A DNA stretch of 64,000 bases, from the NCBI GenBank assembly GCA_010206225.2, contig VIQU02000023.1, forward strand, positions 1 through 64,000, read 5' to 3'. A model generated the notes under the pieces. It worked only from the letters and a program-made list of their open reading frames with translations, did no database searches and was not told where the DNA came from. The translations under genes were made by a program, and so were the position numbers. The DNA comes from Lachnospiraceae bacterium MD308. Its GTDB lineage: Bacteria > Bacillota > Clostridia > Lachnospirales > Lachnospiraceae. Shown one piece after another: positions 1 to 64,000 of the stretch. The first letter of the stretch is position 1, and every line of letters starts with the position of its first letter.

Positions 1-492
1 GCCATAAAAAGGCCTATGACCAGTTCTTTGAAGTGAAGACAACCCCCAAGAGGGGACGTCAGGTTTATTATAAAGAAGATGCCATCAAAGAGGCGCGTCG
101 TTACTTTGGCTACTTTGCTTTGATTACCCAATGAAAAAATGGATGCCTTTACAGCCTTGCATCTGTACAGGATGAAAGATGTTGTAGAGAAAGCCTTTGG
201 TAATCTGAAAGAACGACTTAATATGCGGAGGCTTCTGGTGTCATCTGAAAAAGGTCTTAATGGTAAAATGTTTACAGAGTTTGTTGCATTAATTCTGATA
301 TCTCATCTTGACCATAAGATGAAAAAATCAGATTTATATAAAAACTACACTCTGCATCAGTTACTTGATGAGCTTGATGTGATTGAGTGCTTTGAAGAAG
401 CAAACCATTCCTTAAGGATTGGAGAACTTCTCAATAAGCAGGCAAAAATATATGAGGACCTCGGAGTGAAGGTACCAACCTCGTCATGTTAA
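1..492 (+). pseudogene. IS transposase C-terminal fragment (IS1634/IS4-like), frameshifted
   Basis: The 5' part of this transposase lies outside the window. Bases 3-134 read as a transposase segment (KRGRQVYYKEDAIKEARRYF) ending at a TGA. The homologous sequence then continues one frame over from 139 (MDAFTALHLYRMKDVVEKAF, NLKERLNMRR) to a stop at 490-492. An extra C near 126-129 explains the shift: removing it gives an uninterrupted reading across the junction. The conserved Y-RMKDVVEKAF-N-K and R-E-like tail are typical of IS1634/IS1549-type DDE transposases. The protein cannot be functional as read. Family assignment is by motif recognition only. Confidence 0.7.
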
Positions 493-671
493 CTCCGAGA
501 ATCCAGAATGAAAACGGATATACTGTTAAGCTCACTCTGCCAGAAAATGATTGGCTCTATGATTTCCTTATGTTATTTGGAAACAAAGTAACAATAATTC
601 AGCCTAAATCTATTCGTCAAACATTGAAAGCAAAACACGAAGCTGCAAGAGAACATCATAAAGGAGAATAA
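486..671 (+). pseudogene. C-terminal fragment of a WYL-domain transcriptional regulator
   Basis: Only about 60 codons remain. They read as the C-terminal WCX part of a YafY/WYL-type regulator: a strand (VKLTLPENDWLYDFLMLFG) then a helix and basic tail (IRQTLKAKHEAAREHH). The N-terminal HTH and WYL core are missing, and the left edge meets the IS fragment, so the IS or a related deletion probably removed them. The apparent ATG at 486 lies inside the transposase end and is unlikely to be a true start. It is followed after 4 nt by the uracil-DNA-glycosylase-like gene, which was probably its operon partner. Confidence 0.6.
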
Positions 672-675
672 AAAT

Positions 676-1269
676 ATGAACATTAAAAGAGAACTTGAAA
701 CAAAAGTAGGTATAGCAAACGGCATTTATCTAAACAATATTGATATTCCCCCTCTTACGATTAAGGCAATTATGATAAATGAAGTTGTTCCCTCTGACCC
801 TTTACAGGATTTTTATGGACTCCCCGACGCTGATTATCTGAAAACAACTATCCCCCTTTTGCAAGGAGCGGGAACGGCAGTTACTTCCATACAAGACATA
901 TTACAAATGGGTATCTATATCACAAATGCAGTAAAAACCCCAAAGACAGAATATGCCATTGACAAAAGCAGTATTGAAAGTAGCCTGCCATATTTAGAAG
1001 CAGAGCTTTCTTTATTCCCCAACACAAAGGTTATTATGCTTATGGGAGATGTTGCAAAGAAAGCCTTTAACATGATTACGAAAAAGTCAACTAAGAAAAA
1101 CGCTGTTCCTGCCATTTCCACCTATAAATTGCGGAATAGCGAAATTTATTATAAGGGTATTCGGATAATGCCGTCATATATAATGACAGGAGGGAATATC
1201 TTAATCGAAAAGTCAAAAGTAGCAATGGCAACCGAGGATATTGCTACTATGTTGGAAATAATCAAGTAA
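676..1269 (+). CDS. Uracil-DNA glycosylase family protein
   Basis: A 197-residue cytosolic protein resembling the UDG-like superfamily that removes uracil or related bases from DNA. Visible signals are a motif-1-like segment (IMINEVVPSDPLQDFYG, about residues 32-48), the YITNAVKTPK segment (about 92-101) matching the TNA(V)K region of family 4/5 enzymes, a LFPNTKVIMLMGDVAKKA strand/helix (about 116-133) matching the conserved GRxA region, and a late IMPSYIMTGGN segment where the HPS motif normally lies. The final His is not evident, so activity is uncertain. It starts 4 nt after the WYL fragment with AAAGGAG upstream. WYL regulators are often paired with DNA-damage genes, which fits the neighbourhood. 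Confidence 0.7.
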   Translation: MNIKRELETKVGIANGIYLNNIDIPPLTIKAIMINEVVPSDPLQDFYGLPDADYLKTTIPLLQGAGTAVTSIQDILQMGIYITNAVKTPKTEYAIDKSSIESSLPYLEAELSLFPNTKVIMLMGDVAKKAFNMITKKSTKKNAVPAISTYKLRNSEIYYKGIRIMPSYIMTGGNILIEKSKVAMATEDIATMLEIIK

Positions 1270-1618
1270 AACCTCTATAAAGATTTTGAAAACCTGACAA
1301 CCACTGTCAGGCTTTCATTTTTATAATTCCTGATATCGATCTATGACCAAGGAATACATTCTATTAATGAAATCTTAGGAACACATGTGGCATGTGCTGT
1401 TTCATCAGACTTTGCGGCTGTGACAAGCCGGTACGGATTGACACAGGCACAAAGTACACAGGGGATAGCCACTTTGGCAGCGCAAGGGGGTGTAGCCACC
1501 TTGTCGGAGCGAAGCGAACGCATACCTCAGATTGCTGATTTTATCAGCGGCAGAGGTAAGCTCCGCAGGACGCACAATACGGGACTGAAAGACCTGTATA
1601 GAAGTGCGCCCTTAGTTC
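1270..1618. other. Intergenic segment with no supportable gene
   Basis: A stretch of about 350 bases. The first 50 bases hold an imperfect GACAACC-ACTGTCAGG pairing followed by TTTCATTTTT, which may act as a terminator for the glycosylase gene. The rest is open on the plus strand for about 120 codons (1387 on), but there is no ribosome site at its ATG and I recognise no domain. It may be the flank of an old mobile element, because the next small gene is of a type I associate with conjugative elements. Confidence 0.3.
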
Positions 1619-1822
1619 CTAAGGGATTTTGCCGTTTCCGGCAGTCCTGTTCTTTTTCCTGGAACGCTTGGAAAGATACTCCGGGCAGTCAACCACCACT
1701 GCCCGGAAGCTCTGTTTACATTCGTGCTGGCATTTCCGGCACAGTTCGTTGTAAGTGATACGGCTGCGGTCATTTAAGAAGAAAGACCATTCCAGCCGCC
1801 GCTTGTTGCTCATTCTTGCCAT
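1619..1822 (-). CDS. Small Cys-containing hypothetical protein
   Basis: A 67-residue basic protein with a clear ribosome site (GAAAGGAG) 6 nt before the ATG. It contains CRKCQHEC (about residues 29-36) and a further Cys in VVVDCPEYL (about 46), a pattern suited to metal binding. The tail is rich in Lys and Arg. I do not recognise a named family, but small proteins of this form recur in accessory regions of gut Firmicutes. It stands alone on the minus strand between plus-strand genes. Function unknown; nucleic-acid binding is a guess from charge and Cys spacing. Confidence 0.5.
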   Translation of the reverse strand: MARMSNKRRLEWSFFLNDRSRITYNELCRKCQHECKQSFRAVVVDCPEYLSKRSRKKNRTAGNGKIP

Positions 1823-2194
1823 GATCGGCTCCTTTCTCCGTTTCTATCTGATGTACGCAGACAGACGGTTTTTGTGTAGCGTTTCGGTATCATTTTCAAG
1901 GATTTTTCCCTCTGTATGCCCCTTTGGAAAGGGCAGCAGTATTGCAGTCAGGGAATGAAACTTCACGCTTATTTGTCGCTTCTCGGTACGGTTTCGGAGC
2001 CTTTTGCCATCCATTCAAAGAAAGCAATCCTGCTGACCTTGATAAGCCTGCCCCATTCCTGCGGTGTTTCCCTGCATTGGTGCGCCGGATGCGTCACTTC
2101 TCCTGCCGGTCATATTCCTTTTGGACGGTCATTCACTTGTCAAGGTACTGTGTTGCACGAAATTACCAACTGCAATCATCATAGCGGACTATTT
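1823..2194. other. Intergenic segment with no supportable gene
   Basis: About 370 bases between the small Cys protein and the promoter at 2195. Overlapping open frames exist on both strands (for example 1916-2215 plus), but none has a convincing ribosome site or a recognisable domain. On the minus strand several short in-frame pieces interrupted by stops could be a decayed gene, which I could not identify. The segment also carries the upstream region of the 1619-1822 gene. Confidence 0.3.
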
Positions 2195-2223
2195 TTGACA
2201 AAACAATGCTTCTGAGATACCAT
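2195..2223 (+). promoter_or_regulatory. Sigma-A-type promoter for the zinc-finger-like gene
   Basis: TTGACA at 2195-2200, a 17-nt spacer, and TACCAT at 2218-2223. The -10 covers the ATG at 2222, so that codon cannot be the translation start. This supports the later ATG at 2282, which has AGGGG six bases before it. Confidence 0.55.
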
Positions 2224-2281
2224 GAGTGTAACTAATATAACTAAATTGTATAATTACCATAAGCAAAAGCAGGGGATGGGG

Positions 2282-3322
2282 ATGAAGAATCAGTTTATAC
2301 GGCATGAGCCATGTTTTGAAAGGATTTTGTTTGTCCTGACGCTGGACAGAAAGAAAATGAAAGAACGGATTTTGATTGGGAAAGAACAGCAGATCCGCTT
2401 CCGGCTGAACGGGAGCCAAAACGCAGAGGTGCTTTGTGATATGACACGCCCGCTGGGAAGTTTTTTGATAACCTTTGAGCGTGACACGGACAGAGATTGG
2501 AACTTATACGGGCTTTCTCCGCTGCGGCAAGCCCTCCATTCCAACCGATGGAAACAGCCGGAGCTGGAGCAGGCGGCAAGCAAATTTCTCTGGGGAAAAT
2601 ATCTTAGCAACGACCCTCTGAAAATGTATGTGGCGTTCCGTATCTGGAACAGCTATCTGCTTGCCAGAGAACCCCGTGACCGTAACGCTGCCTGTGACCG
2701 CTTCATGGATAAAATGAGCAGCCTGACCGGGGCATTCCATAACGAAGCCATGAGCTTTGACAGAGAGACAGGAAAACCGAAATATTTTCAAGCTGGCAGC
2801 CTTTATTTCAAAGGCGCACCGTCAGAAGATACCCGGCTTGACCTCTGGTTCCCGGATAACCGGCGCACAGAAGAATGTGTGTCTGCCTATGCGTCCCTCT
2901 ACCCGTTGATTACCTATTATCTGAACCGGCTGAATGACTGGGGGCTTTATTTTCGGCAGTGCAAGGTCTGCGGAAAATATTTTCTGGCAAAGAGCCAGCG
3001 GTATGAGCTGTGCAGCGACAAATGCCGCAAAGCGCAGGCGCTTCAAAACAAGCGGGAATTTGACGAGAGGGCAAGAGAAAATAATTATGACCTGCTTTAT
3101 AAAAATGAATGCCAGAACTGGCGCAACAAAATAAACCGGGTAAAAAATACCGCAGGCTTTCCGGCTGACCGTCTAGAAAAAATACAGGCTGCTTTTGCTG
3201 ATTTCAAGAAAGAAGCATTGCAGAGAAAAAAGGCTGTAAAAACAGGAACAGCCAGCCCGAAAGAATTTACGGACTGGCTGTATCAGCAGAGTAATGTAAT
3301 TGTAGAGCTGATGGAATACTAA
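2282..3322 (+). CDS. Hypothetical protein with a C-terminal zinc-ribbon-like motif
   Basis: About 346 residues using the ATG at 2282 (AGGGG ribosome site; earlier ATGs at 2222 and 2276 are less likely because a promoter covers the first). The N-terminal 200 residues have no motif I recognise. Around residues 228-255 is CKVCGKYF...YELCSDKC, a Cys4 pattern (CxxC-x15-CxxxC) like the CGNR-type zinc fingers that often follow a regulatory or ligand domain. After it comes a charged helical tail. It sits 68 bases before the BceRS-like regulator and could be expressed with it, but the gap and its own promoter suggest an independent unit. It may belong to one of the DUF families of gut Firmicutes; I cannot name it safely. 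Confidence 0.6.
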   Translation: MKNQFIRHEPCFERILFVLTLDRKKMKERILIGKEQQIRFRLNGSQNAEVLCDMTRPLGSFLITFERDTDRDWNLYGLSPLRQALHSNRWKQPELEQAASKFLWGKYLSNDPLKMYVAFRIWNSYLLAREPRDRNAACDRFMDKMSSLTGAFHNEAMSFDRETGKPKYFQAGSLYFKGAPSEDTRLDLWFPDNRRTEECVSAYASLYPLITYYLNRLNDWGLYFRQCKVCGKYFLAKSQRYELCSDKCRKAQALQNKREFDERARENNYDLLYKNECQNWRNKINRVKNTAGFPADRLEKIQAAFADFKKEALQRKKAVKTGTASPKEFTDWLYQQSNVIVELMEY

Positions 3323-3390
3323 ATTTTTTCTTCTTGAGAGGTTTCTGTGACATTTTGCTGATACTATAAAAAGAAAAAGGATGTGATACT

Positions 3391-4074
3391 ATGCGAATAC
3401 TGGTTGTTGAAGATGACCAGCTTTTGAATCATACATTAAGCTACAATCTGTCTGCCGTCGGATATATCGTGGATGGGGCACTGTCAAAGGCAGCTGCCCT
3501 GCAATTCCTTAAAAAGCAGGACTATGATTTAATTGTTTTAGATGTGAATCTGCCGGATGGTAATGGCTTTGATCTATGCCGTGAAATGAAAGAACGCCGC
3601 CCAGACACCGCTGTTATTTTCCTGACTGCAAACGATATGGAGAGCGATATGCTGAAGGGGTTTGAATTGGGTGCGGATGATTATGTGACAAAACCGTTTC
3701 CAATGAGTGTTTTCCAGAGAAAAGTTGCTGCGTTGTTAAAACGTATTGTCACACAATCTGGCGGCGATTTTTATGATGATGGGAACTTATATGTTAATTT
3801 TTCTGAACTTACATCTACTCTTGCCGGACAAACAATCACTTTCACACCGTTGGAATATCGTTTGCTGAAAGTTCTGACAAAAAATCCTCAAATTGTCCTG
3901 ACCCGGCAAGTGTTACTTGAAAAGCTGTGGGATATAGATGAAAATTATGTAGACGAACACGCTTTAACCACAGCTATCAGCCGGATTCGCAGCAAAATTG
4001 AAGCTGACAGACATACCTATATCAAAACAGTGTATGGCATGGGTTATATGTGGATTGGGGGAACGCAGAAATGA
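3391..4074 (+). CDS. OmpR-family response regulator, BceR-like
   Basis: A 227-residue DNA-binding response regulator. The receiver domain (1-115) has acidic residues E7-D9, phospho-acceptor D51 in LIVLDVNLPDGNG, T79 and K101 (YVTKPF). The winged-helix domain (about 125-225) ends with the usual TVYGMGYMW. A ribosome site (AAAAAGGATG) precedes the ATG. Its stop overlaps the kinase start (ATGA), so the pair is translationally coupled. With the following kinase, ATPase and FtsX-type permease, this is the layout of peptide-antibiotic sensing and resistance modules (BceRS-BceAB, VraDE types). It would activate the transporter promoter through the BceR-like boxes near 5116-5172. Confidence 0.9.
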   Translation: MRILVVEDDQLLNHTLSYNLSAVGYIVDGALSKAAALQFLKKQDYDLIVLDVNLPDGNGFDLCREMKERRPDTAVIFLTANDMESDMLKGFELGADDYVTKPFPMSVFQRKVAALLKRIVTQSGGDFYDDGNLYVNFSELTSTLAGQTITFTPLEYRLLKVLTKNPQIVLTRQVLLEKLWDIDENYVDEHALTTAISRIRSKIEADRHTYIKTVYGMGYMWIGGTQK

Positions 4075-5111
4075 CTTCAAGAAAACTTTCCCTCAACAAA
4101 GCCTGTTTCATACTGGCGGCTATTATTTTGCTTATTTCTGTGATTATGCTTTCGGCGCTGTATGTACTGACCGAAAAAATATCTGTGATATGCTGCGGAA
4201 TCGTTTTTGTATTCCTTGCGGTACTTTGTATTGCTGCATTTGTAGCAGTAATCAGACGAAAGCTGACTTTGTTTTCTGATATGCTTTGCGATACTTTGGA
4301 TGAGATGATGAACGGAGAACAACAGCCACCACAAATAACGGAAGAAGAAAGTTTGTTTTATAAAATCACTCACAGACTGATGCGGTTCTATGAGGTCATG
4401 CAGGAAAGTAAAAATAGTGTTGCCGGTGAACGAGCTGATTTGCAGGAATTGATTTCGGATATTTCCCATCAGGTAAAGACGCCGATAGCAAACTTAAAAA
4501 TGGTAAATTCAACCTTATTAGAACAGAATGTGCCGCAGGATAAACAGCGGGAATTTTTGCTTGCCAGCAACACGCAGCTCGATAAATTGGACTTTCTCAT
4601 GCAGGCCATGATTAAAACCTCCCGTCTGGAAACAGGCGTGATTTCTCTGGAGAAAAAAGAGCAGCCGATTTATGATACCCTTGCCATTGCTTTAGGGGGT
4701 ATTTTGTTGAACGCTGAAAAAAAGCAAATCGGCGTTCAGGTGGATTGCCCGAAATATCTGACAGTTTCCCACGACCGTAAATGGACGGGCGAAGCTCTGT
4801 TCAATATTTTAGACAACGCTGTAAAATATACGCCGGACAGGGGCAGGATTCATGTGCGGGTAGAAGCTCTGGAAATGTACATAAAGATAGATATTTCTGA
4901 TACTGGTATTGGTATTCCAGAACAACATCAGGGAACCATTTTTAAACGATTTTATCGAGAAAATACAGTACATGATATAGACGGTATTGGAATAGGCTTA
5001 TATCTTGCCCGTGAAATTGTTACCATGCAAGGCGGTTATATCAAGGTTAAGTCAGAAGTTGGACGTGGAGCTACATTCTCGGTTTTTCTCCGAAGTGAAA
5101 ATAATATTTGA
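4071..5111 (+). CDS. Sensor histidine kinase, BceS-like
   Basis: About 346 residues from the ATG overlapping the regulator stop; a longer reading from 4050 lies inside the regulator gene. Two membrane helices (about 11-33 and 38-61) are joined by a very short outside loop, the hallmark of intramembrane-sensing kinases that detect antibiotics through the partner transporter. The phospho-acceptor is H133 in ISHQVKTP. The ATPase domain has NILDNAVKY (N box), DTGIGIP (G1) and GIGIGLYLAREI (G2). It is expected to phosphorylate the regulator encoded just before it. Confidence 0.9.
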   Translation: MTSRKLSLNKACFILAAIILLISVIMLSALYVLTEKISVICCGIVFVFLAVLCIAAFVAVIRRKLTLFSDMLCDTLDEMMNGEQQPPQITEEESLFYKITHRLMRFYEVMQESKNSVAGERADLQELISDISHQVKTPIANLKMVNSTLLEQNVPQDKQREFLLASNTQLDKLDFLMQAMIKTSRLETGVISLEKKEQPIYDTLAIALGGILLNAEKKQIGVQVDCPKYLTVSHDRKWTGEALFNILDNAVKYTPDRGRIHVRVEALEMYIKIDISDTGIGIPEQHQGTIFKRFYRENTVHDIDGIGIGLYLAREIVTMQGGYIKVKSEVGRGATFSVFLRSENNI

Positions 5112-5115
5112 AATG

Positions 5116-5129
5116 TCACAAGATTGTTA
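5116..5129 (+). promoter_or_regulatory. BceR-like binding box 1
   Basis: TCACA-AGAT-TGTTA matches the inverted TNACA-N4-TGTNA pattern described for BceR-type regulators. It lies about 90 bases upstream of the ATPase start, between kinase stop and transporter, where the regulated promoter of such modules is expected. Confidence 0.45.
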
Positions 5130-5158
5130 CATTTTAGGGCAAATCATTCTGTCTGCCG

Positions 5159-5172
5159 TGACATTTCCGTAA
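5159..5172 (+). promoter_or_regulatory. BceR-like binding box 2 (imperfect)
   Basis: TGACA-TTTC-CGTAA matches the same inverted pattern with one deviation. A TATGAT at 5184-5189 could be the -10 of the transporter promoter. A similar TGACA half-site lies at 3348-3352, just before TACTAT in front of the response regulator, suggesting the regulator controls both transcripts. Confidence 0.3.
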
Positions 5173-5220
5173 GGATTGCCTTTTATGATAAAGCCATCAA
5201 AAGAAAGGATGGTATTCACT

Positions 5221-5886
5221 ATGAGCATTTTACAAACAACTGATTTGAAAAAGTATTACGGTGCAGCGCCGAATATCACAAAGGCATTAGACGGTGTGAC
5301 GCTTTCTGTCGAACAGGGCGAATTTGTTGCCATTGTCGGTACTTCCGGCAGCGGAAAATCTACCTTGCTGAACATGATCGGCGGCTTAGATGTCCCTACT
5401 ACGGGAAAAGTTACTGTGGATGGAAAAGAATTGTCCACACTGAATGATGAACAGCTCACCATCTTCCGCAGACGGAAAATCGGCTTTATCTTTCAGAATT
5501 ATAACCTTGTGCCAGTGTTGAATGTCTATGAAAATATTGTTCTGCCAGTGGAATTGGACGGAGACAATGTGGATAAGAAATTTATGGATAAAGTTGTTCG
5601 GATGCTGGGCTTGGAAGATAAGCAAAGCAGTATGCCGGGCAACCTTTCCGGCGGTCAGCAGCAGCGTGTAGCAATCGCCCGTGCCCTTGTTTCAAAGCCG
5701 GCTATTGTTCTGGCCGATGAACCGACTGGCAATTTGGATAGCCGGACGAGTAACGATGTTTTGGGACTTCTGAAAGCTACCAGCCAGCAATTCCGCCAGA
5801 CTCTTGTAATGATTACCCACAATAACGAAATTGCCCAGCTTGCAGACCGCATTATCCGCATTGAAGATGGAAAAATTTCTGAATAA
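5221..5886 (+). CDS. ABC transporter ATP-binding protein, BceA/MacB type
   Basis: 221 residues from the ATG at 5221 with AAAGGATGG upstream; an ORF extension to 5176 lacks a ribosome site. It has Walker A GTSGSGKST (about 40-48), the Q-loop FQNYNLVPVL, signature LSGGQQQRVAIARAL, Walker B VLADEPTGNLDS and a late H in ITHNNE. This is the FtsX-partner (LolD/MacB/BceA) class of ATPases that drive mechanotransmission rather than bulk transport. It pairs with the 865-residue permease 13 nt downstream and probably gives resistance to or senses a cell-wall-active peptide. Confidence 0.92.
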   Translation: MSILQTTDLKKYYGAAPNITKALDGVTLSVEQGEFVAIVGTSGSGKSTLLNMIGGLDVPTTGKVTVDGKELSTLNDEQLTIFRRRKIGFIFQNYNLVPVLNVYENIVLPVELDGDNVDKKFMDKVVRMLGLEDKQSSMPGNLSGGQQQRVAIARALVSKPAIVLADEPTGNLDSRTSNDVLGLLKATSQQFRQTLVMITHNNEIAQLADRIIRIEDGKISE

Positions 5887-5899
5887 GGGGGCATAGACG

Positions 5900-8497
5900 A
5901 TGAATGATATTTTATTTGGAAATAACAATACAGCCATTATCAAAAAGCTGTCCTCTCGAAATTTTAAGGCGAATATAAAGCAGAATAAAATTATGATATT
6001 TTCTATTTTGCTTGTTACAGCCATGATTTTTTCTGTGTGCAGTGTTGGATTGAGCTTTGTAGAAAATCTTAATTCTATGAATCTGCACTTGAAAGGAACT
6101 ACCGCCAATGGATTGCTGACTGATTCATCGGATAATCAGATCGGCGCTTTGAAACAATTAGATTATATATCTTCGGTTGGAGAACAGATTTATGCAGGAG
6201 CAATCGAAACTGAACACAAAGAGCAAATTGCTTTGACCTATTATGACAACACAGAATGGGAAAGCCATATTAGAAACACGGTAGATAAAGTACATGGGTC
6301 TTTGCCACAGGCAGAAAATGAAATCATGCTGTCAGCGGATGCCCTTGCATTACTTCATATTTCTGACCCTGAAATTGGAATGGAAATAGAAGTGAGCATG
6401 AATCAAATGTCAAAAAAGGTCTTTACACTTTGTGGCTGGTACAAAGATTATGTATCCGTCTCTCGTCCCGGCGGTGGAATCAGCGGCAATGTTGCAGCCG
6501 CAGCTCTGAAAGGGTATCAGGCAGATGCCAATGCGATTGTTTCCAAAAGTTATGCTGAAAATCATTTTATTGCAAGTTTAATTTCTTTCAATGTGACAAA
6601 TGATGTAGAAGATGTTGTAACGAGGCTGCAAACAGATTTATCCTTACCAACAACACGCTCCATTATTCTTGTAGATACTCAAAGTGAAGCGGGCATGGAA
6701 AGCTCCTATGCCGTAATGGGTGTAGTGATGGTGGGAATATTCATAATGTTATGCGGCTATTTGCTGATTTACAATATCGCATATATATCTGTAACAAAAG
6801 ACATTCATTTTTATGGGGTTCTCAAAACATTGGGAACTACCTATTCACAAATAAGGCAGTTAGTACGAAAACAGATTTTACTATTTTCGGGAATCGCCAT
6901 CCCCTTGGGAATCTTATTGGGAAGCGTCCTTTCTTTTGCTGTTGTGCCAATTTGCCTTAAAGCACTTCTATCCTCCGGCGGTCTGGCAGAAACGATGATT
7001 TATAACGCATCATTTCATCCGCTTATATATATAGCTGCTGTTTTGTTTTCTTTCGTCACTGTTTATATCAGCTGCCGAAAACCCGCAAAAGAAGCCGGAA
7101 AAGTTTCTCCTATCGAAGCAGTCCGGTATATAGGGGTCAGCAGTTCTGTCAGAAAACAATATCAGGGGAAACGGGGAACTAAATTATCTGCAATGGCGTT
7201 TCGGAATGTTTTTCAAAATAAGAAAAGGGCTGTTTTAGTGTTCCTTTCCCTTTCTGTAGGACTGACGATATTTGTTATGGTATTTACCACATTTTCACAT
7301 CCTGACTGGAACTTAAAGGCTAAGATAGATATGCCCTTTGATTTCACGGTGAACGATAAGACTATATCAAGCATGGGCGAATCTGCTCAAAACCAGTTGG
7401 ATGATGACTTCTTGCGAGAATTATCTTCCATGAAAGGGATTGAAGAACAAGAGATTGTTTATGGCAGCATCTGCAAAATTGATACAGCGGAATCTGTTTG
7501 GACACAATATATTCAAGACCTTGCCGATATAAATTCGTCTGAATGGGATAAAATAGCACAAAATGCTTTGGTTGAAGTTGATGGTATTTCTTCTTCGCTG
7601 CTTACAAAAATCGCTTTGGAAGTCGGAAGTTTTGATGAAAAAGCAATTCCTGATTTTGCTAGTGGGAATACGGTTTATTTAGCGCCAACGAGTTTAGGCA
7701 ATATACAAAAAGACGTTATTGGAAGTGAAATATCCATAACCGATTCTTTTACCGGGCAAACGGCTTCCTATGTTGTTGCGGGCATCTTTAATGAAAATGT
7801 AACAACAGAACACATTAAAAACAATCAAATCAACTATAGAACGGTGGACGGTGTTTATACGGATGACCTCTCTTCGGATTTTGCTAATTATTCTGTTGGG
7901 AAGATTTACATGAGTGAAGCAGGCATTGGAAAACTGAACAGTCATCCCTTTATAGGTCAAATTCTCTTAAATGTAGAACCGCCTATGGATAGTAATATTA
8001 ATCAGCAGCTTAAAACAGCTTTGGAGGACAAAACAGGGGTTGCGTTGTTGTCACAAAGTGAATCCACACAGCTTTATAAAGAATCCTTGGGGTCTATCCT
8101 GCTGATAGGTACAGTATTTTCGTTTTTATTGTTGTTTATCGGAATCATAAATTTTGTAAACACCATAACAACAACAATTTACTCACGAAAACATGAACTT
8201 ACAATTTTAGAAAGTATCGGAATGACAAAAAAACAAATCCTTGCAATGCTCTCGTTAGAGGGATGCCTATATGCTATGTTTTCCATACTTCTGCTTTTGT
8301 TTATAGGGTTGCCCGCAACATACTTAGTCCTTCAACTTCTTAGGGGGCAATTCTATTATTTGGTATTCAAGGTTCCTTTTGTAATGCTTGTTCTGATTTT
8401 TGCGTTGGTCATTATGATTTGTCTTGTTGTTCCCAGATTAACTTACAAGCAGATTTCAAAGAACAGTATTTCAACCAGATTACGAATTGCTAAATAG
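5900..8497 (+). CDS. FtsX-type ABC permease (BceB/YtrF-like)
   Basis: An 865-residue membrane protein. One helix near residues 30-50 is followed by a large extracellular domain (about 55-265) and three helices of a first FtsX domain (about 270-400, with GVLKTLGTTYSQIR). A second half has a helix near 445, another extracellular domain (about 460-725) and a final FtsX domain (about 730-860, with LESIGMTKKQI). The double FtsX layout is that of YtrF/SalY-type permeases and is larger than classical BceB. GGGG precedes the ATG by 8 nt. It should form the transporter with the upstream ATPase and also feed information to the two-helix kinase. Confidence 0.88.
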   Translation: MNDILFGNNNTAIIKKLSSRNFKANIKQNKIMIFSILLVTAMIFSVCSVGLSFVENLNSMNLHLKGTTANGLLTDSSDNQIGALKQLDYISSVGEQIYAGAIETEHKEQIALTYYDNTEWESHIRNTVDKVHGSLPQAENEIMLSADALALLHISDPEIGMEIEVSMNQMSKKVFTLCGWYKDYVSVSRPGGGISGNVAAAALKGYQADANAIVSKSYAENHFIASLISFNVTNDVEDVVTRLQTDLSLPTTRSIILVDTQSEAGMESSYAVMGVVMVGIFIMLCGYLLIYNIAYISVTKDIHFYGVLKTLGTTYSQIRQLVRKQILLFSGIAIPLGILLGSVLSFAVVPICLKALLSSGGLAETMIYNASFHPLIYIAAVLFSFVTVYISCRKPAKEAGKVSPIEAVRYIGVSSSVRKQYQGKRGTKLSAMAFRNVFQNKKRAVLVFLSLSVGLTIFVMVFTTFSHPDWNLKAKIDMPFDFTVNDKTISSMGESAQNQLDDDFLRELSSMKGIEEQEIVYGSICKIDTAESVWTQYIQDLADINSSEWDKIAQNALVEVDGISSSLLTKIALEVGSFDEKAIPDFASGNTVYLAPTSLGNIQKDVIGSEISITDSFTGQTASYVVAGIFNENVTTEHIKNNQINYRTVDGVYTDDLSSDFANYSVGKIYMSEAGIGKLNSHPFIGQILLNVEPPMDSNINQQLKTALEDKTGVALLSQSESTQLYKESLGSILLIGTVFSFLLLFIGIINFVNTITTTIYSRKHELTILESIGMTKKQILAMLSLEGCLYAMFSILLLLFIGLPATYLVLQLLRGQFYYLVFKVPFVMLVLIFALVIMICLVVPRLTYKQISKNSISTRLRIAK

Positions 8498-8516
8498 AAT
8501 GGATTCTCTCTCAAAA

Positions 8517-8557
8517 ATGCTGGATGCAAGTGGTTATATGCCCGCTGCATCCGGCAT
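8517..8557 (+). terminator. Hairpin after the permease gene
   Basis: ATGCTGGATGCA pairs with TGCATCCGGCAT (one G-U pair) about 20 bases after the permease stop. There is no strong U tract, so it may be a weak terminator or a 3' processing hairpin. Confidence 0.5.
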
Positions 8558-8614
8558 TTCATGTTATAGAGAAGTATTTATAAGCGTGGTGTCGTTATGT
8601 CTGGTGTAGTATCT

Positions 8615-8752
8615 TTAACTTTGGGAAACTCCTGTTTCCCATCTGGAAACGGTTCTTCCTGAAACCCCTAAAATCTCTGCTAACCGCTCCTGTGTGATTC
8701 CTTTCTCATTACGGAGCTGTTTTAAGAAAGCTCCTATCTCTTTTGGATTCAT
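8615..8752 (-). pseudogene. Truncated XRE-family HTH regulator
   Basis: Starts MNPKEIGAFLKQLRNEKGIT with a GGTGG ribosome site and shows a textbook Cro/CI-type HTH (QERLAEILGVSGRTVSRWETG). It stops a few residues after the recognition helix (VSQS), where homologues continue with NMPDxxTL and a C-terminal domain. The frame therefore breaks at about 8625. As written it gives only 45 residues, too short for a normal repressor. It faces the FtsX permease operon tail to tail. Confidence 0.6.
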
Positions 8753-8882
8753 AAGTTTTCCACCTTTCGCATACAGATCACCTTTTTCTGGTGCTGAAGA
8801 ACACGACACAAAGCGAAAAATGCCGTTAATTTCGCACTGGACATCGGTGTCTATCGCCATTTTTACGGCTTTTAGCCACGTA

Positions 8883-9001
8883 TTAGTTTTTTGCCAATTC
8901 AATTACATCTGCAATTTCGCAGTCCAGAGTTTCACAAATCTTTGTCAGAGTTTCCATACTGATATGCTTTCCCTTTCCTCTTTTGCTTACCTCTAATTAG
9001 C
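8883..9001 (-). pseudogene. Remnant of a small XRE-family HTH protein
   Basis: The minus strand reads EVSKRGKGKHISMETLTKIC then ETLDCEIADVIELAKN, the C-terminal half of the 70-residue HTH regulators common in Firmicutes. Upstream, in-frame stops interrupt the part where the first helices should lie. It overlaps the same strand as the truncated XRE gene, so this 400-bp stretch is a graveyard of two regulators. Confidence 0.55.
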
Positions 9002-9095
9002 CATGACCTGAATAACGAATGGAGACTTCTTATAAGCCGCCATTTTGTTTATGATAACCATAAAGAAACTACAAAATATAATGAAGAAAAGGAGT

Positions 9096-9502
9096 ATGAT
9101 GATGAAAGCAAAAAAAATAATATCCATGTTACTGGTTGGGGTAATGGCATTCGGTTTACTGGCATGCTGTGGCTCTCAGACAGAGATCGAAGAAAATACA
9201 AGCGGTGATTTGTTTGAATTAGAGCCTGCAGAACCATATACAGATGCAGATTTGGATTGGACAGATGGGAACAGTCGTGTATCCGTAGAGCATGAAAATG
9301 AAGAGGAAAGAGATGTGGAACTGGTTGCAGATACCGAAGAGAATTTCGATGACTTGCAACTTCTTCCTCATCCGGTTTAGGAGAAAGTGGAGAACTTTTG
9401 GAGGAGATGGCAGGAACCGGCGAATGGCTGGAGGGTGAGAGATTCCGTTCCGGAGTTTCTGAAGCTGACGTGCAGGAGTGGGTAGCAGGGCTTGGGCTTT
9501 AA
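9096..9502 (+). pseudogene. Frameshifted lipoprotein
   Basis: Ribosome site AAAAGGAG then three in-frame ATGs at 9096, 9099 and 9102. The signal peptide (KAKKIISMLLVGVMAFGLLAC) ends in a lipobox LLAC, giving a lipid-anchored extracytoplasmic protein with a very acidic body (EENTSGDLFELEPAEPYTDA). The frame closes at 9380 (LLPHPV), but one frame over the same acidic Ser/Gly-rich protein continues from about 9350 (SSSSGLGESGELLEEMAGTG) to a stop at 9502. A single-base indel near 9350 therefore splits it. Function unknown. Confidence 0.6.
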
Positions 9503-9522
9503 CGAGAAAAAGTTGGAGGTAC

Positions 9523-9816
9523 ATGCATGAAACAAAAATAATAACTTTATTCTTAGTAGGAGCGATGGTATTTTCGCTGGCAGCCTGTGGATCAGAAAAC
9601 ACTTCGCAGGAAAACAACAGTGAAGATGCACAGACAAGCCAAGAAAAACAGGATACCGATGAAATAGTAGAGACAGAGGATACGGGTGAATCAGCAGATG
9701 CAGGTGCCAGCGTAGTGGTAAGAGATGGCAAAGCAGTAGGAAACATGCCTGCAGGCTCTTTCTTGATTGATCTTTCTGTTTGGCATTGTCAATCTGATCA
9801 ATATGACGATTTCTGA
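9523..9816 (+). pseudogene. Lipoprotein N-terminus joined to unrelated sequence (flavodoxin-like start)
   Basis: TTGGAGG precedes an ATG at 9523. The product begins with a lipoprotein signal (ITLFLVGAMVFSLAAC) and an acidic linker. It then enters ASVVVRDGKAVGN, which resembles the segment before the Thr/Asn phosphate loop in secreted flavodoxin-like proteins of gut Clostridia. After that point the sequence no longer resembles that family and ends at 9816. It probably lost its flavodoxin domain through a recombination event. The next reading frame shows a piece of an FtsX permease. Confidence 0.5.
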
Positions 9817-9994
9817 CCAGACGTCCCGGAAGCGGGAGAACAGTATCCTGCCGGTTCCCGTTCCAGCAAATGGGGGTGTTCCTCTTTGTGCTGTTTGGTA
9901 TGGAGGTAGTCCGGTCAGTCTGGATGGTGCGCAGGCAGAAAAAGCAATCTTTGGTAGAACAGATGCGGGCACTAAGTTAAATTTAACTTGGTGA
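9767..9994 (+). pseudogene. FtsX-permease remnant
   Basis: One frame reads FLFGIVNLINMTISDQTSRK then RENSIL, which matches the helix and cytoplasmic loop of the last FtsX domain (compare FIGIINFVNTITTTIYSRKH in the permease at 5900-8497). It starts and ends abruptly and the tail (PVPVPANGGVPLCAVWYGG) is not FtsX-like. I read it as a fragment left by recombination between transporter loci. Confidence 0.4.
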
Positions 9995-10066
9995 AATATT
10001 CTGAGTGATAGATCGGATTTTATACAGCATTTCGCGGCAACAGATTAACATTTCACAGCAATTATA

Positions 10067-10095
10067 TTGTTTTGATTTATTTAGCAGGTTATAAT
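10067..10095 (+). promoter_or_regulatory. Promoter of the LytTR two-component operon
   Basis: TTGTTT at 10067-10072, 17-nt spacer, TATAAT at 10090-10095. It lies about 75 bases upstream of the regulator start and before the leader hairpin at 10113-10141. Confidence 0.55.
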
Positions 10096-10112
10096 AAAAT
10101 GTCAGTCTATGG

Positions 10113-10141
10113 CAACGGCAAAAGTTTTTCTTTTGCCGTTG
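10113..10141 (+). promoter_or_regulatory. Leader hairpin upstream of the LytTR regulator
   Basis: A perfect 12-bp stem (CAACGGCAAAAG with its complement) and a T5 loop sit 10 bases before the GGAGAGGAGG ribosome site. No U tract follows, so a terminator is unlikely; transcript stabilisation or translational control is more plausible. Confidence 0.5.
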
Positions 10142-10167
10142 ACGAATAATGGAGAGGAGGTGGCACA

Positions 10168-10872
10168 TTGATTCGTATTGCAATCTGTGATGATGAAAAA
10201 CATATGTCCGATCATATAAGGGCAATGGCTTCCGATTTTTTCCGTAAAAAAAACAGGGAGATCTATTTTCGGATATTTTTAAGCGGCGAAGAGCTGCTAA
10301 GCTACGATGGGCAGATCGATATCCTGTTTCTGGATATCCAGATGAAGGGCATGGACGGCATGGAAACGGCAAGGAAGCTGAGAGCTTTTAAGTTCCGGGG
10401 GGTTCTGATTTTCATCACGGTACTGAAAGAGATGGTGTTTCAGTCTTTCGAGGTAGAGCCTTACGATTATCTGGTCAAGCCGGTGGAGGAAAAACAGTTT
10501 GAAAAGACCATGGAGCGCCTTTACGCTTCCATGCAAAACGCCGGCGAGGACAGCCTGCTGGTGCAAAAGGGATATGAGGGGCGCATCATCCGGGAGGAGG
10601 AAATTGTTTTTTGCGAGGTCATAGACCGGAAAATATATCTGAATCTTACATCAGGTGAGGTTGTTGATTATTATGAGCGGATCGAAAATCTGGAAACGAA
10701 GCTTTGCAGCCATTTTTTTCGGTGCCACAGGAGCTATCTCATCAACCTGAAGCATTTAAAAGGATATAAAAACGGGACTGCCTGTATGGATAACGGCAAA
10801 GAGGTTCCCGTAGCACGGCTGCGGAGTAAGGAGTTTTCCGGTGTTGTTCTGCAGTATATGAAGAATATGTGA
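10168..10872 (+). CDS. LytTR-family response regulator
   Basis: 234 residues starting at TTG (10168), chosen because GGAGAGGAGG lies 8 nt upstream. The receiver domain has acidic D8/D9 and acceptor D56 (LFLDIQMKGMDG) with K in YLVKPVE. The C-terminal LytTR domain (about 130-234) contains FRCHRSYLINLKHL, the typical core of AgrA/ComE-like DNA-binding domains. It is followed 12 nt later by its GHKL sensor kinase. Such pairs usually answer a secreted peptide, but no peptide or AgrB-like gene is nearby, so the signal is unknown. Confidence 0.9.
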   Translation: MIRIAICDDEKHMSDHIRAMASDFFRKKNREIYFRIFLSGEELLSYDGQIDILFLDIQMKGMDGMETARKLRAFKFRGVLIFITVLKEMVFQSFEVEPYDYLVKPVEEKQFEKTMERLYASMQNAGEDSLLVQKGYEGRIIREEEIVFCEVIDRKIYLNLTSGEVVDYYERIENLETKLCSHFFRCHRSYLINLKHLKGYKNGTACMDNGKEVPVARLRSKEFSGVVLQYMKNM

Positions 10873-10884
10873 GGGATTTTACAT

Positions 10885-12255
10885 ATGGGGGCAGGTAGCA
10901 TGGCTGAGTATTTAGATTTTTTTAATGTATATATAATGGGCGTTGTCGAGATGTCCTTCCAGTTTTATTTCCTGGTAAAAATTTTGAAAAAGAGAATATG
11001 GCCACCTTTTTATTTCCTGTTTGCAGTAGGTGCAGTGATTATCAATGATTTTGTTCCGGCCAGCACAATCATTGGCTTTGTGGTGCTTATTTTTCTGCTC
11101 ACAGCATACGGGACTGTTATCTGCCATGCAGATTTTAAGTATTCCCATCTGTATGCGGCTCTGGCAGCGGAAATTATGCTGCTCTGCGGCGGAATTGTAA
11201 ACTCGCTGATTAGTCTTCCATACCCATGGCTGCCCGCCTTTTTCCGTGAGACAGATAATATTGCGGCCATGCTGATCAGTGAGGCGGCATCACTGGCTCT
11301 GACCGGTTTTTGTTATTATATGGTGTACCGTTATTTTTCCCGGGATGATCTTGATCCTGTGGATACTCCTGAAACCACAATGGGAATGCAGCAGATGGTT
11401 CTGATTTTCATTCCGATCCTGATGATATTTATTATGAGTAGCTATATCAATGCGGTTGAATATGATTTCCAGTTTGAAATCTCGGTGGACAAAGGGCCTG
11501 CGGAACTCTTTTTCAGCCATGGGCAGATGCTGTTCATGTATTTTCTGGGACTTGCCAGTCTGTTCTGCATCCTGTTTTCCTATAAGAAACTGCAGCAGAG
11601 TTTTCGTTTAAGCACTGAAATTTCACTGCTGGAGCAGCAGGAGCATTCCCTGAACCAGTATGTGGAGGAAGCGAAAACCCGTTACGATGAAACAAAGTCT
11701 TTCCGACATGACATCAAAAACCACATCGCAGTGGTAAAAAAGCTCCTGCAGAATGGGAAACTGGAGGAAGCCATAACCTATATGGAGGATCTGGACGATA
11801 TGGCGGAAAAAATGTCATTCCCCTGCAGTACCAATAATCCGGTAGTGGATATTCTGGTGGGGAACAAACTGGGGATTGCAAAAAGCAAGGGGATAGATGT
11901 GGACTGTTCCCTTCTTCTGCCATATCCCTGTGGCATCCAGGATATTGATATCTGTATTGTCCTGTCAAATGCACTGGATAATGCAATCCATGCAGTAAAA
12001 AATCTGGGTGCCGGCATAGAAAAGTATATCCGTGTGTCCGGGCGGATCCAGGGAGATTTCCTTATGCTGGAAATTCAGAACAGCTTCCATGGGAAAAGCA
12101 CATTCAAAAAAGGGACAGGTCTGTCGAATGTAAAAAAAGTGGCTGAAAAATATGGCGGCGCCATGAGTATAGAGACTCAGGAGAATGTATTTGTCCTCCA
12201 TGTGCTGCTGATCATTTCACAGCATCCAGAAAGCAGTACACAGCAAATGGATTAA
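10885..12255 (+). CDS. GHKL-domain sensor histidine kinase (AgrC/ComD-like)
   Basis: About 456 residues; an internal ATG at 10900 is an equally possible start. Six membrane helices fill residues 1-240. A coiled linker leads to the phospho-acceptor His in SFRHDIKNHIAVVKKLL (about residue 275). The ATPase part has LSNALDNAIHAV (N box) and a short GTGLSNVKKVAEKYGG box, typical of the HPK10/GHKL class. It forms a two-gene operon with the LytTR regulator and should phosphorylate it. Confidence 0.88.
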   Translation: MGAGSMAEYLDFFNVYIMGVVEMSFQFYFLVKILKKRIWPPFYFLFAVGAVIINDFVPASTIIGFVVLIFLLTAYGTVICHADFKYSHLYAALAAEIMLLCGGIVNSLISLPYPWLPAFFRETDNIAAMLISEAASLALTGFCYYMVYRYFSRDDLDPVDTPETTMGMQQMVLIFIPILMIFIMSSYINAVEYDFQFEISVDKGPAELFFSHGQMLFMYFLGLASLFCILFSYKKLQQSFRLSTEISLLEQQEHSLNQYVEEAKTRYDETKSFRHDIKNHIAVVKKLLQNGKLEEAITYMEDLDDMAEKMSFPCSTNNPVVDILVGNKLGIAKSKGIDVDCSLLLPYPCGIQDIDICIVLSNALDNAIHAVKNLGAGIEKYIRVSGRIQGDFLMLEIQNSFHGKSTFKKGTGLSNVKKVAEKYGGAMSIETQENVFVLHVLLIISQHPESSTQQMD

Positions 12256-12354
12256 AATGTTACCTTCCATAACCGAAAAAAGAGAAAGGAAGTTGTCTGT
12301 CAGTGAACTTAAGGCAGCTATCTGACAATATCAAATTGAAGGAGGAACATGCTT

Positions 12355-12915
12355 ATGTCAATGCAGGTGAATGGAAACTATGAACATTCCAGAACAGATT
12401 CCGCAGAAAGGGTGAAGGAAAAACAGGCCGCAGAGAGGGCAGAAAAAGCAAAGGAAGCAGAGAAGGCTGCAGAGGAGAAAAAATCCGGCAGGCTGTCCGA
12501 ACCACAGGATGAATACATCAGCAGTGAAAAGGCGGGGAAAAAGCCTACGGGATTGTACCGGGTAGGCCAGGACGAGAACGGCAACCGGAAAATCTTTTTT
12601 GATGACCCGAAAGCTGACCATGCAGATGGAAAGGATGACCGTTCCGGGGAAGGCGAAGATGGAAAAGGGCCGAAGGTAAGCGGGGACAGCCAGGGAAAGC
12701 CGGCGGAGAAATGTGTTACAAATACGGATAAGGTTGACAGGGAAATCAAAAAGCTGAAAGAAAAGAAACAGCAGCTGGAACAGCAGATTCAGTCAGCTTC
12801 CGGAGATGAAAAGAAAATCCGGGAACTGGAGAAAAAGCTGGCGCAGGTAGAAAATGAGTTAAGCCAGAAAGACAATGATACCTACAGGCGGCAGAATGCT
12901 TCTGTATCAGAATAA
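12355..12915 (+). CDS. Highly charged coiled-coil hypothetical protein
   Basis: About 186 residues from the ATG at 12355 (AAGGAGG ten bases upstream; the ATG at 12349 is too close). The start MSMQVNGNYEHS resembles small clostridial proteins that begin MSM-VNG-Y. Residues 20-50 are an Ala/Glu/Lys helix, the middle is Gly/Asp-rich and disordered, and residues 125-175 form a strong heptad coiled coil (REIKKLKEKKQQLEQQIQ). No signal peptide or enzyme motif is seen. It follows the kinase gene by 100 bases and may be a target of the LytTR system; that is inference. Confidence 0.65.
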   Translation: MSMQVNGNYEHSRTDSAERVKEKQAAERAEKAKEAEKAAEEKKSGRLSEPQDEYISSEKAGKKPTGLYRVGQDENGNRKIFFDDPKADHADGKDDRSGEGEDGKGPKVSGDSQGKPAEKCVTNTDKVDREIKKLKEKKQQLEQQIQSASGDEKKIRELEKKLAQVENELSQKDNDTYRRQNASVSE

Positions 12916-13020
12916 AAGAGATTCAGATTTTAGTGTAGTATCAATACCGGGAGATGGTGGCAAATGCGCACTGTTTTCCGGTATTTTTGGAATAGCGGCA
13001 TTATTCATGACAATACATTA

Positions 13021-13048
13021 CAATAAAATCTTCTTTTAGATTTTATTG
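13021..13048. repeat. Short perfect inverted repeat
   Basis: CAATAAAATCT and its complement flank a TCTTTT loop. A second, looser pairing surrounds it (CATTACAATA before; TATTGTATG at 13073-13081 after). It lies between two small genes and could be a bidirectional terminator or a very small inverted-repeat element. Confidence 0.45.
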
Positions 13049-13182
13049 CAGAAGACTCGCGAAGCGTGGATTCTATTGTATGGGTTTTTAAGAAAATGAG
13101 AGGGCAGAAAGGGGAAAAGGAATGACAGAAGCTGTTCAGCAATTTGTCTCGATTTTTGTAATCATTAGAGAGGAGAAAGGCA

Positions 13183-13389
13183 ATGAGTAAATACAACGCA
13201 TTATGGGAATATGTGCAGAAAAGCGGAAAGGAATCATTTCAGCTGACCTTTGAGGAGATTCAGGAGATCGCAGGGATACCGATTGACCACTCTTTTCTGA
13301 AATATAAGAAAGAGCTTGCAGAATATGGCTGGCAGGTCGGGAAAATATCCATGAAAGAGCAGACAGTGAGTTTTCATAAGGTTGATTGA
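13183..13389 (+). CDS. Small conserved hypothetical protein
   Basis: 68 residues, ribosome site GAGAGGAG upstream. The text MSKYNALWEYVQKSGKESFQ...LTFEEIQEIAG is a compact fold of the kind seen in small stand-alone proteins of Firmicutes, often annotated only as hypothetical. No membrane segment or catalytic motif is seen. Followed by another small gene and an acetyltransferase, possibly in one transcript. Confidence 0.55.
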   Translation: MSKYNALWEYVQKSGKESFQLTFEEIQEIAGIPIDHSFLKYKKELAEYGWQVGKISMKEQTVSFHKVD

Positions 13390-13448
13390 TAATTTCCGTG
13401 TTGTTAAGGAACGTGAGCGTAAAAAAGGAATAATAGGAGAAACGCAAA

Positions 13449-13745
13449 ATGGATTTATGGGATAAATTCGGAATGAGTGAAGGGATTGCCGAACTGTGGC
13501 AGGAACTGGGTATTAGCGCAGGAACGGCCATTGTTGTTTTGGCAGCATTGTATTTTGTAATCAAATGGGCGGTTAAAAATGGAATGTTGGAAGCCTATAA
13601 GAAGATAGAAGAAAAAAGTGCACGGGATAATTTGAAAGCAGATAAAACAGTCAGTGATTTAAGGAGTGTGAAAAATGATTCAATTAGTCAGACCAACAGA
13701 AGCGATGAAAGAACAGGCCATAGAGTTCAGACAGGAATTTTTTGA
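13449..13745 (+). CDS. Small single-pass membrane protein
   Basis: 98 residues with one clear membrane helix (AGTAIVVLAALYFVIKWAV, about 24-42) followed by an amphipathic charged tail. This helix plus KNGMLEAYKKIEEKS resembles a family of small clostridial membrane proteins (possibly DUF6019; not verified). Its last 24 codons overlap the start of the acetyltransferase gene by 71 bases, which is unusual. The natural C-terminus may have been lost by a frameshift before 13675, or the overlap may be genuine coupling. Confidence 0.5.
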   Translation: MDLWDKFGMSEGIAELWQELGISAGTAIVVLAALYFVIKWAVKNGMLEAYKKIEEKSARDNLKADKTVSDLRSVKNDSISQTNRSDERTGHRVQTGIF

Positions 13746-14190
13746 ATATGGGGAATTTGTCATCAACGGAAGTGAATTATTTGATAAAACGGATGATTAC
13801 ACAGAATGGTGCAGATCCATAGACGCAAACACGAAAGAAGAGACCGTTAATCCGAATTGGGTTATGACGGACACATTCTTTGCTGTCGATGATGATAGAA
13901 TTGTGGGAATCATTGATTTCAGGCATACGCTGAACGACTTCCTGAAGGATCTCGGCCATTGCGGTTACAGCGTCCGTCCGTCAGAAAGAAGAAAAGGCTT
14001 TGCTACGGAAATGCTGCGGCAGTTATTGGAGGTTGCCAAAAAGACCGGGATGAACGAACTGTATCTTTCTGTGGAAAGGAAGAATGAACCTTCGGTTAAA
14101 ACAATCATCCGGAATGGAGGAGTCTATGAACGTAGCTTTGAAATTGATGGAGAACAGGCGGATATTTACAGGATCGCCCTGTCGGAATAG
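13675..14190 (+). CDS. GNAT-family N-acetyltransferase
   Basis: 171 residues with AAGGAGTG before the ATG. The fold shows the GNAT acetyl-CoA site RPSERRKGFATEMLRQLLEV (about 101-120, Q/RxxGxG/A pattern) and the late strand LYLSVERKNEPSVKTIIRNGG. It should transfer an acetyl group to a small amine or protein N-terminus; the substrate cannot be read. It resembles the clostridial clade annotated as GNAT acetyltransferases of unknown substrate. Confidence 0.85.
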   Translation: MIQLVRPTEAMKEQAIEFRQEFFEYGEFVINGSELFDKTDDYTEWCRSIDANTKEETVNPNWVMTDTFFAVDDDRIVGIIDFRHTLNDFLKDLGHCGYSVRPSERRKGFATEMLRQLLEVAKKTGMNELYLSVERKNEPSVKTIIRNGGVYERSFEIDGEQADIYRIALSE

Positions 14191-14241
14191 TCATACTGGT
14201 ACAAGGGATACGGCAGAGCCGCAAGCTGCCTGGGGAGAAAA

Positions 14242-14784
14242 ATGATAGGATTAAAAAGAGGAAGCGTGGCACTTTTATCCCATCAGGAGGAATGGGATAA
14301 AAATGCCGAAAATGTAATTTTGGAATTGAAGCAGCTTTTGGGAAATGCCGCTGTTGATATCCAGCATGTGGGAAGCACTGCGATTGTTTCCATTTATGCA
14401 AAACCAATTATTGACATTGTGATTGGACTCCGTGATCTGAATGATATTTTACCTTATAAGAAACGGTTGGAGGAATACGGCTTTCTTTTTCGCGGGGAAG
14501 ATGTTGCCGGACAAATGCTATTTGTAATGGGTAATTTTGAAAAAGATACGCGCACACATCATATCCATGCAGTCAAATGGAATGGGACAGAATGGAAGAA
14601 CTATATCAATTTTCGGGATTATCTGAATTGCCATCCTGATAAAGCAATGATATACGATGCCTGTAAGAAAAAACTGGCGTTACAATTTCCAGATGACCGA
14701 AGAAGCTATACGGAAGGAAAGCAGGAATGCATAGAATGCCTGCTGAAAGAAGCGGATGTATGGAGAAAGCTTCAAGATACATAG
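14242..14784 (+). CDS. GrpB family protein (nucleotidyltransferase fold)
   Basis: 180 residues. The signature of the GrpB/UPF0157 family is plain: IQHVGSTAIVSIYAKPIIDI (about 40-59) with the GS motif of the nucleotidyltransferase fold and two acidic residues (DI..D), then HHIHAVKWNG and FRDYLNCHPDKA. The biochemical role is not firmly established for the family. GGGGAGA precedes the start. It follows the acetyltransferase and likely shares its transcript. Confidence 0.85.
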   Translation: MIGLKRGSVALLSHQEEWDKNAENVILELKQLLGNAAVDIQHVGSTAIVSIYAKPIIDIVIGLRDLNDILPYKKRLEEYGFLFRGEDVAGQMLFVMGNFEKDTRTHHIHAVKWNGTEWKNYINFRDYLNCHPDKAMIYDACKKKLALQFPDDRRSYTEGKQECIECLLKEADVWRKLQDT

Positions 14785-14818
14785 AGAACACAAAGAGACG
14801 ATGAAGGAGGTAAAAACA

Positions 14819-14995
14819 ATGCGTCATATTTATATTCGTGGAAGTCTGGGATTGATCTGGCTGGTTGTAGCCATTGTATGTGGGGTATCCGGTAACTTCC
14901 TAATGATGGGGCTTTATCTGGTATTGGCAGGTGTATTCCTGTACTCCGCCTATGCGGCATGGAAAAAAGAGAAGGACGGCAAAGGGAGGAGGTAA
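14819..14995 (+). CDS. Small membrane protein preceding an ABC transporter
   Basis: 58 residues with AAGGAGG eight bases before the ATG. Two short membrane helices (about 8-26 and 30-48) and a Lys-rich tail. It ends 1 nt before the ATPase start, so it is probably part of the ABC transporter operon. No family recognised. Confidence 0.6.
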   Translation: MRHIYIRGSLGLIWLVVAIVCGVSGNFLMMGLYLVLAGVFLYSAYAAWKKEKDGKGRR

Positions 14996-14996
14996 G

Positions 14997-15704
14997 ATGG
15001 GAGAAACGCTCCTGACTGTGGGGAACTTAAGTGCGTGGTACAGTGAAGAGAAAAGGATACTTTCGGGGGTTTCTTTTTCGCTGGCGGAGCATGAAGTGGC
15101 GGGCCTGATCGGGCTGAACGGAGCGGGGAAAACCACATTTCTGAAGGTGATTTCCGGCCTGCTCCCTACTTTCCGTTCAGATGGTATCTGCTTTGGCGGC
15201 GCTCCTGTGGATTTTCGGAAGCAGGATTTTAAGCTCTGCCGCTATACAGTGTTTGCCGAGGACAATTCCTTTTCGTATTTTACTTTCCGGGAATACCTGA
15301 CCTATGTATGCGCCGCCTATGGGAAAGAGGTTCCAGATGTATTGGAACTGGTACAGGGTTTTCACTTTGAAGAATATACAGATACCCTGTTACGGGAGCT
15401 GTCAACCGGAAACCGGAAAAAAGTGTTTCTGATCACGGCTTTTTCTCTGAAACCCAGACTGCTCCTTCTGGATGAGCCGGTCAACGGTCTGGATTTCCAG
15501 AGTACGGAATATCTGTATAAGCTGATTTCGGGGTATAAGGAGCATGGAACTGTGTTGTTTTCCTCCCACATTCTGGAGAGCATCACGCTGACCTCTGACC
15601 GGGTATTTGTTCTGGAGGACGGTAAGATCCGGCAGACATTTGAAGGCGGGCAGATAGGTGCCGCGGATATCCGGGAGGCTCTGCATGATGAAAATGACAG
15701 GTAA
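14997..15704 (+). CDS. ABC transporter ATP-binding protein
   Basis: 235 residues from the ATG at 14997 (GGGAGGAGG). It has Walker A GLNGAGKTT, signature LSTGNRKKVFLI (degenerate: LSTG for LSGG), Walker B LLLLDEPVNGLD and the H-loop SSHIL. This is the NatA/CcmA-like class pairing with ABC-2 permeases for export. The permease start overlaps its last codons. Substrate unknown. Confidence 0.88.
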   Translation: MGETLLTVGNLSAWYSEEKRILSGVSFSLAEHEVAGLIGLNGAGKTTFLKVISGLLPTFRSDGICFGGAPVDFRKQDFKLCRYTVFAEDNSFSYFTFREYLTYVCAAYGKEVPDVLELVQGFHFEEYTDTLLRELSTGNRKKVFLITAFSLKPRLLLLDEPVNGLDFQSTEYLYKLISGYKEHGTVLFSSHILESITLTSDRVFVLEDGKIRQTFEGGQIGAADIREALHDENDR

Positions 15705-16953
15705 AGCTTTTGCAAAAAAACTGTTTGGGGCAAGATACGAGCGGCTACTCCAGACGATCTTGCTTGATGTGATCATATTTTGGGGGCTGTATATTGCAGG
15801 TTTCCAGGTGCAGATTACAGCCTCTGTACGGATCCTGATGATCAGCACCTTTACCGCAGGCGTAATGTGGCAGGCTCTTTCTTCCAAAGATAACGCAGTG
15901 GAACTGAAACATATGCTGATGCTGCCGCAGCAGCCCCAGGAATTTGTCTTCTCCTATGTGGCGGCGCTGGGAGGCTATACGGTCCTTACAAAGACAGGAC
16001 TGCTTCTGGCGGTTCTGCTGGCTGTTTCTGCATGGAATTCCATAGAGATGATAGGAATGGCCATCAGTATGCTTCATGCGGTACTTATGGCTGCCGCAGT
16101 CTATTCCTTGAGAAAATACTGGTATACGGGTGGGCTCTGGGCTGCTGCCATAGTGTCCGTAATTTTATTTTGTGGAAGTAGGACATGGTTTGGACTGCTG
16201 CTGCTTGCGAATAGCTTAGTTGCTGTTCTGATTTTGTGGAAGGCAGACGGATACGCTTTTTATCAGGGAGAAAGTGAGAAACACCCTTCGGGTATATCTG
16301 TATGCGCAAAAAACAGCGCAGAAGATAAGAAAAGCCATGCTATCCGGCAGAGGAAGAGGGGTTCCCTATGGCGGTATTTTTTCCGGTACCTGAGTGACCA
16401 TAAGAATTATCTGCTTAATACTGTGGTGATGTGGTGCGTAGCCATTGTAATGCCGTATTTCTTAAGAGAAATAGCCGGGCTGTTTGTTGTCCCGGTGGGG
16501 TTTGCGATTCTATCCTTAAATACCCCTATTTGTATCCTGCTGTCCTGTGACTGTGATCTGGAGCAGGCGGTTCGTTTCCTGCCTGGACAGAAACAGCGCT
16601 TTTGCATCCCATACTGCCTGTTTATCTTTTCCTGTAATATGGCTGCAGATGCGATATTCCTCTGTAGCTGGCAGATGCAAAACGGCGGTGTCACTGTCCT
16701 AATGATTGCCGGGAGTGTTTTCTTTGCCCTGCAGAGTGCGGTGCTGTCTGTACTTCTGGAATGGTTTCACCCCATTCGTGGCTGGAAGATTGAAAGCGAC
16801 CTGTGGCATCACCCCCGGAAATATGTGATTCCGGTGGTAATGCTGCTGTTTGCGGGAGGCGCCTTAGCTTGGCCGGTACTGCTGTATGTCCTGCTGGTGC
16901 TGTTGGCTGTGGAAATTACAATTTTACTTTTTATACCCAAAGGGCACTCGTGA
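15685..16953 (+). CDS. ABC-2-like membrane permease
   Basis: About 422 residues beginning at the ATG inside the last codons of the ATPase gene (a coupled overlap of 20 bases). Roughly ten membrane helices are visible in two groups (about 15-175 and 240-420) with a cytosolic loop of basic residues between them. It should form the transmembrane part of the exporter. A decayed two-component system lies directly downstream, likely its lost regulator. Confidence 0.8.
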   Translation: MMKMTGKAFAKKLFGARYERLLQTILLDVIIFWGLYIAGFQVQITASVRILMISTFTAGVMWQALSSKDNAVELKHMLMLPQQPQEFVFSYVAALGGYTVLTKTGLLLAVLLAVSAWNSIEMIGMAISMLHAVLMAAAVYSLRKYWYTGGLWAAAIVSVILFCGSRTWFGLLLLANSLVAVLILWKADGYAFYQGESEKHPSGISVCAKNSAEDKKSHAIRQRKRGSLWRYFFRYLSDHKNYLLNTVVMWCVAIVMPYFLREIAGLFVVPVGFAILSLNTPICILLSCDCDLEQAVRFLPGQKQRFCIPYCLFIFSCNMAADAIFLCSWQMQNGGVTVLMIAGSVFFALQSAVLSVLLEWFHPIRGWKIESDLWHHPRKYVIPVVMLLFAGGALAWPVLLYVLLVLLAVEITILLFIPKGHS

Positions 16954-17024
16954 ATGCAGGCCCGTTCGGGCGGACTCCGTCCGTCAAGGTATATGTCGGA
17001 GGCATCCGGAGTGATGGATAAAAA

Positions 17025-17796
17025 ATGAATGAAAAAAAGATATTATATGTAGAAGATGATTTAAGTCTGATCGAAGGCCTGAAATACGCACTTGAGAAAA
17101 ATGGTTTTCTGGTAGATAATGCCCGTACCGTAATGGAAGCATATCAATTCTTCCGGGCAGGTCAGTATGACCTTCTGCTGCTGGATGTCACGCTGCCGGA
17201 CGGGACAGGCTTTGATATCTGTAAGGAAGTAAGATAGACCTCCGCTGTCCCGATCATATTCCTGACGGCTTCGGATGAAGAGATCAGCATTGTAAAAGGA
17301 TTGGACATGGGCGGGGATGATTACATTACCAAACCCTTTAAATTGGGGGAGGTCCTTTCAAGGATCAACGCATTGCTGCGCCGTTCTGAACAGCAATTTT
17401 ATAAGAGTGATGCCATTTTGGGATCCAATGGGATTTAAAATTGATCTGTCTGAGAGGATTTGTTGGAAAGGGGAAGCGGAGCTTTCCCTGACATTGGTGG
17501 AATATAAGCTGCTCTGCCTGTTTTTAAAGAATCCGGGCCGCATTCTGCCAAGGGAACTGATCTTAGACTGCCTTTGGGATGGGAACGGCAGCTATGTGGA
17601 TGACAATACCCTTTCCGTCTATATACGCAGGCTGCGGAGGAAGATTGAGAGGATGGAAAAGGCAGAGGAAAACATGGAAATGCTCCTTAGGGACGTGACG
17701 GAACGCTTTGAGACACTGGCAATTCAAAAGAGGCGGGAAAGTAGTGACCAGCTGGGAGAGGACACCCCTTCTTACAAACATTGTAGTGGAAGATAA
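17025..17796 (+). pseudogene. Decayed OmpR-type response regulator
   Basis: The receiver begins normally (KKILYVEDDLSLIEGL, LLLLDVTLPDGTG) but a TAG at 17235-17237 interrupts it after CKEVR. The same frame continues perfectly ([28 protein letters not shown]) to a stop at 17437. One frame over, from about 17420, the winged-helix domain follows (LTLVEYKLLCLFLKNPGRIL to YIRRLRRKIE). So the gene carries one nonsense mutation and one indel. The end runs into residues that look like part of a kinase, meaning the region between them was deleted. Confidence 0.8.
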
Positions 17797-18031
17797 CGGA
17801 ACAGGGATCCATCAGAAGGATATCCATAATATCTTCAAACGTTTTTACCGGAGCCACATTTCTCAGGATACCCATGGGATCGGCTTGGGTTTACCGTTGG
17901 CAAAATCCATTGTGGAAGCCCATCAGGGAACGATTTCCGTAACCAGCAGGGTTGGCCAGGGCAGCAGGTTTGTCTTAAGTTTTTTCCAAAATATATTGTT
18001 TCTCATAAAGTCAAAACTGGTCAAGAATTAG
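17700..18031 (+). pseudogene. Histidine-kinase ATPase-domain remnant
   Basis: Only the last third of a sensor kinase remains: VVEDNGTGIHQKDIHNIFKR (G1 box) and HGIGLGLPLAKSIVEAHQG (G2 box), then VGQGSRFVL. The sensor, His and N-box regions are gone. With the broken regulator before it, this is a dead two-component system beside an intact ABC transporter. Confidence 0.8.
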
Positions 18032-18038
18032 ACATTAT

Positions 18039-20048
18039 TCAACGACTTTTTGATAAAACGATGTTCTCCCCACTTTCTTTCGCTAATATATAAATGTTGC
18101 CAGCATCACAAGTAACCGACATTGCGGGCGTACCGCTCATCAATCTTTTGTTGTTCCCATCCTTGTTGCAGGAATATACACGGTTTCCGTCTGTTCTGGA
18201 TACATAATAAATCGACTGCTCATCAATGCAGAAATCATACGCAACTACTTTTTCATAAGTAAAAGTTTCGCCGCTTAGAACATGATACCTTGTTAAAACC
18301 GATTGCTCGTTTTTGTAAAAAATGTTTTCTCCATCGAATGAGATATTTCCACTTGTAGGGATGTCAAGTTTTGTAATGCCTTTCGTGAAACGGTTTACTT
18401 CTGTTATACCATCATTGCCAATGAAAAATATGCTGTCATCATTTATGAAAAAACCGTAATGGAACTCTAAAAACTTCCATTTATCACCCGTCTCATAATC
18501 AATGCCAAAGAGGGAACGGCCAGAATTTGTAATCTGTTCAAAAACGATTTTTTCTTCAAAGGTATCTAAATTAAGTTCTATCACCGACACCTTTGTTATA
18601 CTGCTGTTATAGTTTCCGATGCGGTTTACATAGCTTTCCGTAACCGATGTCGTATAATATAGATATGGTGAACATACACAAAATGCACATACCTTTTCTT
18701 CATCAGAAAACGCCCCAAACATAGGTGAGCGTACTAAATGAAGCATTTCTCCCGTGGAAGTGTTTTTAAGATAATAATCAAGAGTTTCTGCGTCCTGTGT
18801 TATTTCATAGCCCATACAATCATATTCCGCCGATGAGTTATAAATAAAATTCTGGCTTTTTCCGTTATCTGAACATCCTGTCATTGCCAATACGAAACTA
18901 AGTATGATAGCAAGAGTCGGAACATTTCGCATTTTCCTTGTTTTCATTTGCCATTTGTTAGAATTGCTCCGTAAAATCCAAGCGGCAGCCAAAATACATA
19001 AGAATACGGATACTGAAAACAAAATCAGCAGTGTAATCGTATGAATCTCTGCAAAAACAATTTTCTCCTCACCTGTAAAAGGATCACTTGAAACAATATC
19101 TCCTGCAAAAAAGTCTGTTCCGAGCAGAAATGGCAAAGGCAGCGGCAGCCGGTAAATAATTGTTTTGGATAGACCTACATAAGGAATAATGACCGATACT
19201 GCACCTGCAAGCAGGGTCACCGCATACTTTTTCGCCAAAACAGAAATAAACATAAGAAGTATTGTTAAAAACACGCTGCCGAAAAGACGGAGCAATCCTA
19301 TATATACATATCCCTCGAATAAAGTTATGCTTTTGTTGCTGCCTGCAAAGTAACTAAGGCTTTGGATGGGATAATTCCCATTCGGCAGTCCATATTTAAG
19401 GCTGTAAAATCCGTATTCAATGAGCGACATGCTTACGCACATCAAGAGGACGCCCGAAATAACAATGAGCATCTTATGCAAAGAGCTTTTTCGCCCCTTT
19501 TTTGAGGTCAAAATCAAAGCGTCCATCTGGCAGCTATACTCGGAACAGAATACGGGCGTAACAATCAGCAAAATGCCAAGGAACAGGACAAAATTAAGCG
19601 TACCTCTGCCAAGAAGCCCCGTCCATCCGTTCGTGTGAAGAAAATAGCGGTTTTTGGCATTTTCGCAGATGTAGAGATATTGCTGATATATGACCTCAAA
19701 TCCATTTTGATGTTCCAGAACATTTTCGATTTCTTGGCTTTCTTTTTTATATTCACTTTCACTGATTTTGCCATCATAGTAGCTTTCCAAAAGATAATTT
19801 TGTTTCTTCTTGGCGTCTGCAATTCTCTCTGCTTCTTGTTCCAGATAAAGAGAAGATTCATCGGTACAGTATCCATTTACCTTATCAAGATACCATTCAT
19901 ATTCACTTTTGTACTGTTCCATTGCACTATTATAAGGATTGTCTGATGCAACGAGCCAAATAGCGCCAAGTAATATAACAAGGACGATATAGCAAAGCCC
20001 TTTTTGGTGGAGCATTATCTTTTTTATTTCGTACATGAATCCAGACAT
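18039..20048 (-). CDS. ABC-2 permease fused to a C-terminal lipoprotein-like beta-propeller domain
   Basis: 669 residues from the ATG at 20048 (ACAGGAGGATAAA; an upstream in-frame start lacks a ribosome site). Residues 1-365 are a permease: one helix at about 20-35, a large extracytoplasmic charged region, then about five helices. From residue 368 the protein reads MKTRKMRNVPTLAII...AMTGCSDNGK, a full lipoprotein signal peptide, followed by a 280-residue secreted domain with repeated strand motifs (DUF5050/propeller-like). The second part could be a separate gene starting at 18947. It is the last gene of the leftward exporter operon and overlaps the previous permease by 25 bases. Confidence 0.75.
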   Translation of the reverse strand: MSGFMYEIKKIMLHQKGLCYIVLVILLGAIWLVASDNPYNSAMEQYKSEYEWYLDKVNGYCTDESSLYLEQEAERIADAKKKQNYLLESYYDGKISESEYKKESQEIENVLEHQNGFEVIYQQYLYICENAKNRYFLHTNGWTGLLGRGTLNFVLFLGILLIVTPVFCSEYSCQMDALILTSKKGRKSSLHKMLIVISGVLLMCVSMSLIEYGFYSLKYGLPNGNYPIQSLSYFAGSNKSITLFEGYVYIGLLRLFGSVFLTILLMFISVLAKKYAVTLLAGAVSVIIPYVGLSKTIIYRLPLPLPFLLGTDFFAGDIVSSDPFTGEEKIVFAEIHTITLLILFSVSVFLCILAAAWILRSNSNKWQMKTRKMRNVPTLAIILSFVLAMTGCSDNGKSQNFIYNSSAEYDCMGYEITQDAETLDYYLKNTSTGEMLHLVRSPMFGAFSDEEKVCAFCVCSPYLYYTTSVTESYVNRIGNYNSSITKVSVIELNLDTFEEKIVFEQITNSGRSLFGIDYETGDKWKFLEFHYGFFINDDSIFFIGNDGITEVNRFTKGITKLDIPTSGNISFDGENIFYKNEQSVLTRYHVLSGETFTYEKVVAYDFCIDEQSIYYVSRTDGNRVYSCNKDGNNKRLMSGTPAMSVTCDAGNIYILAKESGENIVLSKSR

Positions 20049-21265
20049 TTTATCCTCCTGTCCCGGCAATGACAATTCTTCTTAAAAAGTATAACCATTA
20101 CCGTTATTACAGCCATTCCCACTATTACGGCAAAAATAATAGCTGCCAAAAAACTTTGTATTGGATAACCCGCAAAACCGATAAATTCAGTCTTACCGAA
20201 CAGAATGCGGTTAGTGAGCAGCGAGTATGGGTTTATTATCTTTAGCCAAATATTGCTTGAATAACTCTGTGACGCACCTGTAATAATCAAACATAAGGCT
20301 GCTCCAAAATCAGCCACAAATGGGATAAGAGCGTTACGCCAAAACATGGAAACCAATAGGAATACCATACTCATAGTCCATATGCCGATTGCTTTTGTAA
20401 TTGCGGATAGAATTACATATTGCCACAAATTGCAGTTTACCGCAGCCGCACTGAAATTGCTGATGGCATACAAAGGAAGATTATATCCTTCCATTGTTCC
20501 AAATGAAAAGGAAAAACCAAGATAATCCAGTACGGAAAACCACATTACAACACTTATTACAAATAAAGTAACTGCAACAATTTTAGCTAATACGGTTTTT
20601 TTACCGCCATTAGGGTTCGTCAGTAACAACATATCCATCTGCGTTTCCTTTTCATAGACGAAAGTGCTGATAATCCCATATAAACAAAGTAACAAAACCA
20701 ATATATTTGAAAAATCATAGTTCAAATAATAGTTATACATTTCCTGATAGGCAAAAGCTGGTATATTCCGTCCAGAATAAAGATTGTAAATTACACTGTT
20801 TTTACGCACTTCAAAGTTAAGTCCTTGTTCCTTGTAAAATGCAGCATTTTCTTTTGCCTTCTTTGCCACTTCCGAAGCATAAGTCCGATAATTATAGAAA
20901 TATTCCATAGGCTGTACATAGTATTTTTCTAAGATGTTTTCGTCACTATATATATTTCCCGTCATCGTATTCGGGTCATCCGTATCTGTGCTTGCCGTCA
21001 TATCAGCCGTAGCATCTGCTAACGGCTGATATAGGTCAAGAAGATGATTGATTTTATCGGTAGTTATCTCTCCACGATATTTTTCATAGAGCTGCCAATA
21101 CACGCTGTTCCAACTGCGGCTGTCATTCCCGTCTGCCAAGTAGGAATAAGAATGAAATTCATTATTTATTTTGAACAGGTTTATCATGCTGAACAGAATA
21201 AGTACAACAAGTATTGACCGCTTGCAAAACAATTTGTAAAATTCATATCTGATTAAGCGTGTCAT
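20024..21265 (-). CDS. ABC-2-type permease
   Basis: 413 residues starting at the ATG at 21265 (TTGGAGAG upstream; the longer ORF start at 21337 lies inside the ATPase stop). One helix near residues 15-35 is followed by a long extracytoplasmic segment (about 40-165) rich in Tyr and acidic residues, then five helices to the C-terminus. This topology is that of DUF/ABC-2 permeases found with lantibiotic-immunity-like and YxlFG-like exporters. It should pair with the ATPase just upstream and the larger permease fusion downstream as a heteromeric exporter. Confidence 0.82.
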   Translation of the reverse strand: MTRLIRYEFYKLFCKRSILVVLILFSMINLFKINNEFHSYSYLADGNDSRSWNSVYWQLYEKYRGEITTDKINHLLDLYQPLADATADMTASTDTDDPNTMTGNIYSDENILEKYYVQPMEYFYNYRTYASEVAKKAKENAAFYKEQGLNFEVRKNSVIYNLYSGRNIPAFAYQEMYNYYLNYDFSNILVLLLCLYGIISTFVYEKETQMDMLLLTNPNGGKKTVLAKIVAVTLFVISVVMWFSVLDYLGFSFSFGTMEGYNLPLYAISNFSAAAVNCNLWQYVILSAITKAIGIWTMSMVFLLVSMFWRNALIPFVADFGAALCLIITGASQSYSSNIWLKIINPYSLLTNRILFGKTEFIGFAGYPIQSFLAAIIFAVIVGMAVITVMVILFKKNCHCRDRRIKCLDSCTK

Positions 21266-21333
21266 TTTTTCTCTCCAATGTCTTTCGACTCTCGCGGCAT
21301 TCGTCAAATGCTCGTGCGAGCACGGTGCTTGAC

Positions 21334-22197
21334 TCATTGCCCGCGGAAATAATATAAAAATACATCTTCCAAGTTAGGGGAAGCTTTTACTGCGTTTGTT
21401 GCGGGCGTGCCATCGCTTACAATTCTTACTGAAAAATTTTCGCCCTGCTGCTTCATATTACTGACATAATATTTGTTGCTAAGGCAGGCAGCCTCTTTGG
21501 CATTTGTTGTAACTTCCCACACTTTACCATAGATACTCTGTTCTAATACGTCGGTAGTCCCTTGCGTAATCAAAGTGCCTTCTTTGAGAATCATAATCTC
21601 TTTTGCAATACACTCCACATCAGAAACGATATGGGTAGCCAGCAAAATCGTCCGTCCCTGTGCAAACTGTGAAATCAAATTGCGAAAGCGGATGCGTTCA
21701 CTTGGGTCAAGTCCTGCTGTAGGCTCGTCTAAAATAAGGATTTTAGGGTCACCTAACATTGCCTGGACAATGCCGACTCTCTGCCGCATACCACCAGAAA
21801 GAGCGCCAATCTTTTTATCTTTCGCATCTAAAAGGTTGACAATGCCCAGAAGCTCAAAAGCCCGCTCTTTTCCTTGTTCAGCAGGGATTCCTTTTAATGC
21901 GCACATATATAACAGGAAATCCATTACCGTAAAATCCCGATAGAAGATAGGGTATTGCGGCATATATCCGATTTTTGATAAAAAGTCTTTGCCCATTTTT
22001 TTTGCATCTTGACCGTCTATCAAAACAGTTCCATTATCGCTGCCCAAAATGCCGACAAATATATTTATCAGCGTTGTTTTTCCTGCGCCGTTAGCCCCTA
22101 AAAGTCCATAGACGCCCTCCGAGAGTTCAGTGGTAAAATTCTTTAGGGCATATTTACCTTTATACTGTTTTGAAACATTCTGAAATGATACTTTCAT
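21334..22197 (-). CDS. ABC transporter ATP-binding protein (ABC-2 exporter)
   Basis: 287 residues. Walker A GANGAGKTT (about 34-42), signature LSGGMRQRVGIVQAML, Walker B ILILDEPTAGLDP and H-loop ATHIV are all intact. The C-terminal 70 residues form the extra domain typical of DrrA/BcrA/NatA-like ATPases. It lies between the lipoprotein genes and the two permeases, and is probably controlled by the OmpR/HK pair at 25.8-27.8 kb. Confidence 0.9.
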   Translation of the reverse strand: MKVSFQNVSKQYKGKYALKNFTTELSEGVYGLLGANGAGKTTLINIFVGILGSDNGTVLIDGQDAKKMGKDFLSKIGYMPQYPIFYRDFTVMDFLLYMCALKGIPAEQGKERAFELLGIVNLLDAKDKKIGALSGGMRQRVGIVQAMLGDPKILILDEPTAGLDPSERIRFRNLISQFAQGRTILLATHIVSDVECIAKEIMILKEGTLITQGTTDVLEQSIYGKVWEVTTNAKEAACLSNKYYVSNMKQQGENFSVRIVSDGTPATNAVKASPNLEDVFLYYFRGQ

Positions 22198-22203
22198 AGA
22201 TCA

Positions 22204-23462
22204 TTACCCCTTAAAGCCAAATGTTGTGATCAAGGTGCTTACCTCGCCAATACCTCGCCCAAGCACAACGATACAGGTGCCTGATTCATCCAAAATTAAA
22301 ATCTGCGGGACACGCTGGAAATAAGTACTGTTGTTATCCTTGACTGTTTCAGTATGGATAACATTTCCCGATGCTGTATCATAAATATTTATTGTTACGC
22401 TGGCTTCTCCCAAAATGGAAGCAGCAACATATTTCCCTTGCTCAGAGCAGAAAACCCCGTCTTTTCCTTCGCTGCTGCTTGAGAATGTAATCTTTTTTCT
22501 GTATTAGATGCAGTATCAAACATTAGCAGCGTTCCATTATTTTTGTTAAAGCTCTGGGGCATGACAAGTAAGTTCCCTCCCTTTTGTACTTCTTCACCAT
22601 CCACTTCATAGTCGGCTTTTTTTGTGATACTAAGACTTGCATTGTCTGTAGATACTGTTCCATAAACAGAAACTCCATCCCCGCCATTAGAGCTTATTCC
22701 CATGCCTACATAAGTTAAAGTTTTATCTCCCGTAAATGCAAGACTATCCATCGTTGCAATCTCCATATTATTTGCCCTGCCATTTTCGGAATAGTTCAGA
22801 ATGGCATGTACCTTTTGGGAAGAAGTATCATAGAGATAAAGTCCTTGTAATCCGCCGAAAGCGATTTGTTTTCCGTCCTGTGAAATGGCGACACTCGCCA
22901 TTTGGAGAACAGAATCATCATTTAGCAGCCCACTAAAGGAAATTGTATTCTTAACAACAAAATCCTTATTTAATAGGTATCCTTTTATTCCATTACTGCT
23001 TTGTGCCGTTGCAAATGAGTCCGTGCTGCCGCCGCTATTTTCTTCACCGACAATGAAATACCCGTCCGAATAAGGCTGCACACATAACTCATTCAAAAAA
23101 ATATCCGCACTTGCTATAATCTCGCTTTTCCCAGTATCATAAAGATAGAGCTTATCTGCTGCAACAATAATCCGATTGCCATCAGCGTAATAACAGCCGC
23201 TGACCTTTCCAGAGAAAGCCGATCCATTCACTGTGCCAACATCCATAGTATTTTTATCTGTATCACTATTCTGTGGGTTGGACTTATTATTGCCGCTGCT
23301 TTCACTTCCTGTTTTTTCCGATGTGTTATCTTCTTCGGATTGTGGCGCGTCTATGGAGATTCCGTTTTCAGAACTATTCACATTTTCCTGACTGTTACCA
23401 CAAGCTGACAGATTAAGAGCAAAAGCAAGTATAAGCATAATGCACATGAATTTCGTTTTCAT
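22204..23462 (-). pseudogene. Propeller-like lipoprotein, frameshifted in a poly-A run
   Basis: From the ATG at 23462 the product begins with a lipobox signal (MCIMLILAFALNLSAC) and a Ser/Asn-rich linker, followed by repeated four-strand segments (DGNRIIVAADKLYLYDTGKS; GKQIAFGGLQGLYLYDTSS) like a beta-propeller. The frame ends at 22395, but one frame over the same domain continues (GEASVTINIYDTASGN) to 22204. One missing A in the run at 22492-22497 explains the break: with it the reading is seamless. This is either an assembly or sequencing slip, a slippage-controlled gene, or a recent mutation. Located beside the exporter ATPase. Confidence 0.75.
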
Positions 23463-23464
23463 TT

Positions 23465-24502
23465 TCAGTCCTCCTTATAAAGCAGAATTGAGCCTGTCTT
23501 ATTTGTAGAACAATCATTGCCTGCAGCAACGGCTACCGCATAGAAAGTATTGAAGTCATCTAATTTAGAGGTGTCTATGATGGCTTCAATTATCCACACA
23601 TTTCCTTTGCTTAATGTTGCATCGTATGAAATCACTTTATCAAACGATATGGGCTTATGATTTAAGAAAAATGATATGCCATACCTTGTACCCGGCGTTC
23701 CGCAAATCGTGTAACGCACTGTAAGTGTATCTTTATTGGTAAGATTGATATTGTCATACACTAATTCGCCATCATATGAAATAGTTGAATAAACGCCGCT
23801 ATCCAATGTATCCATAGTAATTCCATCCCAACCGTTTTTCACAAGCTCATTCTCAATAAAAGAGGAAGTGATTTTTTCTTCTGCAACGCTGACATCACGA
23901 AAAATATTTTCACTTTCTCCATAAAAGATATCGCTGTCTGGAGCATCCTCATTAAAATGCAGTTTCAGCACTCTTTCAAGGTGTTGGTGATACCAGCCGT
24001 AACTTGATGTTTCTTTCATATCGGGTTGGAAAGCTGGATTGGTAATGCTCATAATTGTAATATTTAGGGTATCACCTTTTTTCCCCGTGTTCGGTGTAAA
24101 CACAAACGAAAATTTTTCTTCGTGTTTTTCTGATGTTTGGAAACAATGGAGATACTCATATTCCGCCCTCGTATCATTCACCTTGTATGCCTGTGGCTTT
24201 CCGTCCAAAAAGAGCAGGAAGCCTATGTTATCCAATTTCCCCTCTGATACAAACTGATAGTCCAAGGTAAATTCTCCGCCGTTATACTCATACGGTAAAA
24301 CACTTTGGTCATCAGCTCTGGTGGGACTCGCTTCCTCGTGGCTGAGAAAACCTAAAGAGCCATCTTCCTCTGATTTTGTGAATGGATTTTCTTCCGTGTT
24401 TTGCGGGGGAGCTTTTCCGTCCTCTATGTTATAATTTCCGCAAGCTGTCGTAGTGAATAGCAAGCCGCAAATCATAACTAATGATAATATTCGTTTTCGC
24501 AT
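23465..24502 (-). CDS. Extracytoplasmic lipoprotein
   Basis: 345 residues. Signal peptide MRKRILSLVMICGLLFTTTAC with lipobox Cys at about 21, acidic linker to about residue 65, then a beta-rich body with two similar halves (EFTLDYQFVSEGKLDNIGFL; ELVYDNINLTNKDTLTVRYT) that suggests two Ig-like domains. No catalytic motif is seen. Its stop lies 2 nt before the next lipoprotein start, so both are cotranscribed with the exporter. Probably a substrate-capture or immunity lipoprotein; that is inference from position. Confidence 0.75.
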   Translation of the reverse strand: MRKRILSLVMICGLLFTTTACGNYNIEDGKAPPQNTEENPFTKSEEDGSLGFLSHEEASPTRADDQSVLPYEYNGGEFTLDYQFVSEGKLDNIGFLLFLDGKPQAYKVNDTRAEYEYLHCFQTSEKHEEKFSFVFTPNTGKKGDTLNITIMSITNPAFQPDMKETSSYGWYHQHLERVLKLHFNEDAPDSDIFYGESENIFRDVSVAEEKITSSFIENELVKNGWDGITMDTLDSGVYSTISYDGELVYDNINLTNKDTLTVRYTICGTPGTRYGISFFLNHKPISFDKVISYDATLSKGNVWIIEAIIDTSKLDDFNTFYAVAVAAGNDCSTNKTGSILLYKED

Positions 24503-24694
24503 TGTTTATCCTCCTGTCATATTTGATGTATTTCAATTATAAAAGCCAAATGTCAAAATGCGGTCAAGGAATAGAAAATTACATAAGAAAAACCAACAGA
24601 CTGTGATTTCTCACAAGTCTGCTGGTTCTGCGTCTTATGTGTTTTACTTTTTATGTATTTATGTTGCGCGATAAATGGGAATTTTTTAATATTT

Positions 24695-25126
24695 TCAGTG
24701 CTTTTTTGAAGAAACGGCGGCGCAAACTACAAGCAAAATTAAGTCAATCCAGTATCCAATACAAATGTACCCAACAATCGGATGGATCAATTTTATTTCA
24801 TTTGTCAAAACAACAGCAAGCAGAAGACCTATCAAAAGAAGGACAATGCCGATACCTGCCGAAAAGCGAACAATCTTGTCCATCTGTGCAAAAGAACCGA
24901 TACACAGTATGATAGCGGGAATCCATACAGCCAGATGAAATACAACACCAAGATAATTAAATGCTCCTACCCCCTCTTGAAAAAGTATTTTAAAAGTTTC
25001 AGTAAAAAACCATGAATCCTGATTGACTATCAGCCCATTAGGAAAAATATTATACATTGGTACAACAAAACTGCATAACAATAGAACAACTGAAACTGTT
25101 TTCAAAATTTTATTTTTTCGTTCCAT
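24695..25126 (-). CDS. Four-helix membrane protein of unknown function
   Basis: 143 residues with GGAGG shortly before the ATG. Four membrane helices at about 9-26, 60-80, 88-108 and 118-138. No conserved catalytic motif. It sits in the exporter/two-component block; about 190 bases separate it from the lipoprotein gene, enough for a separate promoter. It could be an accessory immunity protein, but nothing in the sequence proves that. Confidence 0.6.
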   Translation of the reverse strand: MERKNKILKTVSVVLLLCSFVVPMYNIFPNGLIVNQDSWFFTETFKILFQEGVGAFNYLGVVFHLAVWIPAIILCIGSFAQMDKIVRFSAGIGIVLLLIGLLLAVVLTNEIKLIHPIVGYICIGYWIDLILLVVCAAVSSKKH

Positions 25127-25267
25127 CTACGTTTCCTCCGTAAAATAAATAATCTCAGTACATCTTATTAAGGATTAAGGCAAAGGTATCATATTTTAAT
25201 TTTCCAGTATGTCAAACTGGAAGTTGTCGCTATGATATATATTTCTGTACTTCACCAAAAGTCAATG

Positions 25268-25774
25268 TTAAACTTTATACAATGTCGCACTTTCGCCATC
25301 ATCACAATAAGCAATCATCCAGTCAAACGCTGGCGAAACAATATAAAAATCTTCAAGCAAACCGTCTGTTTCTCCTAATACATCCAATATTTCTTTTATG
25401 TAACCTTCATATACCCAGCCCTCTGATAAAATCATATAGAGCTTTATATCTTTTCTTCCTTTAATTAACGTCCCGACTTGATACAAAAAGTATTTCCACT
25501 CGCCATTCACATAAATATCGTTTCCCTTCTGAAAGGAACTGCGAAATTTTAACCAACAGTAAGACATCTCAATCTTTGGAAACTTCTCATAATCCACAAA
25601 TGTATAATAAAAACGCTTTACTACATCCTCATATTTGAATTTAGAGTATTCACTAAATCGTTTTCTGTCTATATTTTCTTCTTTAATGATTTCCTCTATT
25701 TCATCACGTATCCAATACTTTAAAGGCTTGTTTTTCAATTTCTTTTGCCATTCTGTATTCTTCCAATCATCCAT
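25268..25774 (-). CDS. Soluble hypothetical protein
   Basis: 168 residues from the ATG at 25774, chosen for GGAGG eight bases upstream rather than the longer ORF. Rich in aromatic and charged residues with a central YCWLKFRSSF and late FYIVSPAFDWMIAYCDDGES. No signal peptide or membrane helix. The pattern (late aspartate-rich strand) resembles small immunity-type proteins, but I do not recognise the family. It lies between the kinase and the membrane protein on the same strand. Confidence 0.6.
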   Translation of the reverse strand: MDDWKNTEWQKKLKNKPLKYWIRDEIEEIIKEENIDRKRFSEYSKFKYEDVVKRFYYTFVDYEKFPKIEMSYCWLKFRSSFQKGNDIYVNGEWKYFLYQVGTLIKGRKDIKLYMILSEGWVYEGYIKEILDVLGETDGLLEDFYIVSPAFDWMIAYCDDGESATLYKV

Positions 25775-25840
25775 TTTAATTCCTCCAAAATAAATCTTGA
25801 TTTGATTCTTTGCCAATCACTTTTTACTCCAAATAAAATA

Positions 25841-27115
25841 TCACCCAACTTTGTTGACTTCAAGTTTAATTGTTACAGAAGCTCCACTCGGAGCAACATT
25901 TGAAAGTTCTAAACATCCGCCGTGTTTCTGGCTAAGGACACGGCTTGTAGCCAATCCCAATCCCATATGTTCATCCGTTTTATCATCAGAATAAAGAAAG
26001 GTATTCTTTTTGCGGAGCATTGCCTTTGAAAATCCTTTGCCGTCGTCTGTAATGGATATAGTAAGTACATCATCAATAAATGTGTATAGGAAACTCACTT
26101 TGCTATTAGCATACCGAATGGCATTAGAAAAGATATTCTCAACAATACGGTAAAATATTTGCTCATCTAATTTTACTTGACATTCGGATACGGTAGAATG
26201 ATATTCAATCTCCAGGCTATGTTGCCCCGCAATAAGTGAAAAACTTTCTGAAGCATTTTTCAAAAAATCTGGTAGCTGAACGACAGAATATTTTGTTTCG
26301 GTTTCTTCTATGGTATTCAAATCACGAATATAATCTGTATAACGCTCAAGTCGTTTTGAGGTTATCGCAAGGTTGGATAGTGTATGCTGCAATTTCTCAT
26401 CATTCAGACTTCCATTTGTAAAGCATTGCTGCATATATTCGACATAGCCCTCTATAATCGCAATCGGATTTCTGAGGTCATGTGCCACTGATGCCTGTAA
26501 AATTTTCCGCTGCTCAATCATATTCCATAGCTGTCGGTTATTATCATACAAAGCTTGCCGCATTTCTTCAAAAGCTGTGCAGAGCCTGCCTAATTCATCG
26601 TTACTGTTATAAGCAACTGTAAAATCAAGGTCTTGCCCCTTTATATGCTTTGTTGCATCTGTAAGAATCTGAATTGGCGGCGATAGCTTTTTCCTATAAA
26701 ACCACCATGCACATAACATGATTCCTATAACTGAATAGATAAAAGGAAGCCCTACCATAGAAATGCTTATTGCTCTATATAGTAACTGTTGTTTTGGGCG
26801 GAGTGTGGAGAAGCTGGATTCTATTCTCTCTATTGTAAATTCTGTATCCTCTAACTTTTCTTCTTCCGATTTAGCGGGGGTAAGTATAGACACTTTAGAA
26901 GGTTCATCAAGTATCAATCTTTGCTTTGCCTCAGATACCGTCCCATCTGCCATAATAGTCTGTGTATGCAGCCAAATTTCCTGTGAGTCGGGGAGGATAT
27001 TCTTCTGCACACGGTAACAGATATAAATTGTCAAAGCAGAGGATGTAAAAACAATTATTATTGTAATGGCAACCGTCCAGATAAATGCACTTTTAATGGA
27101 TTTTACTTTCTTCAT
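25841..27115 (-). CDS. Sensor histidine kinase of the exporter locus
   Basis: About 424 residues; the start at 27115 overlaps the regulator stop (ATGA), and an ATG 9 bases earlier is also possible. Helix at about 10-32, extracytoplasmic sensor (about 33-110), second helix (about 115-138), HAMP (about 140-190), then the phospho-acceptor in SVAHDLRNPIAI. N box ENIFSNAIRYA, G1 TDDGKGF and G2 GLGLATSRVL are intact. It is the classical HAMP kinase, distinct from the short-loop kinase at 4071. Confidence 0.9.
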   Translation of the reverse strand: MKKVKSIKSAFIWTVAITIIIVFTSSALTIYICYRVQKNILPDSQEIWLHTQTIMADGTVSEAKQRLILDEPSKVSILTPAKSEEEKLEDTEFTIERIESSFSTLRPKQQLLYRAISISMVGLPFIYSVIGIMLCAWWFYRKKLSPPIQILTDATKHIKGQDLDFTVAYNSNDELGRLCTAFEEMRQALYDNNRQLWNMIEQRKILQASVAHDLRNPIAIIEGYVEYMQQCFTNGSLNDEKLQHTLSNLAITSKRLERYTDYIRDLNTIEETETKYSVVQLPDFLKNASESFSLIAGQHSLEIEYHSTVSECQVKLDEQIFYRIVENIFSNAIRYANSKVSFLYTFIDDVLTISITDDGKGFSKAMLRKKNTFLYSDDKTDEHMGLGLATSRVLSQKHGGCLELSNVAPSGASVTIKLEVNKVG

Positions 27116-27786
27116 TTTTTCCATCTATATCCCATCCCCCAAACTGTTTCTATATATTCCTTGCCCGTAGCTTCCGTCAGTTTATTTCTGATTTTTCGGA
27201 TATGCTCTTTAATAACATTGCTGTCGCCCTCAGCATTAAAGCCCCATACGGCTTCGTATATCCGTTCTTTATCAAATATCTGGTTAGCGTTACTCATCAG
27301 AAACTCGACAATATCAAATTCACGATTTGATAAGTTCAGCGACCTTTCTCCATAAAAAATTTTGCGTTCAGCAAGATTTACAATTAAGCCTTGTGAAGAT
27401 ACGATTTTAGGAGTACACTTGCTTCTCTCGTCCCTACGCAGGTGAGCCGCCACCCTTGCGGTCAATTCTTGTAAACTAAAAGGCTTGGTTATGTAGTCAT
27501 CGCCGCCGACCTGCAAACCGTTTACCTTGTCCTGTTCTGTAATCCGAGCAGTCAAAAACAAAATAGGGCAGGTGACATTATTACGGATAATCTTGCATAG
27601 CTCCAATCCGTCCATTTCGGGCATGTTGATGTCAAGCAAAATTAAATCTGGATATGTATTCAGCATTGATATTGCCTGCTCCGCATCTTCCGCTGCAAAA
27701 GTCTCATATCCACAATCCTGCAAGTGGCTTGATAATAATTCAGTCAGCATTTTTTCATCATCAACAATGAGTATCTTATATGCCAT
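27112..27786 (-). CDS. OmpR-family response regulator of the exporter locus
   Basis: 224 residues: receiver with D9/D10, acceptor D52 (LILLDINMPEMDG), K102 (YITKPFS), and a winged helix ending TVWGMGYRWKK. It is the first gene of the leftward block and is followed directly by its kinase. It probably activates the exporter genes, since no other regulator is intact nearby. Confidence 0.9.
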   Translation of the reverse strand: MAYKILIVDDEKMLTELLSSHLQDCGYETFAAEDAEQAISMLNTYPDLILLDINMPEMDGLELCKIIRNNVTCPILFLTARITEQDKVNGLQVGGDDYITKPFSLQELTARVAAHLRRDERSKCTPKIVSSQGLIVNLAERKIFYGERSLNLSNREFDIVEFLMSNANQIFDKERIYEAVWGFNAEGDSNVIKEHIRKIRNKLTEATGKEYIETVWGMGYRWKK

Positions 27787-28018
27787 AGTAAAAACCTCCT
27801 AATCTAAAATATTATAAAGCTTAAAAGTCAAAAAGTGGTCAAATTCTTACTTTTTTCGAATATCAACAGGCTTTTGTGTATCTTTCAGAATAAGCCATAT
27901 CCGATAGATGTTTATTGCGCCCTCAATCTGATTTTTTTAGATATCCGTCGTACCCACCGAAGTGATACGTTCTATTTTTTCGCTTTCCTGTGCTGCCATA
28001 TATTCAAACATATCTGAC

Positions 28019-28340
28019 TACCCAACGTAACCGTAGATAGAGTTGCTCCCGACTGGATAGCTCTGCTGTTTGCAGGAATCCTCAGAGTTGCCCTCCACGG
28101 TATAGACCGTTCCATTCTCGCATTTCTCCACGATTCCCACATGGTCGATTGAGCCGTCATTTCCTCAATCAAAGAAAAGGAGATCGCCTGTCGGCGGCTC
28201 ATAGTTCTTGTCCTGTCATTGCCCTTTGCCCTTGAACCAGTTCACGCCGTCCGAGCAGAGGGAGAATTTCGGGATGATGCCGCTTTCCAGATAGCCGCAC
28301 TGGTCGGCACACCACGATGCGAAGGTTGTCGAGGATGTGT
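28019..28340 (-). pseudogene. Remnant of a CHAP-domain cell-wall hydrolase
   Basis: The minus strand reads ASWCADQCGYLESGIIPKF, then after a stop YEPPTGDLLFFD, another stop, and GSIDHVGIVEKCENGTVYTV plus EGNSEDSCKQQSYPVGS. This is the end of a CHAP domain, closely parallel to the intact protein at 51409-53562 (EWCACFVSWCYNQ, DHVGLVIGTDGQRVYTVEGN). Two in-frame stops make it dead. It is a relic of an earlier conjugative element. Confidence 0.8.
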
Positions 28341-28590
28341 TTGAGCCGCTTGTGGAAAGGGAGCTGTGGGAGAGGGCAGAGAAGATTTGTGTAGGCTCTT
28401 GCATGGAATACCGCAAGATCGGCAGGCAGGGATGCACGCCACACCGTATCTACGAACAGGATTTGCATGATGCGGTCTTAAAGGGCATACGGGAGTGGGC
28501 GATGTCCGCAAGGTTGACGGTGAGAAAGTCCAGTCTATCGAAATTCATTACCGTTTCATCGGCAGTCTGTCGGATGGGGCGGGCAAATAA
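28337..28590 (+). pseudogene. Remnant of a large serine recombinase
   Basis: Plus-strand sequence FEPLVERELWERAEKIC and RKIGRQGCTPHRIYEQDLHD, then after a frameshift near 28510 VDGEKVQSIEIHYRFIGSLS. Together these are the C-terminal end of a TnpX/TndX-like site-specific recombinase. The N-terminal catalytic domain is absent. It abuts the CHAP remnant head to head, marking a recombination scar. Confidence 0.65.
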
Positions 28591-28808
28591 CAATTCTTAA
28601 ATAAAAATCCCAATTTACGGAACAATTCCGCTGTAAATATCACTTTATTCGGTGTTTACAGGAATAAAAATAACTGTAAAAAGAAAGCCGGCAGGGCATC
28701 CGTTTTGAAAAAACTGCGGCAGAAGCAGGCAGGGATCGCGAAGCGGAGCGGAAAGCCCGCACAGCAGATGGAAGCTGCGGCGGATATGAGCTGCTTCCTG
28801 TAAATGAA

Positions 28809-28973
28809 TTACGCGCTGTTAATGATATCCGTTATTTTAGAGATATGTTCCTGGAGGAACTCAATCATTTCTTTCTTCTCCTCAATCAGTTTTCTTTGAA
28901 GCCGCAGTTCCCGTTCCTGCCCTGCAAGCAGTTCATCACGCAGGGCAATCTCTTTCTTTAAATCTGAACTCAT
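28809..28973 (-). CDS. Small coiled-coil protein
   Basis: 54 residues, MSSDLKKEIALRDELLAGQE onward, a single uninterrupted amphipathic helix ending DIINSA. Ribosome site GAAAGAGAGG lies 10 bases before the ATG. The strict heptads suggest a dimer. It stands alone between the mobile-element scars and the exporter operon. Function unknown; small size keeps confidence moderate. Confidence 0.5.
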   Translation of the reverse strand: MSSDLKKEIALRDELLAGQERELRLQRKLIEEKKEMIEFLQEHISKITDIINSA

Positions 28974-29213
28974 GGCATACCCTCTCTTTCCAGTAATAGT
29001 ATATCAGAAAGCTGCAAAACTGGCTAATCCGTGGAAATATTTATATGGGCAATTTGACTATGGATAAGTTCTTTTTTTGAAGCAGACAGGAGGATAAAAG
29101 AAATAGTAGAGGACTGCATTTATAGAAAAATGCCTGTTTTTGTGGAGATTTCTATGAGAAAAAGAGTTGGCTGGATATATGCTGCCATAATTAAAATATC
29201 CATTAAATAAATA
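28974..29213. other. Intergenic region without a gene
   Basis: AT-rich spacer between the small coiled-coil gene (leftward) and the exporter promoter (rightward). It presumably carries the promoter of the coiled-coil gene. I see no open frame with a ribosome site and no repeat worth naming. Confidence 0.3.
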
Positions 29214-29242
29214 TTGACACTGGAAAAGTTATGAGTTAATAT
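29214..29242 (+). promoter_or_regulatory. Strong promoter upstream of the exporter leader
   Basis: TTGACA at 29214-29219, 17-nt spacer, TAATAT at 29237-29242. Transcription would begin near 29249, leaving a leader of about 440 nt before the ATPase gene. Confidence 0.65.
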
Positions 29243-29277
29243 AGACTCATATTTTAAAGAAAAGGTAGATGTGCTAT

Positions 29278-29313
29278 ATGTTGGTGGTATCTGTAATGAC
29301 AAAGAACAACTAA
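29278..29313 (+). CDS. Candidate 11-residue leader peptide
   Basis: ATG with AAAGG twelve bases upstream, reading MLVVSVMTKNN and a TAA at 29311-29313. It lies about 30 bases into the predicted transcript. Short hydrophobic leader peptides in this position, followed by rearranging hairpins, are the pattern of antibiotic-responsive attenuators such as those before tet and erm genes. Too short to be sure from sequence alone. Confidence 0.45.
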   Translation: MLVVSVMTKNN

Positions 29314-29473
29314 ATTTAATAAAGAGGGTAAGCACTGCGAGTGATAAGCGCTAAGGATAGTGTTTTATTTGTGGTACCCTTTTCAGCATTATTGAATGCT
29401 GGTTGTTTCTGCCTTACAGAATACTGCATACACTGGGAATGATTGTCTTGTTTTGATGAATGAGAAAAAGGAA

Positions 29474-29501
29474 AGTATGGCTGTAGCGGTCATGCTTTTT
29501 T
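29474..29501 (+). terminator. Leader terminator candidate 1
   Basis: A GTATGGCTG arm pairs with CGGTCATGC through several G-U pairs and is followed by a T7 run. It sits inside the exporter leader, so it would act as an attenuator rather than end a gene. Confidence 0.4.
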
Positions 29502-29603
29502 TGTTTTAGACCAACTATGAAATGGAGCGCAGGTTTTAAGACATTGCGGGTATCCTTTCATGGAAGGCCTTGTTTTGCTACATCAATTTGAGACATATGG
29601 ATT

Positions 29604-29647
29604 CGTGGTTTCAGTCTGTTTATGACAGGCAGAAACCACGTTTTTTT
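29604..29647 (+). terminator. Leader terminator 2, upstream of the exporter ATPase
   Basis: CGTGGTTTC pairs with GAAACCACG and is followed by T7. A textbook intrinsic terminator only 42 bases before the ATPase start and with no gene between it and the upstream promoter, which points to transcription attenuation. Confidence 0.75.
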
Positions 29648-29688
29648 GTGTCTTGAACGAAAATATATTTCATTTGGAGGTTTTAAAC

Positions 29689-30660
29689 ATGAAGATGATA
29701 CAGACAGAAAATATTACGAAAAAGTATAAACGGTATAAGAAGCAGGAGGGAGTGACAGGAAGTATTAAGGGTCTGTTCCATAGAGAATATGAAGAAAAAA
29801 TTGCGGTAGATGCATTTAACATGGATGTGGATGAGGGTGAGTTTATAGGATTGATTGGACCGAATGGAGCGGGTAAAACTACCTTGGTGAAGATGCTGAC
29901 TGGTATTATTGCGCCAACAGGCGGCGAAATTCAGGTCATGGGATTTTATCCGAATAAGCTGGAGAAGGCATTTAAGCGTCAATATGCGGTAGTTATGGGA
30001 CAGAAGAGTCAGTTGTTTTTTGAGCTGACAGCGGAGGATACACTAAGACTGTTTAAAGAAATATATCGTATTCCAGAAGACGAGTACAGGAAAAATAAGA
30101 ACTTTTTTGTGGAGCTGTTTCAGGTGCAGGAGCTTATGGATGTACAGGTAAGGACATTATCATTAGGAGAAAGGATGAAAATGGAATTGATTGTTGCATT
30201 GCTTCATAATCCCAAAATACTGTTTTTAGACGAGCCGACAATTGGACTGGATGCTGTGGCAAGTAAACAGATTCGGACTTTCCTGAAAAATATAAATGAA
30301 TCGAGAGGGACGACCATTCTGCTGACTTCACATTATATGGAGGACATCAAGGCATTATGCAAACGCTCTATTGTAGTAAATTACGGCAGAAAAATATATG
30401 ACGGCGATACGGATATGTTATTTGAACAATACCAGAAGAGCAGGAAAATGACGATATATTTTGAGCACAGCGTAGAGCCTGATGTCCCGGAATATTGCAG
30501 GATATTAGAAAAAACAAATGACAAACTGGTACTTGAAATACCAAAACAAAATACAGAAAGAGTCCTGGAATCGTATATCGGTCATTATCCGATCCGGGAT
30601 ATTGGAATTGAGGAAGAAGAAATAGGCTCTGTAGTAGAGCGTATCTATAAGGGGGTGTAA
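29689..30660 (+). CDS. ABC exporter ATP-binding protein (COG4586-like)
   Basis: 323 residues from the ATG at 29689 (TTGGAGG). An N-terminal extension with basic residues (KYKRYKKQEGVTGSIKGLF) precedes the ATPase core, as in the COG4586 group. Walker A GPNGAGKTT, signature LSLGERMKMEL, Walker B ILFLDEPTIGLD and H-loop TSHYM are intact. It normally works with two permeases. The first follows after 3 nt but is cut by the ICE, so the transporter is disrupted here unless the ICE excises. Confidence 0.9.
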   Translation: MKMIQTENITKKYKRYKKQEGVTGSIKGLFHREYEEKIAVDAFNMDVDEGEFIGLIGPNGAGKTTLVKMLTGIIAPTGGEIQVMGFYPNKLEKAFKRQYAVVMGQKSQLFFELTAEDTLRLFKEIYRIPEDEYRKNKNFFVELFQVQELMDVQVRTLSLGERMKMELIVALLHNPKILFLDEPTIGLDAVASKQIRTFLKNINESRGTTILLTSHYMEDIKALCKRSIVVNYGRKIYDGDTDMLFEQYQKSRKMTIYFEHSVEPDVPEYCRILEKTNDKLVLEIPKQNTERVLESYIGHYPIRDIGIEEEEIGSVVERIYKGV

Positions 30661-30663
30661 AAC

Positions 30664-31224
30664 ATGAAGAAATATTTGGAAATTGCCAGGGCATATATGA
30701 AAGCGCAGTTGATCTGGAGAGCAGATGTATTTATTGATGTGATTCTGTCAGTGGCTAAGATATTGTTTGCATGGATCTTATGGAGTATTTTGTTTGAAGG
30801 AAAAGAGCAGATAGCAGGATTGGAATTTCACACCATGATTTCCTACTATATCATAAGTTCCTATCTATTCCAGATGGAAAAGTCTGCTGAAATCAGCCAG
30901 CAGATGACGGGGATGTTGAGAAACGGCACTTTTTCAAAATATATGGTGATACCAGTACAGACACAGGGCTATTTTGTGGCGATGGAGGTCGGGAAGCTTG
31001 CATTTTCTTCAGGTATTGGCTTTTTAGCAACGGTTCTGTGGTTTTGTTTGTTCAGGATTTCCATTGTACATACAGTCAATTGGAAGATATTGCTGTGCGG
31101 AATGATCATGGTTGTTTTAGGTCTGCTGTTTATGGCTTTGCTCAATTATTTCCTTGGGATTTTAACTTTAAAATTATGGGTGAATTTAGATTATCTCTTT
31201 AGAAGTTCTTATATGTCGGTATAG
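30664..31224 (+). pseudogene. ABC exporter permease truncated by the ICE
   Basis: 186 residues of an ABC-2-like permease (COG4587-like) with an N-terminal helix (about 20-45) and three more in 55-185. It runs normally to WVNLDYLFRSSYMSV and then stops at the element boundary; family members continue for about 80 residues and are followed by a second permease. The missing parts should lie beyond the right end of the element, outside this window. Confidence 0.8.
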
Positions 31225-31310
31225 CCCGTATTTTCGGGCTTTCCCGGCATTTTAGATATGGGGAGAAGTTCTCATATATCCTCAAAACCTTTTAGGTTTT
31301 CCCTCTCAAT

Positions 31311-31334
31311 GGTAGTAAAAAAAGTAGTAAATTC
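31311..31334 (-). promoter_or_regulatory. Arm-type integrase binding repeats (DR2-like)
   Basis: Two direct repeats, GTAGTAAAA at 31312-31320 and AAGTAGTAAATTC at 31322-31334, lie between the int stop and the element end. The second matches the known Tn916 Int arm site (GAGTAGTAAATTC) at 12 of 13 positions. They mark the int-proximal end as a working att arm. Confidence 0.7.
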
Positions 31335-31343
31335 TGCTGGCGG

Positions 31344-32537
31344 CTATGCAATCAGCCTTTCCATTTCAGCCCTTGCGGAAGCGAAAGTTGCGTGTGCGTA
31401 ATAGTTCAGTGTCATGGTGATATTGGAGTGTCCCATGATATACTGTAACGCTTTCGGGTTCATTCCGGCATTGGCTAAGTTGGTACAGAACGTATGGCGT
31501 AGGGTGTGGGGTGTCATTACTTTGGGTAAGGTTTCCTCGTGGCTCTTGTTGTACTTTTTTGTAAGCCCCCGAAACATGGTAGCATAATTCACATTCGTTT
31601 TCGGGCAACCGTCCCGGTTGAGGAAAAGGAAATTGCTGTAACCGTCAATCGTGGTCGCTTTCGCTCCCCTGCGGTTCTCCAACACGCGCCCCAACGCTTC
31701 ATACACTTTTTCACTCATTGGGATTTGTCTGATACCGCTTTGCGTTTTGGGCTTCTCTATGTAGTAGCCTGTTTCCGCGCTCCTTAAAAGCTGGTGGTCT
31801 ACATTGATTACCCGGTTTTCAAAGTCAAGGTCGGTTTCAGTTAGCCCGCAGAGTTCGGAAATCCTAAGCCCCGTTCCCAGCAGTATGATAACCTCGTCAC
31901 GGTATTTCTGATAGACGCTATCACTTTGCATAAAAGATAAAAGGCTTTCTTCCTGTTCCGCTGTGAGGGGTACTTTTGGCTCTGTGTCGTCCTCGATCAC
32001 GGTGTTGAGCTGGAAGTCAAAGGGGTTCTTCCTTATACAGTCGTCCTGTATCGCTGTGTAAAAAGCAGCTTTCAGAGAACGCTTGTCGTTGCTTATGGTC
32101 TTATAGGATATTCCCTTTTCTTTCATGCGCAACGCCCATTCTTTCGCGTCGGACAGCTTCACACTGTCAATAGGGCAGGAACCAAGTTTATCCGCTTCCA
32201 GCAGCTTCATCAGCCGTTCGCGCCCCTTTGTGGTGTTATGCCTTACATTCCCCCGGTGGCGGTTCTGCTTTGCGTAAAGCTTGCAGACAGTCATTTTCTT
32301 TCCGATTGTGTCTATCCCGTCGTCAAGGTCTTTCTGTATCTCTTTTTCCTTTTCTCTAAGGGATATGTCGTCACGCTTCCCGGCTGGGGTCTTGTCCGTA
32401 GGCACTAACTTCCACGCATAGACAAATTGCACTTTACCAAAAGTATCGGTATATTTATAAGCATATCTCCCGTCTTTTCTCTGGCTCTCTCCCGAACGCA
32501 AAATGCGGTTTCTATTGTCCCGTCTTTTCTCCGACAT
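31344..32537 (-). CDS. int: Tyrosine recombinase, Tn916-type integrase
   Basis: 397 residues from the ATG at 32537 (GGAAAGGAG); the start MSEKRRDNRNRILRSGESQR matches Tn916 Int and rules out the longer ORF. N-terminal arm-binding domain (1-70), core-binding SAM-like domain (about 80-180) and catalytic domain. The catalytic set is visible: R in GTGLRISELCG, HTLRHTF, and GHSNITMTLNYYAH carrying the Tyr. It catalyses excision and integration of the element, with Xis next door. Confidence 0.96.
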   Translation of the reverse strand: MSEKRRDNRNRILRSGESQRKDGRYAYKYTDTFGKVQFVYAWKLVPTDKTPAGKRDDISLREKEKEIQKDLDDGIDTIGKKMTVCKLYAKQNRHRGNVRHNTTKGRERLMKLLEADKLGSCPIDSVKLSDAKEWALRMKEKGISYKTISNDKRSLKAAFYTAIQDDCIRKNPFDFQLNTVIEDDTEPKVPLTAEQEESLLSFMQSDSVYQKYRDEVIILLGTGLRISELCGLTETDLDFENRVINVDHQLLRSAETGYYIEKPKTQSGIRQIPMSEKVYEALGRVLENRRGAKATTIDGYSNFLFLNRDGCPKTNVNYATMFRGLTKKYNKSHEETLPKVMTPHTLRHTFCTNLANAGMNPKALQYIMGHSNITMTLNYYAHATFASARAEMERLIA

Positions 32538-32626
32538 TGTTTTTGCTCCTTTCCGTGTCGGAAAGAGCCTTGATATGCCTACATTTATTATAGCATATTC
32601 AAGGCTCTTTTTCACTATCTTTTTCG

Positions 32627-32830
32627 CTAAATCGCGTCCAGTGTATCAATGACTTTTTCAAACTGTTTCCTCTTGATCTGAATACGGTTGCCGTTCAAGA
32701 TCACCCAGCCCGCCGTGGGATTTTCTTCTGCAAGTTTCCGCAGCTTGTTTTCCCCAATGCGGAAATATTTTGACGCTTCCTCAATGGTAAGCGTGTACTT
32801 TTCCCAAATAGGCACATCAGCATTGTTCAT
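32627..32830 (-). CDS. xis: Excisionase, Tn916 type
   Basis: 67 residues, [20 protein letters not shown] onward, nearly the same as Tn916 Xis in length and sequence. A MerR-like winged helix ([20 protein letters not shown]) and a basic strand ([17 protein letters not shown]). GGGGGA lies upstream. It bends att DNA and steers Int to excision. Gap to int is 89 bases, as in Tn916. Confidence 0.96.
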
Positions 32831-33267
32831 TCTATAAGTCCCCCTTTCAAACATGGGTAAAAGGTTAATAGTTATAAAGGGGCTGTGATCGGACGGTTAG
32901 CAGCATAACCTCACGGGAGTTTCACCCCTGCATGGTTCTCATGCAGCCCTACCCATTGCCTGCGACGCTTTGAACGCTCGGACTGTGGCGATAAGGGAGT
33001 ATCATTATATATTCTGCGCTGTCGTCGCCCGCAAGCTGCTAAACTTGCTCCCCGGCGTGGTGTTGGTCGCTCGGCTGTCCCGGCAGGGAAAGAAAACCCC
33101 GCCGGATAGCGTCGTGGCGCACCCGCCGTATGGCTCGGCGCAAAAGGGACGTATCCGATCTGCCCTATGCTGCGCCGCCGTTATCTTGCGCCGCTTTCTT
33201 TGTCAAGGTTCAAAAAGCTCTGATGTGCCGCACCTACGGAAAGGGGAACATAGGCAGCGGCTTTACA
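32831..33267. other. Non-coding regulatory stretch upstream of xis
   Basis: About 440 GC-rich bases between xis and the ORF8-like gene. The plus strand is open across most of it (32970-33521) but with no ribosome site, and the frame runs into the opposite gene, so I treat it as non-coding. A minus-strand TTGACA at 33201-33206 with a weak -10 at 33178-33183 could drive xis-int. A short pairing GCATGGTTCTCATGC (about 32931-32945) lies before xis. Confidence 0.4.
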
Positions 33268-33519
33268 TCAAAACTGGAAGTCCAAGACAGCCCGTATCAA
33301 CCTTGAACGCAAACGGTCGCGTATGTCCTCGTCAATTCCGAAATATGTATTTCCGCGTTCGTCACGGTATTTTCGGACAGACAGGGCGGCAATCTGTGCG
33401 TCGTAGTTCTGCAACACAATCTTCATTGCGTCCGGGTCGCCTTTGGTCGCGGCAACAATTACCGGGTAAGGTAACAAGCCGCGCTCGTCAAAATCGCTGT
33501 CAAATTTCTTCGTCGTCAT
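33268..33519 (-). CDS. Conjugative transposon helix-turn-helix protein (Tn916 ORF8-like)
   Basis: 83 residues (MTTKKFDSDFDERGLLPYPV, then PDAMKIVLQNYDAQIAALS). This is the small helix-turn-helix protein that sits beside the sigma-like gene in nearly all Tn916-family elements. It resembles the N-terminal part of sigma region 2 and acts with the next protein. It overlaps the sigma-like gene's 3' end by 20 bases. Confidence 0.88.
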   Translation of the reverse strand: MTTKKFDSDFDERGLLPYPVIVAATKGDPDAMKIVLQNYDAQIAALSVRKYRDERGNTYFGIDEDIRDRLRSRLIRAVLDFQF

Positions 33520-33943
33520 AAGCGCGTTCCTCCAAATAGCGTTTTAGCAGCTCAAAAGAGCTTGTCCTGCGATACTGTACTGTGCTTCTTGAAATGTTGA
33601 GGAGTTTTGCAATGTCGTTATCAGTCATGCCCTCGAAATAGTACAGCAGGACGGCGTTACGTTTTTCTTCCGGCAAAGTGCGGAGTGCTTCGGCTAACAG
33701 CTTCGGCGTAATTCTTTTACCCGCCACGCAGATTGAATTGTCAGCGTATTCCTTGACAAAATAGCGGTCAACGGTATAAAGCTGGCTTTCTTCCTGTGGG
33801 GATAGGCTTGATAACGTAACTTCACGCAGTTGGTGTCGTCTTACGTCGCGGTGGGCGTTGCTGGCTTCACATTTAATGGCTTTCTTGCAAAAGCTATTAA
33901 AAGCGCAGCGGATTTCCCATTCGGTACGATTAGGCTCATTCAT
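33500..33943 (-). CDS. Sigma-70-like regulatory factor of the conjugative element
   Basis: 147 residues from the ATG at 33943, where GAAAGGAGGTGAG gives a clear start; the longer ORF is not used. Contains a region-4-like HTH (LPEEKRNAVLLYYFEGMTDN and DIAKLLNISRSTVQYRR). Homologues (Tn916 ORF7) activate the transfer regulation circuit. Followed by the ORF8-like gene with overlap, so the two are coupled. Confidence 0.9.
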   Translation of the reverse strand: MNEPNRTEWEIRCAFNSFCKKAIKCEASNAHRDVRRHQLREVTLSSLSPQEESQLYTVDRYFVKEYADNSICVAGKRITPKLLAEALRTLPEEKRNAVLLYYFEGMTDNDIAKLLNISRSTVQYRRTSSFELLKRYLEERAYDDEEI

Positions 33944-34090
33944 GTTCTCACCTCCTTTCGCAGCCGCGAAAGCGGGTGATTTTTTATGACTTCCCCTTTC
34001 AGTACCCACACCACCGCTTTTTGAGAGTTGCCAAATGAAAACGGCAAACTTTTTTGTCGAAATTTTCAAAAAGTGCGTCTTAAAAAGCGC

Positions 34091-34119
34091 AAAAAAAACC
34101 GATTGCATAATGCAATCGG
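34091..34119 (-). terminator. Intrinsic terminator (leftward)
   Basis: CCGATTGCAT pairs perfectly with ATGCAATCGG around a single A, followed on the minus strand by U8. It separates the cargo cassette from the sigma-like gene. Confidence 0.85.
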
Positions 34120-34242
34120 GTAAAGAGGAATTATTAACACTTATATTGTGATGTGTGAAGGTAAAACCGTAGGCAAAAATGTTTTCTACGCTGGAGAAGA
34201 TTTTTTTAATTGTTCACCATAAGGCGATAGCCATAAAAGCAT

Positions 34243-34279
34243 AAAAAAGAACATGGCGATATTTCTCCAATACCGCCAT
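34243..34279 (-). terminator. Intrinsic terminator after the MATE gene (leftward)
   Basis: On the minus strand ATGGCGGTATT pairs with AATATCGCCAT around GGAGA, and a U6 run follows. It ends the cargo cassette transcript about 65 bases beyond the MATE stop. Confidence 0.75.
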
Positions 34280-34344
34280 ATCCTCAAAAAAAGGTAACTT
34301 TAATAAGCTCCATTACTTGAAAAGAAAACAGCGGCATAATTTTC

Positions 34345-35670
34345 TTATGAAATGGTTGTTTTCCTTTTCAGTTGAAGCATAGAAAAAAGCATTGCTGCGA
34401 TAGCTGCGCAAATATGACTAATCAATACAGCTATCCATATCCCGTTAAGCCCAAGTCCTAAATATGAAAAAAGATAAGCTAAAGGCATACGGACAATAAT
34501 GTAATAAAAAATCATTAGGAGCATACTTTTAGAGGGCTGCCCCAAACCGTTTAGCATACCGAGGAAGCAATTTGTTATGGTGTTCAATATGTAACCTATC
34601 CCCACGATCAGAAAATAACCGCTTACGATTGACGCTACATCAGAACTTCTTACAAATAGCATGGAAAGGTATTTTGAGCTGGAAACTATAATTGCAGAGA
34701 GCAGAAACAGAAATAGACTGCCATATTTCAAAGCACATTTCAGATAGTCTTTTACCCTGTCCGTCCTCTTTCCACCTACACATTGCCCGATAATTGTTGT
34801 TAGAACCATATTTAATGCCATTGCCGGATAAAATAATATGGTTTCCAGTTTTCCAGTAATTCCATAAGCCGCTATTGCTGTGATACTGTAAGAGCTGATA
34901 AGGGCAGTTAAAAAAGTAGTGCTGATTGCGGGTATGCTTTGCTGGACTATTGCCGGGACAGCCTTTTGTATAAGCGGTAAAATGAAAGCCTTGTCAAACA
35001 GGTTAAGCCGCATATTAAACAGTCTTTTTTTCTTGAGATAGCAAATCATAAATACCAAGCAAATACTTTGTGAAATTAAGGTCGCTATTGCAGCACCATG
35101 AAAACCAAAAAAATGAATAAAAATAGGGTCAAGAACCGCATTGAGTATCGTTGATACCAGCATGGAAATCATTTGAAACATTGCATTTCCAAAACTTCTT
35201 AGGACAGCAGTAAAATATAAGAATAAGTAAACAGCTAAATATCCCAAAAGATAAATTGATAAATAGTTATATGCCATTTCATAGGTTTCAGTAGGGGTAT
35301 TCATAATTTGCAAAATAGCTGGCAGGGATAATTCAAAAATAGCTGTCAAAATCAAAGAAAAAATAATTGCAACAGCAAACGAGGTAGCAATCAGACTTTC
35401 AATCTTTTTATTATCTTTGGAGCCGATTGCTTGTGATAGCAGTATAGAAATACCGTTTGTTGCCCCCATAGCAACAGAGGTTAAAAGCAGGATTAGCGGA
35501 GTTGAATTTGTGAGTGCCGCATAAGCTGTTTCCCCTAAAAGGTTTCCAATCCATAAACTGTCTACAAGGTTATAAGCCATATTAAGAAACATAGCCGCAA
35601 TCATTGGCAAAACCATTGCCATTAAACACTTTTTTGTATTTCCATTGATAAAATCAATTTTTCTTGTCAT
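34345..35670 (-). CDS. MATE-family multidrug efflux transporter
   Basis: 441 residues, twelve membrane helices in two halves. Typical MATE text: YNLVDSLWIGNLLGETAYAA near the start, GATNGISILLSQAIGSKDNK and AVLDPIFIHFFGFHGAAIAT in the N half, TTIIGQCVGGKRTDR at about 290. It exports drugs or metabolites by Na+ or H+ antiport across the cell membrane. It is the last gene of the TetR cassette, and a palindrome identical in core to the other cassette operators lies 16 bases before its ATG. AT-rich compared with the element backbone, so it is cargo. Confidence 0.92.
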   Translation of the reverse strand: MTRKIDFINGNTKKCLMAMVLPMIAAMFLNMAYNLVDSLWIGNLLGETAYAALTNSTPLILLLTSVAMGATNGISILLSQAIGSKDNKKIESLIATSFAVAIIFSLILTAIFELSLPAILQIMNTPTETYEMAYNYLSIYLLGYLAVYLFLYFTAVLRSFGNAMFQMISMLVSTILNAVLDPIFIHFFGFHGAAIATLISQSICLVFMICYLKKKRLFNMRLNLFDKAFILPLIQKAVPAIVQQSIPAISTTFLTALISSYSITAIAAYGITGKLETILFYPAMALNMVLTTIIGQCVGGKRTDRVKDYLKCALKYGSLFLFLLSAIIVSSSKYLSMLFVRSSDVASIVSGYFLIVGIGYILNTITNCFLGMLNGLGQPSKSMLLMIFYYIIVRMPLAYLFSYLGLGLNGIWIAVLISHICAAIAAMLFSMLQLKRKTTIS

Positions 35671-35685
35671 TGTTAAGTCCTTTCT

Positions 35686-35706
35686 AATGAATGAATATCA
35701 TTCATT
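35686..35706 (-). promoter_or_regulatory. TetR-cassette operator before the MATE gene
   Basis: Perfect inverted repeat: AATGAATGA, 3-nt centre, TCATTCATT. Core TGAATGA-N3-TCATTCA is shared with the sites at 36388-36404 and 37738-37760. Confidence 0.65.
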
Positions 35707-35757
35707 TATATACTATTTTTTTGGCTGCCGATAAGGGCAGCCATAGATTTACAGCAG

Positions 35758-36372
35758 TTACCAAATAAAAGGAATTAGTCGCCATGTGTGCGCACAATAA
35801 TTATCAAAGTCGCTTCCGAAGCGTAGCCGCAAGGCTCTTTCCTCAATTTGTATTCTTATTCCGTAACATACAAAGCAAATAATCAAAACTAATACTGGGG
35901 CTATTGCAGAACGAAAACAAAACGCTGTTCCTAATAGGCAAAGGATAGTTCCGACATAAGCCGGGTTGCGGACATAACGGTAAATTCCCGTTGTTACCAA
36001 GCCCTGTGTTGAATTTATTTTCACTGATAATGTAAAAGAGTGTTTTAATGTCCAAACTGCCCATGATCGCAATGTAGTTCCAAGTACCAGCAAAAACAGA
36101 CCTAAATAGAAAAAGCAATGTGGGATAAGTATTTCTCCTATCAGTTCTGTTATATAGCCACATCTAAAAAATGTGCTTATTGAAAAGCTGCTCCAACAAG
36201 CAAAAATTACAAGAAGTAAAGTTCCGCAATCCTTGTTGGATATTTGAGGTTTCTTTATCCAGCCTTTGAAGTTATATAACCATATAACTATTTCTGCTAT
36301 CATCATATAGGATATAGCATATATAAAATGATAATACTCTTGCATATTTACAAAACAGGTAGGGTCATTCAT
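35758..36372 (-). CDS. Isoprenylcysteine methyltransferase (ICMT)-like membrane methyltransferase
   Basis: 204 residues with four to five membrane helices. The C-terminal ICMT/PEMT signature is present: STQGLVTTGIYRYVRNPAYV, where the RNPxY motif binds SAM at the membrane face, and EERALRLRFGSDFDNYC. GAAAGGAG precedes the ATG. In bacteria these enzymes methylate lipids or small molecules; the substrate is unknown. Placed between TetR and MATE, it may modify the same compound the pump handles. Confidence 0.85.
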   Translation of the reverse strand: MNDPTCFVNMQEYYHFIYAISYMMIAEIVIWLYNFKGWIKKPQISNKDCGTLLLVIFACWSSFSISTFFRCGYITELIGEILIPHCFFYLGLFLLVLGTTLRSWAVWTLKHSFTLSVKINSTQGLVTTGIYRYVRNPAYVGTILCLLGTAFCFRSAIAPVLVLIICFVCYGIRIQIEERALRLRFGSDFDNYCAHTWRLIPFIW

Positions 36373-36387
36373 AAAATCTCCTTTCTT

Positions 36388-36404
36388 GAATGAACTTCAT
36401 TCAT
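36388..36404 (-). promoter_or_regulatory. TetR-cassette operator before the ICMT-like gene
   Basis: TGAATGAA and TTCATTCA around a central C. It lies just upstream of the ribosome site of the ICMT-like gene and shares the TGAATGA-N3-TCATTCA core. Confidence 0.6.
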
Positions 36405-36448
36405 TTAGATGTTTTTGAAATTCCCCTACTAAATAGCAGGGGATAATT

Positions 36449-37009
36449 TCAAAGTCTTAGAGCATAAATGAGAAAAGTGCGAATATTCTTCGCTTTTTCT
36501 TCTGTACTGGATTTCGTGTCTAATAAAATCCCAAGTTGCCCGTACACGCAGAATTTAGCAGCGGTTTGAATATTATCAAGTTGAATTTCGCCGTTTTCCT
36601 GTGCCTTTTCCAGTAAATAGGTGACAGGTTTTAGGAGCTTTTCGCAGACTTTCAATGCAAGCTGATCGTGAAACTTTTTGTTCTCTACAACATGAAGCGC
36701 GTTGTAATAGTCTGTCCCCTCCGTTTCTACCATAATAGGCATAGTTTCAATAATTTCTTTTAAGGTCAATTTTTCATTGCTTTTTGAAATAGTAAACTTA
36801 TTTGCTATCTCGTCTGCATACTGTTCTATTGCGCTGTCAAAAAGGGCTTCCTTTGAGGGAAAATAACGATAACATAGCCCTTGCGCTACGCCAATCTCTT
36901 TTGCAATATCGGCAATGGACGTTTTTTCATATCCCTTTTCATAAAATAGTCGCATAGCAGTATCTAATATTTCCTGCTTCCGTTCCTCTGGCTCTTTCGT
37001 AATACGCAT
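36449..37009 (-). CDS. TetR-family repressor of the cargo cassette
   Basis: 186 residues. N-terminal HTH is canonical (ERKQEILDTAMRLFYEKGYE; TSIADIAKEIGVAQGLCYRY; FPSKEALFDSAI). The C-terminal half is the variable ligand-binding domain. GGAAAGGAGG precedes the ATG. A half-site of the cassette operator (CAATGAGTGA) lies about 40 bases upstream, hinting at weak autoregulation. It probably represses the methyltransferase, ICMT-like and MATE genes until their substrate binds. Confidence 0.92.
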   Translation of the reverse strand: MRITKEPEERKQEILDTAMRLFYEKGYEKTSIADIAKEIGVAQGLCYRYFPSKEALFDSAIEQYADEIANKFTISKSNEKLTLKEIIETMPIMVETEGTDYYNALHVVENKKFHDQLALKVCEKLLKPVTYLLEKAQENGEIQLDNIQTAAKFCVYGQLGILLDTKSSTEEKAKNIRTFLIYALRL

Positions 37010-37047
37010 GACACACCTCCTTTCCTTATCATAGCAATGTAAAAAAT

Positions 37048-37057
37048 CAATGAGTGA
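37048..37057 (-). promoter_or_regulatory. Operator half-site upstream of tetR
   Basis: CAATGAGTGA equals one arm of the operator at 37738-37760. The matching second arm is absent, so binding would be weak. Confidence 0.35.
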
Positions 37058-37078
37058 ATACCAGTAAATATTACGGTA

Positions 37079-37687
37079 TTATTTTGTTCCGCAAGCGATA
37101 CAAGCCGTATTTCCTACACGCTCCCATGTAACATTTGAAAAGTGCCTTGAAAGCAATTTGCAAATTTCACTTTCAGAGTAAATCTTTACGTCCCCCTCTT
37201 TACTATACTTCATATAGAAATTCATAATAGCTCGCCCGATTGTGGGTTGCCAACAATCGCACAAAATAAAAGTTCCATTAGGCTTTAACACTCTATCAAT
37301 TTCTGATAAGACTCTTTCCGGCGCAGGATAATGGTGAAAAGAGTCATTGCAATACACAACATCAAAGAAACAGTCGGAAAAAGGGAGTTGTTCGCTATCA
37401 CCTAAAATGAGCGTTGCCCTGTTTTCTAATTTCTTCTGTGCAATTTCTAACATCTTTTCAGATAAGTCAAGCCCATACAGTATTTTGCTATTATCTTGCT
37501 GCAATATGAGCTTCATTACTTCCCCGGTTCCGCACCCTAAATCTAATGCCGTTTGATAAGATATGCTTTTCAGCCTATTGATGATAACAGGATATAATGT
37601 GCGGGCGTGCTGCCCTTTTATATCGCAGTCATAGGTTGGAGCTTGTTGGTTAAAGGCTATTTTTGATTTTTGCTTTGCGCTATTCAT
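37079..37687 (-). CDS. Class I SAM-dependent methyltransferase
   Basis: 202 residues. Motif I ALDLGCGTGEVMKLI (about 42-56), motif II GLDLSEKMLEIA, motif post-II LILGDSEQLPFSDCFFDVVY, then CNDSFHHYPAPERVLSEIDR: the UbiE/MenG-like group of small-molecule methyltransferases. Cys residues late in the protein (CDCWQ, ACIACGTK) are notable but do not match the arsenite-methylase set clearly. It is the first gene of the cassette, and its promoter overlaps an operator. Confidence 0.9.
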   Translation of the reverse strand: MNSAKQKSKIAFNQQAPTYDCDIKGQHARTLYPVIINRLKSISYQTALDLGCGTGEVMKLILQQDNSKILYGLDLSEKMLEIAQKKLENRATLILGDSEQLPFSDCFFDVVYCNDSFHHYPAPERVLSEIDRVLKPNGTFILCDCWQPTIGRAIMNFYMKYSKEGDVKIYSESEICKLLSRHFSNVTWERVGNTACIACGTK

Positions 37688-37737
37688 ATATACAGCCTCC
37701 TTTCAGAGAAAATTATAGCACCGCCTTTCCGAAAAGT

Positions 37738-37760
37738 CAATGAATGATATTCACTCATTG
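37738..37760 (-). promoter_or_regulatory. TetR-cassette operator overlapping the methyltransferase promoter
   Basis: CAATGAATGA, TAT, TCACTCATTG: inverted repeat with one mismatch. On the minus strand its edge shares bases with a -35 (TTGACT), 17-nt spacer and TATAAT in front of the methyltransferase gene, so bound TetR would block RNA polymerase. Confidence 0.7.
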
Positions 37761-37851
37761 ATATAGTGCTATATTTAGGTAAATTCTTTGCTATGTACAC
37801 TCATTTCAATACAAGAATAGGAGTTGTAAACTCATATAGGGTGATGTCTGA

Positions 37852-38208
37852 ATGAAAAGAGAAGTCGAATTTGTGTACGATTTCAAGGCTTTCGGGCAAG
37901 CCATAAAGAAAGCACGCAGAGCAGCGGGATATTCCCGTAAGAAATTGGGGCATGAGCTGAATTTAGCTCCCCGTTACCTTGTTTCCATAGAAAATGAGGG
38001 GCAACACCCAAGTCTGCAAGTGCTGTATGAGCTTTGCACCTTTTTTGACATTTCGGTAGATCAGTTCTTTTTCCCGGATAAGGTCGCAAGTAAGTCCACG
38101 CAGCGCAGACAGCTTGAAACGCTGCTTGACGGTATAAGTGATACGGGATTGCAGATTATTACCGCAACGGCAAAAGAGATTAAGAAAGTCGAAACAGGGG
38201 ACGAATAA
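37852..38208 (+). CDS. XRE-family HTH regulator
   Basis: 118 residues. HTH in IKKARRAAGYSRKKLGHELN to RYLVSIENEGQHPSL (about 18-55), then DISVDQFFFPD typical of clostridial mobile-element repressors and a helical tail. It is divergent from the cargo cassette and in line with mobC/relaxase, ending 130 bases before the hairpin module. It likely controls the mobilisation genes. Confidence 0.85.
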   Translation: MKREVEFVYDFKAFGQAIKKARRAAGYSRKKLGHELNLAPRYLVSIENEGQHPSLQVLYELCTFFDISVDQFFFPDKVASKSTQRRQLETLLDGISDTGLQIITATAKEIKKVETGDE

Positions 38209-38241
38209 ACGTCCAGCGCACAACTGAATACGGTTTGAGAA

Positions 38242-38278
38242 GCGTTGTAATCTTTTGAAGATTGCAGCGTTTTTCTTT
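38242..38278 (+). terminator. Intrinsic terminator after the XRE gene
   Basis: CGTTGTAATCTT pairs with AAGATTGCAGCG (G-U tolerated) and is followed by a T-rich run. It would stop the XRE transcript before the hairpin module. Confidence 0.7.
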
Positions 38279-38333
38279 TGTAGAAGTTTGGCAAAACCGT
38301 TTTTTGGGTGTTGTAGGTAGTAGGAGAAACTTT

Positions 38334-38425
38334 CGTAGCAAGCATAGGAAAAGAGTACCCTTTTCCGTATTTCTGCCCGCCCTGTCGGTCAGAAATTGCT
38401 TGTTGGGAAGTGTCCCAAACCCTCT
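38334..38425 (+). repeat. Three-hairpin module, copy A (oriT or leader candidate)
   Basis: Hairpin 1 (38346-38365) is the near-palindrome GGAAAAG-AGTACC-CTTTTCC. Hairpin 2 (38370-38395) has a TTTCTG/CAGAAA stem. Hairpin 3 (38403-38418) is TTGGGA-AGTG-TCCCAA. Outer parts 38334-38369 (36 bp) and 38396-38425 (30 bp) recur exactly, inverted, at 47584-47619 and 47518-47547. It lies 27 bases before mobC, where origins of transfer of MobC/relaxase systems usually are. Confidence 0.8.
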
Positions 38426-38451
38426 ATGAGAACGGAAAGGAGCGAAAAACC

Positions 38452-38781
38452 ATGAACGGACGGAAAAGGACGGTACAGGTCAAATTCTATGTGACAGAGG
38501 AAGAACGGAAATTGATTGAGGAAAAAATGAAGCTCGTCCCCACAAACAACATGGCGGCATATCTGCGCAAAATCGCCATTGACGGGTACATTATCCAAGT
38601 AGACCACACGGACATAAAGGCAATGACAGCGGAGATACAGAAAATCGGGGTGAATGTCAATCAGATCGCACGCCGCGTAAACGCGACGGGGAACGCCTAC
38701 AAAGAGGATATAGAGGAAATCAAGGGGGTGCTTGCGGAAATATGGCGGTTACAAAGATTAAGCCTGTTAAAAGCACTTTGA
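38452..38781 (+). CDS. mobC: MobC-like relaxosome protein
   Basis: 109 residues from the ATG at 38452 (GGAAAGGAG). Short ribbon-helix-helix-like start (RKRTVQVKFYVTEEERKLIE) and a C-terminal motif IGVNVNQIARRVNATGNAY, the hallmark of MobC proteins that help the relaxase nick oriT. It overlaps the relaxase by 40 bases. Confidence 0.9.
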   Translation: MNGRKRTVQVKFYVTEEERKLIEEKMKLVPTNNMAAYLRKIAIDGYIIQVDHTDIKAMTAEIQKIGVNVNQIARRVNATGNAYKEDIEEIKGVLAEIWRLQRLSLLKAL

Positions 38782-40094
38782 GCAAAGCCCTTGACTATAT
38801 CGAAAACCCGGACAAGACGGACAATCAAATGCTCATATCCTCTTTCGGGTGCAGCTATGAAACGGCAGATATTGAGTTTGGCTATACCCTTTCGCAAGCG
38901 CGGGATAAGGGGAACAATTTAGCCTTTCACTTGATACAGTCCTTTGCGCCGGGGGAAGTGGACTATCAGAAAGCCCATGAGATCGGGCGGCAGCTTGCCG
39001 ACGCGGTAACAAAGGGGCAGCATGAATATGTACTCACGACGCACATTGACAAGGGGCATATCCATAATCACATTATTTTCTGCGCGGTCAACTTCGTAGA
39101 TCATCACAAGTACGTTTCCAACAAACGGACGTATTACGGCATACGCAACATGAGTGACAAGCTGTGCCGGGACAACGGGCTTTCCGTCGTCGTCCCCGGT
39201 AAGGGCAGCAAGGGAAAAAGCTATGCGGAGTACCAAGCGGAGAAAACGGGGACAAGCTGGAAAGGCAAGTTAAAGATTGCCGTGGACGCGCTCATTCCCC
39301 AAGTTTCCAGCTTTGAGGAACTATTGCAGCGGTTACAGGCGGCGGGCTATGAGATCAAGCCGGGAAAATATGTGTCATGCCGCGCACCGGGGCAGGAACG
39401 GTTTACCCGCCTAAAAACCCTCGGCGCAGATTATACAGAGGAAGCCATAAAAGAACGGTTAGCGGGCAAGCGCACACGCGCCGCCAAAGCTCCAAAGGCA
39501 GAGCGCAAAGGCGTTAATCTTCTCATTGACATTGAGAACAGTATCAAGGCGCAACAGAGCCGGGGCTATGAACAGTGGGCGAAAATCCACAATCTGAAAC
39601 AGGCGGCAAAGACTATGAACTTCCTTACCGAAAATAAAATCGAACAGTACGCCGATCTGCTCACCCGGATAGAGGAAATCACGGCAGCAAGCGAACAGGC
39701 GGGGGACAGCCTAAAGGAAGTGGAAAAGCGTCTTTCGGATATGGCGTTGCTTATTAAGAACGTCACTACCTACCAAAAGACAAAGCCCTTCTATGAAGCC
39801 TACCGTAAAGCCCGGAACAAGGAGAAATACCGGGCAGAGCATGAACGGGGTATTATCCTCCATGAAGCGGCGGCAAAGGCACTAAAGGCGGCGCAAATCG
39901 GCGGCAAGCTCCCCAACGTCCCCGCCCTGCAAGCAGAGTATGAAAAGCTCCAAGCGCAGAAAGAAAGCCTTTACGCCGACTATGGCAAGCTGAAAAAACA
40001 GGTACGGGAATATGATATTATCAAGCGGAACATAGACAGCATTTTACAGACGGAGAAAAAGCTGGAACGGGAAAGACAGACAGAGCGCGAATAA
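38742..40094 (+). CDS. Relaxase/mobilisation nuclease (MOBP-type)
   Basis: 450 residues. The nuclease domain (1-~200) has the candidate Tyr in SKALDYIENPDKT (about 18) and the metal-binding triad HIDKGHIHNHIIF (about 105-117), then NKRTYYGIRNMSDKLCRDNG. The C-terminal half is a long helical region. It nicks oriT, stays bound to the 5' end and leads the T-strand to the coupling protein. It is transcribed opposite to almost all other transfer genes. Confidence 0.93.
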   Translation: MAVTKIKPVKSTLSKALDYIENPDKTDNQMLISSFGCSYETADIEFGYTLSQARDKGNNLAFHLIQSFAPGEVDYQKAHEIGRQLADAVTKGQHEYVLTTHIDKGHIHNHIIFCAVNFVDHHKYVSNKRTYYGIRNMSDKLCRDNGLSVVVPGKGSKGKSYAEYQAEKTGTSWKGKLKIAVDALIPQVSSFEELLQRLQAAGYEIKPGKYVSCRAPGQERFTRLKTLGADYTEEAIKERLAGKRTRAAKAPKAERKGVNLLIDIENSIKAQQSRGYEQWAKIHNLKQAAKTMNFLTENKIEQYADLLTRIEEITAASEQAGDSLKEVEKRLSDMALLIKNVTTYQKTKPFYEAYRKARNKEKYRAEHERGIILHEAAAKALKAAQIGGKLPNVPALQAEYEKLQAQKESLYADYGKLKKQVREYDIIKRNIDSILQTEKKLERERQTERE

Positions 40095-40154
40095 CGTAAT
40101 ACTATTGCATTTTGAATAATTCTATTTGGGGTAAGTATGAGATAGCAATAAATG

Positions 40155-40184
40155 TTGTTGCTGTATTTGGAAAAGTGATATAAT
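40155..40184 (+). promoter_or_regulatory. Promoter of the DUF2971-like gene
   Basis: TTGTTG at 40155-40160, 18-nt spacer, TATAAT at 40179-40184. It gives the cargo gene its own transcript within the element. Confidence 0.5.
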
Positions 40185-40245
40185 AAATCTTTAGTAAGGA
40201 ATAGTGTTATGTAATATTTATTAAACATGGAAAGGATAGATTTAT

Positions 40246-40986
40246 ATGTACGAAAAACACGAACAATTATTTGATTTAGATGAAGAATGTACTTTATGGA
40301 AGTATATGAATTTTTCAAAATTTATCAACATGTTGAAAGGAAAACTATATTTCAATCGGTTGGATAATTTTGAAGATGTATTTGAGGGAACATTTCCACA
40401 ATTCAATGTAGAACATAGGAAAGATGTGTATGGAAATGTAATTATACCTCAAAATACTTATGATGCCTTAGAACAGATGATGAAAAAGTATATATATGTG
40501 TCATGTTTTCATAAAAGTGAATATGAAACTGCATTTATGTGGAAACAATATGCTGATAATGATGGTATAGCAATAAGAACAACATCAGAGAGATTGAAAA
40601 AGTCTTTTGATAAAACTCCAGTAGCTATACACATAAGTGCTGTCAAATATATGGATTACAGTAAAGAATTTATGCCCGAAGGAAATGGATTATATTTAGG
40701 ATTACATAAAAGAAAAAGTTTTGAGCCTGAAAGTGAGGTTAGATGTATTTATATGAAAACCCCCACAAGTAAACCTGATCCTGCTAATCCGTCCGACACA
40801 ATTATTGATCCAAGTGAAAAGACACCATATGGAGAATATATAGATATCGACTTAGAAACGTTAATAAAGGAAATATATATATCTCCGTATGCAGCACCTT
40901 ATATTAAGGAAAATGTAGACTTAATTGCAAATAAATTTAACATTACTGCAAAAGTGATTCAGTCAAAGCTTTTCATGCTGAATTAG
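40246..40986 (+). CDS. DUF2971-like protein (cargo)
   Basis: 246 residues, AT-rich. The features of the DUF2971 family are seen: an opening WKYMNFSKFINMLKGKLYFN, the DNFEDVFEGTFP block, YVSCFHKSEYETAFMWKQYA and the acidic/aromatic middle. The biochemical role of the family is unknown; members are often found alone in mobile elements and near defence genes. It has its own promoter and terminator, so it is a self-contained insertion between relaxase and the leftward accessory genes. Confidence 0.75.
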   Translation: MYEKHEQLFDLDEECTLWKYMNFSKFINMLKGKLYFNRLDNFEDVFEGTFPQFNVEHRKDVYGNVIIPQNTYDALEQMMKKYIYVSCFHKSEYETAFMWKQYADNDGIAIRTTSERLKKSFDKTPVAIHISAVKYMDYSKEFMPEGNGLYLGLHKRKSFEPESEVRCIYMKTPTSKPDPANPSDTIIDPSEKTPYGEYIDIDLETLIKEIYISPYAAPYIKENVDLIANKFNITAKVIQSKLFMLN

Positions 40987-41025
40987 ACTATAAAAATGGC
41001 TCAAAATATTTGTTTAGAAAAAGGC

Positions 41026-41068
41026 TGGGACGCGGTAGCTACCACATAGCCACCGTGCCCCGGTTTTC
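41026..41068 (+). terminator. Terminator after the DUF2971-like gene
   Basis: GGGACGCGGTAGCT pairs with AGCCACCGTGCCC (short bulges), then TTTTCTT. It isolates the cargo gene from the leftward block. Confidence 0.6.
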
Positions 41069-41190
41069 TTATGGGTGCAGAGATTGGATTGTTACGCAAT
41101 AGAACGGCGTTTTCAGGGGTAAAGGTATAAATTCCTTGCTGCCTTATTTTCCCGCCCGGAAAGCCGCATAAATCAAGGCTTATTTCGCCC

Positions 41191-41556
41191 CTATCGCGTC
41201 ACATTCGCCCGCATTTTCCTCATGCGCTCGGCGGTCTGTCTGCGGGTGATACGCTTCCGGCAGTCCGGGCAGTAAATAGCCCGGTTGGAGATGGAAGCAA
41301 AAGGCGCACCGCATACACTACAACGGCGCATATCCTCCGCATGGTAAAGCTCGGCGTACAGCTCCTTATCTGCGGGCAGTACCGCGATACGGAACCATTT
41401 ACAGAGCAGGGAATAGGAAATGAGCTGTGGGCATACGCAAGTGTCCCCGTCATCAAGCAAGATACAGTTTCCGCTATCATAATTGCAGCACGTCCGGCGT
41501 ACAAGGGCGTTGACTTTCCGGCTTTGGGGCGGCGTAAGCCGCTTGATCTCGCTCAT
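41191..41556 (-). CDS. Cysteine-rich VLP-type protein
   Basis: 121 residues. Two Cys clusters: RRTCCNYDSGNCILL...CVCPQL and CSVCGAPF...YCPDCRKR, the second a zinc ribbon. This matches the Cys-rich VLP family seen in Tn1549-like elements, of unknown role. It overlaps the previous gene by 4 bases and ends the leftward accessory operon. Confidence 0.85.
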   Translation of the reverse strand: MSEIKRLTPPQSRKVNALVRRTCCNYDSGNCILLDDGDTCVCPQLISYSLLCKWFRIAVLPADKELYAELYHAEDMRRCSVCGAPFASISNRAIYCPDCRKRITRRQTAERMRKMRANVTR

Positions 41557-41774
41557 ACCTCGTCGGCGGGGTAAACGGCAAGCCCCGCAAACTCCGCTTC
41601 GGTCATGCGCCCCACTTTGGCAAGGGTGCGGGCGGCAAAGTCCCGCATTTCCCCGTCCATAAAGGGCAGCGCGGCGTTCATAGCCACCACAAGCCCCTCC
41701 TTGCTGCCTGTCATGTAGATACTTAAAAGGTTGGTTTCCTCTACCGTGAAATTGTTATATTTGTTCATGCTCAT
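41553..41774 (-). CDS. Transposon-transfer assisting protein (TTRAP-like)
   Basis: 73 residues, FTVEETNLLSIYMTGSKEGL with later LPFMDGEMRDFAARTLAKVG. This is the short TTRAP family of conjugative elements, helical and soluble. Overlaps by a few bases both neighbours, so translation is coupled along the block. Confidence 0.8.
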   Translation of the reverse strand: MSMNKYNNFTVEETNLLSIYMTGSKEGLVVAMNAALPFMDGEMRDFAARTLAKVGRMTEAEFAGLAVYPADEV

Positions 41775-42727
41775 ACCTCCAATCCGTGATCTTTCCTTTT
41801 TGCCGCTGCTTTCTTTGGGGCGGTTCTCTTTTTATCCTGTGCAAGCTGCGCCCGAACAGAGGGGCGGGGCTTCCTTATCTGCCTGTCCCGGTTCTCGTCC
41901 TTTCCGATCAGCGCGTATGTGCCGTGCCTGTCCTTGATCTGCGAAAAGGAAAGTGTCTTATAGGGCAGCATAGAAAAAAGGCGGTCGGTGTCCTTTGTGG
42001 TAGCAATCTGCGTAAAGTAGGGGGACAGTTCCACCATGAAATGAGATTTATCCGGGCTGTTCGGGTCGCTTAACTCTTTTATTTTCCCTACAATGCGCCG
42101 TGCTTCCGTTTCGATCAGCCCGTCGCGCAATGCTGCGGTATGCGTTTCCAAGTCCCCCGGAACCGCCGATTGCTCCCGGCTGCGCCTTTCCTCCCGTAAC
42201 AGAAATTGCAGGGCTTCCGGGTCATTGGGGATTGCTTCAAAGCGTTCAAACTTCCCAAGCTGCGGATTGGGGGAAGCGTCAAAGGGTCGCGCCGCTGGCT
42301 GCTCCCGTTCCCCATGCTCATAGATAAGCATATAGTTATCAGCGGGTAATGCCTGTTCGGTGACGTGCTTATAATGCTGCTGGTAGTCCAGCTCATAGAG
42401 ATTGCCCTTGATCTTCCCGTCCTGTATGCCTGTAAGCTCCACGGCATAGGCAAGTACCCTGTCGCGGGTCTGTTCCCCGTAAAACTTCCATGTGTTGTGT
42501 TCCCGCGTGTCTTTCAGAAAAGCGTCGCGCTCCTTAATACAGCACGTCCCGGACGGGCGGGAAAACCACAAAAGCATTTTATCCCCGGCATTAGGGCTTT
42601 CTGCTGCCCGCTTTATAATCTCTTTGTCAATGTCAAAATCACTCTGATAAAAAGCGGTGTTCTGCTTCATGATCGCTTCAAGGGAAGCGGTCACGTCCAC
42701 ATTTTCAAATTTATTTAATTTCCCCAT
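41771..42727 (-). CDS. ICE accessory protein with RAQL tail
   Basis: 318 residues with no enzyme motif I recognise. N-terminal half has ITASL-type helices and ERDAFLKDTREHNTWKFYG; the middle is DUF-like (VELTGIQDGKIKGNLYELDY). The last 35 residues (KPRPSVRAQLAQDKKRTAPK) are basic and match the tail of the large protein encoded next door (KKPSIRAQLKADKERAAQKK). Conserved in Tn1549-like elements at this position. Role unknown. Confidence 0.75.
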   Translation of the reverse strand: MGKLNKFENVDVTASLEAIMKQNTAFYQSDFDIDKEIIKRAAESPNAGDKMLLWFSRPSGTCCIKERDAFLKDTREHNTWKFYGEQTRDRVLAYAVELTGIQDGKIKGNLYELDYQQHYKHVTEQALPADNYMLIYEHGEREQPAARPFDASPNPQLGKFERFEAIPNDPEALQFLLREERRSREQSAVPGDLETHTAALRDGLIETEARRIVGKIKELSDPNSPDKSHFMVELSPYFTQIATTKDTDRLFSMLPYKTLSFSQIKDRHGTYALIGKDENRDRQIRKPRPSVRAQLAQDKKRTAPKKAAAKRKDHGLEV

Positions 42728-42729
42728 AA

Positions 42730-45700
42730 TCAGCTCCTTTCCAAGTCCTGTGACTTATTCCTTGCCTGTTTCTTCTGCGCCGCCCGTTCCTTGTCGGCTT
42801 TGAGCTGCGCCCGGATAGAGGGCTTCTTTTCCGGCTTTTTCCCCGGTTTCGCTTCCGTTCCCTGTTCCTTTTCCGCTTTCAGTGCGGCGGCATACTCGGC
42901 AAGGGAGATCTGTTCGCCGCTTCTTGCCTTTGCTTCCAGCTCGTCGGCGGTAGGGGTGGGCGTATTGTTGATGATACCGTCAAAATTATTGTCGTTCTGT
43001 TCGATAGCGTCCTCGACGTGCTTTAAGGGGTTTGTCTTTTCCGGCGGTTCTGCGGCGACTGCAAACGCCTGTGTCCCGTTCCCCATAATGAGATACTTCC
43101 CGTCCTCCGATGTATGGTGAAGCCCGTACCCGGCTTCTTTCATCTGCTCGACGGTCATATCGGTTACAGAAAAGCTCCCCCGTGGCGTTCTGATCTGCTC
43201 CCCGGTCATGCGGGTATCGGGGGTAAGCTGCGGTGTCTGCTCCTGTAAAAACTCCGGCACTTCCTTATAGCCGAAACTGTCAACATAATGCGCCGTGTCC
43301 TCCCCGTTCTGATGAAGCACCACTATATCCGATACGGAAAGGCTGTGTCCCTTAAAATCTTTGGGGTGGTCGATATTGAAGCGGGTATAAATATCTTCAA
43401 GGGAAGTCCCCGGCGTAAGCTCTGCGGCATAGATCAGATTATAATTCGCCGCTTCCACGGAAAGCCCCGCCGCCTGTAAGCGGTCGTAAGGCTCAAAATG
43501 GTAGTCCCGCATACCGTCCCCGTCCTTTAGCTGGTAAATGGTAAAAGTGTCTTTGTCCGGCTCTTTTTTGTCGGCGGTCTGCTCCGGCGCGTCCTGTCCC
43601 GGCTCGGCGGCGGTCTGCGCTTCCTGTGCCTTTGCATAAAGGTCTTTCACATCGCCCTGTGTCAGCTCCCCGGTTTCCAGCTTCCCCAAAAGCTCCCGGC
43701 ACTTCTCCGGGGTTCCCGTGTAGAGAATATCCCCCAGCTTCGCCATGCCGTTATCCTGTGCCACATACTCCTGCAAGAGATAGCTGTTTTCCGGGCTGTC
43801 GCTGTATGGGTTCTGCCGCACCTTGTAAAAGGTTTCCGGCGTGGAAGCGTCCCCCGGTTCCGCGCCCTGTGTTTCCTCCTGCGGCTGCTCCGGGGCTGCG
43901 GCTTTTTCTGCGGCGGCTTCCTGCCTTGCCCGTTTCTGTAACTCGGTGGGGCGTTCCCCGGTAAGGGGCTGTATGCACTTGATACAATCGGCGGCATAGA
44001 TCGCATTGTCGTTTAACTGCCGCTGCCATGCTTCCGCGCTGGGCGCATAGCGGAAGCCGTTCCCTTTCAGTTCCTCCCGGATTTCCTTATCCGGCTTTTC
44101 GTCAAAGAAAATCTGCAAGCGGTTATCCGCTGTGTTGGCTTCCACACGTCCCCCGTCAAATTCCCAGCCCACATATCCAAGCTCTTTCCTCCGGGTAAGG
44201 GCAGTAATGCGGTTTTTTAATCTGCGTATCTCCGCGTTGTTGTTGGATAGCTGGTAGCTCTCAAAGGGTTTCGGGTTCGCCCGGTAGCTGCCGGACATGG
44301 ACGCTTTCAGCTTTTCGATCTGTTCCGGGGATAAGTGGGGGCAGCCGTCAAGGGTCTTATTCTTTCGGTAATAGGCGTTGACCGCTTTCATGGTTTCCTG
44401 TGCCTGTTCCAGCTTTGCAAGTTTGCTTTCCAGCTTAGAAACGGCGTTCGGGTCGTCGGCACTGATACCGCCCATGCCGGTACTGCGGATTTTATCAAGC
44501 AAGCCCTGTATCTCCCGGTATTCCTCCATGTTCTTATCTGCGGCGGCGTTCTGCTTCTCCTTTTTGCGTACAGGGAAATTGCTTCCCCCGGCAATCATGA
44601 TCGACGGGACGCGGGCGGTGATCTCATAGCCTTTATTCATGTTCGCCGCCAGCTTCCGGGCGTAAGCGTCAAGCAGCCCGTCAATCTTTTCATGGAAAGA
44701 GGGGTCAACACGCTTTTTCTGCCTTGCTGCAATCTCGGCGGCTTCGTCTACATAGTGGCGGTATTCTGCCGTTGCGCTTCCGGGCTTGTAATCGGAAAAG
44801 CTGATCGCTTCCTTTGCGCGTCGGGCGGCGTTCTCGTTGATCGGGTAATATGTAACCGTTGTTTCCGTCGGCTCCGGGGTGGAAGTCTGCGCTGCTTCGC
44901 TGGCGGGCGGCTCTGCCTGTTCCGGCGTGTCTGCTTTTTCAGAAACAGGGCTTTCCGGCTCCTGCGGCTTTTCCTGTGCTTCGGGTTCTCCCGGCTCCTG
45001 CGGTTCGGCGGTCTGTGCGGTTTCCGGCTCCGGCGCGGCGTAAGGCTCATACCCATTAGCGGCGTATTCCTCCACGGTCATTCCTGCGTCTGCCGCTTCC
45101 TGTGCGATTTCCTCCTTGACGTGTTCCTTGTAGGCTTCCAGTTCCACGTCAAAATCCCTAAGCTGGGGGACGGGCGGCAAGTTGTATTCGCCTTGATTGA
45201 CAAGCCCCCGGCACTCGGAAACATAGGCTTGTATGGCGGTATGGTAGGCGGTTTCCGTAGGTGTCAGATTGTCCCCGGCTTGCAGGGCTTCCCCGGCGAT
45301 ACGCTCCATTTCGGATAAATTACAATGCAGTTTCAGATAGGGGATAAACTCATTCAGCAGCATTGCCCGGTGTTCCTTGTCGGCTTCCAGTGCTTCCCTG
45401 CCCTCGTTGCGCAAAAGGTAATTTTCCCATTCTTTATCGTTCAGATAATAGGTATGGTACTGTTCGATATGCTCCACAAGGGAACCGTCCCCGTCGCCCA
45501 AGTCCTGCCGCCCCTCGTAGTGGTCGGGCTGTCCGTTCATCACATAATCAATACGGAAAGCGGTCTTGTCGTAGCCGGGTCTTGCAAGGTTGGCTTCGTC
45601 CAATTCTGCGATAAGGGTATTTGCACGGGACAGGGGGATTGTTTCGCCCTCCCGTAGCTGGCTGCTTTCACTCCAAAGGATTGTGACGGTCGGCTCTGCG

Positions 45701-47409
45701 GCAAGGTCGGGTGTTGGCTCTTTTTCCGCTTCCTGTGCTTTTGCGGCTTCCCGTTCTTTTTGCAGCTCCGCAAAGTGTCCGTCAATGCTGTTGATGATCT
45801 CGGCGGCGGTGGCGCGGATTGTTTCAAGGGAACTTTTCAGCTCCGCAAGCTCCCGCCCGCTGCTCCACCCGGCGACGTACCCAAAGGAATAGTCGGACGT
45901 GTCAAGCCCATAGTGCTGGCACACGGTATAGGCGATACTTTCCGCCTGTACCTCGCGGGTTCGGCGGTCGGGTCTGTCCGGCTGTTCCTCCTGCGGGGCG
46001 TTTAAGTCAATGTCGTGCAGCTTCGCATGGGCGATCTCATGGATAGCGGTCTTTAGGTTCTGAAGCTCGCTCATTCCCTCGTCTATGGCAATCCGTTTTT
46101 CCTCCAAGTGGTAGTAGCCGTGTGCTGTCCCCTCGATCTTCTCAAAGCCCATAGGAACGGGAGAGGTCTTTTCCAGTGCGGCGAAAAAATCCTCGTATTT
46201 TTCCACGTCCCCGGTCAGCTCATTTGCGGAAAGGCTGGGAAGCTCCCGCCCCTCGGTCTGCGACACGTCGAAAACGGCGACGACTTTATAGGCGGGGATT
46301 TGGATTTCCTTTGTTTCCGTGACGGGCTTCCCGTCTTTGCCGATCACCGTCTTTCCCGTCTGCGGGTCTTTCTTTTCTACCTCCTGCCGGATTTTGTAAG
46401 GCGACGGGGCAAGTATGCGTATGCCTTTTTCCCCGCGCATTACGTTCCGTCCAAAGTTATTTTTCCATGCGTTAAATCCGGCGATAAGGGAAGCGTCGGG
46501 CTTCTGCATGGCGATCAGCAGCGTATTGTTGAAGCTGTAATTATGGAACTTTGACATGACTTGCAGATATTCTTTGTAGCGTTCGCTGTCAAACAATTCC
46601 GTGATACCCTGCTCCAAGCGGTCTGTGATCTCTTTCAGCTTTTCAGCGGGCTTGTCGGCGGTGAGAATGATCGGGTTGACCGGGCGCGGCGGTGGCGGGG
46701 AACCTGTCGGCGTTCCCGGCTGGGGTTCCTCCTGCTCCGGCGCGGCTTCGTCCTTTTCCAGCTTATCCGGGGCAGAACGTTCCGGCTCCGGGAAACTCAT
46801 TACCTTGTATTCCTTTGGTATGTCGCTTTCGTGCCCGTTGTACCACTGTGAAAAAGTGTTGCCGTTGTTGTAGATATAGCCCTGCTCGGTAAACTGTCCC
46901 CGGTCTTTCTTTACAGCGTCCCGCCCGTATTCCTCGTACTTGAAATACTTCTTTGCTTCTTCGGGCAGCTCCAATTCGTCCAGCTCGTCAATGAGGTAAA
47001 AGCCATAGTCGGCTTCGGTTCGGACAGCGGGGTATATCCAGTAGCAGTCAAGGTTTTGTGCAAGGTTGATAAGGTCTTTCACGCTCCCGGCGTGTTCCCC
47101 CAGCGTTACCGCCGCCGTGAATTTATCCCGGTCGCCGTCGCCCTGCATTTCCAAGAGCTTTCCAAGATAATTCAGCTCGTCAATGGTGCTGCCCTGTACC
47201 ACGGAAAGCGGCACGTCAAAGGGGTAGGCTTCTGTATTGGAAAAGCCATTGATGAAAAAATCCTGCGGGTTATCCGCTGTAATGCCGACGCTTTTCATAG
47301 CCGCGTGAAGCTGCTCCGTGGTGGTCGGCATGGAAAGCCATTCGCCGCCCGGTTGCCCGGTTTCAAAGCGGCTGCGGCTGTCAATTAAAACTGAAAATGT
47401 TTCGCTCAT
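42730..47409 (-). CDS. Giant polyvalent protein: ArdA antirestriction, ArdC-like, YodL and DUF4316 domains
   Basis: About 1559 residues from the ATG at 47409 (GAAAGGAG). In order: an ArdA-type antirestriction domain (about 1-205, FSVLIDSRSRFETGQPGGEW; acidic DNA mimic), Pro-rich linker, ArdC/LtrC-like domain (about 255-395, HNYSFNNTLLIAMQKPDA), zinc protease-like AIHEIAHAKLHD (about 460), an LPD-type domain (VTILWSESSQLREGETIPLS), Pro/Glu linker (about 850-920), a helical domain, YodL (FTIYQLKDGDGMRDYHFEPY), DUF4316 and the basic RAQL tail. Such proteins enter the recipient with DNA to counter restriction. Preceded by hairpin module copy B. Confidence 0.88.
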   Translation of the reverse strand: MSETFSVLIDSRSRFETGQPGGEWLSMPTTTEQLHAAMKSVGITADNPQDFFINGFSNTEAYPFDVPLSVVQGSTIDELNYLGKLLEMQGDGDRDKFTAAVTLGEHAGSVKDLINLAQNLDCYWIYPAVRTEADYGFYLIDELDELELPEEAKKYFKYEEYGRDAVKKDRGQFTEQGYIYNNGNTFSQWYNGHESDIPKEYKVMSFPEPERSAPDKLEKDEAAPEQEEPQPGTPTGSPPPPRPVNPIILTADKPAEKLKEITDRLEQGITELFDSERYKEYLQVMSKFHNYSFNNTLLIAMQKPDASLIAGFNAWKNNFGRNVMRGEKGIRILAPSPYKIRQEVEKKDPQTGKTVIGKDGKPVTETKEIQIPAYKVVAVFDVSQTEGRELPSLSANELTGDVEKYEDFFAALEKTSPVPMGFEKIEGTAHGYYHLEEKRIAIDEGMSELQNLKTAIHEIAHAKLHDIDLNAPQEEQPDRPDRRTREVQAESIAYTVCQHYGLDTSDYSFGYVAGWSSGRELAELKSSLETIRATAAEIINSIDGHFAELQKEREAAKAQEAEKEPTPDLAAEPTVTILWSESSQLREGETIPLSRANTLIAELDEANLARPGYDKTAFRIDYVMNGQPDHYEGRQDLGDGDGSLVEHIEQYHTYYLNDKEWENYLLRNEGREALEADKEHRAMLLNEFIPYLKLHCNLSEMERIAGEALQAGDNLTPTETAYHTAIQAYVSECRGLVNQGEYNLPPVPQLRDFDVELEAYKEHVKEEIAQEAADAGMTVEEYAANGYEPYAAPEPETAQTAEPQEPGEPEAQEKPQEPESPVSEKADTPEQAEPPASEAAQTSTPEPTETTVTYYPINENAARRAKEAISFSDYKPGSATAEYRHYVDEAAEIAARQKKRVDPSFHEKIDGLLDAYARKLAANMNKGYEITARVPSIMIAGGSNFPVRKKEKQNAAADKNMEEYREIQGLLDKIRSTGMGGISADDPNAVSKLESKLAKLEQAQETMKAVNAYYRKNKTLDGCPHLSPEQIEKLKASMSGSYRANPKPFESYQLSNNNAEIRRLKNRITALTRRKELGYVGWEFDGGRVEANTADNRLQIFFDEKPDKEIREELKGNGFRYAPSAEAWQRQLNDNAIYAADCIKCIQPLTGERPTELQKRARQEAAAEKAAAPEQPQEETQGAEPGDASTPETFYKVRQNPYSDSPENSYLLQEYVAQDNGMAKLGDILYTGTPEKCRELLGKLETGELTQGDVKDLYAKAQEAQTAAEPGQDAPEQTADKKEPDKDTFTIYQLKDGDGMRDYHFEPYDRLQAAGLSVEAANYNLIYAAELTPGTSLEDIYTRFNIDHPKDFKGHSLSVSDIVVLHQNGEDTAHYVDSFGYKEVPEFLQEQTPQLTPDTRMTGEQIRTPRGSFSVTDMTVEQMKEAGYGLHHTSEDGKYLIMGNGTQAFAVAAEPPEKTNPLKHVEDAIEQNDNNFDGIINNTPTPTADELEAKARSGEQISLAEYAAALKAEKEQGTEAKPGKKPEKKPSIRAQLKADKERAAQKKQARNKSQDLERS

Positions 47410-47517
47410 TCGTTTTCTCCTTTCTTTTACGGCAGCGTTACGGAAGCTGCCCTTTTTATTGTTTCCCGGTATGCTGCGCTGCACCCGCGCTTTCTGCCAA
47501 AGTTTTTTATTTTTTCA

Positions 47518-47619
47518 AGAGGGTTTGGGACACTTCCCAACAAGCAAAATCCCCGTCCGGCGCGGCAGCGTCGAAAGGGGATTTACGGAAAAGGGTACTC
47601 TTTTCCTATGCTTGCTACG
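47518..47619 (-). repeat. Three-hairpin module, copy B (inverted)
   Basis: Read on the minus strand it is identical to copy A in the 36-bp first part (47584-47619) and the 30-bp last part (47518-47547). The middle (47548-47583) has a different sequence but again forms a hairpin, stem AATCCCC/GGGGATT. It starts 4 bases after the topoisomerase III stop and lies about 110 bases upstream of the ArdA-type gene. Confidence 0.8.
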
Positions 47620-47623
47620 GAAC

Positions 47624-49717
47624 TTATTTTTTCTTCGGTATCTCAATCTTGTAGTTTACATACTTCCCGCCTGTATCGGCTAAAACAATGCTTCCGTCGT
47701 AGGTTTTGCCTGTTTTCGGGGAATACAAGCCCTTTACATTTGCCTTGCCGGATTTTAAGAGGGCGGCGGCAATCTTCGGGGTAAAGGCAACTTTCCTTTC
47801 CTCAAAGAAACGGTCGTTTTTCCACATGGTAAAGGCGCAATCCCGGTTAGAACAGTAGAAATTTTTCTTTCCCTCATGGACGGGGCTACCACAACGGGGG
47901 CATTTCCCGACAGAGGGCTTTTCCTCCCCGCCCGTGAAAACTGCCTTGCTTTTGTCGGCGGCGGTGTTCTCCTTTACCAGCTCCCGCGTCATAGCTTCAA
48001 TGCGCTGCATGAAGTCCCCAGCGTCGGCGGCTCCCTTTGCGATCTGCGTCAGATTGTTTTCCCATTCAGCGGTAAGCATGGGAGAGGTCAGCATATCCGG
48101 CAGAATGGAGATAAGCGCGTTGCCGTTCGGGGTGGGGATAAGCTGCTTTCCCTTTCTTTCCGTAAAGCCGGACTTCACCAGCTTTTCAATGACAGCGGCG
48201 CGGGTGGCGGGAGTGCCAAGCCCCCGGCGTTCCGCGTCCGGGTCGGTGTCCTCGTTCCCGGCGCGTTCCATTGCCGAAAGCAAAGTTGCTTCGTTGTGGG
48301 GCTTCGGCGGCGTTGTGAAATGCTCCGTTACCTTTGCCGTGGGAGTTTCAAAGGTCTGTCCCTCGGTCAGCTCCGGCAGGGTGTTTTCTCCGTCACTGTC
48401 TGCGTCCTCCGGGTCGGGCTTGCCTTTCAGCGTCGCCCGGTAGCGGCGTTCAAGGTCTTTCCAACCGCCCGCAAGCACCGTCTTTCCCCGCGCCGTAAAT
48501 TCCGTATCTGCGCATGAGAAAACCGCCGTGACCGCTTCAAAGATATGCGGTTCGGCGGCAGCGAAAATAAGACGCGCCCCGGCAAGGGTGAGGATATTCC
48601 TTTCACTTTCCGGCAGCGCGGCAAGGTCGGTCTTTGCAAGCTCCATAGTGGGGATAATGGCGTGGTGGTCGCTTACTTGTCTGCTGTCAAGCGTCCGGGA
48701 AACGTCCGGGGTAAACTCCGCGCCCTCCATAAAGGGGAGCTTCCCGGACAGCATGGTAACAGTCTTTGCCGCCGTGTCCTCCATATCGTCCGTAAGAAAT
48801 GTGCTGTCTGTCCGGGGATAGGTAAGCAGCCGCTTTTCATACAAGGTCTGCGCAAGGTCAAGGGTCTGCTTCGCCGTGTAGCCGTAGATTTTATTGGCTT
48901 CCCGTTGTAAGGAAGTGAGGTCAAAGAGCTTCGGCGGGGCGGCGGTCTTTTTCTCTTTGGTGAGGGAAACGCATACCGCCTGTGCCGCTTCGCAAGCTGC
49001 TTTCAGTGCGTCGGCGTTCTTCCTGTCTGAAATCCTCTCGTTTACGGCTTCCGCGCCGGAGAAGCCAAGCCGCACATGGTAGTATTTTTCTTTCTTGAAA
49101 TGGGAGATCGCTTCGCCCCGGTCAACCAGCATTTTCAGTGTGGGGGTCTGTACCCGTCCCACGTTCAAGGTCTTGTTATACAGGCAGGAGAAAAGCCGCG
49201 TTGCGTTGATACCGATAATCCAGTCGGCTTTTGCGCGGCATAATGCGGAAGCATAGAGCGCGTCATAGTCCCGCCCGTCTTTGAGGTCAGCAAAGCCCGC
49301 CTTGATCGCGCTGTCCTCCATTGAGGAAATCCACAAGCGGCGCATGGGCTTGTTACACTGTGCTTTCGTATAGACAAAACGGAAGATCAATTCTCCCTCC
49401 CGCCCAGCGTCGCAAGCATTGACTACCTCGGAAACGTCTGCGCGGTGCATAAGCTCCTTTAAGGTCGCAAACTGCTTTCCCTTGTCGGCGGCGACGTTGT
49501 ACTGCCATTCCTCCGGCAGAACGGGCAAGCTCTCATAGCTCCATTTCTTGAACTGTTCCCCGTAGGCGGCAGCTTCCGCAAGCTCCACCAAATGACCGAC
49601 ACACCAAGAAATGAGGTAGCCCCCGCCCTCGATATATCCGTCCTTTTTCTCTTTCACCCCAAGCGCGGCGGCGATACTTGCCGCGACGCTGGGCTTTTCT
49701 GCAATAATTAGTTTCAT
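47624..49717 (-). CDS. topB: DNA topoisomerase III (TopB-like)
   Basis: 697 residues. TOPRIM at the start (LIIAEKPSVAASIAAALGVK ... CDAGREGELIFR), catalytic Tyr in RLLTYPRTDSTFLTDD (about 310), VGRVQTPTL, and a C-terminal zinc motif CPRCGSPVHEGKKNFYCSNR. Type IA enzyme acting on single-stranded DNA; carried by Tn1549-type elements, probably to resolve intermediates during transfer. Length is normal. Confidence 0.96.
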   Translation of the reverse strand: MKLIIAEKPSVAASIAAALGVKEKKDGYIEGGGYLISWCVGHLVELAEAAAYGEQFKKWSYESLPVLPEEWQYNVAADKGKQFATLKELMHRADVSEVVNACDAGREGELIFRFVYTKAQCNKPMRRLWISSMEDSAIKAGFADLKDGRDYDALYASALCRAKADWIIGINATRLFSCLYNKTLNVGRVQTPTLKMLVDRGEAISHFKKEKYYHVRLGFSGAEAVNERISDRKNADALKAACEAAQAVCVSLTKEKKTAAPPKLFDLTSLQREANKIYGYTAKQTLDLAQTLYEKRLLTYPRTDSTFLTDDMEDTAAKTVTMLSGKLPFMEGAEFTPDVSRTLDSRQVSDHHAIIPTMELAKTDLAALPESERNILTLAGARLIFAAAEPHIFEAVTAVFSCADTEFTARGKTVLAGGWKDLERRYRATLKGKPDPEDADSDGENTLPELTEGQTFETPTAKVTEHFTTPPKPHNEATLLSAMERAGNEDTDPDAERRGLGTPATRAAVIEKLVKSGFTERKGKQLIPTPNGNALISILPDMLTSPMLTAEWENNLTQIAKGAADAGDFMQRIEAMTRELVKENTAADKSKAVFTGGEEKPSVGKCPRCGSPVHEGKKNFYCSNRDCAFTMWKNDRFFEERKVAFTPKIAAALLKSGKANVKGLYSPKTGKTYDGSIVLADTGGKYVNYKIEIPKKK

Positions 49718-49790
49718 TCGTGTCCTCCTTATAAAATTGAATAAAAAATCAGCTTGTGTTATAATTCAAAATAAAAATGGTGGTGATAAT

Positions 49791-50243
49791 ATGGGAATTA
49801 AAGTAACAGGTCTTTCTACACCTTTTGGTGGTATTTCATGGGAATATACAGAAGCAGAAAAGAAAGGCGTTCAAGAACTTTTCTTCTTCCTTGAAACTAA
49901 AAGGATTTTGGTAAATCCTATTGAAATGGAAATTAAACAATGGTGTATCAAATCAGCTATTGAAATAAAGGAAAAAATTACAGAGCTGCATTTTAAATAC
50001 AATTTTTCTAACCACACAACGGATTGTATGCGTTCAATGATAGATGCCTGTAATGATTTTTTAGATAAATTAGGTGGTGTAAAAGAAACAGGTATCCTTT
50101 ATAAAAATGGTAATGGTGATTGGGCAGATAGTATGTTTTCATCAGCAATGAAACGGTTTAGGAAAATTTTCAGAGATAATATCAACTTGCTGTCATCTGC
50201 ATATAACTTGACCTTTCATAAAACCATACCAGAACAATATTAA
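49791..50243 (+). CDS. AT-rich cargo protein of unknown function
   Basis: 150 residues from the ATG at 49791 (GGTGGTGAT upstream). Begins MGIKVTGLSTPFGGISWEY, a phrase I associate with a family of stand-alone proteins in mobile elements (a DUF whose number I cannot confirm). The rest is helical with conserved Trp and Cys. It is on the opposite strand to all neighbours, strongly AT-rich, and fits between topB and the small Cys gene as a single-gene insertion. Defence or toxin-related roles are possible but unproven. Confidence 0.65.
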   Translation: MGIKVTGLSTPFGGISWEYTEAEKKGVQELFFFLETKRILVNPIEMEIKQWCIKSAIEIKEKITELHFKYNFSNHTTDCMRSMIDACNDFLDKLGGVKETGILYKNGNGDWADSMFSSAMKRFRKIFRDNINLLSSAYNLTFHKTIPEQY

Positions 50244-50251
50244 GCATTGTC

Positions 50252-50425
50252 CTATTTCTTCTCTGTCAGCTTCTTGATACAGTACCCCACGCAAGGCGGC
50301 TCCCGGTTATAGGGACAGCCCTTGCAGCGCGGGGGAATGGAAGCGGGCGGCGATTTTCCTCGCCGCCCGTCACCCGGTTTCTGTATCATCATTCTTTCTA
50401 AGGGGTTGTCGGTGAACAGGGTCAT
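50252..50425 (-). CDS. Small Cys-rich protein
   Basis: 57 residues missed by size-limited searches. Starts MTLFTDNPLERMMIQKPG with ATGA overlap to the DUF4366 gene stop. It carries PRCKGCPYNREPPCVGYCIK, four Cys in CxxC-x7-CxxxC spacing that suit a metal site. Preserved position in Tn1549-like elements. Role unknown. Confidence 0.7.
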   Translation of the reverse strand: MTLFTDNPLERMMIQKPGDGRRGKSPPASIPPRCKGCPYNREPPCVGYCIKKLTEKK

Positions 50426-51126
50426 GCTTCCTCGTCCTCCGTTCCCCCGTCGTCCCCGGCTTCGTCGGGTTCCGGCTCGTCCTCGTCGTAATCGTCAAAA
50501 TCGAAATCGTCAAGGTCTGTGCTGCCTTTTACGTCCTGCTTCGGCTTCATGATCTTAAAGTAATAGAACGCACCGCCGCCCCCGGCAAGGGCAACGATCA
50601 GAAAGAGCAGCAGCCCGCCCGTGCCTGTTTTCTTTTCCGGCTGCTCTGCTGGTTCCTCCGTTTCCGGCTCCGCTGCCTTGCCGCTGCAAGCGGTCAGATT
50701 GGTGCTGCATACCGGGCATAGGGTGTTGACCGCGCCCGGTTCGCATTTCTCCGTACAGTTGCAGACTGCGGGCGGCTCCGTGGCGGTATTTCCGTCGTCG
50801 ATCAGTGCCATAAGGTCGGCTTCGTCCACTTGATTTAAGAAATGCACGGTGTTCTCGCCCTCGTCGTCCCGGTCAATGAGGATATAAAAGTAATTGCCGT
50901 TTTTGGTCGTCACGGTGATAAGCTGCTTGTTGCCGCCGAAATCGTCAACAAGGGTCGCGTTCCCGTCCGGGGTGAGGGGTGCTTCCTTTTCGGGTTCCTC
51001 GTAGATAACGCCGCTGTCGTCTGCTCCCTCCGGGACTTGTGCATAGGCGGTGACAGAAAAGCCGCCCATGAGGATAAGGGCGGCGCATAAGGTCAGCAGG
51101 GTTCTAAAAATCTTCTTATTCTTCAT
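50422..51126 (-). CDS. DUF4366-type secreted membrane-anchored protein
   Basis: 234 residues: signal peptide (FRTLLTLCAALILMGGFSVT), an extracytoplasmic domain with four Cys (CNCTEKCEPGAV..CPVCSTNLTAC), one membrane helix near 175-195 (GGLLLFLIVALAGGGGAFYY) and a very acidic cytosolic tail. Matches the DUF4366 proteins of conjugative elements, likely part of the cell-envelope mating machinery. Confidence 0.85.
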   Translation of the reverse strand: MKNKKIFRTLLTLCAALILMGGFSVTAYAQVPEGADDSGVIYEEPEKEAPLTPDGNATLVDDFGGNKQLITVTTKNGNYFYILIDRDDEGENTVHFLNQVDEADLMALIDDGNTATEPPAVCNCTEKCEPGAVNTLCPVCSTNLTACSGKAAEPETEEPAEQPEKKTGTGGLLLFLIVALAGGGGAFYYFKIMKPKQDVKGSTDLDDFDFDDYDEDEPEPDEAGDDGGTEDEEA

Positions 51127-51373
51127 TCTCGGTTTCCTCCTGTTCGTCGTTATAAGCGGGTGCGGGGGTCATGCCGGGGATTGCGCCCCCGGAAAGCATG
51201 GAAGTAAGCTCCTGCGGGGAAAGGCGCATAGAGCGCACAAGCTGGACGATCTGCAAATTCTCCGCTTCGGTTTTCTGCGCTTCCAGCCCTTTGAGTTTGT
51301 TCTGATACTCGGTGATCTTCTCGCGGGTCTTTTCAATCTCCCGGTTGATACGGTCAATCTTGTTTGCTGCCAT
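51116..51373 (-). CDS. DUF4315-type coiled-coil protein
   Basis: 85 residues. KIDRINREIEKTREKITEYQ begins a strong coiled coil, followed by LVRSMRLSPQELTSMLSGGA. This is the DUF4315 family that always lies between the hydrolase and DUF4366 genes in Tn1549-like elements. Overlaps the DUF4366 start by 11 bases. Confidence 0.88.
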   Translation of the reverse strand: MAANKIDRINREIEKTREKITEYQNKLKGLEAQKTEAENLQIVQLVRSMRLSPQELTSMLSGGAIPGMTPAPAYNDEQEETENEE

Positions 51374-51408
51374 AGTGTAAATTCTCCTTTCTGATTTTCA
51401 AAATATTT

Positions 51409-53562
51409 TTAATTCCAATTCATTAAGCCGTAACCTTTGATACAGCGGTAGTCAAGGGGGTAGCTTTTGATCTTGCAAGCGTCGCCGGAATTGCCCTCGA
51501 CGGTATAAACGCGCTGCCCGTCCGTGCCGATCACAAGCCCAACATGGTCTGCGCTCCCGTCTAAGTCCCAGTCAAAAAAGATCGCGTCGCCGGGGGCTAT
51601 GTTCGTATAGCTTCGGTCGCCCCATTGCCCGTGGGACTGGAACCACGGAATACCCTGTGACTGGCAGGCGGCAAAACGCGGCTCGCTTTTCCCGGCTTGA
51701 TTGTAGCACCATGAAACAAAACAGGCGCACCATTCCACGCGGCTGTTGAAGCCGTACCAGCTCCAATAGGGCTGTCCCCCTACATTGCCTACCTGTGACT
51801 TTGCCCGGTCTACCACGGCGGTATTTCCGGGGCGTGTGCCGTTTACAAGCTGCACCCCGCTTAAATCCTCGGACGGGTTTGTGTCCGGGGAACCGCCGCC
51901 AAAGACTAAAGGCTTGTTGCCGCTGGTTTCCAAGTACACCCGGAACATTTCAAGCTGCTTCGGCGTGAGCAGTCCCGGCGCAAGGTCGGATATGGGCTTG
52001 TTCTCCAGCTTGACATTCAGAATGTAATAGTTATAGGCTACTTCTACCTCGTATTCGTAGGTTTCCGTAGAGGTTTCCCCCGTTACCGGGTCGGTGACTG
52101 TCCGTGTCCCTGTCCGGGTTTCCGTGCGGTGGCGTACCTCCACTTCCTCCGTGAGAGTGAGGGTATATTGCAGCGAAAAGATACGCTGTATTTCTGCCTG
52201 TGCGGTCGCCGGGGTGTAAGTCTGCAAGAGGGCGGTAAGGTAGGACGCTAATTCATGGGGGTTATGCCCGATACGGTCAAGGTCATAGCGGTACTCGTCA
52301 TAGCCGGGGTGGTCACGCTCGATATTGTCTATCGTGCGCTGTAAATCCGTTTCCAGTGCCGCATAGTTATTTTCCACGGCGACTAAATCCGCGTCCTCCG
52401 ACGTGTAGGAAGTCCCGACAATGCCGTTTATCATGCCGGAAAACATAGCCCCACAAGAGGACAGCGCGGAAGAAACCATAATGAACAGCAGCAGCGCACC
52501 TATGGCGATACATACGCCCGCCGGGTGCCGCCCGATAAAGGCAATGGTTTTCTTCGTCCCCTCGGCGGTCTTTTTCGCTGCCTTGCGGGTGTTCTCCGCT
52601 GCGTTTTTCACGGTCTTTGCGCCCTGTGCCTTGACGGTCTTTGCATACTGCTTTTTGATACGCTGCTTCTGCATATACCGGGAGAACGGGTTGGAAGCTG
52701 CGATCTGCGGGTTGTCGTGGAGTGCCTTTTGGTAGAGATAATTCGCGTTCGCTTTTTCCGCTGCCTTTTCAGCCTTTGCCGCCGCCCGGTAGGGTTTGAG
52801 CTTATGGCTGCGGTAGCCCTCCTTGACTTTCCGCGCCCCGTACTTCGCGCTTTTCTCCGCTAATTCTTCGGATTTGTGCGCACCCTCCACGCCGGAATTG
52901 TCCTTTTCCACGGAATGTACCTTGTTATGGACGAAAATACCCGCTTCCTGCGCGGGGCGGGATAACGGGTTTTTATGTGCCTTGCCGTAGTTCTGCGGCT
53001 TTTCCCGTTCCTCGAAATGTAGGCGGGTCTTGCCTTTCCCGGTGGCTTCGTCAAAGGTGCGTTCCCTCACAAGTTTCTTTTCCTTTGGGATTTTCGCCCT
53101 TGCTTCGTCCAGCTTATCAGCGGCTTTGTCCGATCTCTTGATATACTTTTCAAGCTCCGGCGTTGCCCGTTCTTCCTCGGTGAATTGCAGCCGGGAAGTG
53201 CGGGCGCGGCTTTCGGCTTCTGCCTGTGCTTTCCTTGCCGCCTTTTTGCTGGCGTTCCGGGTATGCGCCCCGTCGATATGTTCCAAAACACGCTCGGCGG
53301 TTCCCGTGTCCCGTTCCGGCTCCGTCCCCGGCGCATGGGGCAGGGGCGGTGCATTGGGGGAAATGTCCGGGGCGGTGCTGCCCGGTATGGGCTGCGCTGC
53401 CTGTGCGTCCTGCGCCGCCTGTTGTTCCGGCGTTTTCTGCAAGACAGCTTCCCGCGCCCGTTTGCTGATACGCTTTTTCGTGCCTTTGGTTTCGTTCACT
53501 TCGATAGCCCCGTCGCGGGTCATTTTCTGCATGATCTTGTCGCGGGCTTTGTACTGCTTCAT
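51409..53562 (-). CDS. Membrane-anchored CHAP peptidoglycan hydrolase of the transfer apparatus
   Basis: 717 residues. A long charged cytosolic region (1-340) with helices is followed by a membrane helix (about 347-370, GVCIAIGALLLFIMVSSALS). After this come an extracellular helical part and a C-terminal CHAP domain (about 600-717) with catalytic Cys in EWCACFVSWCYNQAG and His in DHVGLVIG. It should open the wall for the mating channel, like Tn916 ORF14/VirB1-type enzymes. The dead copy at 28.0 kb shows that the same family was present before in this locus. Confidence 0.9.
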   Translation of the reverse strand: MKQYKARDKIMQKMTRDGAIEVNETKGTKKRISKRAREAVLQKTPEQQAAQDAQAAQPIPGSTAPDISPNAPPLPHAPGTEPERDTGTAERVLEHIDGAHTRNASKKAARKAQAEAESRARTSRLQFTEEERATPELEKYIKRSDKAADKLDEARAKIPKEKKLVRERTFDEATGKGKTRLHFEEREKPQNYGKAHKNPLSRPAQEAGIFVHNKVHSVEKDNSGVEGAHKSEELAEKSAKYGARKVKEGYRSHKLKPYRAAAKAEKAAEKANANYLYQKALHDNPQIAASNPFSRYMQKQRIKKQYAKTVKAQGAKTVKNAAENTRKAAKKTAEGTKKTIAFIGRHPAGVCIAIGALLLFIMVSSALSSCGAMFSGMINGIVGTSYTSEDADLVAVENNYAALETDLQRTIDNIERDHPGYDEYRYDLDRIGHNPHELASYLTALLQTYTPATAQAEIQRIFSLQYTLTLTEEVEVRHRTETRTGTRTVTDPVTGETSTETYEYEVEVAYNYYILNVKLENKPISDLAPGLLTPKQLEMFRVYLETSGNKPLVFGGGSPDTNPSEDLSGVQLVNGTRPGNTAVVDRAKSQVGNVGGQPYWSWYGFNSRVEWCACFVSWCYNQAGKSEPRFAACQSQGIPWFQSHGQWGDRSYTNIAPGDAIFFDWDLDGSADHVGLVIGTDGQRVYTVEGNSGDACKIKSYPLDYRCIKGYGLMNWN

Positions 53563-53568
53563 GGTCGT

Positions 53569-54384
53569 TCACCTCCGATCTGCGCCCGGCAGGGGGCGCA
53601 AGGTTGCTAATGGTTGTTTCCTGTAATCGTGGTCTGAAAATGGAATACGCTCTTTTTCCAGCCGTGGCAGAATGATATTTTTTACATAGGATTCATTGGT
53701 TTCAGCAGCGATAAAGTAACGGTCAAGTTTGGCACATGGGACAATCTCGCTTCCCGAACCTGCAAAGGGAATGACAATCAGATCACCCGCCTTGCTGCTT
53801 GCAAGTATCATTCTTTCTGCCAGCTTTTCCGGCTTCTGTGTGGGGTGTCCCGTTGATTCCCTGTAATTTGGCATAATCCTTGAAAATTCCCATACATTCC
53901 CGCAGGACTTTCCTTTTGGATTTTTCCGCTTGTCTTTTTCCCCGCCCTCATCATAAGGGACACGGATAGCGTCTATGTTGATTTCGTGCAGGGGGTTGCT
54001 GTAAAACCATAAAAATTCCGCTTCATTCCGATAGGCTGCTTTTGCGGGTCGTCCTGTCCTGTAATTCCATACAATCAGATTCCGCTTTATCCAGTCAAAT
54101 TTGTCTAAGACTTCAACGGATAACTTGTCGATCATCTGACTGCTTCCCCAACAGTAAAATGCTCCCGTGGGCTTTAAGATTCTGTAACATTCCCTTACCC
54201 ATTCCGTACACCATGCAAGGTATTCCGAAACGGTCTGAAAAACAAAGTCAAAATCCCCTTTCATGCGGTAGTACGGCGGGTCAGCAATTATTAAATCCAC
54301 ACTCCTTTCCGGCAGTCCCCGCAGTACCTCTATACAGTCAGCACGGTAAATACAGTTCCTTTCTGGTTGTTTGACATTTAACAT
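53569..54384 (-). CDS. DNA methyltransferase, N4/N6 beta-class-like
   Basis: 271 residues. Catalytic motif IV is LIIADPPYYRMKGDFDF (about 32-48), and motif I (VIPFAGSGSEIVP) comes late, the beta-class order of the N6_N4_Mtase family. The target base and sequence cannot be read. No restriction partner is present, so it is most likely a protective orphan methylase of the element. Sits between the hydrolase and VirB4 genes. Confidence 0.88.
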   Translation of the reverse strand: MLNVKQPERNCIYRADCIEVLRGLPERSVDLIIADPPYYRMKGDFDFVFQTVSEYLAWCTEWVRECYRILKPTGAFYCWGSSQMIDKLSVEVLDKFDWIKRNLIVWNYRTGRPAKAAYRNEAEFLWFYSNPLHEINIDAIRVPYDEGGEKDKRKNPKGKSCGNVWEFSRIMPNYRESTGHPTQKPEKLAERMILASSKAGDLIVIPFAGSGSEIVPCAKLDRYFIAAETNESYVKNIILPRLEKERIPFSDHDYRKQPLATLRPLPGADRR

Positions 54385-55299
54385 TTACGCGCCGCCCACT
54401 TCCTCCGGCTTCGTCGTCATGACACGGTACAGCTCGGTATCTTTGGGGAAACGGTCTACAAAGGGCAGAATGACGTTGCCATAGAACAAAAGCCCCTCGC
54501 CCGCTTCGGAGTGGGTGACGTAAGACATTTGCTGCGGGGAAATGTTGAGCTGCTTTGCAAGGATCGCCCGGTCGCCCGCCGCCTGATTGAGCATGAGGAC
54601 AAAATCACTGTTCTCAAAGATATTCTCTACTTCGCGGGAAGCAAGCAAATCCTTGACGTTCTGCGTGATCGCGGTCGGTATGCCGCCCCATTTTCTGAAA
54701 CGCTTCCAAATCTCCACCGAATAGGCGGCGGTCTGCTCGTCTTTCAAAAGCAGGTGAAATTCGTCCATAAAATACCGTGTGGATTTCTTCGCCGCCCGGT
54801 TCACGGTGACGCGGTTCCACACTTGATCCTGCACGATCAGCATACCTAACTTTTTGAGCTGCTTCCCAAGCTGTTTAATGTCAAAGCATACAAGGCGGTT
54901 TTCAAGTTCCACGTTGGTACGGTGGTTAAAGACGTTAAGGCTCCCGGAAACATAAAGCTCCAATGCTGCCGCGATACGCGCCGCTTCCGGCTCCGGCTGC
55001 TTCAATAGCTCGTCGTAAAGGTCGCCCAAAATCGGCATTTTTGCCGGGTCGGGGGCTGCAAGGAAAGGGCGGTACACGTTCCTAACAGCGCGGTCAATCA
55101 CCGTCTTATCCACGGGCTGTAAGCCCTCCTTGCCGCCAACGATCAGTTCACAAAGGGAAAGGATAAAATCGCTTTTCAGCGCAAGCGGGTTGTCGTCCTC
55201 GCTGTAATTGAGGTTTATATCCATAGGGTTGACGTAGTGCGGGCTGGTGGGGGAAAGCCTTATCACCTGTCCCTGTAACCGCTGCACAAGGGGGTAATA
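54385..55299 (-). CDS. VirB4-type conjugation ATPase, exon 2
   Basis: The C-terminal part of VirB4 follows the intron and starts YYPLVQRLQGQVIRLSPTSP. It contains the C-terminal ATPase half, with FMDEFHLLL (Walker-B-like DE), and ITQNVKDLLASREVENIFEN. The exon junction gives DPEAE joined to YYPLV, exactly the uninterrupted sequence expected for this family. Its protein only forms after splicing of the group II intron. Confidence 0.88.
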   Translation of the reverse strand, partial: YYPLVQRLQGQVIRLSPTSPHYVNPMDINLNYSEDDNPLALKSDFILSLCELIVGGKEGLQPVDKTVIDRAVRNVYRPFLAAPDPAKMPILGDLYDELLKQPEPEAARIAAALELYVSGSLNVFNHRTNVELENRLVCFDIKQLGKQLKKLGMLIVQDQVWNRVTVNRAAKKSTRYFMDEFHLLLKDEQTAAYSVEIWKRFRKWGGIPTAITQNVKDLLASREVENIFENSDFVLMLNQAAGDRAILAKQLNISPQQMSYVTHSEAGEGLLFYGNVILPFVDRFPKDTELYRVMTTKPEEVGGA

Positions 55300-57615
55300 G
55301 TCGGCTAAGTCGGGGCGGTTACCCGCCCTTTCTCGCCTAAGAACCGTACATGAGCGTTTCCACTCATACGGCTCAAGCATTTCATCACTCTTTCGAGCGG
55401 CTCTCAAGATAGATTCGTTGGCAGTCGGCGTGAACATACGCCATATTTGCCACTTCCTCCTTGCCACCGCAGGACTTTGGTACTTTAAAGAAAATTTCCC
55501 TCTCGTCCGAAATGTCCAGTGGCATTCCACAGTGATAGCAACAGCCGTCCTGATTCTTCCAGATTAGTTTGAATCTCCCTGAAAGTTTCTTCATTCCCTG
55601 ATTGAACTTGCGTTGTTTGAAATATTCCGTATCAAGGAACGGATTGGCTGCTTCCCTTACTTTTGTGTGTCGGACAATCGGCGTATGGTCTACCCGTATC
55701 AGCTCCTTTGTGTCCGTAGCGAACACCCAGTTTCGGTTTTCCCTGCGGTGCCAATACCTCGTGGAAATCCACCATTGCCCTTTCTTCGGATGCCGCCTTT
55801 TCGCCCATCTCCACAATAACTCATAGAGAATATAGTCCAAATGTGCAAACGCTTCTGCCGCACACACAGACTGGTGGTAATTCGTCCATCCTCGGATTTG
55901 TTGGTTCAGTTTCATAATCAGCACGTCCTGATTCCATGCTTTCCCACGTTTCAGTATCGTGTCAGATAAATTCCTCACGACTGCCTGTATGGATTTCTTT
56001 GACGGCTTCACAATCAGCTTTCCTTTAAATTTTCGGAATGTCCAGCCTAACATATCGAATCCGTCGTTGATGTGGGTGACTGCCGTTTTCTCGTCAGATA
56101 ATTCCAAGCCCCTTGTTTTCAGGAAGTCTTTTATCAATTCCTTTGCTTCCAAGGCGATTTCCTCCGTTGCCGCTGTTACTACAAAATCATCAGCGTAGCG
56201 CACCAGATTGACCTTGTGGGCGTTCTTGAACCGTAAGTCCACCTTCCCAAGCCTGTTGGTGTGGAATCTGTCTGACAATACTTTCTGCATACCGTCCAGT
56301 GCCATGTTTGCAAGAATCGGTGAAATGACACCGCCCTGCGGAGTGCCGTCCTCTGTCGGGAACAGCTCCCCTTTGAAGATAAATCCCGCTTTCAGGAACT
56401 GTTTCAGAATGGATTTGTCCATAGGGATATTTTCCACTAACCATTCATGGCTGATGTTATCAAAACAGCCTTTAATGTCGCCCTCTAAAACCCATTCGGG
56501 CGATACCTTGCGTGACAATGCCGTGAAAATATATTCGCACGCGTCCTGACAGCAACGCCCCTTTCTGAAACCAAACGATTTCGTGTCGGCGGTTGTTTCT
56601 GCCACTGGCTCTAATGCAAGGGCGTACAACGCCTGCATTGCTCTGTCATACATAGTTGGAATTCCTAACGGACGTTTCTTTTTCTTAGCTTTCTTCTCGA
56701 TATAGACACGTCTTAACGGTTTTGCTTTATAGCCTTTGTCTGTCAATGATAGGACAGCCCTCATCTTCATTGCAGGCGTTGACCAGATTTCCCCGTCCAC
56801 CCCTGCGGTTTTCTTTCCTTTGTTTGTGGTCACACGCCTTACGGCGAGTGCTTTTGCATAGAACGAGTGTGTCAATAAATACTGAAGCCGCTTCACTGTG
56901 TTCCATTTCTTTTCCTGAGTTGCCTTGACAATCCTGACTTGCAGCCTATTAACTTCCTGCTCCGCTTTCTTCCAGTCGATAGTTTTCCACTGCGCAGAAA
57001 GCCGCTTGCTGTCCGATAATCTCTCAGAAACTGGCGTTTCCGTCGTTGAATTATTACCGTTCATAGGTTTACCTCCATTCTTTGCCATGAAATACCGTGG
57101 GATAAGTCTGCACCCTTTCGGGTCAGGGCAAATCTTGAACCCCTATGCCCCGCCATTACAGCAGGGCCGTTCGCTTTTTATCCCGTTCCTCTACCCTCTG
57201 TGCCATTTCTCTGCCTTACGGCTTCGATACCTTAAATATAAGGAACACATAGGGCTTACCAAGTTCCGCATAATAAATAATTGTGAATGCCTTAGACGCC
57301 ATCTTTGAGCCGGGAGGAATCATGTCCATTTGTTACGGCGTTGCGAAAGCCGCCGCAACCACCTCCGCACCTTTTGGTGTAAGTGTATCAGCCTTATTTC
57401 ACTTATTCCCTGTAACGACTCTTACAATGGTTCACTTTACATTCGTCATAGCACTCTTATCCTAACAGTACGCCCGACTTAGGCTGTCAGGTTTCCCATA
57501 TTGTCCCACAAGCTTTCCACCTGAACGTTACCATCCACGCAGATTGTGGTAGGATTACCCCAAATGGATAGGGTAGCTGACGACCAGCAATTTATTATGC
57601 GACTTCTTGTCGCAC
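55300..57615 (-). mobile_element. Group II intron inside virB4
   Basis: 2316 bases on the minus strand. The 5' end is GTGCGACAAG, the group II consensus, immediately after exon codon GAG. Domain V lies at 55341-55374 (GAGCCGTATGAG, GAAA loop, CTCATGTACGGTTC) and a domain-VI-like stem (GGGCGGG/CCGCCC) follows. The 3' end is ...AGCCGAC. It encodes its own reverse transcriptase/maturase and interrupts virB4 between Walker A and the next conserved block. Confidence 0.88.
55385..57064 (-). CDS. ltrA: Group II intron reverse transcriptase/maturase (LtrA-like) with HNH
   Basis: 559 residues from the ATG at 57064 (TGGAGG). RT domain with RPLGIPTMYDRAMQAL, VLEGDIKGCFDNISH, TPQGGVISPILANMALD and LVRYADDFVV (catalytic YADD), then maturase domain X (RGWTNYHQSVCAAEAF) and a C-terminal HNH endonuclease (CCYHCGMPLDI ... 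HADC). It drives splicing and retrohoming. All key motifs are intact, so the intron looks active. Confidence 0.95.
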   Translation of the reverse strand: MNGNNSTTETPVSERLSDSKRLSAQWKTIDWKKAEQEVNRLQVRIVKATQEKKWNTVKRLQYLLTHSFYAKALAVRRVTTNKGKKTAGVDGEIWSTPAMKMRAVLSLTDKGYKAKPLRRVYIEKKAKKKKRPLGIPTMYDRAMQALYALALEPVAETTADTKSFGFRKGRCCQDACEYIFTALSRKVSPEWVLEGDIKGCFDNISHEWLVENIPMDKSILKQFLKAGFIFKGELFPTEDGTPQGGVISPILANMALDGMQKVLSDRFHTNRLGKVDLRFKNAHKVNLVRYADDFVVTAATEEIALEAKELIKDFLKTRGLELSDEKTAVTHINDGFDMLGWTFRKFKGKLIVKPSKKSIQAVVRNLSDTILKRGKAWNQDVLIMKLNQQIRGWTNYHQSVCAAEAFAHLDYILYELLWRWAKRRHPKKGQWWISTRYWHRRENRNWVFATDTKELIRVDHTPIVRHTKVREAANPFLDTEYFKQRKFNQGMKKLSGRFKLIWKNQDGCCYHCGMPLDISDEREIFFKVPKSCGGKEEVANMAYVHADCQRIYLESRSKE

Positions 57616-59124
57616 CTCTGCTTCCGGATCGCAGATGATTATATCGTCGTCCGTAATGAGGAAAGCGTTTGTCATTTCCCGCTTTGCCGCAAAGGATTTC
57701 CCGCTTCCCGGCGTTCCCAAGATAAGCCCGTTGGGGTTTTTAAGCTGCTTGCGGTCGCAGAGTATCATGTTGTTACTAAGGGCATTTAAACCATAGTAAA
57801 GGCTTGCGCCCCTCTGAAAAAGCTCCTGTGTGATAAAGGGGATAAAGATCGCCGTGCTGGAAGTCGTCAAGCCCCGCTGTATGGGGATAAGGTTCTCCCC
57901 GATAGGGACGCTTGACATTAGCCCCGCTTCCTGCTGGTAGTCAAGCCGGGTGAGGGCGCAGTTATATTTCTGTGCGATACCCGCCGCCGCGAAAATGTCA
58001 TTTTCCAGCTTCCTTTTTGTGTCTGCCATGTTCACCACAAGGAAAGTAAGCAGATACATACGCTCATTGCGGCTCTGTAAATCCTGCAAGAGATTTTTCG
58101 CTTCGCCGCCGAACGTGGCAAGGTCGGACGGTATAATATCCATGTCGTACCCGGCGCGGACGGCTTTCTTCTGTTCCTCGATCTTCATTTTGTCAAGGTC
58201 GGTGATTTTCCGCTTTACGGTCTTGATCGCTTCCGTCTGGTCGATACTGCGGATATGCAAGTTTACGATCACGCCTGTTTCAAGGTCTAACATATCCGCT
58301 AAGATACGGTCGTTTAACTCCGGCGCAAGTATCTGTAAGAACGATACCGCGCCGATCTTGCGCCCCATGCGGAAGTAACGCCCCTCGCCAAAACGGAAAG
58401 AGGGCGGGGCGATAAAGTCCTTTGTGGTAAGCCCGGACGGGGCAAGCCATGAGAAATCAAAATGGAACGGCTCCCCCTCCGGGTGGAATACCCCGTGCAT
58501 GGTCTGTAACCGTTCGTACCCGGTCATAGGGCGGGCAGATACCCCCAGCACCTTGAAATTGTTCAGTATGTCCGTTTCGATACGGGAAAGGCGGGATTTT
58601 GCCGCGCTCATGTTGTCGGCTTCGATAGTGAACGTGATATATTTGTGCTTCACAAGCCCGTTGTTCCCTTTGGAAAGCTGGCTTTTCAGCATATCCCCGT
58701 ATTCGGTACGGATAGAATTGAAAGCGTCGTCCTGCGCCGGAATGTTGATCGCCTTTTCCGCTTCCTCCCGTTTAGTCCCTTGATTGATGAAAGAAAGCTG
58801 CACCGAAACGGAAGCGTCAAAGTAGTTGAGGAAGTCGCACCAGTTCTCAAAAATGGCGGTCTTGTCGTCTGCCTGTGCAAGCTGGTAGTTTATATCCTCA
58901 AAGACAATGCTTTTGCTGTATTTCCGTTCCGTTACCCGGCATATCCCGTCCGGGTACAGGTTGATGTAGGGGATTGTCTGCTGGGCGGTGTGCGCCTTTC
59001 CGTCCCCCTTTGCCTGTCTGATCGCGGCGGCGATCTGCTTCTTCTCGCTGCGGGTCAGTTTCCGCTTCGCCTTAGTTCCGGGGCTTTTTCCCGGTGCGCC
59101 GCCTTTGGTTGGTTCCTTTGACAA
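57616..59124 (-). CDS. VirB4-type conjugation ATPase, exon 1
   Basis: Starts at TTG 59124, chosen because AGGAGG lies 8 bases upstream and because it overlaps the PrgI gene. 503 codons: N-terminal VirB4 domain, then Walker A GTPGSGKSFAAKREM and CDPEAE at the intron border. Together with exon 2 it encodes an 800-residue ATPase that powers the mating channel. Without the intron removed, a stop follows 6 codons after the border. Confidence 0.9.
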
Positions 59125-59476
59125 TCGCTGATACCTCCTTTTCCAGTTTCCGCTGCTTCTCCAAGACAGCGTATAAGTTCTGTGTCTGATAGGGTCGCTC
59201 CTTTGGTCGGACAAATTTTGTCTGAATGATGTTCTTTATCACGACTTCAAGGGGCTGTCCGTGCTTCTCGTACATTGCCATGAGGAAGCAGGGGAGCATG
59301 ACGACGATCATCACAAATGCCGCCGCGCTGGTTCCCGCGCTGTCCTTTAGCAAGAAAAAAAGCGGCAAGCCTACAATAAGTGCTGCCGCAAAACAAACGA
59401 TCTGCCGCTTCGTAAGGTTGAAAGCGACTTTCGTTTTTATCTTTGATAAATCCTTTGGTACGGGTACATACGCCAT
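59072..59476 (-). CDS. PrgI-family membrane protein
   Basis: 134 residues with two helices (about 27-48 and 53-71) after a YVPVPKDLSKIKTKVAFNLT start, the PrgI signature. It precedes VirB4 in most Gram-positive conjugation operons (VirB3-like role). Its 3' end overlaps the VirB4 start by 53 bases. Confidence 0.88.
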   Translation of the reverse strand: MAYVPVPKDLSKIKTKVAFNLTKRQIVCFAAALIVGLPLFFLLKDSAGTSAAAFVMIVVMLPCFLMAMYEKHGQPLEVVIKNIIQTKFVRPKERPYQTQNLYAVLEKQRKLEKEVSAIVKGTNQRRRTGKKPRN

Positions 59477-59495
59477 ACCGAAAACCTCCTTTCTG

Positions 59496-60032
59496 TCAGA
59501 GTTCTATGCTGTTTTTGGTTTCGTTCCCCCATGTGTCCCAGCCCGCCGTTTCCTGCCTTGCGAAAAGCTCTATCCGGGGAATGTCGCCCATAAGGGCAAC
59601 GATTTTTTCCCGCGTTATATCCGGCTTTTTACTGTGCTGCTCTACGGGGGAGATGATGAATTGATGAATACCCGCCGACTTTCTCTTTGGGTGTCCCCGT
59701 GTGGCGAATAAGCAGAGTTCCGCGTTTCCCCGCGTCCAAAATCCCAAACCATAAAACCATGTATAGGATTTTTTATTGAGTTTCAGCCATACAAAGGCGG
59801 CGGTCTTATAGGTAAAGCCCCAAGCCTTGATAAGCCGCAGGGCTTCGGGAAGCTGGGGGAATGTCGCCCACAAAAAAAGTGCGCTGTCCTCTGCCGCAAT
59901 ATCCGCGACTGAAAGCGCACATAATTCCTCTATGCTCATGGTCGGGTAGTGGTGTTCTGCTGCGCCGGAAAGCCGCTTCTGTGCGTACTTCCACGGGGGA
60001 TCGGCGTAGATTATGCCGTATTTCTTTTCAAT
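59496..60032 (-). CDS. MT-A70-like adenine methyltransferase with non-standard start
   Basis: About 178 residues. The catalytic motif YGIIYADPPWKYAQK lies at about residues 5-19 and is upstream of the first in-frame ATG (59939), so the true start must be earlier. Reading back, the only codon placed correctly after GAAAGGAGG is ATT at 60032 (ATTGAAAAG where homologues have ATGGAAAAG). Later motifs: ALFLWATFPQLPEAL, AAFVWLKLNKK, RKSAGIHQFI. It probably methylates DNA adenine to protect the element. Confidence 0.8.
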   Translation of the reverse strand: MEKKYGIIYADPPWKYAQKRLSGAAEHHYPTMSIEELCALSVADIAAEDSALFLWATFPQLPEALRLIKAWGFTYKTAAFVWLKLNKKSYTWFYGLGFWTRGNAELCLFATRGHPKRKSAGIHQFIISPVEQHSKKPDITREKIVALMGDIPRIELFARQETAGWDTWGNETKNSIEL

Positions 60033-60210
60033 GGGTTCTCGTACCTCCTTTCGTCTGTGCTTCCTGCAAGTCCCCCATTATGGCAGTCAAGGCAAAGGTC
60101 AATATATGCCCTTTGCCCGTCCCTATTGTATGGGGGTTTTCCCGCGTCAAGGTCGGGTCGTATTTTCGCCGCTTCGCTCTGAAAATCTCCACCCTGCCCT
60201 TGACACGCCT

Positions 60211-61080
60211 TTAGTGCGCCGCGAAAATTGACTTTGCAAGTGCGCCGGATTTGAACAGGGAAAAGCAGAGGATAACCGTATAAGCCGCAAGGGAAAATAT
60301 CGCGCTGTGTAGGTTGTCTGCCACGGTGATATTGTTCACCAGCACCGCATAAATGCCGACGCACACCATGATGAGGAAGCCTTGAAAGCCGATAGCGAAC
60401 AGGGCTTTTAAGTAGTTGTTGCCGATCTGCCCCCATTCCCGGTTTGTCATTGTTGCAAATGGGATAGGCGACACGGAACAGTAAAGGTAAATTTCAATCA
60501 TTCTGCCATACAGGATAACCGTGATAAGCACCGACATAATTTTCATGCAAAGGCTCACAAGGCTTGTTTCCATAACCAGCAATAAAAGTTCGGGGATTTC
60601 CATTGCGTCAAGCCCCTCCTGCATGGAAGCAAGGGCGGCGGCAACATCAATGTTCGTGCTGCCGCTTATCACCCCAGCCGCGCCGGAAACGACGTGCTGC
60701 GCAACGTCAAAGACTGCCATAGTAATATCAAAGGTGTGGGTGACAAGGTACACCGCCACCCACGCCTTGAAAAACCACTTGAAAAACATAAATGTGTCAA
60801 CGTCGTGCATATTGTTCTTTTCCGTAACCATGCTGATAAGCTCCACGCATAGGACGTAGGTAATGACAAGCCCCGCAATGGGGACTATGACATTTTCTGA
60901 TAACGTGCGTATCATGCTGAAAATGCCCGCGTTCCAGCCCTGCGGGGTCTGCCCTACCTCTGCGGCAATCGTGCCGACTTTCTCGTTTACGTCCCCGAAC
61001 ATAGTTGACAGGTTCCCGTTAATGGCTCCTATGAGGATTTCCTTTATCCATTCCGTGATCGCGTCAAGTATGTTCTGCAT
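60211..61080 (-). CDS. VirB6/TrbL-like channel protein
   Basis: 289 residues with about six membrane helices (PIAGLVITYVLCVELISMV, MKIMSVLITVILYGRMIEIY, YLKALFAIGFQGFLIMVC among them). This is the CD1112-type integral membrane protein of Tn1549-like elements, equivalent to VirB6. It forms part of the inner-membrane channel. Located between Maff2 and the methylase gene. Confidence 0.85.
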   Translation of the reverse strand: MQNILDAITEWIKEILIGAINGNLSTMFGDVNEKVGTIAAEVGQTPQGWNAGIFSMIRTLSENVIVPIAGLVITYVLCVELISMVTEKNNMHDVDTFMFFKWFFKAWVAVYLVTHTFDITMAVFDVAQHVVSGAAGVISGSTNIDVAAALASMQEGLDAMEIPELLLLVMETSLVSLCMKIMSVLITVILYGRMIEIYLYCSVSPIPFATMTNREWGQIGNNYLKALFAIGFQGFLIMVCVGIYAVLVNNITVADNLHSAIFSLAAYTVILCFSLFKSGALAKSIFAAH

Positions 61081-61099
61081 AGGCTCTTACCCGTGCTTT

Positions 61100-61315
61100 T
61101 TAGCCGAACAGCCCGGAAAGCAGGGGTACAAGGGTCATGCCGATCAGCGCAACGCCGCCGCCCGCCATGAGCTGCTTCATGCCCTGTGATTTCGCGCCGG
61201 GGTTGTCGTTGCCGTAGCCCTCCATGAGATTGATTACGCCCCAAATGCCAAGCCCTGCTCCAAGTGCGATAACAAGTGTCTGCAAAACGTCTACTGCGCT
61301 GTTGAAAAATGCCAT
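61100..61315 (-). CDS. Maff2-family small membrane protein
   Basis: 71 residues from the ATG at 61315. Begins MAFFNSAVDVLQTLVIALGA and has two helices flanking a Gly/Asn loop, as in Maff2 and VirB2-like pilin proteins. Placed just upstream of the VirB6-like gene. Likely a channel or pilus subunit. Confidence 0.9.
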   Translation of the reverse strand: MAFFNSAVDVLQTLVIALGAGLGIWGVINLMEGYGNDNPGAKSQGMKQLMAGGGVALIGMTLVPLLSGLFG

Positions 61316-61601
61316 GAATATATCCTTTCTGCCGCGTCTGCGGCTGTCCGGCAAGCGGACAAAAGGCGGTCAGCGATTGGTCGCCGCCGCATAAAAAAAC
61401 CGCCCTGTATAAAGGCGGTGTCCCCACGCTGCGTAACTTCTGCGGCGCGGCGGTATTCAGTTGTAAGGGTTTGGGCGGTACGCTGCCCGGTAGGGGCGCG
61501 TATCAGATAGCCCGTGTTTACGTTCTTGATTTCAGATCAGCTCCTTAAAAATATTTTTTATGAATGACAGGTAGGAAAGGGTCTTTTATCCGTAGCCGTC
61601 G
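61316..61601. other. Non-coding region with terminator and no gene
   Basis: Between the Maff2 start and the long hairpin. It holds one leftward terminator (61393-61419) and a GC-rich spacer. The plus-strand frame starting at 61564 runs through the hairpin and lacks a ribosome site. Confidence 0.4.
61393..61419 (-). terminator. Leftward intrinsic terminator before Maff2
   Basis: On the minus strand ACCGCC, 9-nt loop, GGCGGT, then U7. It sits upstream of the Maff2 gene in the direction of transcription, so it ends or attenuates the VirD4 transcript and Maff2 needs another promoter or read-through. Confidence 0.75.
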
Positions 61602-61751
61602 GCGGTGTGGGAATGTGGGTAACTGGCTGTCTTATGGGGCTGTGGGAAACGCTGTTTGCAGGACGTGGGAAAGCCGCACTTTGGCTTTTCCATGTGCTGT
61701 GAATGGCGTTTTCCATAGCCCCATAGCCTGTTATCCACATTTCCATGCCGC
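61602..61751. repeat. 150-nt near-perfect long hairpin
   Basis: Arms 61602-61675 and 61683-61751 pair along their length around a 7-nt loop (GCACTTT), with one 5-nt bulge (GTCTT at 61629-61633). About 14 positions differ from perfect complementarity; 12 are G-T pairs on the plus strand. It lies in a non-coding gap of the transfer region. Confidence 0.85.
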
Positions 61752-61768
61752 AAATCTTTTAAGCCCTG

Positions 61769-61972
61769 TCACTGTTTCGGGACAAGCCCCATGCGGCGGG
61801 CTATTTCCTCCGCGTAAAACTCCACATAGCGGCGTTCCATTTCTTCCCGCCACCGCCAATACTCCTGTATTGCTGCGTCAATGGCGTTTGCTGTATCCAG
61901 CAGCCACTTCATTTCAAGCTGTTTCCGTTGCTCCCGCTGCTTCTGCTGTTTCTTTCTGATACGCTTATTCAT
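61769..61972 (-). CDS. Small basic helical protein
   Basis: 67 residues from the ATG at 61972 (CAGGAGGACG). RIRKKQQKQREQRKQLEMKW followed by DAAIQEYWRWREEMERRYVE: highly charged helices with conserved Trp. Overlaps the previous small gene. No family recognised, but it recurs downstream of virD4 in related elements by my recollection. Confidence 0.65.
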   Translation of the reverse strand: MNKRIRKKQQKQREQRKQLEMKWLLDTANAIDAAIQEYWRWREEMERRYVEFYAEEIARRMGLVPKQ

Positions 61973-62132
61973 TTCTTGCGTCCTCCTGTAAATGCGCCCG
62001 GTTCTTCTCGTAAAGCCGTTCGCAATCCTTGATAAATTTCCGCAGGGCGGCTTGCCGCCGCTGTTCCTCCCGGATTTTGGGGTTGACAAGCAGGGTAAAC
62101 CGCCCTTTGTCTGTGCCGGGGTGTTTATTCAC
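61965..62132 (-). CDS. Small charged protein with GTG start
   Basis: 55 residues from GTG 62132, eight bases after GCAGGAGG, overlapping the VirD4 stop. NPKIREEQRRQAALRKFIKD gives a basic helix. Its last residues (HLQEDARNE) echo the VirD4 end (DLQEDADSE), because the same AGGAGGACGC ribosome-site sequence ends both genes. Function unknown. Confidence 0.6.
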   Translation of the reverse strand: MNKHPGTDKGRFTLLVNPKIREEQRRQAALRKFIKDCERLYEKNRAHLQEDARNE

Positions 62133-63405
62133 TGTCTGCGTCCTCCTGCAAATCCTCCCCGTCGATCTCGTAAACGTCAAATTCCTCGTCCGGCTTCACA
62201 ATGGCGGGGCGGCGTTTGATGTGCTTTTCCATGTCAAAGGCGTTCTTCGGGTCTGCGTCGGAGAGGTACTTGTATTTCGGGTGCTTCGTTATATCGAATT
62301 TATCCGAAAAGAACGGGCGTACCCCGCGCACCTGTAAAATGCACCTGCCGCCGTCCATGACGGCGATCTCGTCCTGCGTCATAAGCTCCTTTCCCAATTT
62401 CTGATAGTTCATACCGTGGGAAAGCTCCCGTCCCCTCGTTTCGGAAGTGTTGAAGCTGTCTATGGTTTCCTTGCCTAAAATCTCCGATATTTCTTTGAGG
62501 GTGCTTTTTTCCTTGCCGCCCAAGAAAAGGGTCGTGTCGCAGTTGCCGACTATGGTATCGGCGTTGTCCTTGTAAATCGCTTTTAGCTGGCTTTGTGATT
62601 GCAGAATGATTGAAGCGGATATTTCCCGGCTTCGGATTGTGGCGATCAGCTTTTCAAACTTCGGTATCTGCCCGATATTCGCAAATTCATCAAGCAAGCA
62701 CCTTACATGGACGGGAAGCCGCCCGCCGTATTCATCATCTGCCTTGTCGCACAAGAGGTTGAATAGCTGGGTGTAGAGAATACTCACAACAAAGTTAAAA
62801 GTGTCGTCGGTGTCGCTGATAATGACGAAAAGGGCGGTCTTTCTGTCCCCAAGCGTGTCAAGCTCCATTTCGTCCGTTTCCATAAGCTCCCGCAGCTCCC
62901 GTATGTCAAAGGGGGCTAACCACGCGCCGCAGGAAATGAGGATAGAGCTTCGCGTCTTGCCCGCCGATAACAGGAATTTCTTGTACTGCCGGACAGCGAA
63001 ATGCTCCGGGTCTTTTTCTTCCAGCCGTTCAAACATGAGGTCAACCGGGCTTTGGAACTCCGGGTCGTCCTCGCGGGCTTCGCTGGCGTTTATCATTTCA
63101 AGCAGCGTCGTGAAGTTCTTTTCTTCCTCCGGGGCTTCATAGTGGATATAGCCGATAAGGGCGCAGTAGAAAAGCCGTTCCGACTTCACCCAAAAATCCT
63201 CCCCGGATTTCTCCCCGTCGCCTTTGGTGTTGGCGATTATGGTATTTACCAGTTTCAAAATATCCTTTTCACTCCGCAGATACGCAAAGGGGTTGTACCG
63301 CATGGACTTCTTGAAATTGATTGTATTTAGCACTTTTATTCTGTACCCACCCCGCTGTAAGAGCTTTCCGCACTCGATTAAGACAGTGCCTTTTGGTAAT
63401 GTCAA
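62125..63405 (-). pseudogene. VirD4/TcpA-like coupling protein lacking its N-terminus
   Basis: 426 residues from PKGTVLIECGKLLQRGGYRI to the C-terminus. The later part is fully conserved: Walker B-like VRCLLDEFANIGQIPKFEKL, SASIILQSQSQLKAIYKDNA and GNCDTTLFLGGKE. The family has about 150-170 further residues before PKGTV: membrane helices and the Walker A (GxGKT) loop. None is present; upstream, after 30 bases, is the stop of tnpW. The 5' end (VPYLTLPKGTV for VVTDPKGTV) shows a deletion junction. Without Walker A the ATPase should be inactive. Confidence 0.8.
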
Positions 63406-63435
63406 GTAGGGAACAAGAAAAAGTGTATTTTCTTT

Positions 63436-63621
63436 TTAGTTGGTTACACTGTCCTTGTCATTCTCAATAAGCCGCACCACCTTGTCCGTAAAGGTTTCCC
63501 GGCTCGTTTCGCTGAAATGGATATGAATGTCAAAGGTGGTATTCCCTATCCGCTTCACAAGGTCGGGCTTCGCGTCCAGAGGGGCGGCGGTGCGGCTGGT
63601 CTTGCTGGTGTCATGGTTCAT
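63436..63621 (-). CDS. TnpW-like transposon protein
   Basis: 61 residues from the ATG at 63621 (GGAAAGGAG) overlapping the stop of the DnaC-like gene. VKRIGNTTFDIHIHFSETSR and ETFTDKVVRLIENDKD match the TnpW family found in Tn1549-like elements. Soluble; role unknown. Confidence 0.8.
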   Translation of the reverse strand: MNHDTSKTSRTAAPLDAKPDLVKRIGNTTFDIHIHFSETSRETFTDKVVRLIENDKDSVTN

Positions 63622-64000
63622 AGGCTCTCCTTTCCGTTCATCAATCCCCTTAACCGTTCCATTTTCCCCTGTGCCGTGGCTTTCCTGATGTTCTCCCCGG
63701 TAATGCAGACAGGGCAGCACATTTCAAGCAGACGGTCATATATCCGGGCATGGGCGGTGTCCTCCGGGTGCTGCAATTCCTCCAGCGTCAAATTCGTTGT
63801 GACAATTAGCGGCTTCCGGCTTCGGTATCGGCTGTCAACCACGTTGTAAACCTGTTCAAGCCCGTATTCCGTGCCGCGCTCCATGCCGAAATCATCAAGG
63901 ATAAGCAGAGGGAAGCAGCAAAGGCGGTCTATGTATTCGTTCCTGCCCTTGTAGCTGGCGGCAAGGTCATTGAGTATCAAGGCAAAATTTGTCATGCACA
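63618..64000 (-). CDS. DnaC/IstB-like AAA ATPase, 5' end outside the window
   Basis: The C-terminal 126 residues are present. Walker B is LLILDDFGMERGTEYGLEQV, sensor 1 PLIVTTNLTLEEL, then an Arg finger region YDRLLEMCCPV. These mark a DnaC/IstB-type helicase-loading ATPase of the element's replication module. Walker A lies beyond 64000. It is coupled to tnpW by an ATGA overlap. Confidence 0.85.
   Translation of the reverse strand, partial: CMTNFALILNDLAASYKGRNEYIDRLCCFPLLILDDFGMERGTEYGLEQVYNVVDSRYRSRKPLIVTTNLTLEELQHPEDTAHARIYDRLLEMCCPVCITGENIRKATAQGKMERLRGLMNGKESL

Follow-up and report, generated by a model that had tools for sequence, protein, structure and literature searches.

Paired, inverted three-hairpin modules as probable origins of transfer in Tn1549-family elements

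Why a three-hairpin module should occur twice, in inverted orientation, at either end of a block of transfer genes is the question raised by this locus in Lachnospiraceae bacterium MD308. The window is the whole 64,000-nucleotide stretch of DNA that was analysed. A sequence-only reading had located copies A and B of the module in it, and both were found where that reading had placed them (Table 1). Copy A is flanked by an HTH gene on one side and by mobC and the relaxase gene on the other, the adjacency looked for in an origin of transfer (oriT), whereas copy B lies about 9 kb away from these genes. The topB stop codon is located about 5 bases before the start of copy B, and the ArdA/YodL gene then follows B; at both copies the downstream gene is co-directional with the module. 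Among the roles that the sequence-only reading had listed, a dual oriT is the one favoured by the results below, while an RNA leader and a hairpin promoter driving early-transfer genes are disfavoured.

Table 1. Coordinates of the modules, their parts and the surrounding genes in the window (a bar marks nic)
Feature	Position	Strand	Basis or remark
Copy A, three-hairpin module	38334..38425	+	Predicted nic on − strand
A: P1 5′ arm GCAAGC	38338..38343	−	Complement ends ATGCTTG|C; predicted nic 38339|38338, − strand; sequence and published RYGCTTG|C
A: hairpin 1, GGAAAAG-N6-CTTTTCC	38347..38366	.	Inverted repeat adjoining predicted nic; two-sided changes in relatives, strand polarity
A: hairpin 2, ATTTCTG/CAGAAAT	38369..38396	.	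Sequence variable among relatives; folding
A: P1 3′ arm GCTTG	38398..38402	+	Repeat match, folding
A: hairpin 3, TTGGGA-N4-TCCCAA	38403..38418	.	Repeat match, DNA folding
mobC (NikA-like/MobC)	38452..38781	+	Pfam PF21983 (1.8e-17), PF05713 (1.9e-9)
Relaxase (MobA/VirD2-like nuclease domain)	38742..40094	+	Pfam PF03432 (1.6e-35)
1559-codon gene downstream of B: ArdA, ArdC-N, Peptidase_M78 and YodL domains	42730..47409	−	Pfam
Copy B, three-hairpin module	47518..47619	−	Predicted nic on + strand
B: hairpin 3	47525..47540	.	Identical to A hairpin 3
B: P1 3′ arm GCTTG	47545-47541		Sequence
B: hairpin 2, AAATCCCC/GGGGATTT	47547..47584	.	Folding
B: hairpin 1	47587..47606	.	Identical to A hairpin 1
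B: P1 5′ arm	47610..47615	+	Predicted nic 47614|47615, + strand; sequence and published nic
Topoisomerase gene topB	47624..49717	−	Pfam PF01131 (3.2e-112)

The two copies share their outer parts and differ in the middle. Hairpin 1 and the 3′ block (GCTTGTTGGGAAGTGTCCCAAACC) each occurred twice in the window with 0 mismatches and were absent from 100 dinucleotide shuffles, even when up to 3 mismatches were allowed, which bears out the claim of shared identical hairpin blocks. Two extra matches in the hairpin 1 search were the same palindromes on the other strand. The segment between the shared blocks was 26 nt in A and 36 nt in B, again as had been claimed. On the strand of the sequence-only reading (hereafter the reader's strand), both copies folded better than shuffles, in agreement with that reading, with z scores of −3.86 (A) and −4.52 (B) for RNA and of −5.21 (A) and −4.73 (B) for DNA. 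The corresponding values for the opposite strand were −2.55 (A) and −4.10 (B) for RNA and −5.74 (A) and −5.23 (B) for DNA. GCAAGC can pair with GCTTG to form a closing stem, P1, which encloses hairpins 1 and 2 and leaves hairpin 3 outside on the 3′ side. This stem, like the nic sequence on the other strand, had been overlooked in the sequence-only reading. A and B are identical across the predicted oriT core (the 5′ arm plus hairpin 1), and the spacing from GCAAGC to hairpin 1 was 3 nt in A, in B, and in 149 of the 198 parsed entries.

On the complementary strand, which is the − strand at A and the + strand at B, GCAAGC reads ATGCTTG|C, a published nic sequence, so that the nick would be on the strand opposite to the reader's, at the positions predicted in Table 1. 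A table in the available part of PMC7755788 places the 28-bp oriT of Tn1549 at 22239-22266 and gives the nic as RYGCTTG|C for Tn1549 and as TGCTTG|CCA for pRJ6. We therefore compared the window with Tn1549, which carries the vanB genes, in pMG2200 (stretch L156), where empty-site comparisons put its span at about 8577-42391. There, mobC is preceded by copy A, and copy B is flanked by topB and the YodL gene. Provided that the published record begins at the left end and runs in the same orientation, the coordinates of the 28-bp oriT fall on GCAAGC and hairpin 1 of Tn1549 copy A, with about 12 bp of slack. By this mapping, the Tn1549 oriT and the window's copy A have the same hairpin-plus-nic layout, and Tn1549 also has B; however, the oriT as listed is 28 bp long, whereas the conserved unit here comprises about 90 bp with three hairpins, plus a second, inverted unit. 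The pRJ6 form, TGCTTG|CCA, was present in other modules, for example that of L160. The primary source for the Tn1549 oriT is said to be Tsvetkova et al. 2010. The literature searched, in so far as its text was available, made no mention of a second oriT in elements of the Tn1549 family; that primary paper lies outside the search and may contain one.

The sequence-only reading had proposed a comparison with relatives by alignment and covariance model, and besides the pair in Tn1549 this comparison yielded matches in many genomes. Pattern scans located the 3′ block in 26 of the 295 genomes of the order and in 4 viral contigs; among genome contigs, at least 119 stretches contained it. These scans fixed hairpin 3 exactly, so the invariance of hairpin 3 in the alignment (A1) is partly by construction; the matches of the covariance model included the hairpin 3 variants TTAGGG/CCCTAA and CCGGGA/TCCCGG. 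This model was built from 51 modules (53 representatives minus L125 and L170), and matched at least 98 of the 391 genomes of the class (E ≤0.01) and 15 of the 199 genomes sampled from the phylum (E ≤1e-4).

For hairpin 1, all 6 predicted pairs showed two-sided changes in at least one of the 51 sequences, while no covariation was detected for P1 among the same 51, its arms hardly varying. The middle segment folded better than at least 95% of its own shuffles in 34 of 47 sequence clusters (mean z −3.2), some hairpin 2 segments having been shortened in this analysis through a misparse of hairpin 1. Of 202 entries, counted with their duplicates, 198 could be parsed; the middle segment was shorter than 24 nt in 19 of the 198, and some of these had no middle hairpin. 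The expectation that homologues keep their hairpins thus held for most middle-segment clusters and failed for some of the short segments. The description of the middle hairpin as covarying is more apt for the family than for A and B, between which that hairpin is replaced. The two-sided changes in hairpin 1, together with the folding of the middle segment, support selection on the structure of the module, as had been proposed.

Three further tests are independent of the coordinate mapping. The first concerns orientation. Among 184 distinct modules, 69 had a mob gene match within 2 kb, and the hairpin 3 side was towards the mob gene in 68 of them; the sole exception, L125, had its relaxase match 1.9 kb away. 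The mob gene itself was co-directional with the module in 54 of the 69 and opposite in 15. After thinning (modules at least 80% alike removed), 28 of 29 modules faced the mob gene, of which 18 were co-directional and 11 opposite. This arrangement fits an oriT that would send the mob genes last, not a leader.

The second test concerns which strand keeps the fold of hairpin 1. The 68 distinct hairpins, from the 195 of 202 entries that were usable, contained 515 Watson-Crick pairs, 22 A·C, 3 G·T and 7 other combinations on the reader's strand. The p value of 1.6e-4 is optimistic, the hairpins being related, and grouping by eye gave about 15 to 2. An A·C on the reader's strand is a G·T wobble on the complement; the strand on which the fold is maintained thus seems to be the predicted nicked one. 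No such bias was seen for hairpin 2 (25 A·C versus 18 G·T, p 0.36), and hairpin 3 gave 10 A·C and 7 G·T, a count that we leave aside because several rows were misparsed.

In the third test, the A copies of 11 elements were compared with their own B and with the B of other elements. Hairpin 1 of A had an identity of 0.970 to its own B and 0.802 to the others (0 of 20,000 permutations; this and the other permutation and binomial figures overstate independence, since the sequences tested are related). The values were 0.914 and 0.845 for hairpin 3 (9 of 20,000), and 0.595 and 0.574 for hairpin 2 (1,146 of 20,000). The set contains close relatives, namely the window with L230 and L214 with L153. 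When L230 and L153 were left out, the remaining 9 elements gave 0.963 versus 0.782 for hairpin 1 (0 of 20,000), 0.901 versus 0.825 for hairpin 3 (34 of 20,000) and 0.598 versus 0.573 for hairpin 2 (1,290 of 20,000). Hairpins 1 and 3 of A therefore vary together with those of B in the same element. A shared protein reading both hairpins would be a simpler cause of this than gene conversion, and we prefer it because gene conversion should homogenise the intervening segment too.

On these grounds, the module is very likely an oriT. It is probable that both copies serve as oriTs in an integrative and conjugative element of the Tn1549 family, the second and inverted one, B, being used by the same relaxase as A; taken by itself, the use of B as a working oriT is moderately likely. 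The relaxase, with MobC, would recognise hairpin 1 and cut after TGCTTG on the complement of the reader's strand. From A, the transferred strand would be the − strand, departing towards the integrase side; from B, it would be the + strand, departing towards the topB/VirB4 side. The mob-to-ArdA segment between A and B would be the last to enter from either site. Hairpin 3 probably offers another site for protein, and hairpin 2 would be a copy-specific hairpin between the sites of hairpins 1 and 3. The nick positions derive from the published consensus and the coordinate mapping, and the binding proteins and any use of B are inferred. Counted against a dual oriT were that B is not universal, that P1 has no covariation support, and that both strands fold well.

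The frequency of the pair was surveyed in stretches chosen by the relaxase alone, to avoid a module-based choice. The sample comprised every relaxase match scoring 370 bits or more in the 295 genomes of the order, 18 in all with the window's own excluded, and up to 20 kb around each relaxase was read. An intact module lay directly upstream of mobC in 15 of the 18 stretches. L251 had only a remnant of A (an internal deletion, with the junction GGAAGTG, or an assembly collapse), with B present; in L265 the module was beside a different mobC match; and in L266 no module was found in the up to 20 kb around the relaxase. Ten of the 18 stretches contained topB. B was located at most 400 bases after topB in six of these (L249, L250, L251, L253, L256 and L258), and was absent in the other four, which had A only (L259, L260, L262 and L264). 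Both copies were intact in five of the ten, and all five pairs were convergent. B was present with relaxases 58-96% identical to that of the window and absent at 50-56%, which suggests that B may be one lineage's addition. The second copy is thus common but lineage-dependent, and not universal.

Both copies were also present in L156 (Tn1549) and in L215-L218, the latter four picked for a pair already seen. An earlier set gave both modules in 12 of 14 stretches (length 11 kb or more, mob and topB matches present), 8 of the 14 having been chosen for a known pair and some elements being shared with the survey. Adjacent module pairs in 58 stretches, counted by eye, comprised 19 convergent, 4 divergent and 1 same-strand pair, many of these stretches having been fetched because they had a pair, whatever its orientation. 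Divergent pairs also occurred in G725 and, weakly, in L136. Considering that B was present in six of the ten survey stretches, we slightly lowered our confidence in the dual oriT and in the sending of both strands discussed below, and slightly raised that in an idle B.

An idle B means that A is the sole working oriT, B being either a leftover or a relaxase/MobC binding site that controls the ArdA/YodL operon. It is common for relaxosome proteins to control promoters in their vicinity, and topB was found within 400 nt on the 5′ side of 41 modules, which would place B inside an operon. The four survey stretches with topB and without B speak for the same reading, as does the difference of the middle hairpins by copy, with identities of 0.683 between A copies, 0.643 between B copies and 0.574 between A and B. 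However, B still has the nic sequence, and its hairpin 1 matches that of the A copy in the same element; a leftover would have kept neither. We regard an idle B as unlikely.

Were both origins of a convergent pair to fire, the element might send both complementary strands, A launching the − strand and B the + strand. The recipient would then get a double strand by annealing, with no priming of complementary-strand synthesis, and the middle hairpin, which differs by copy, would label the origin to be fired. We give this variant of the dual oriT little credence.

Other systems are known to have hairpin promoters that work on the entering strand, and the module could similarly act as a single-strand promoter or single-strand origin in the recipient, as the sequence-only reading had suggested. 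By the inferred nic polarity, however, the − strand entering from A carries the ArdA gene in the sense direction and could not template its mRNA, and from B the + strand would enter with the ArdA gene last. Moreover, in 23 of the 24 adjacent module pairs the two copies occupy different strands, and such a pair would have no more than one copy oriented for activity. This role is harder still to credit. The least probable is that mobC and the ArdA gene have a cis-acting RNA leader that folds in the mRNA: the co-directional mob genes, the ArdA/YodL gene that was co-directional with the module in 13 of 13 cases and the good RNA folding of both copies would suit it, but it is disfavoured by the opposed mob genes (11 of 29 even after thinning) and by the wobble polarity of hairpin 1, which points to the other strand, and Rfam returned no match up to the gathering score in either 301-bp stretch containing A or B.

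Returning to the dual oriT, systems with two origins have been described. In the available text on the pWBG749 system of staphylococcal plasmids, those with two oriTs invariably have one on each strand; the authors' suspicion was that pairs on the same strand are lost through relaxase-mediated deletion (PMC4652767). Such deletion would explain the inverted pairing in Tn1549-type elements too. In that system, 58 of 67 multi-oriT plasmids mix oriT subfamilies (PMC4652767), whereas here hairpin 1 matches between the copies; and unlike those plasmids, the Tn1549-type element encodes its own conjugation genes. ICEclc, as far as its available descriptions go, is one integrative conjugative element with two origins, oriT1 and oriT2, served by one relaxase (PMC5714925, PMC6561031), which sets a precedent for the arrangement proposed here. 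Its relaxase is assigned to another family, MOBH, and its likeness to the window is by description, not by sequence.

The module is common in the class, and occurs in elements able to carry resistance genes, such as vanB in Tn1549. If one relaxase serves two inverted origins in such an element, a single oriT would not reveal which strand is sent or in which direction transfer proceeds, and testing one copy would miss half of the system. Elements with the module alone may then be mobilised in trans. As some relatives have the pair and others have A only, the contribution of the second origin is directly testable.

Besides the copies A and B of the three-hairpin module, which is read as a predicted oriT, the genome that holds the window carries more modules among the matches listed. 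A third, divergent module was found in Tn1549 of pMG2200 (L156), upstream of the vanB genes. Its hairpin 1 is longer and of unrelated sequence, and the nic form is TGCTTG|CCA (predicted nic). It may represent the oriT of a mobilisable element that has been absorbed.

Locations of further modules and of other features of the window
Feature	Location	Strand	Remark
Third Tn1549 module	L156:17295-17396	-	41.4 bits, covariance model
L233 module	G000 (window's genome) C94:1620-1711		mob match (mobC/relaxase) in opposite direction
L234 module	G000 C79:35214-35314		without GCTTG arm
Group II intron matches (two)	window 55300-55376 and 57466-57575	-	RNA-motif search
567-aa ORF	window 55385-57088	-	between the two intron matches
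pemK RNA motif	window 32911-33008	-	Rfam RF02913, 61.7 bits

In the window itself, the 567-aa ORF resembles an intron-encoded protein, and we take the gene adjoining this group II intron region to be VirB4-like. The pemK RNA motif lies near integrase-side genes.

In four genome stretches, L209, L210, L212, and L213, a tnpV gene sits between two modules that form a convergent pair and are separated by less than 1 kb, with a Pfam TnpV match in L209 and L212 and a similar gene in L210 and L213. TnpX-type recombinase matches adjoin L209, L210, and L213, and no mob match was present in the 13-14 kb stretches of these three loci. The four pairs look like oriT-only passengers.

A block, CACTACCTACAACACC (at most two mismatches), was located 3' of the module in 40 loci, e.g., L043 and L134, mostly at a distance of ~40 nt from GCTTG, the 3' arm of the closing stem; L170 was grouped with these loci. 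Left of GCAAGCATAGG, the sequence differs from locus to locus in the 40. All modules with a TnpX-type match no more than 1 kb away had this match on the nic side, the end with GCAAGC and hairpin 1 (28/28). Judged by sequence, the module in the CACTACCTACAACACC loci appears as if it were an insertion boundary.
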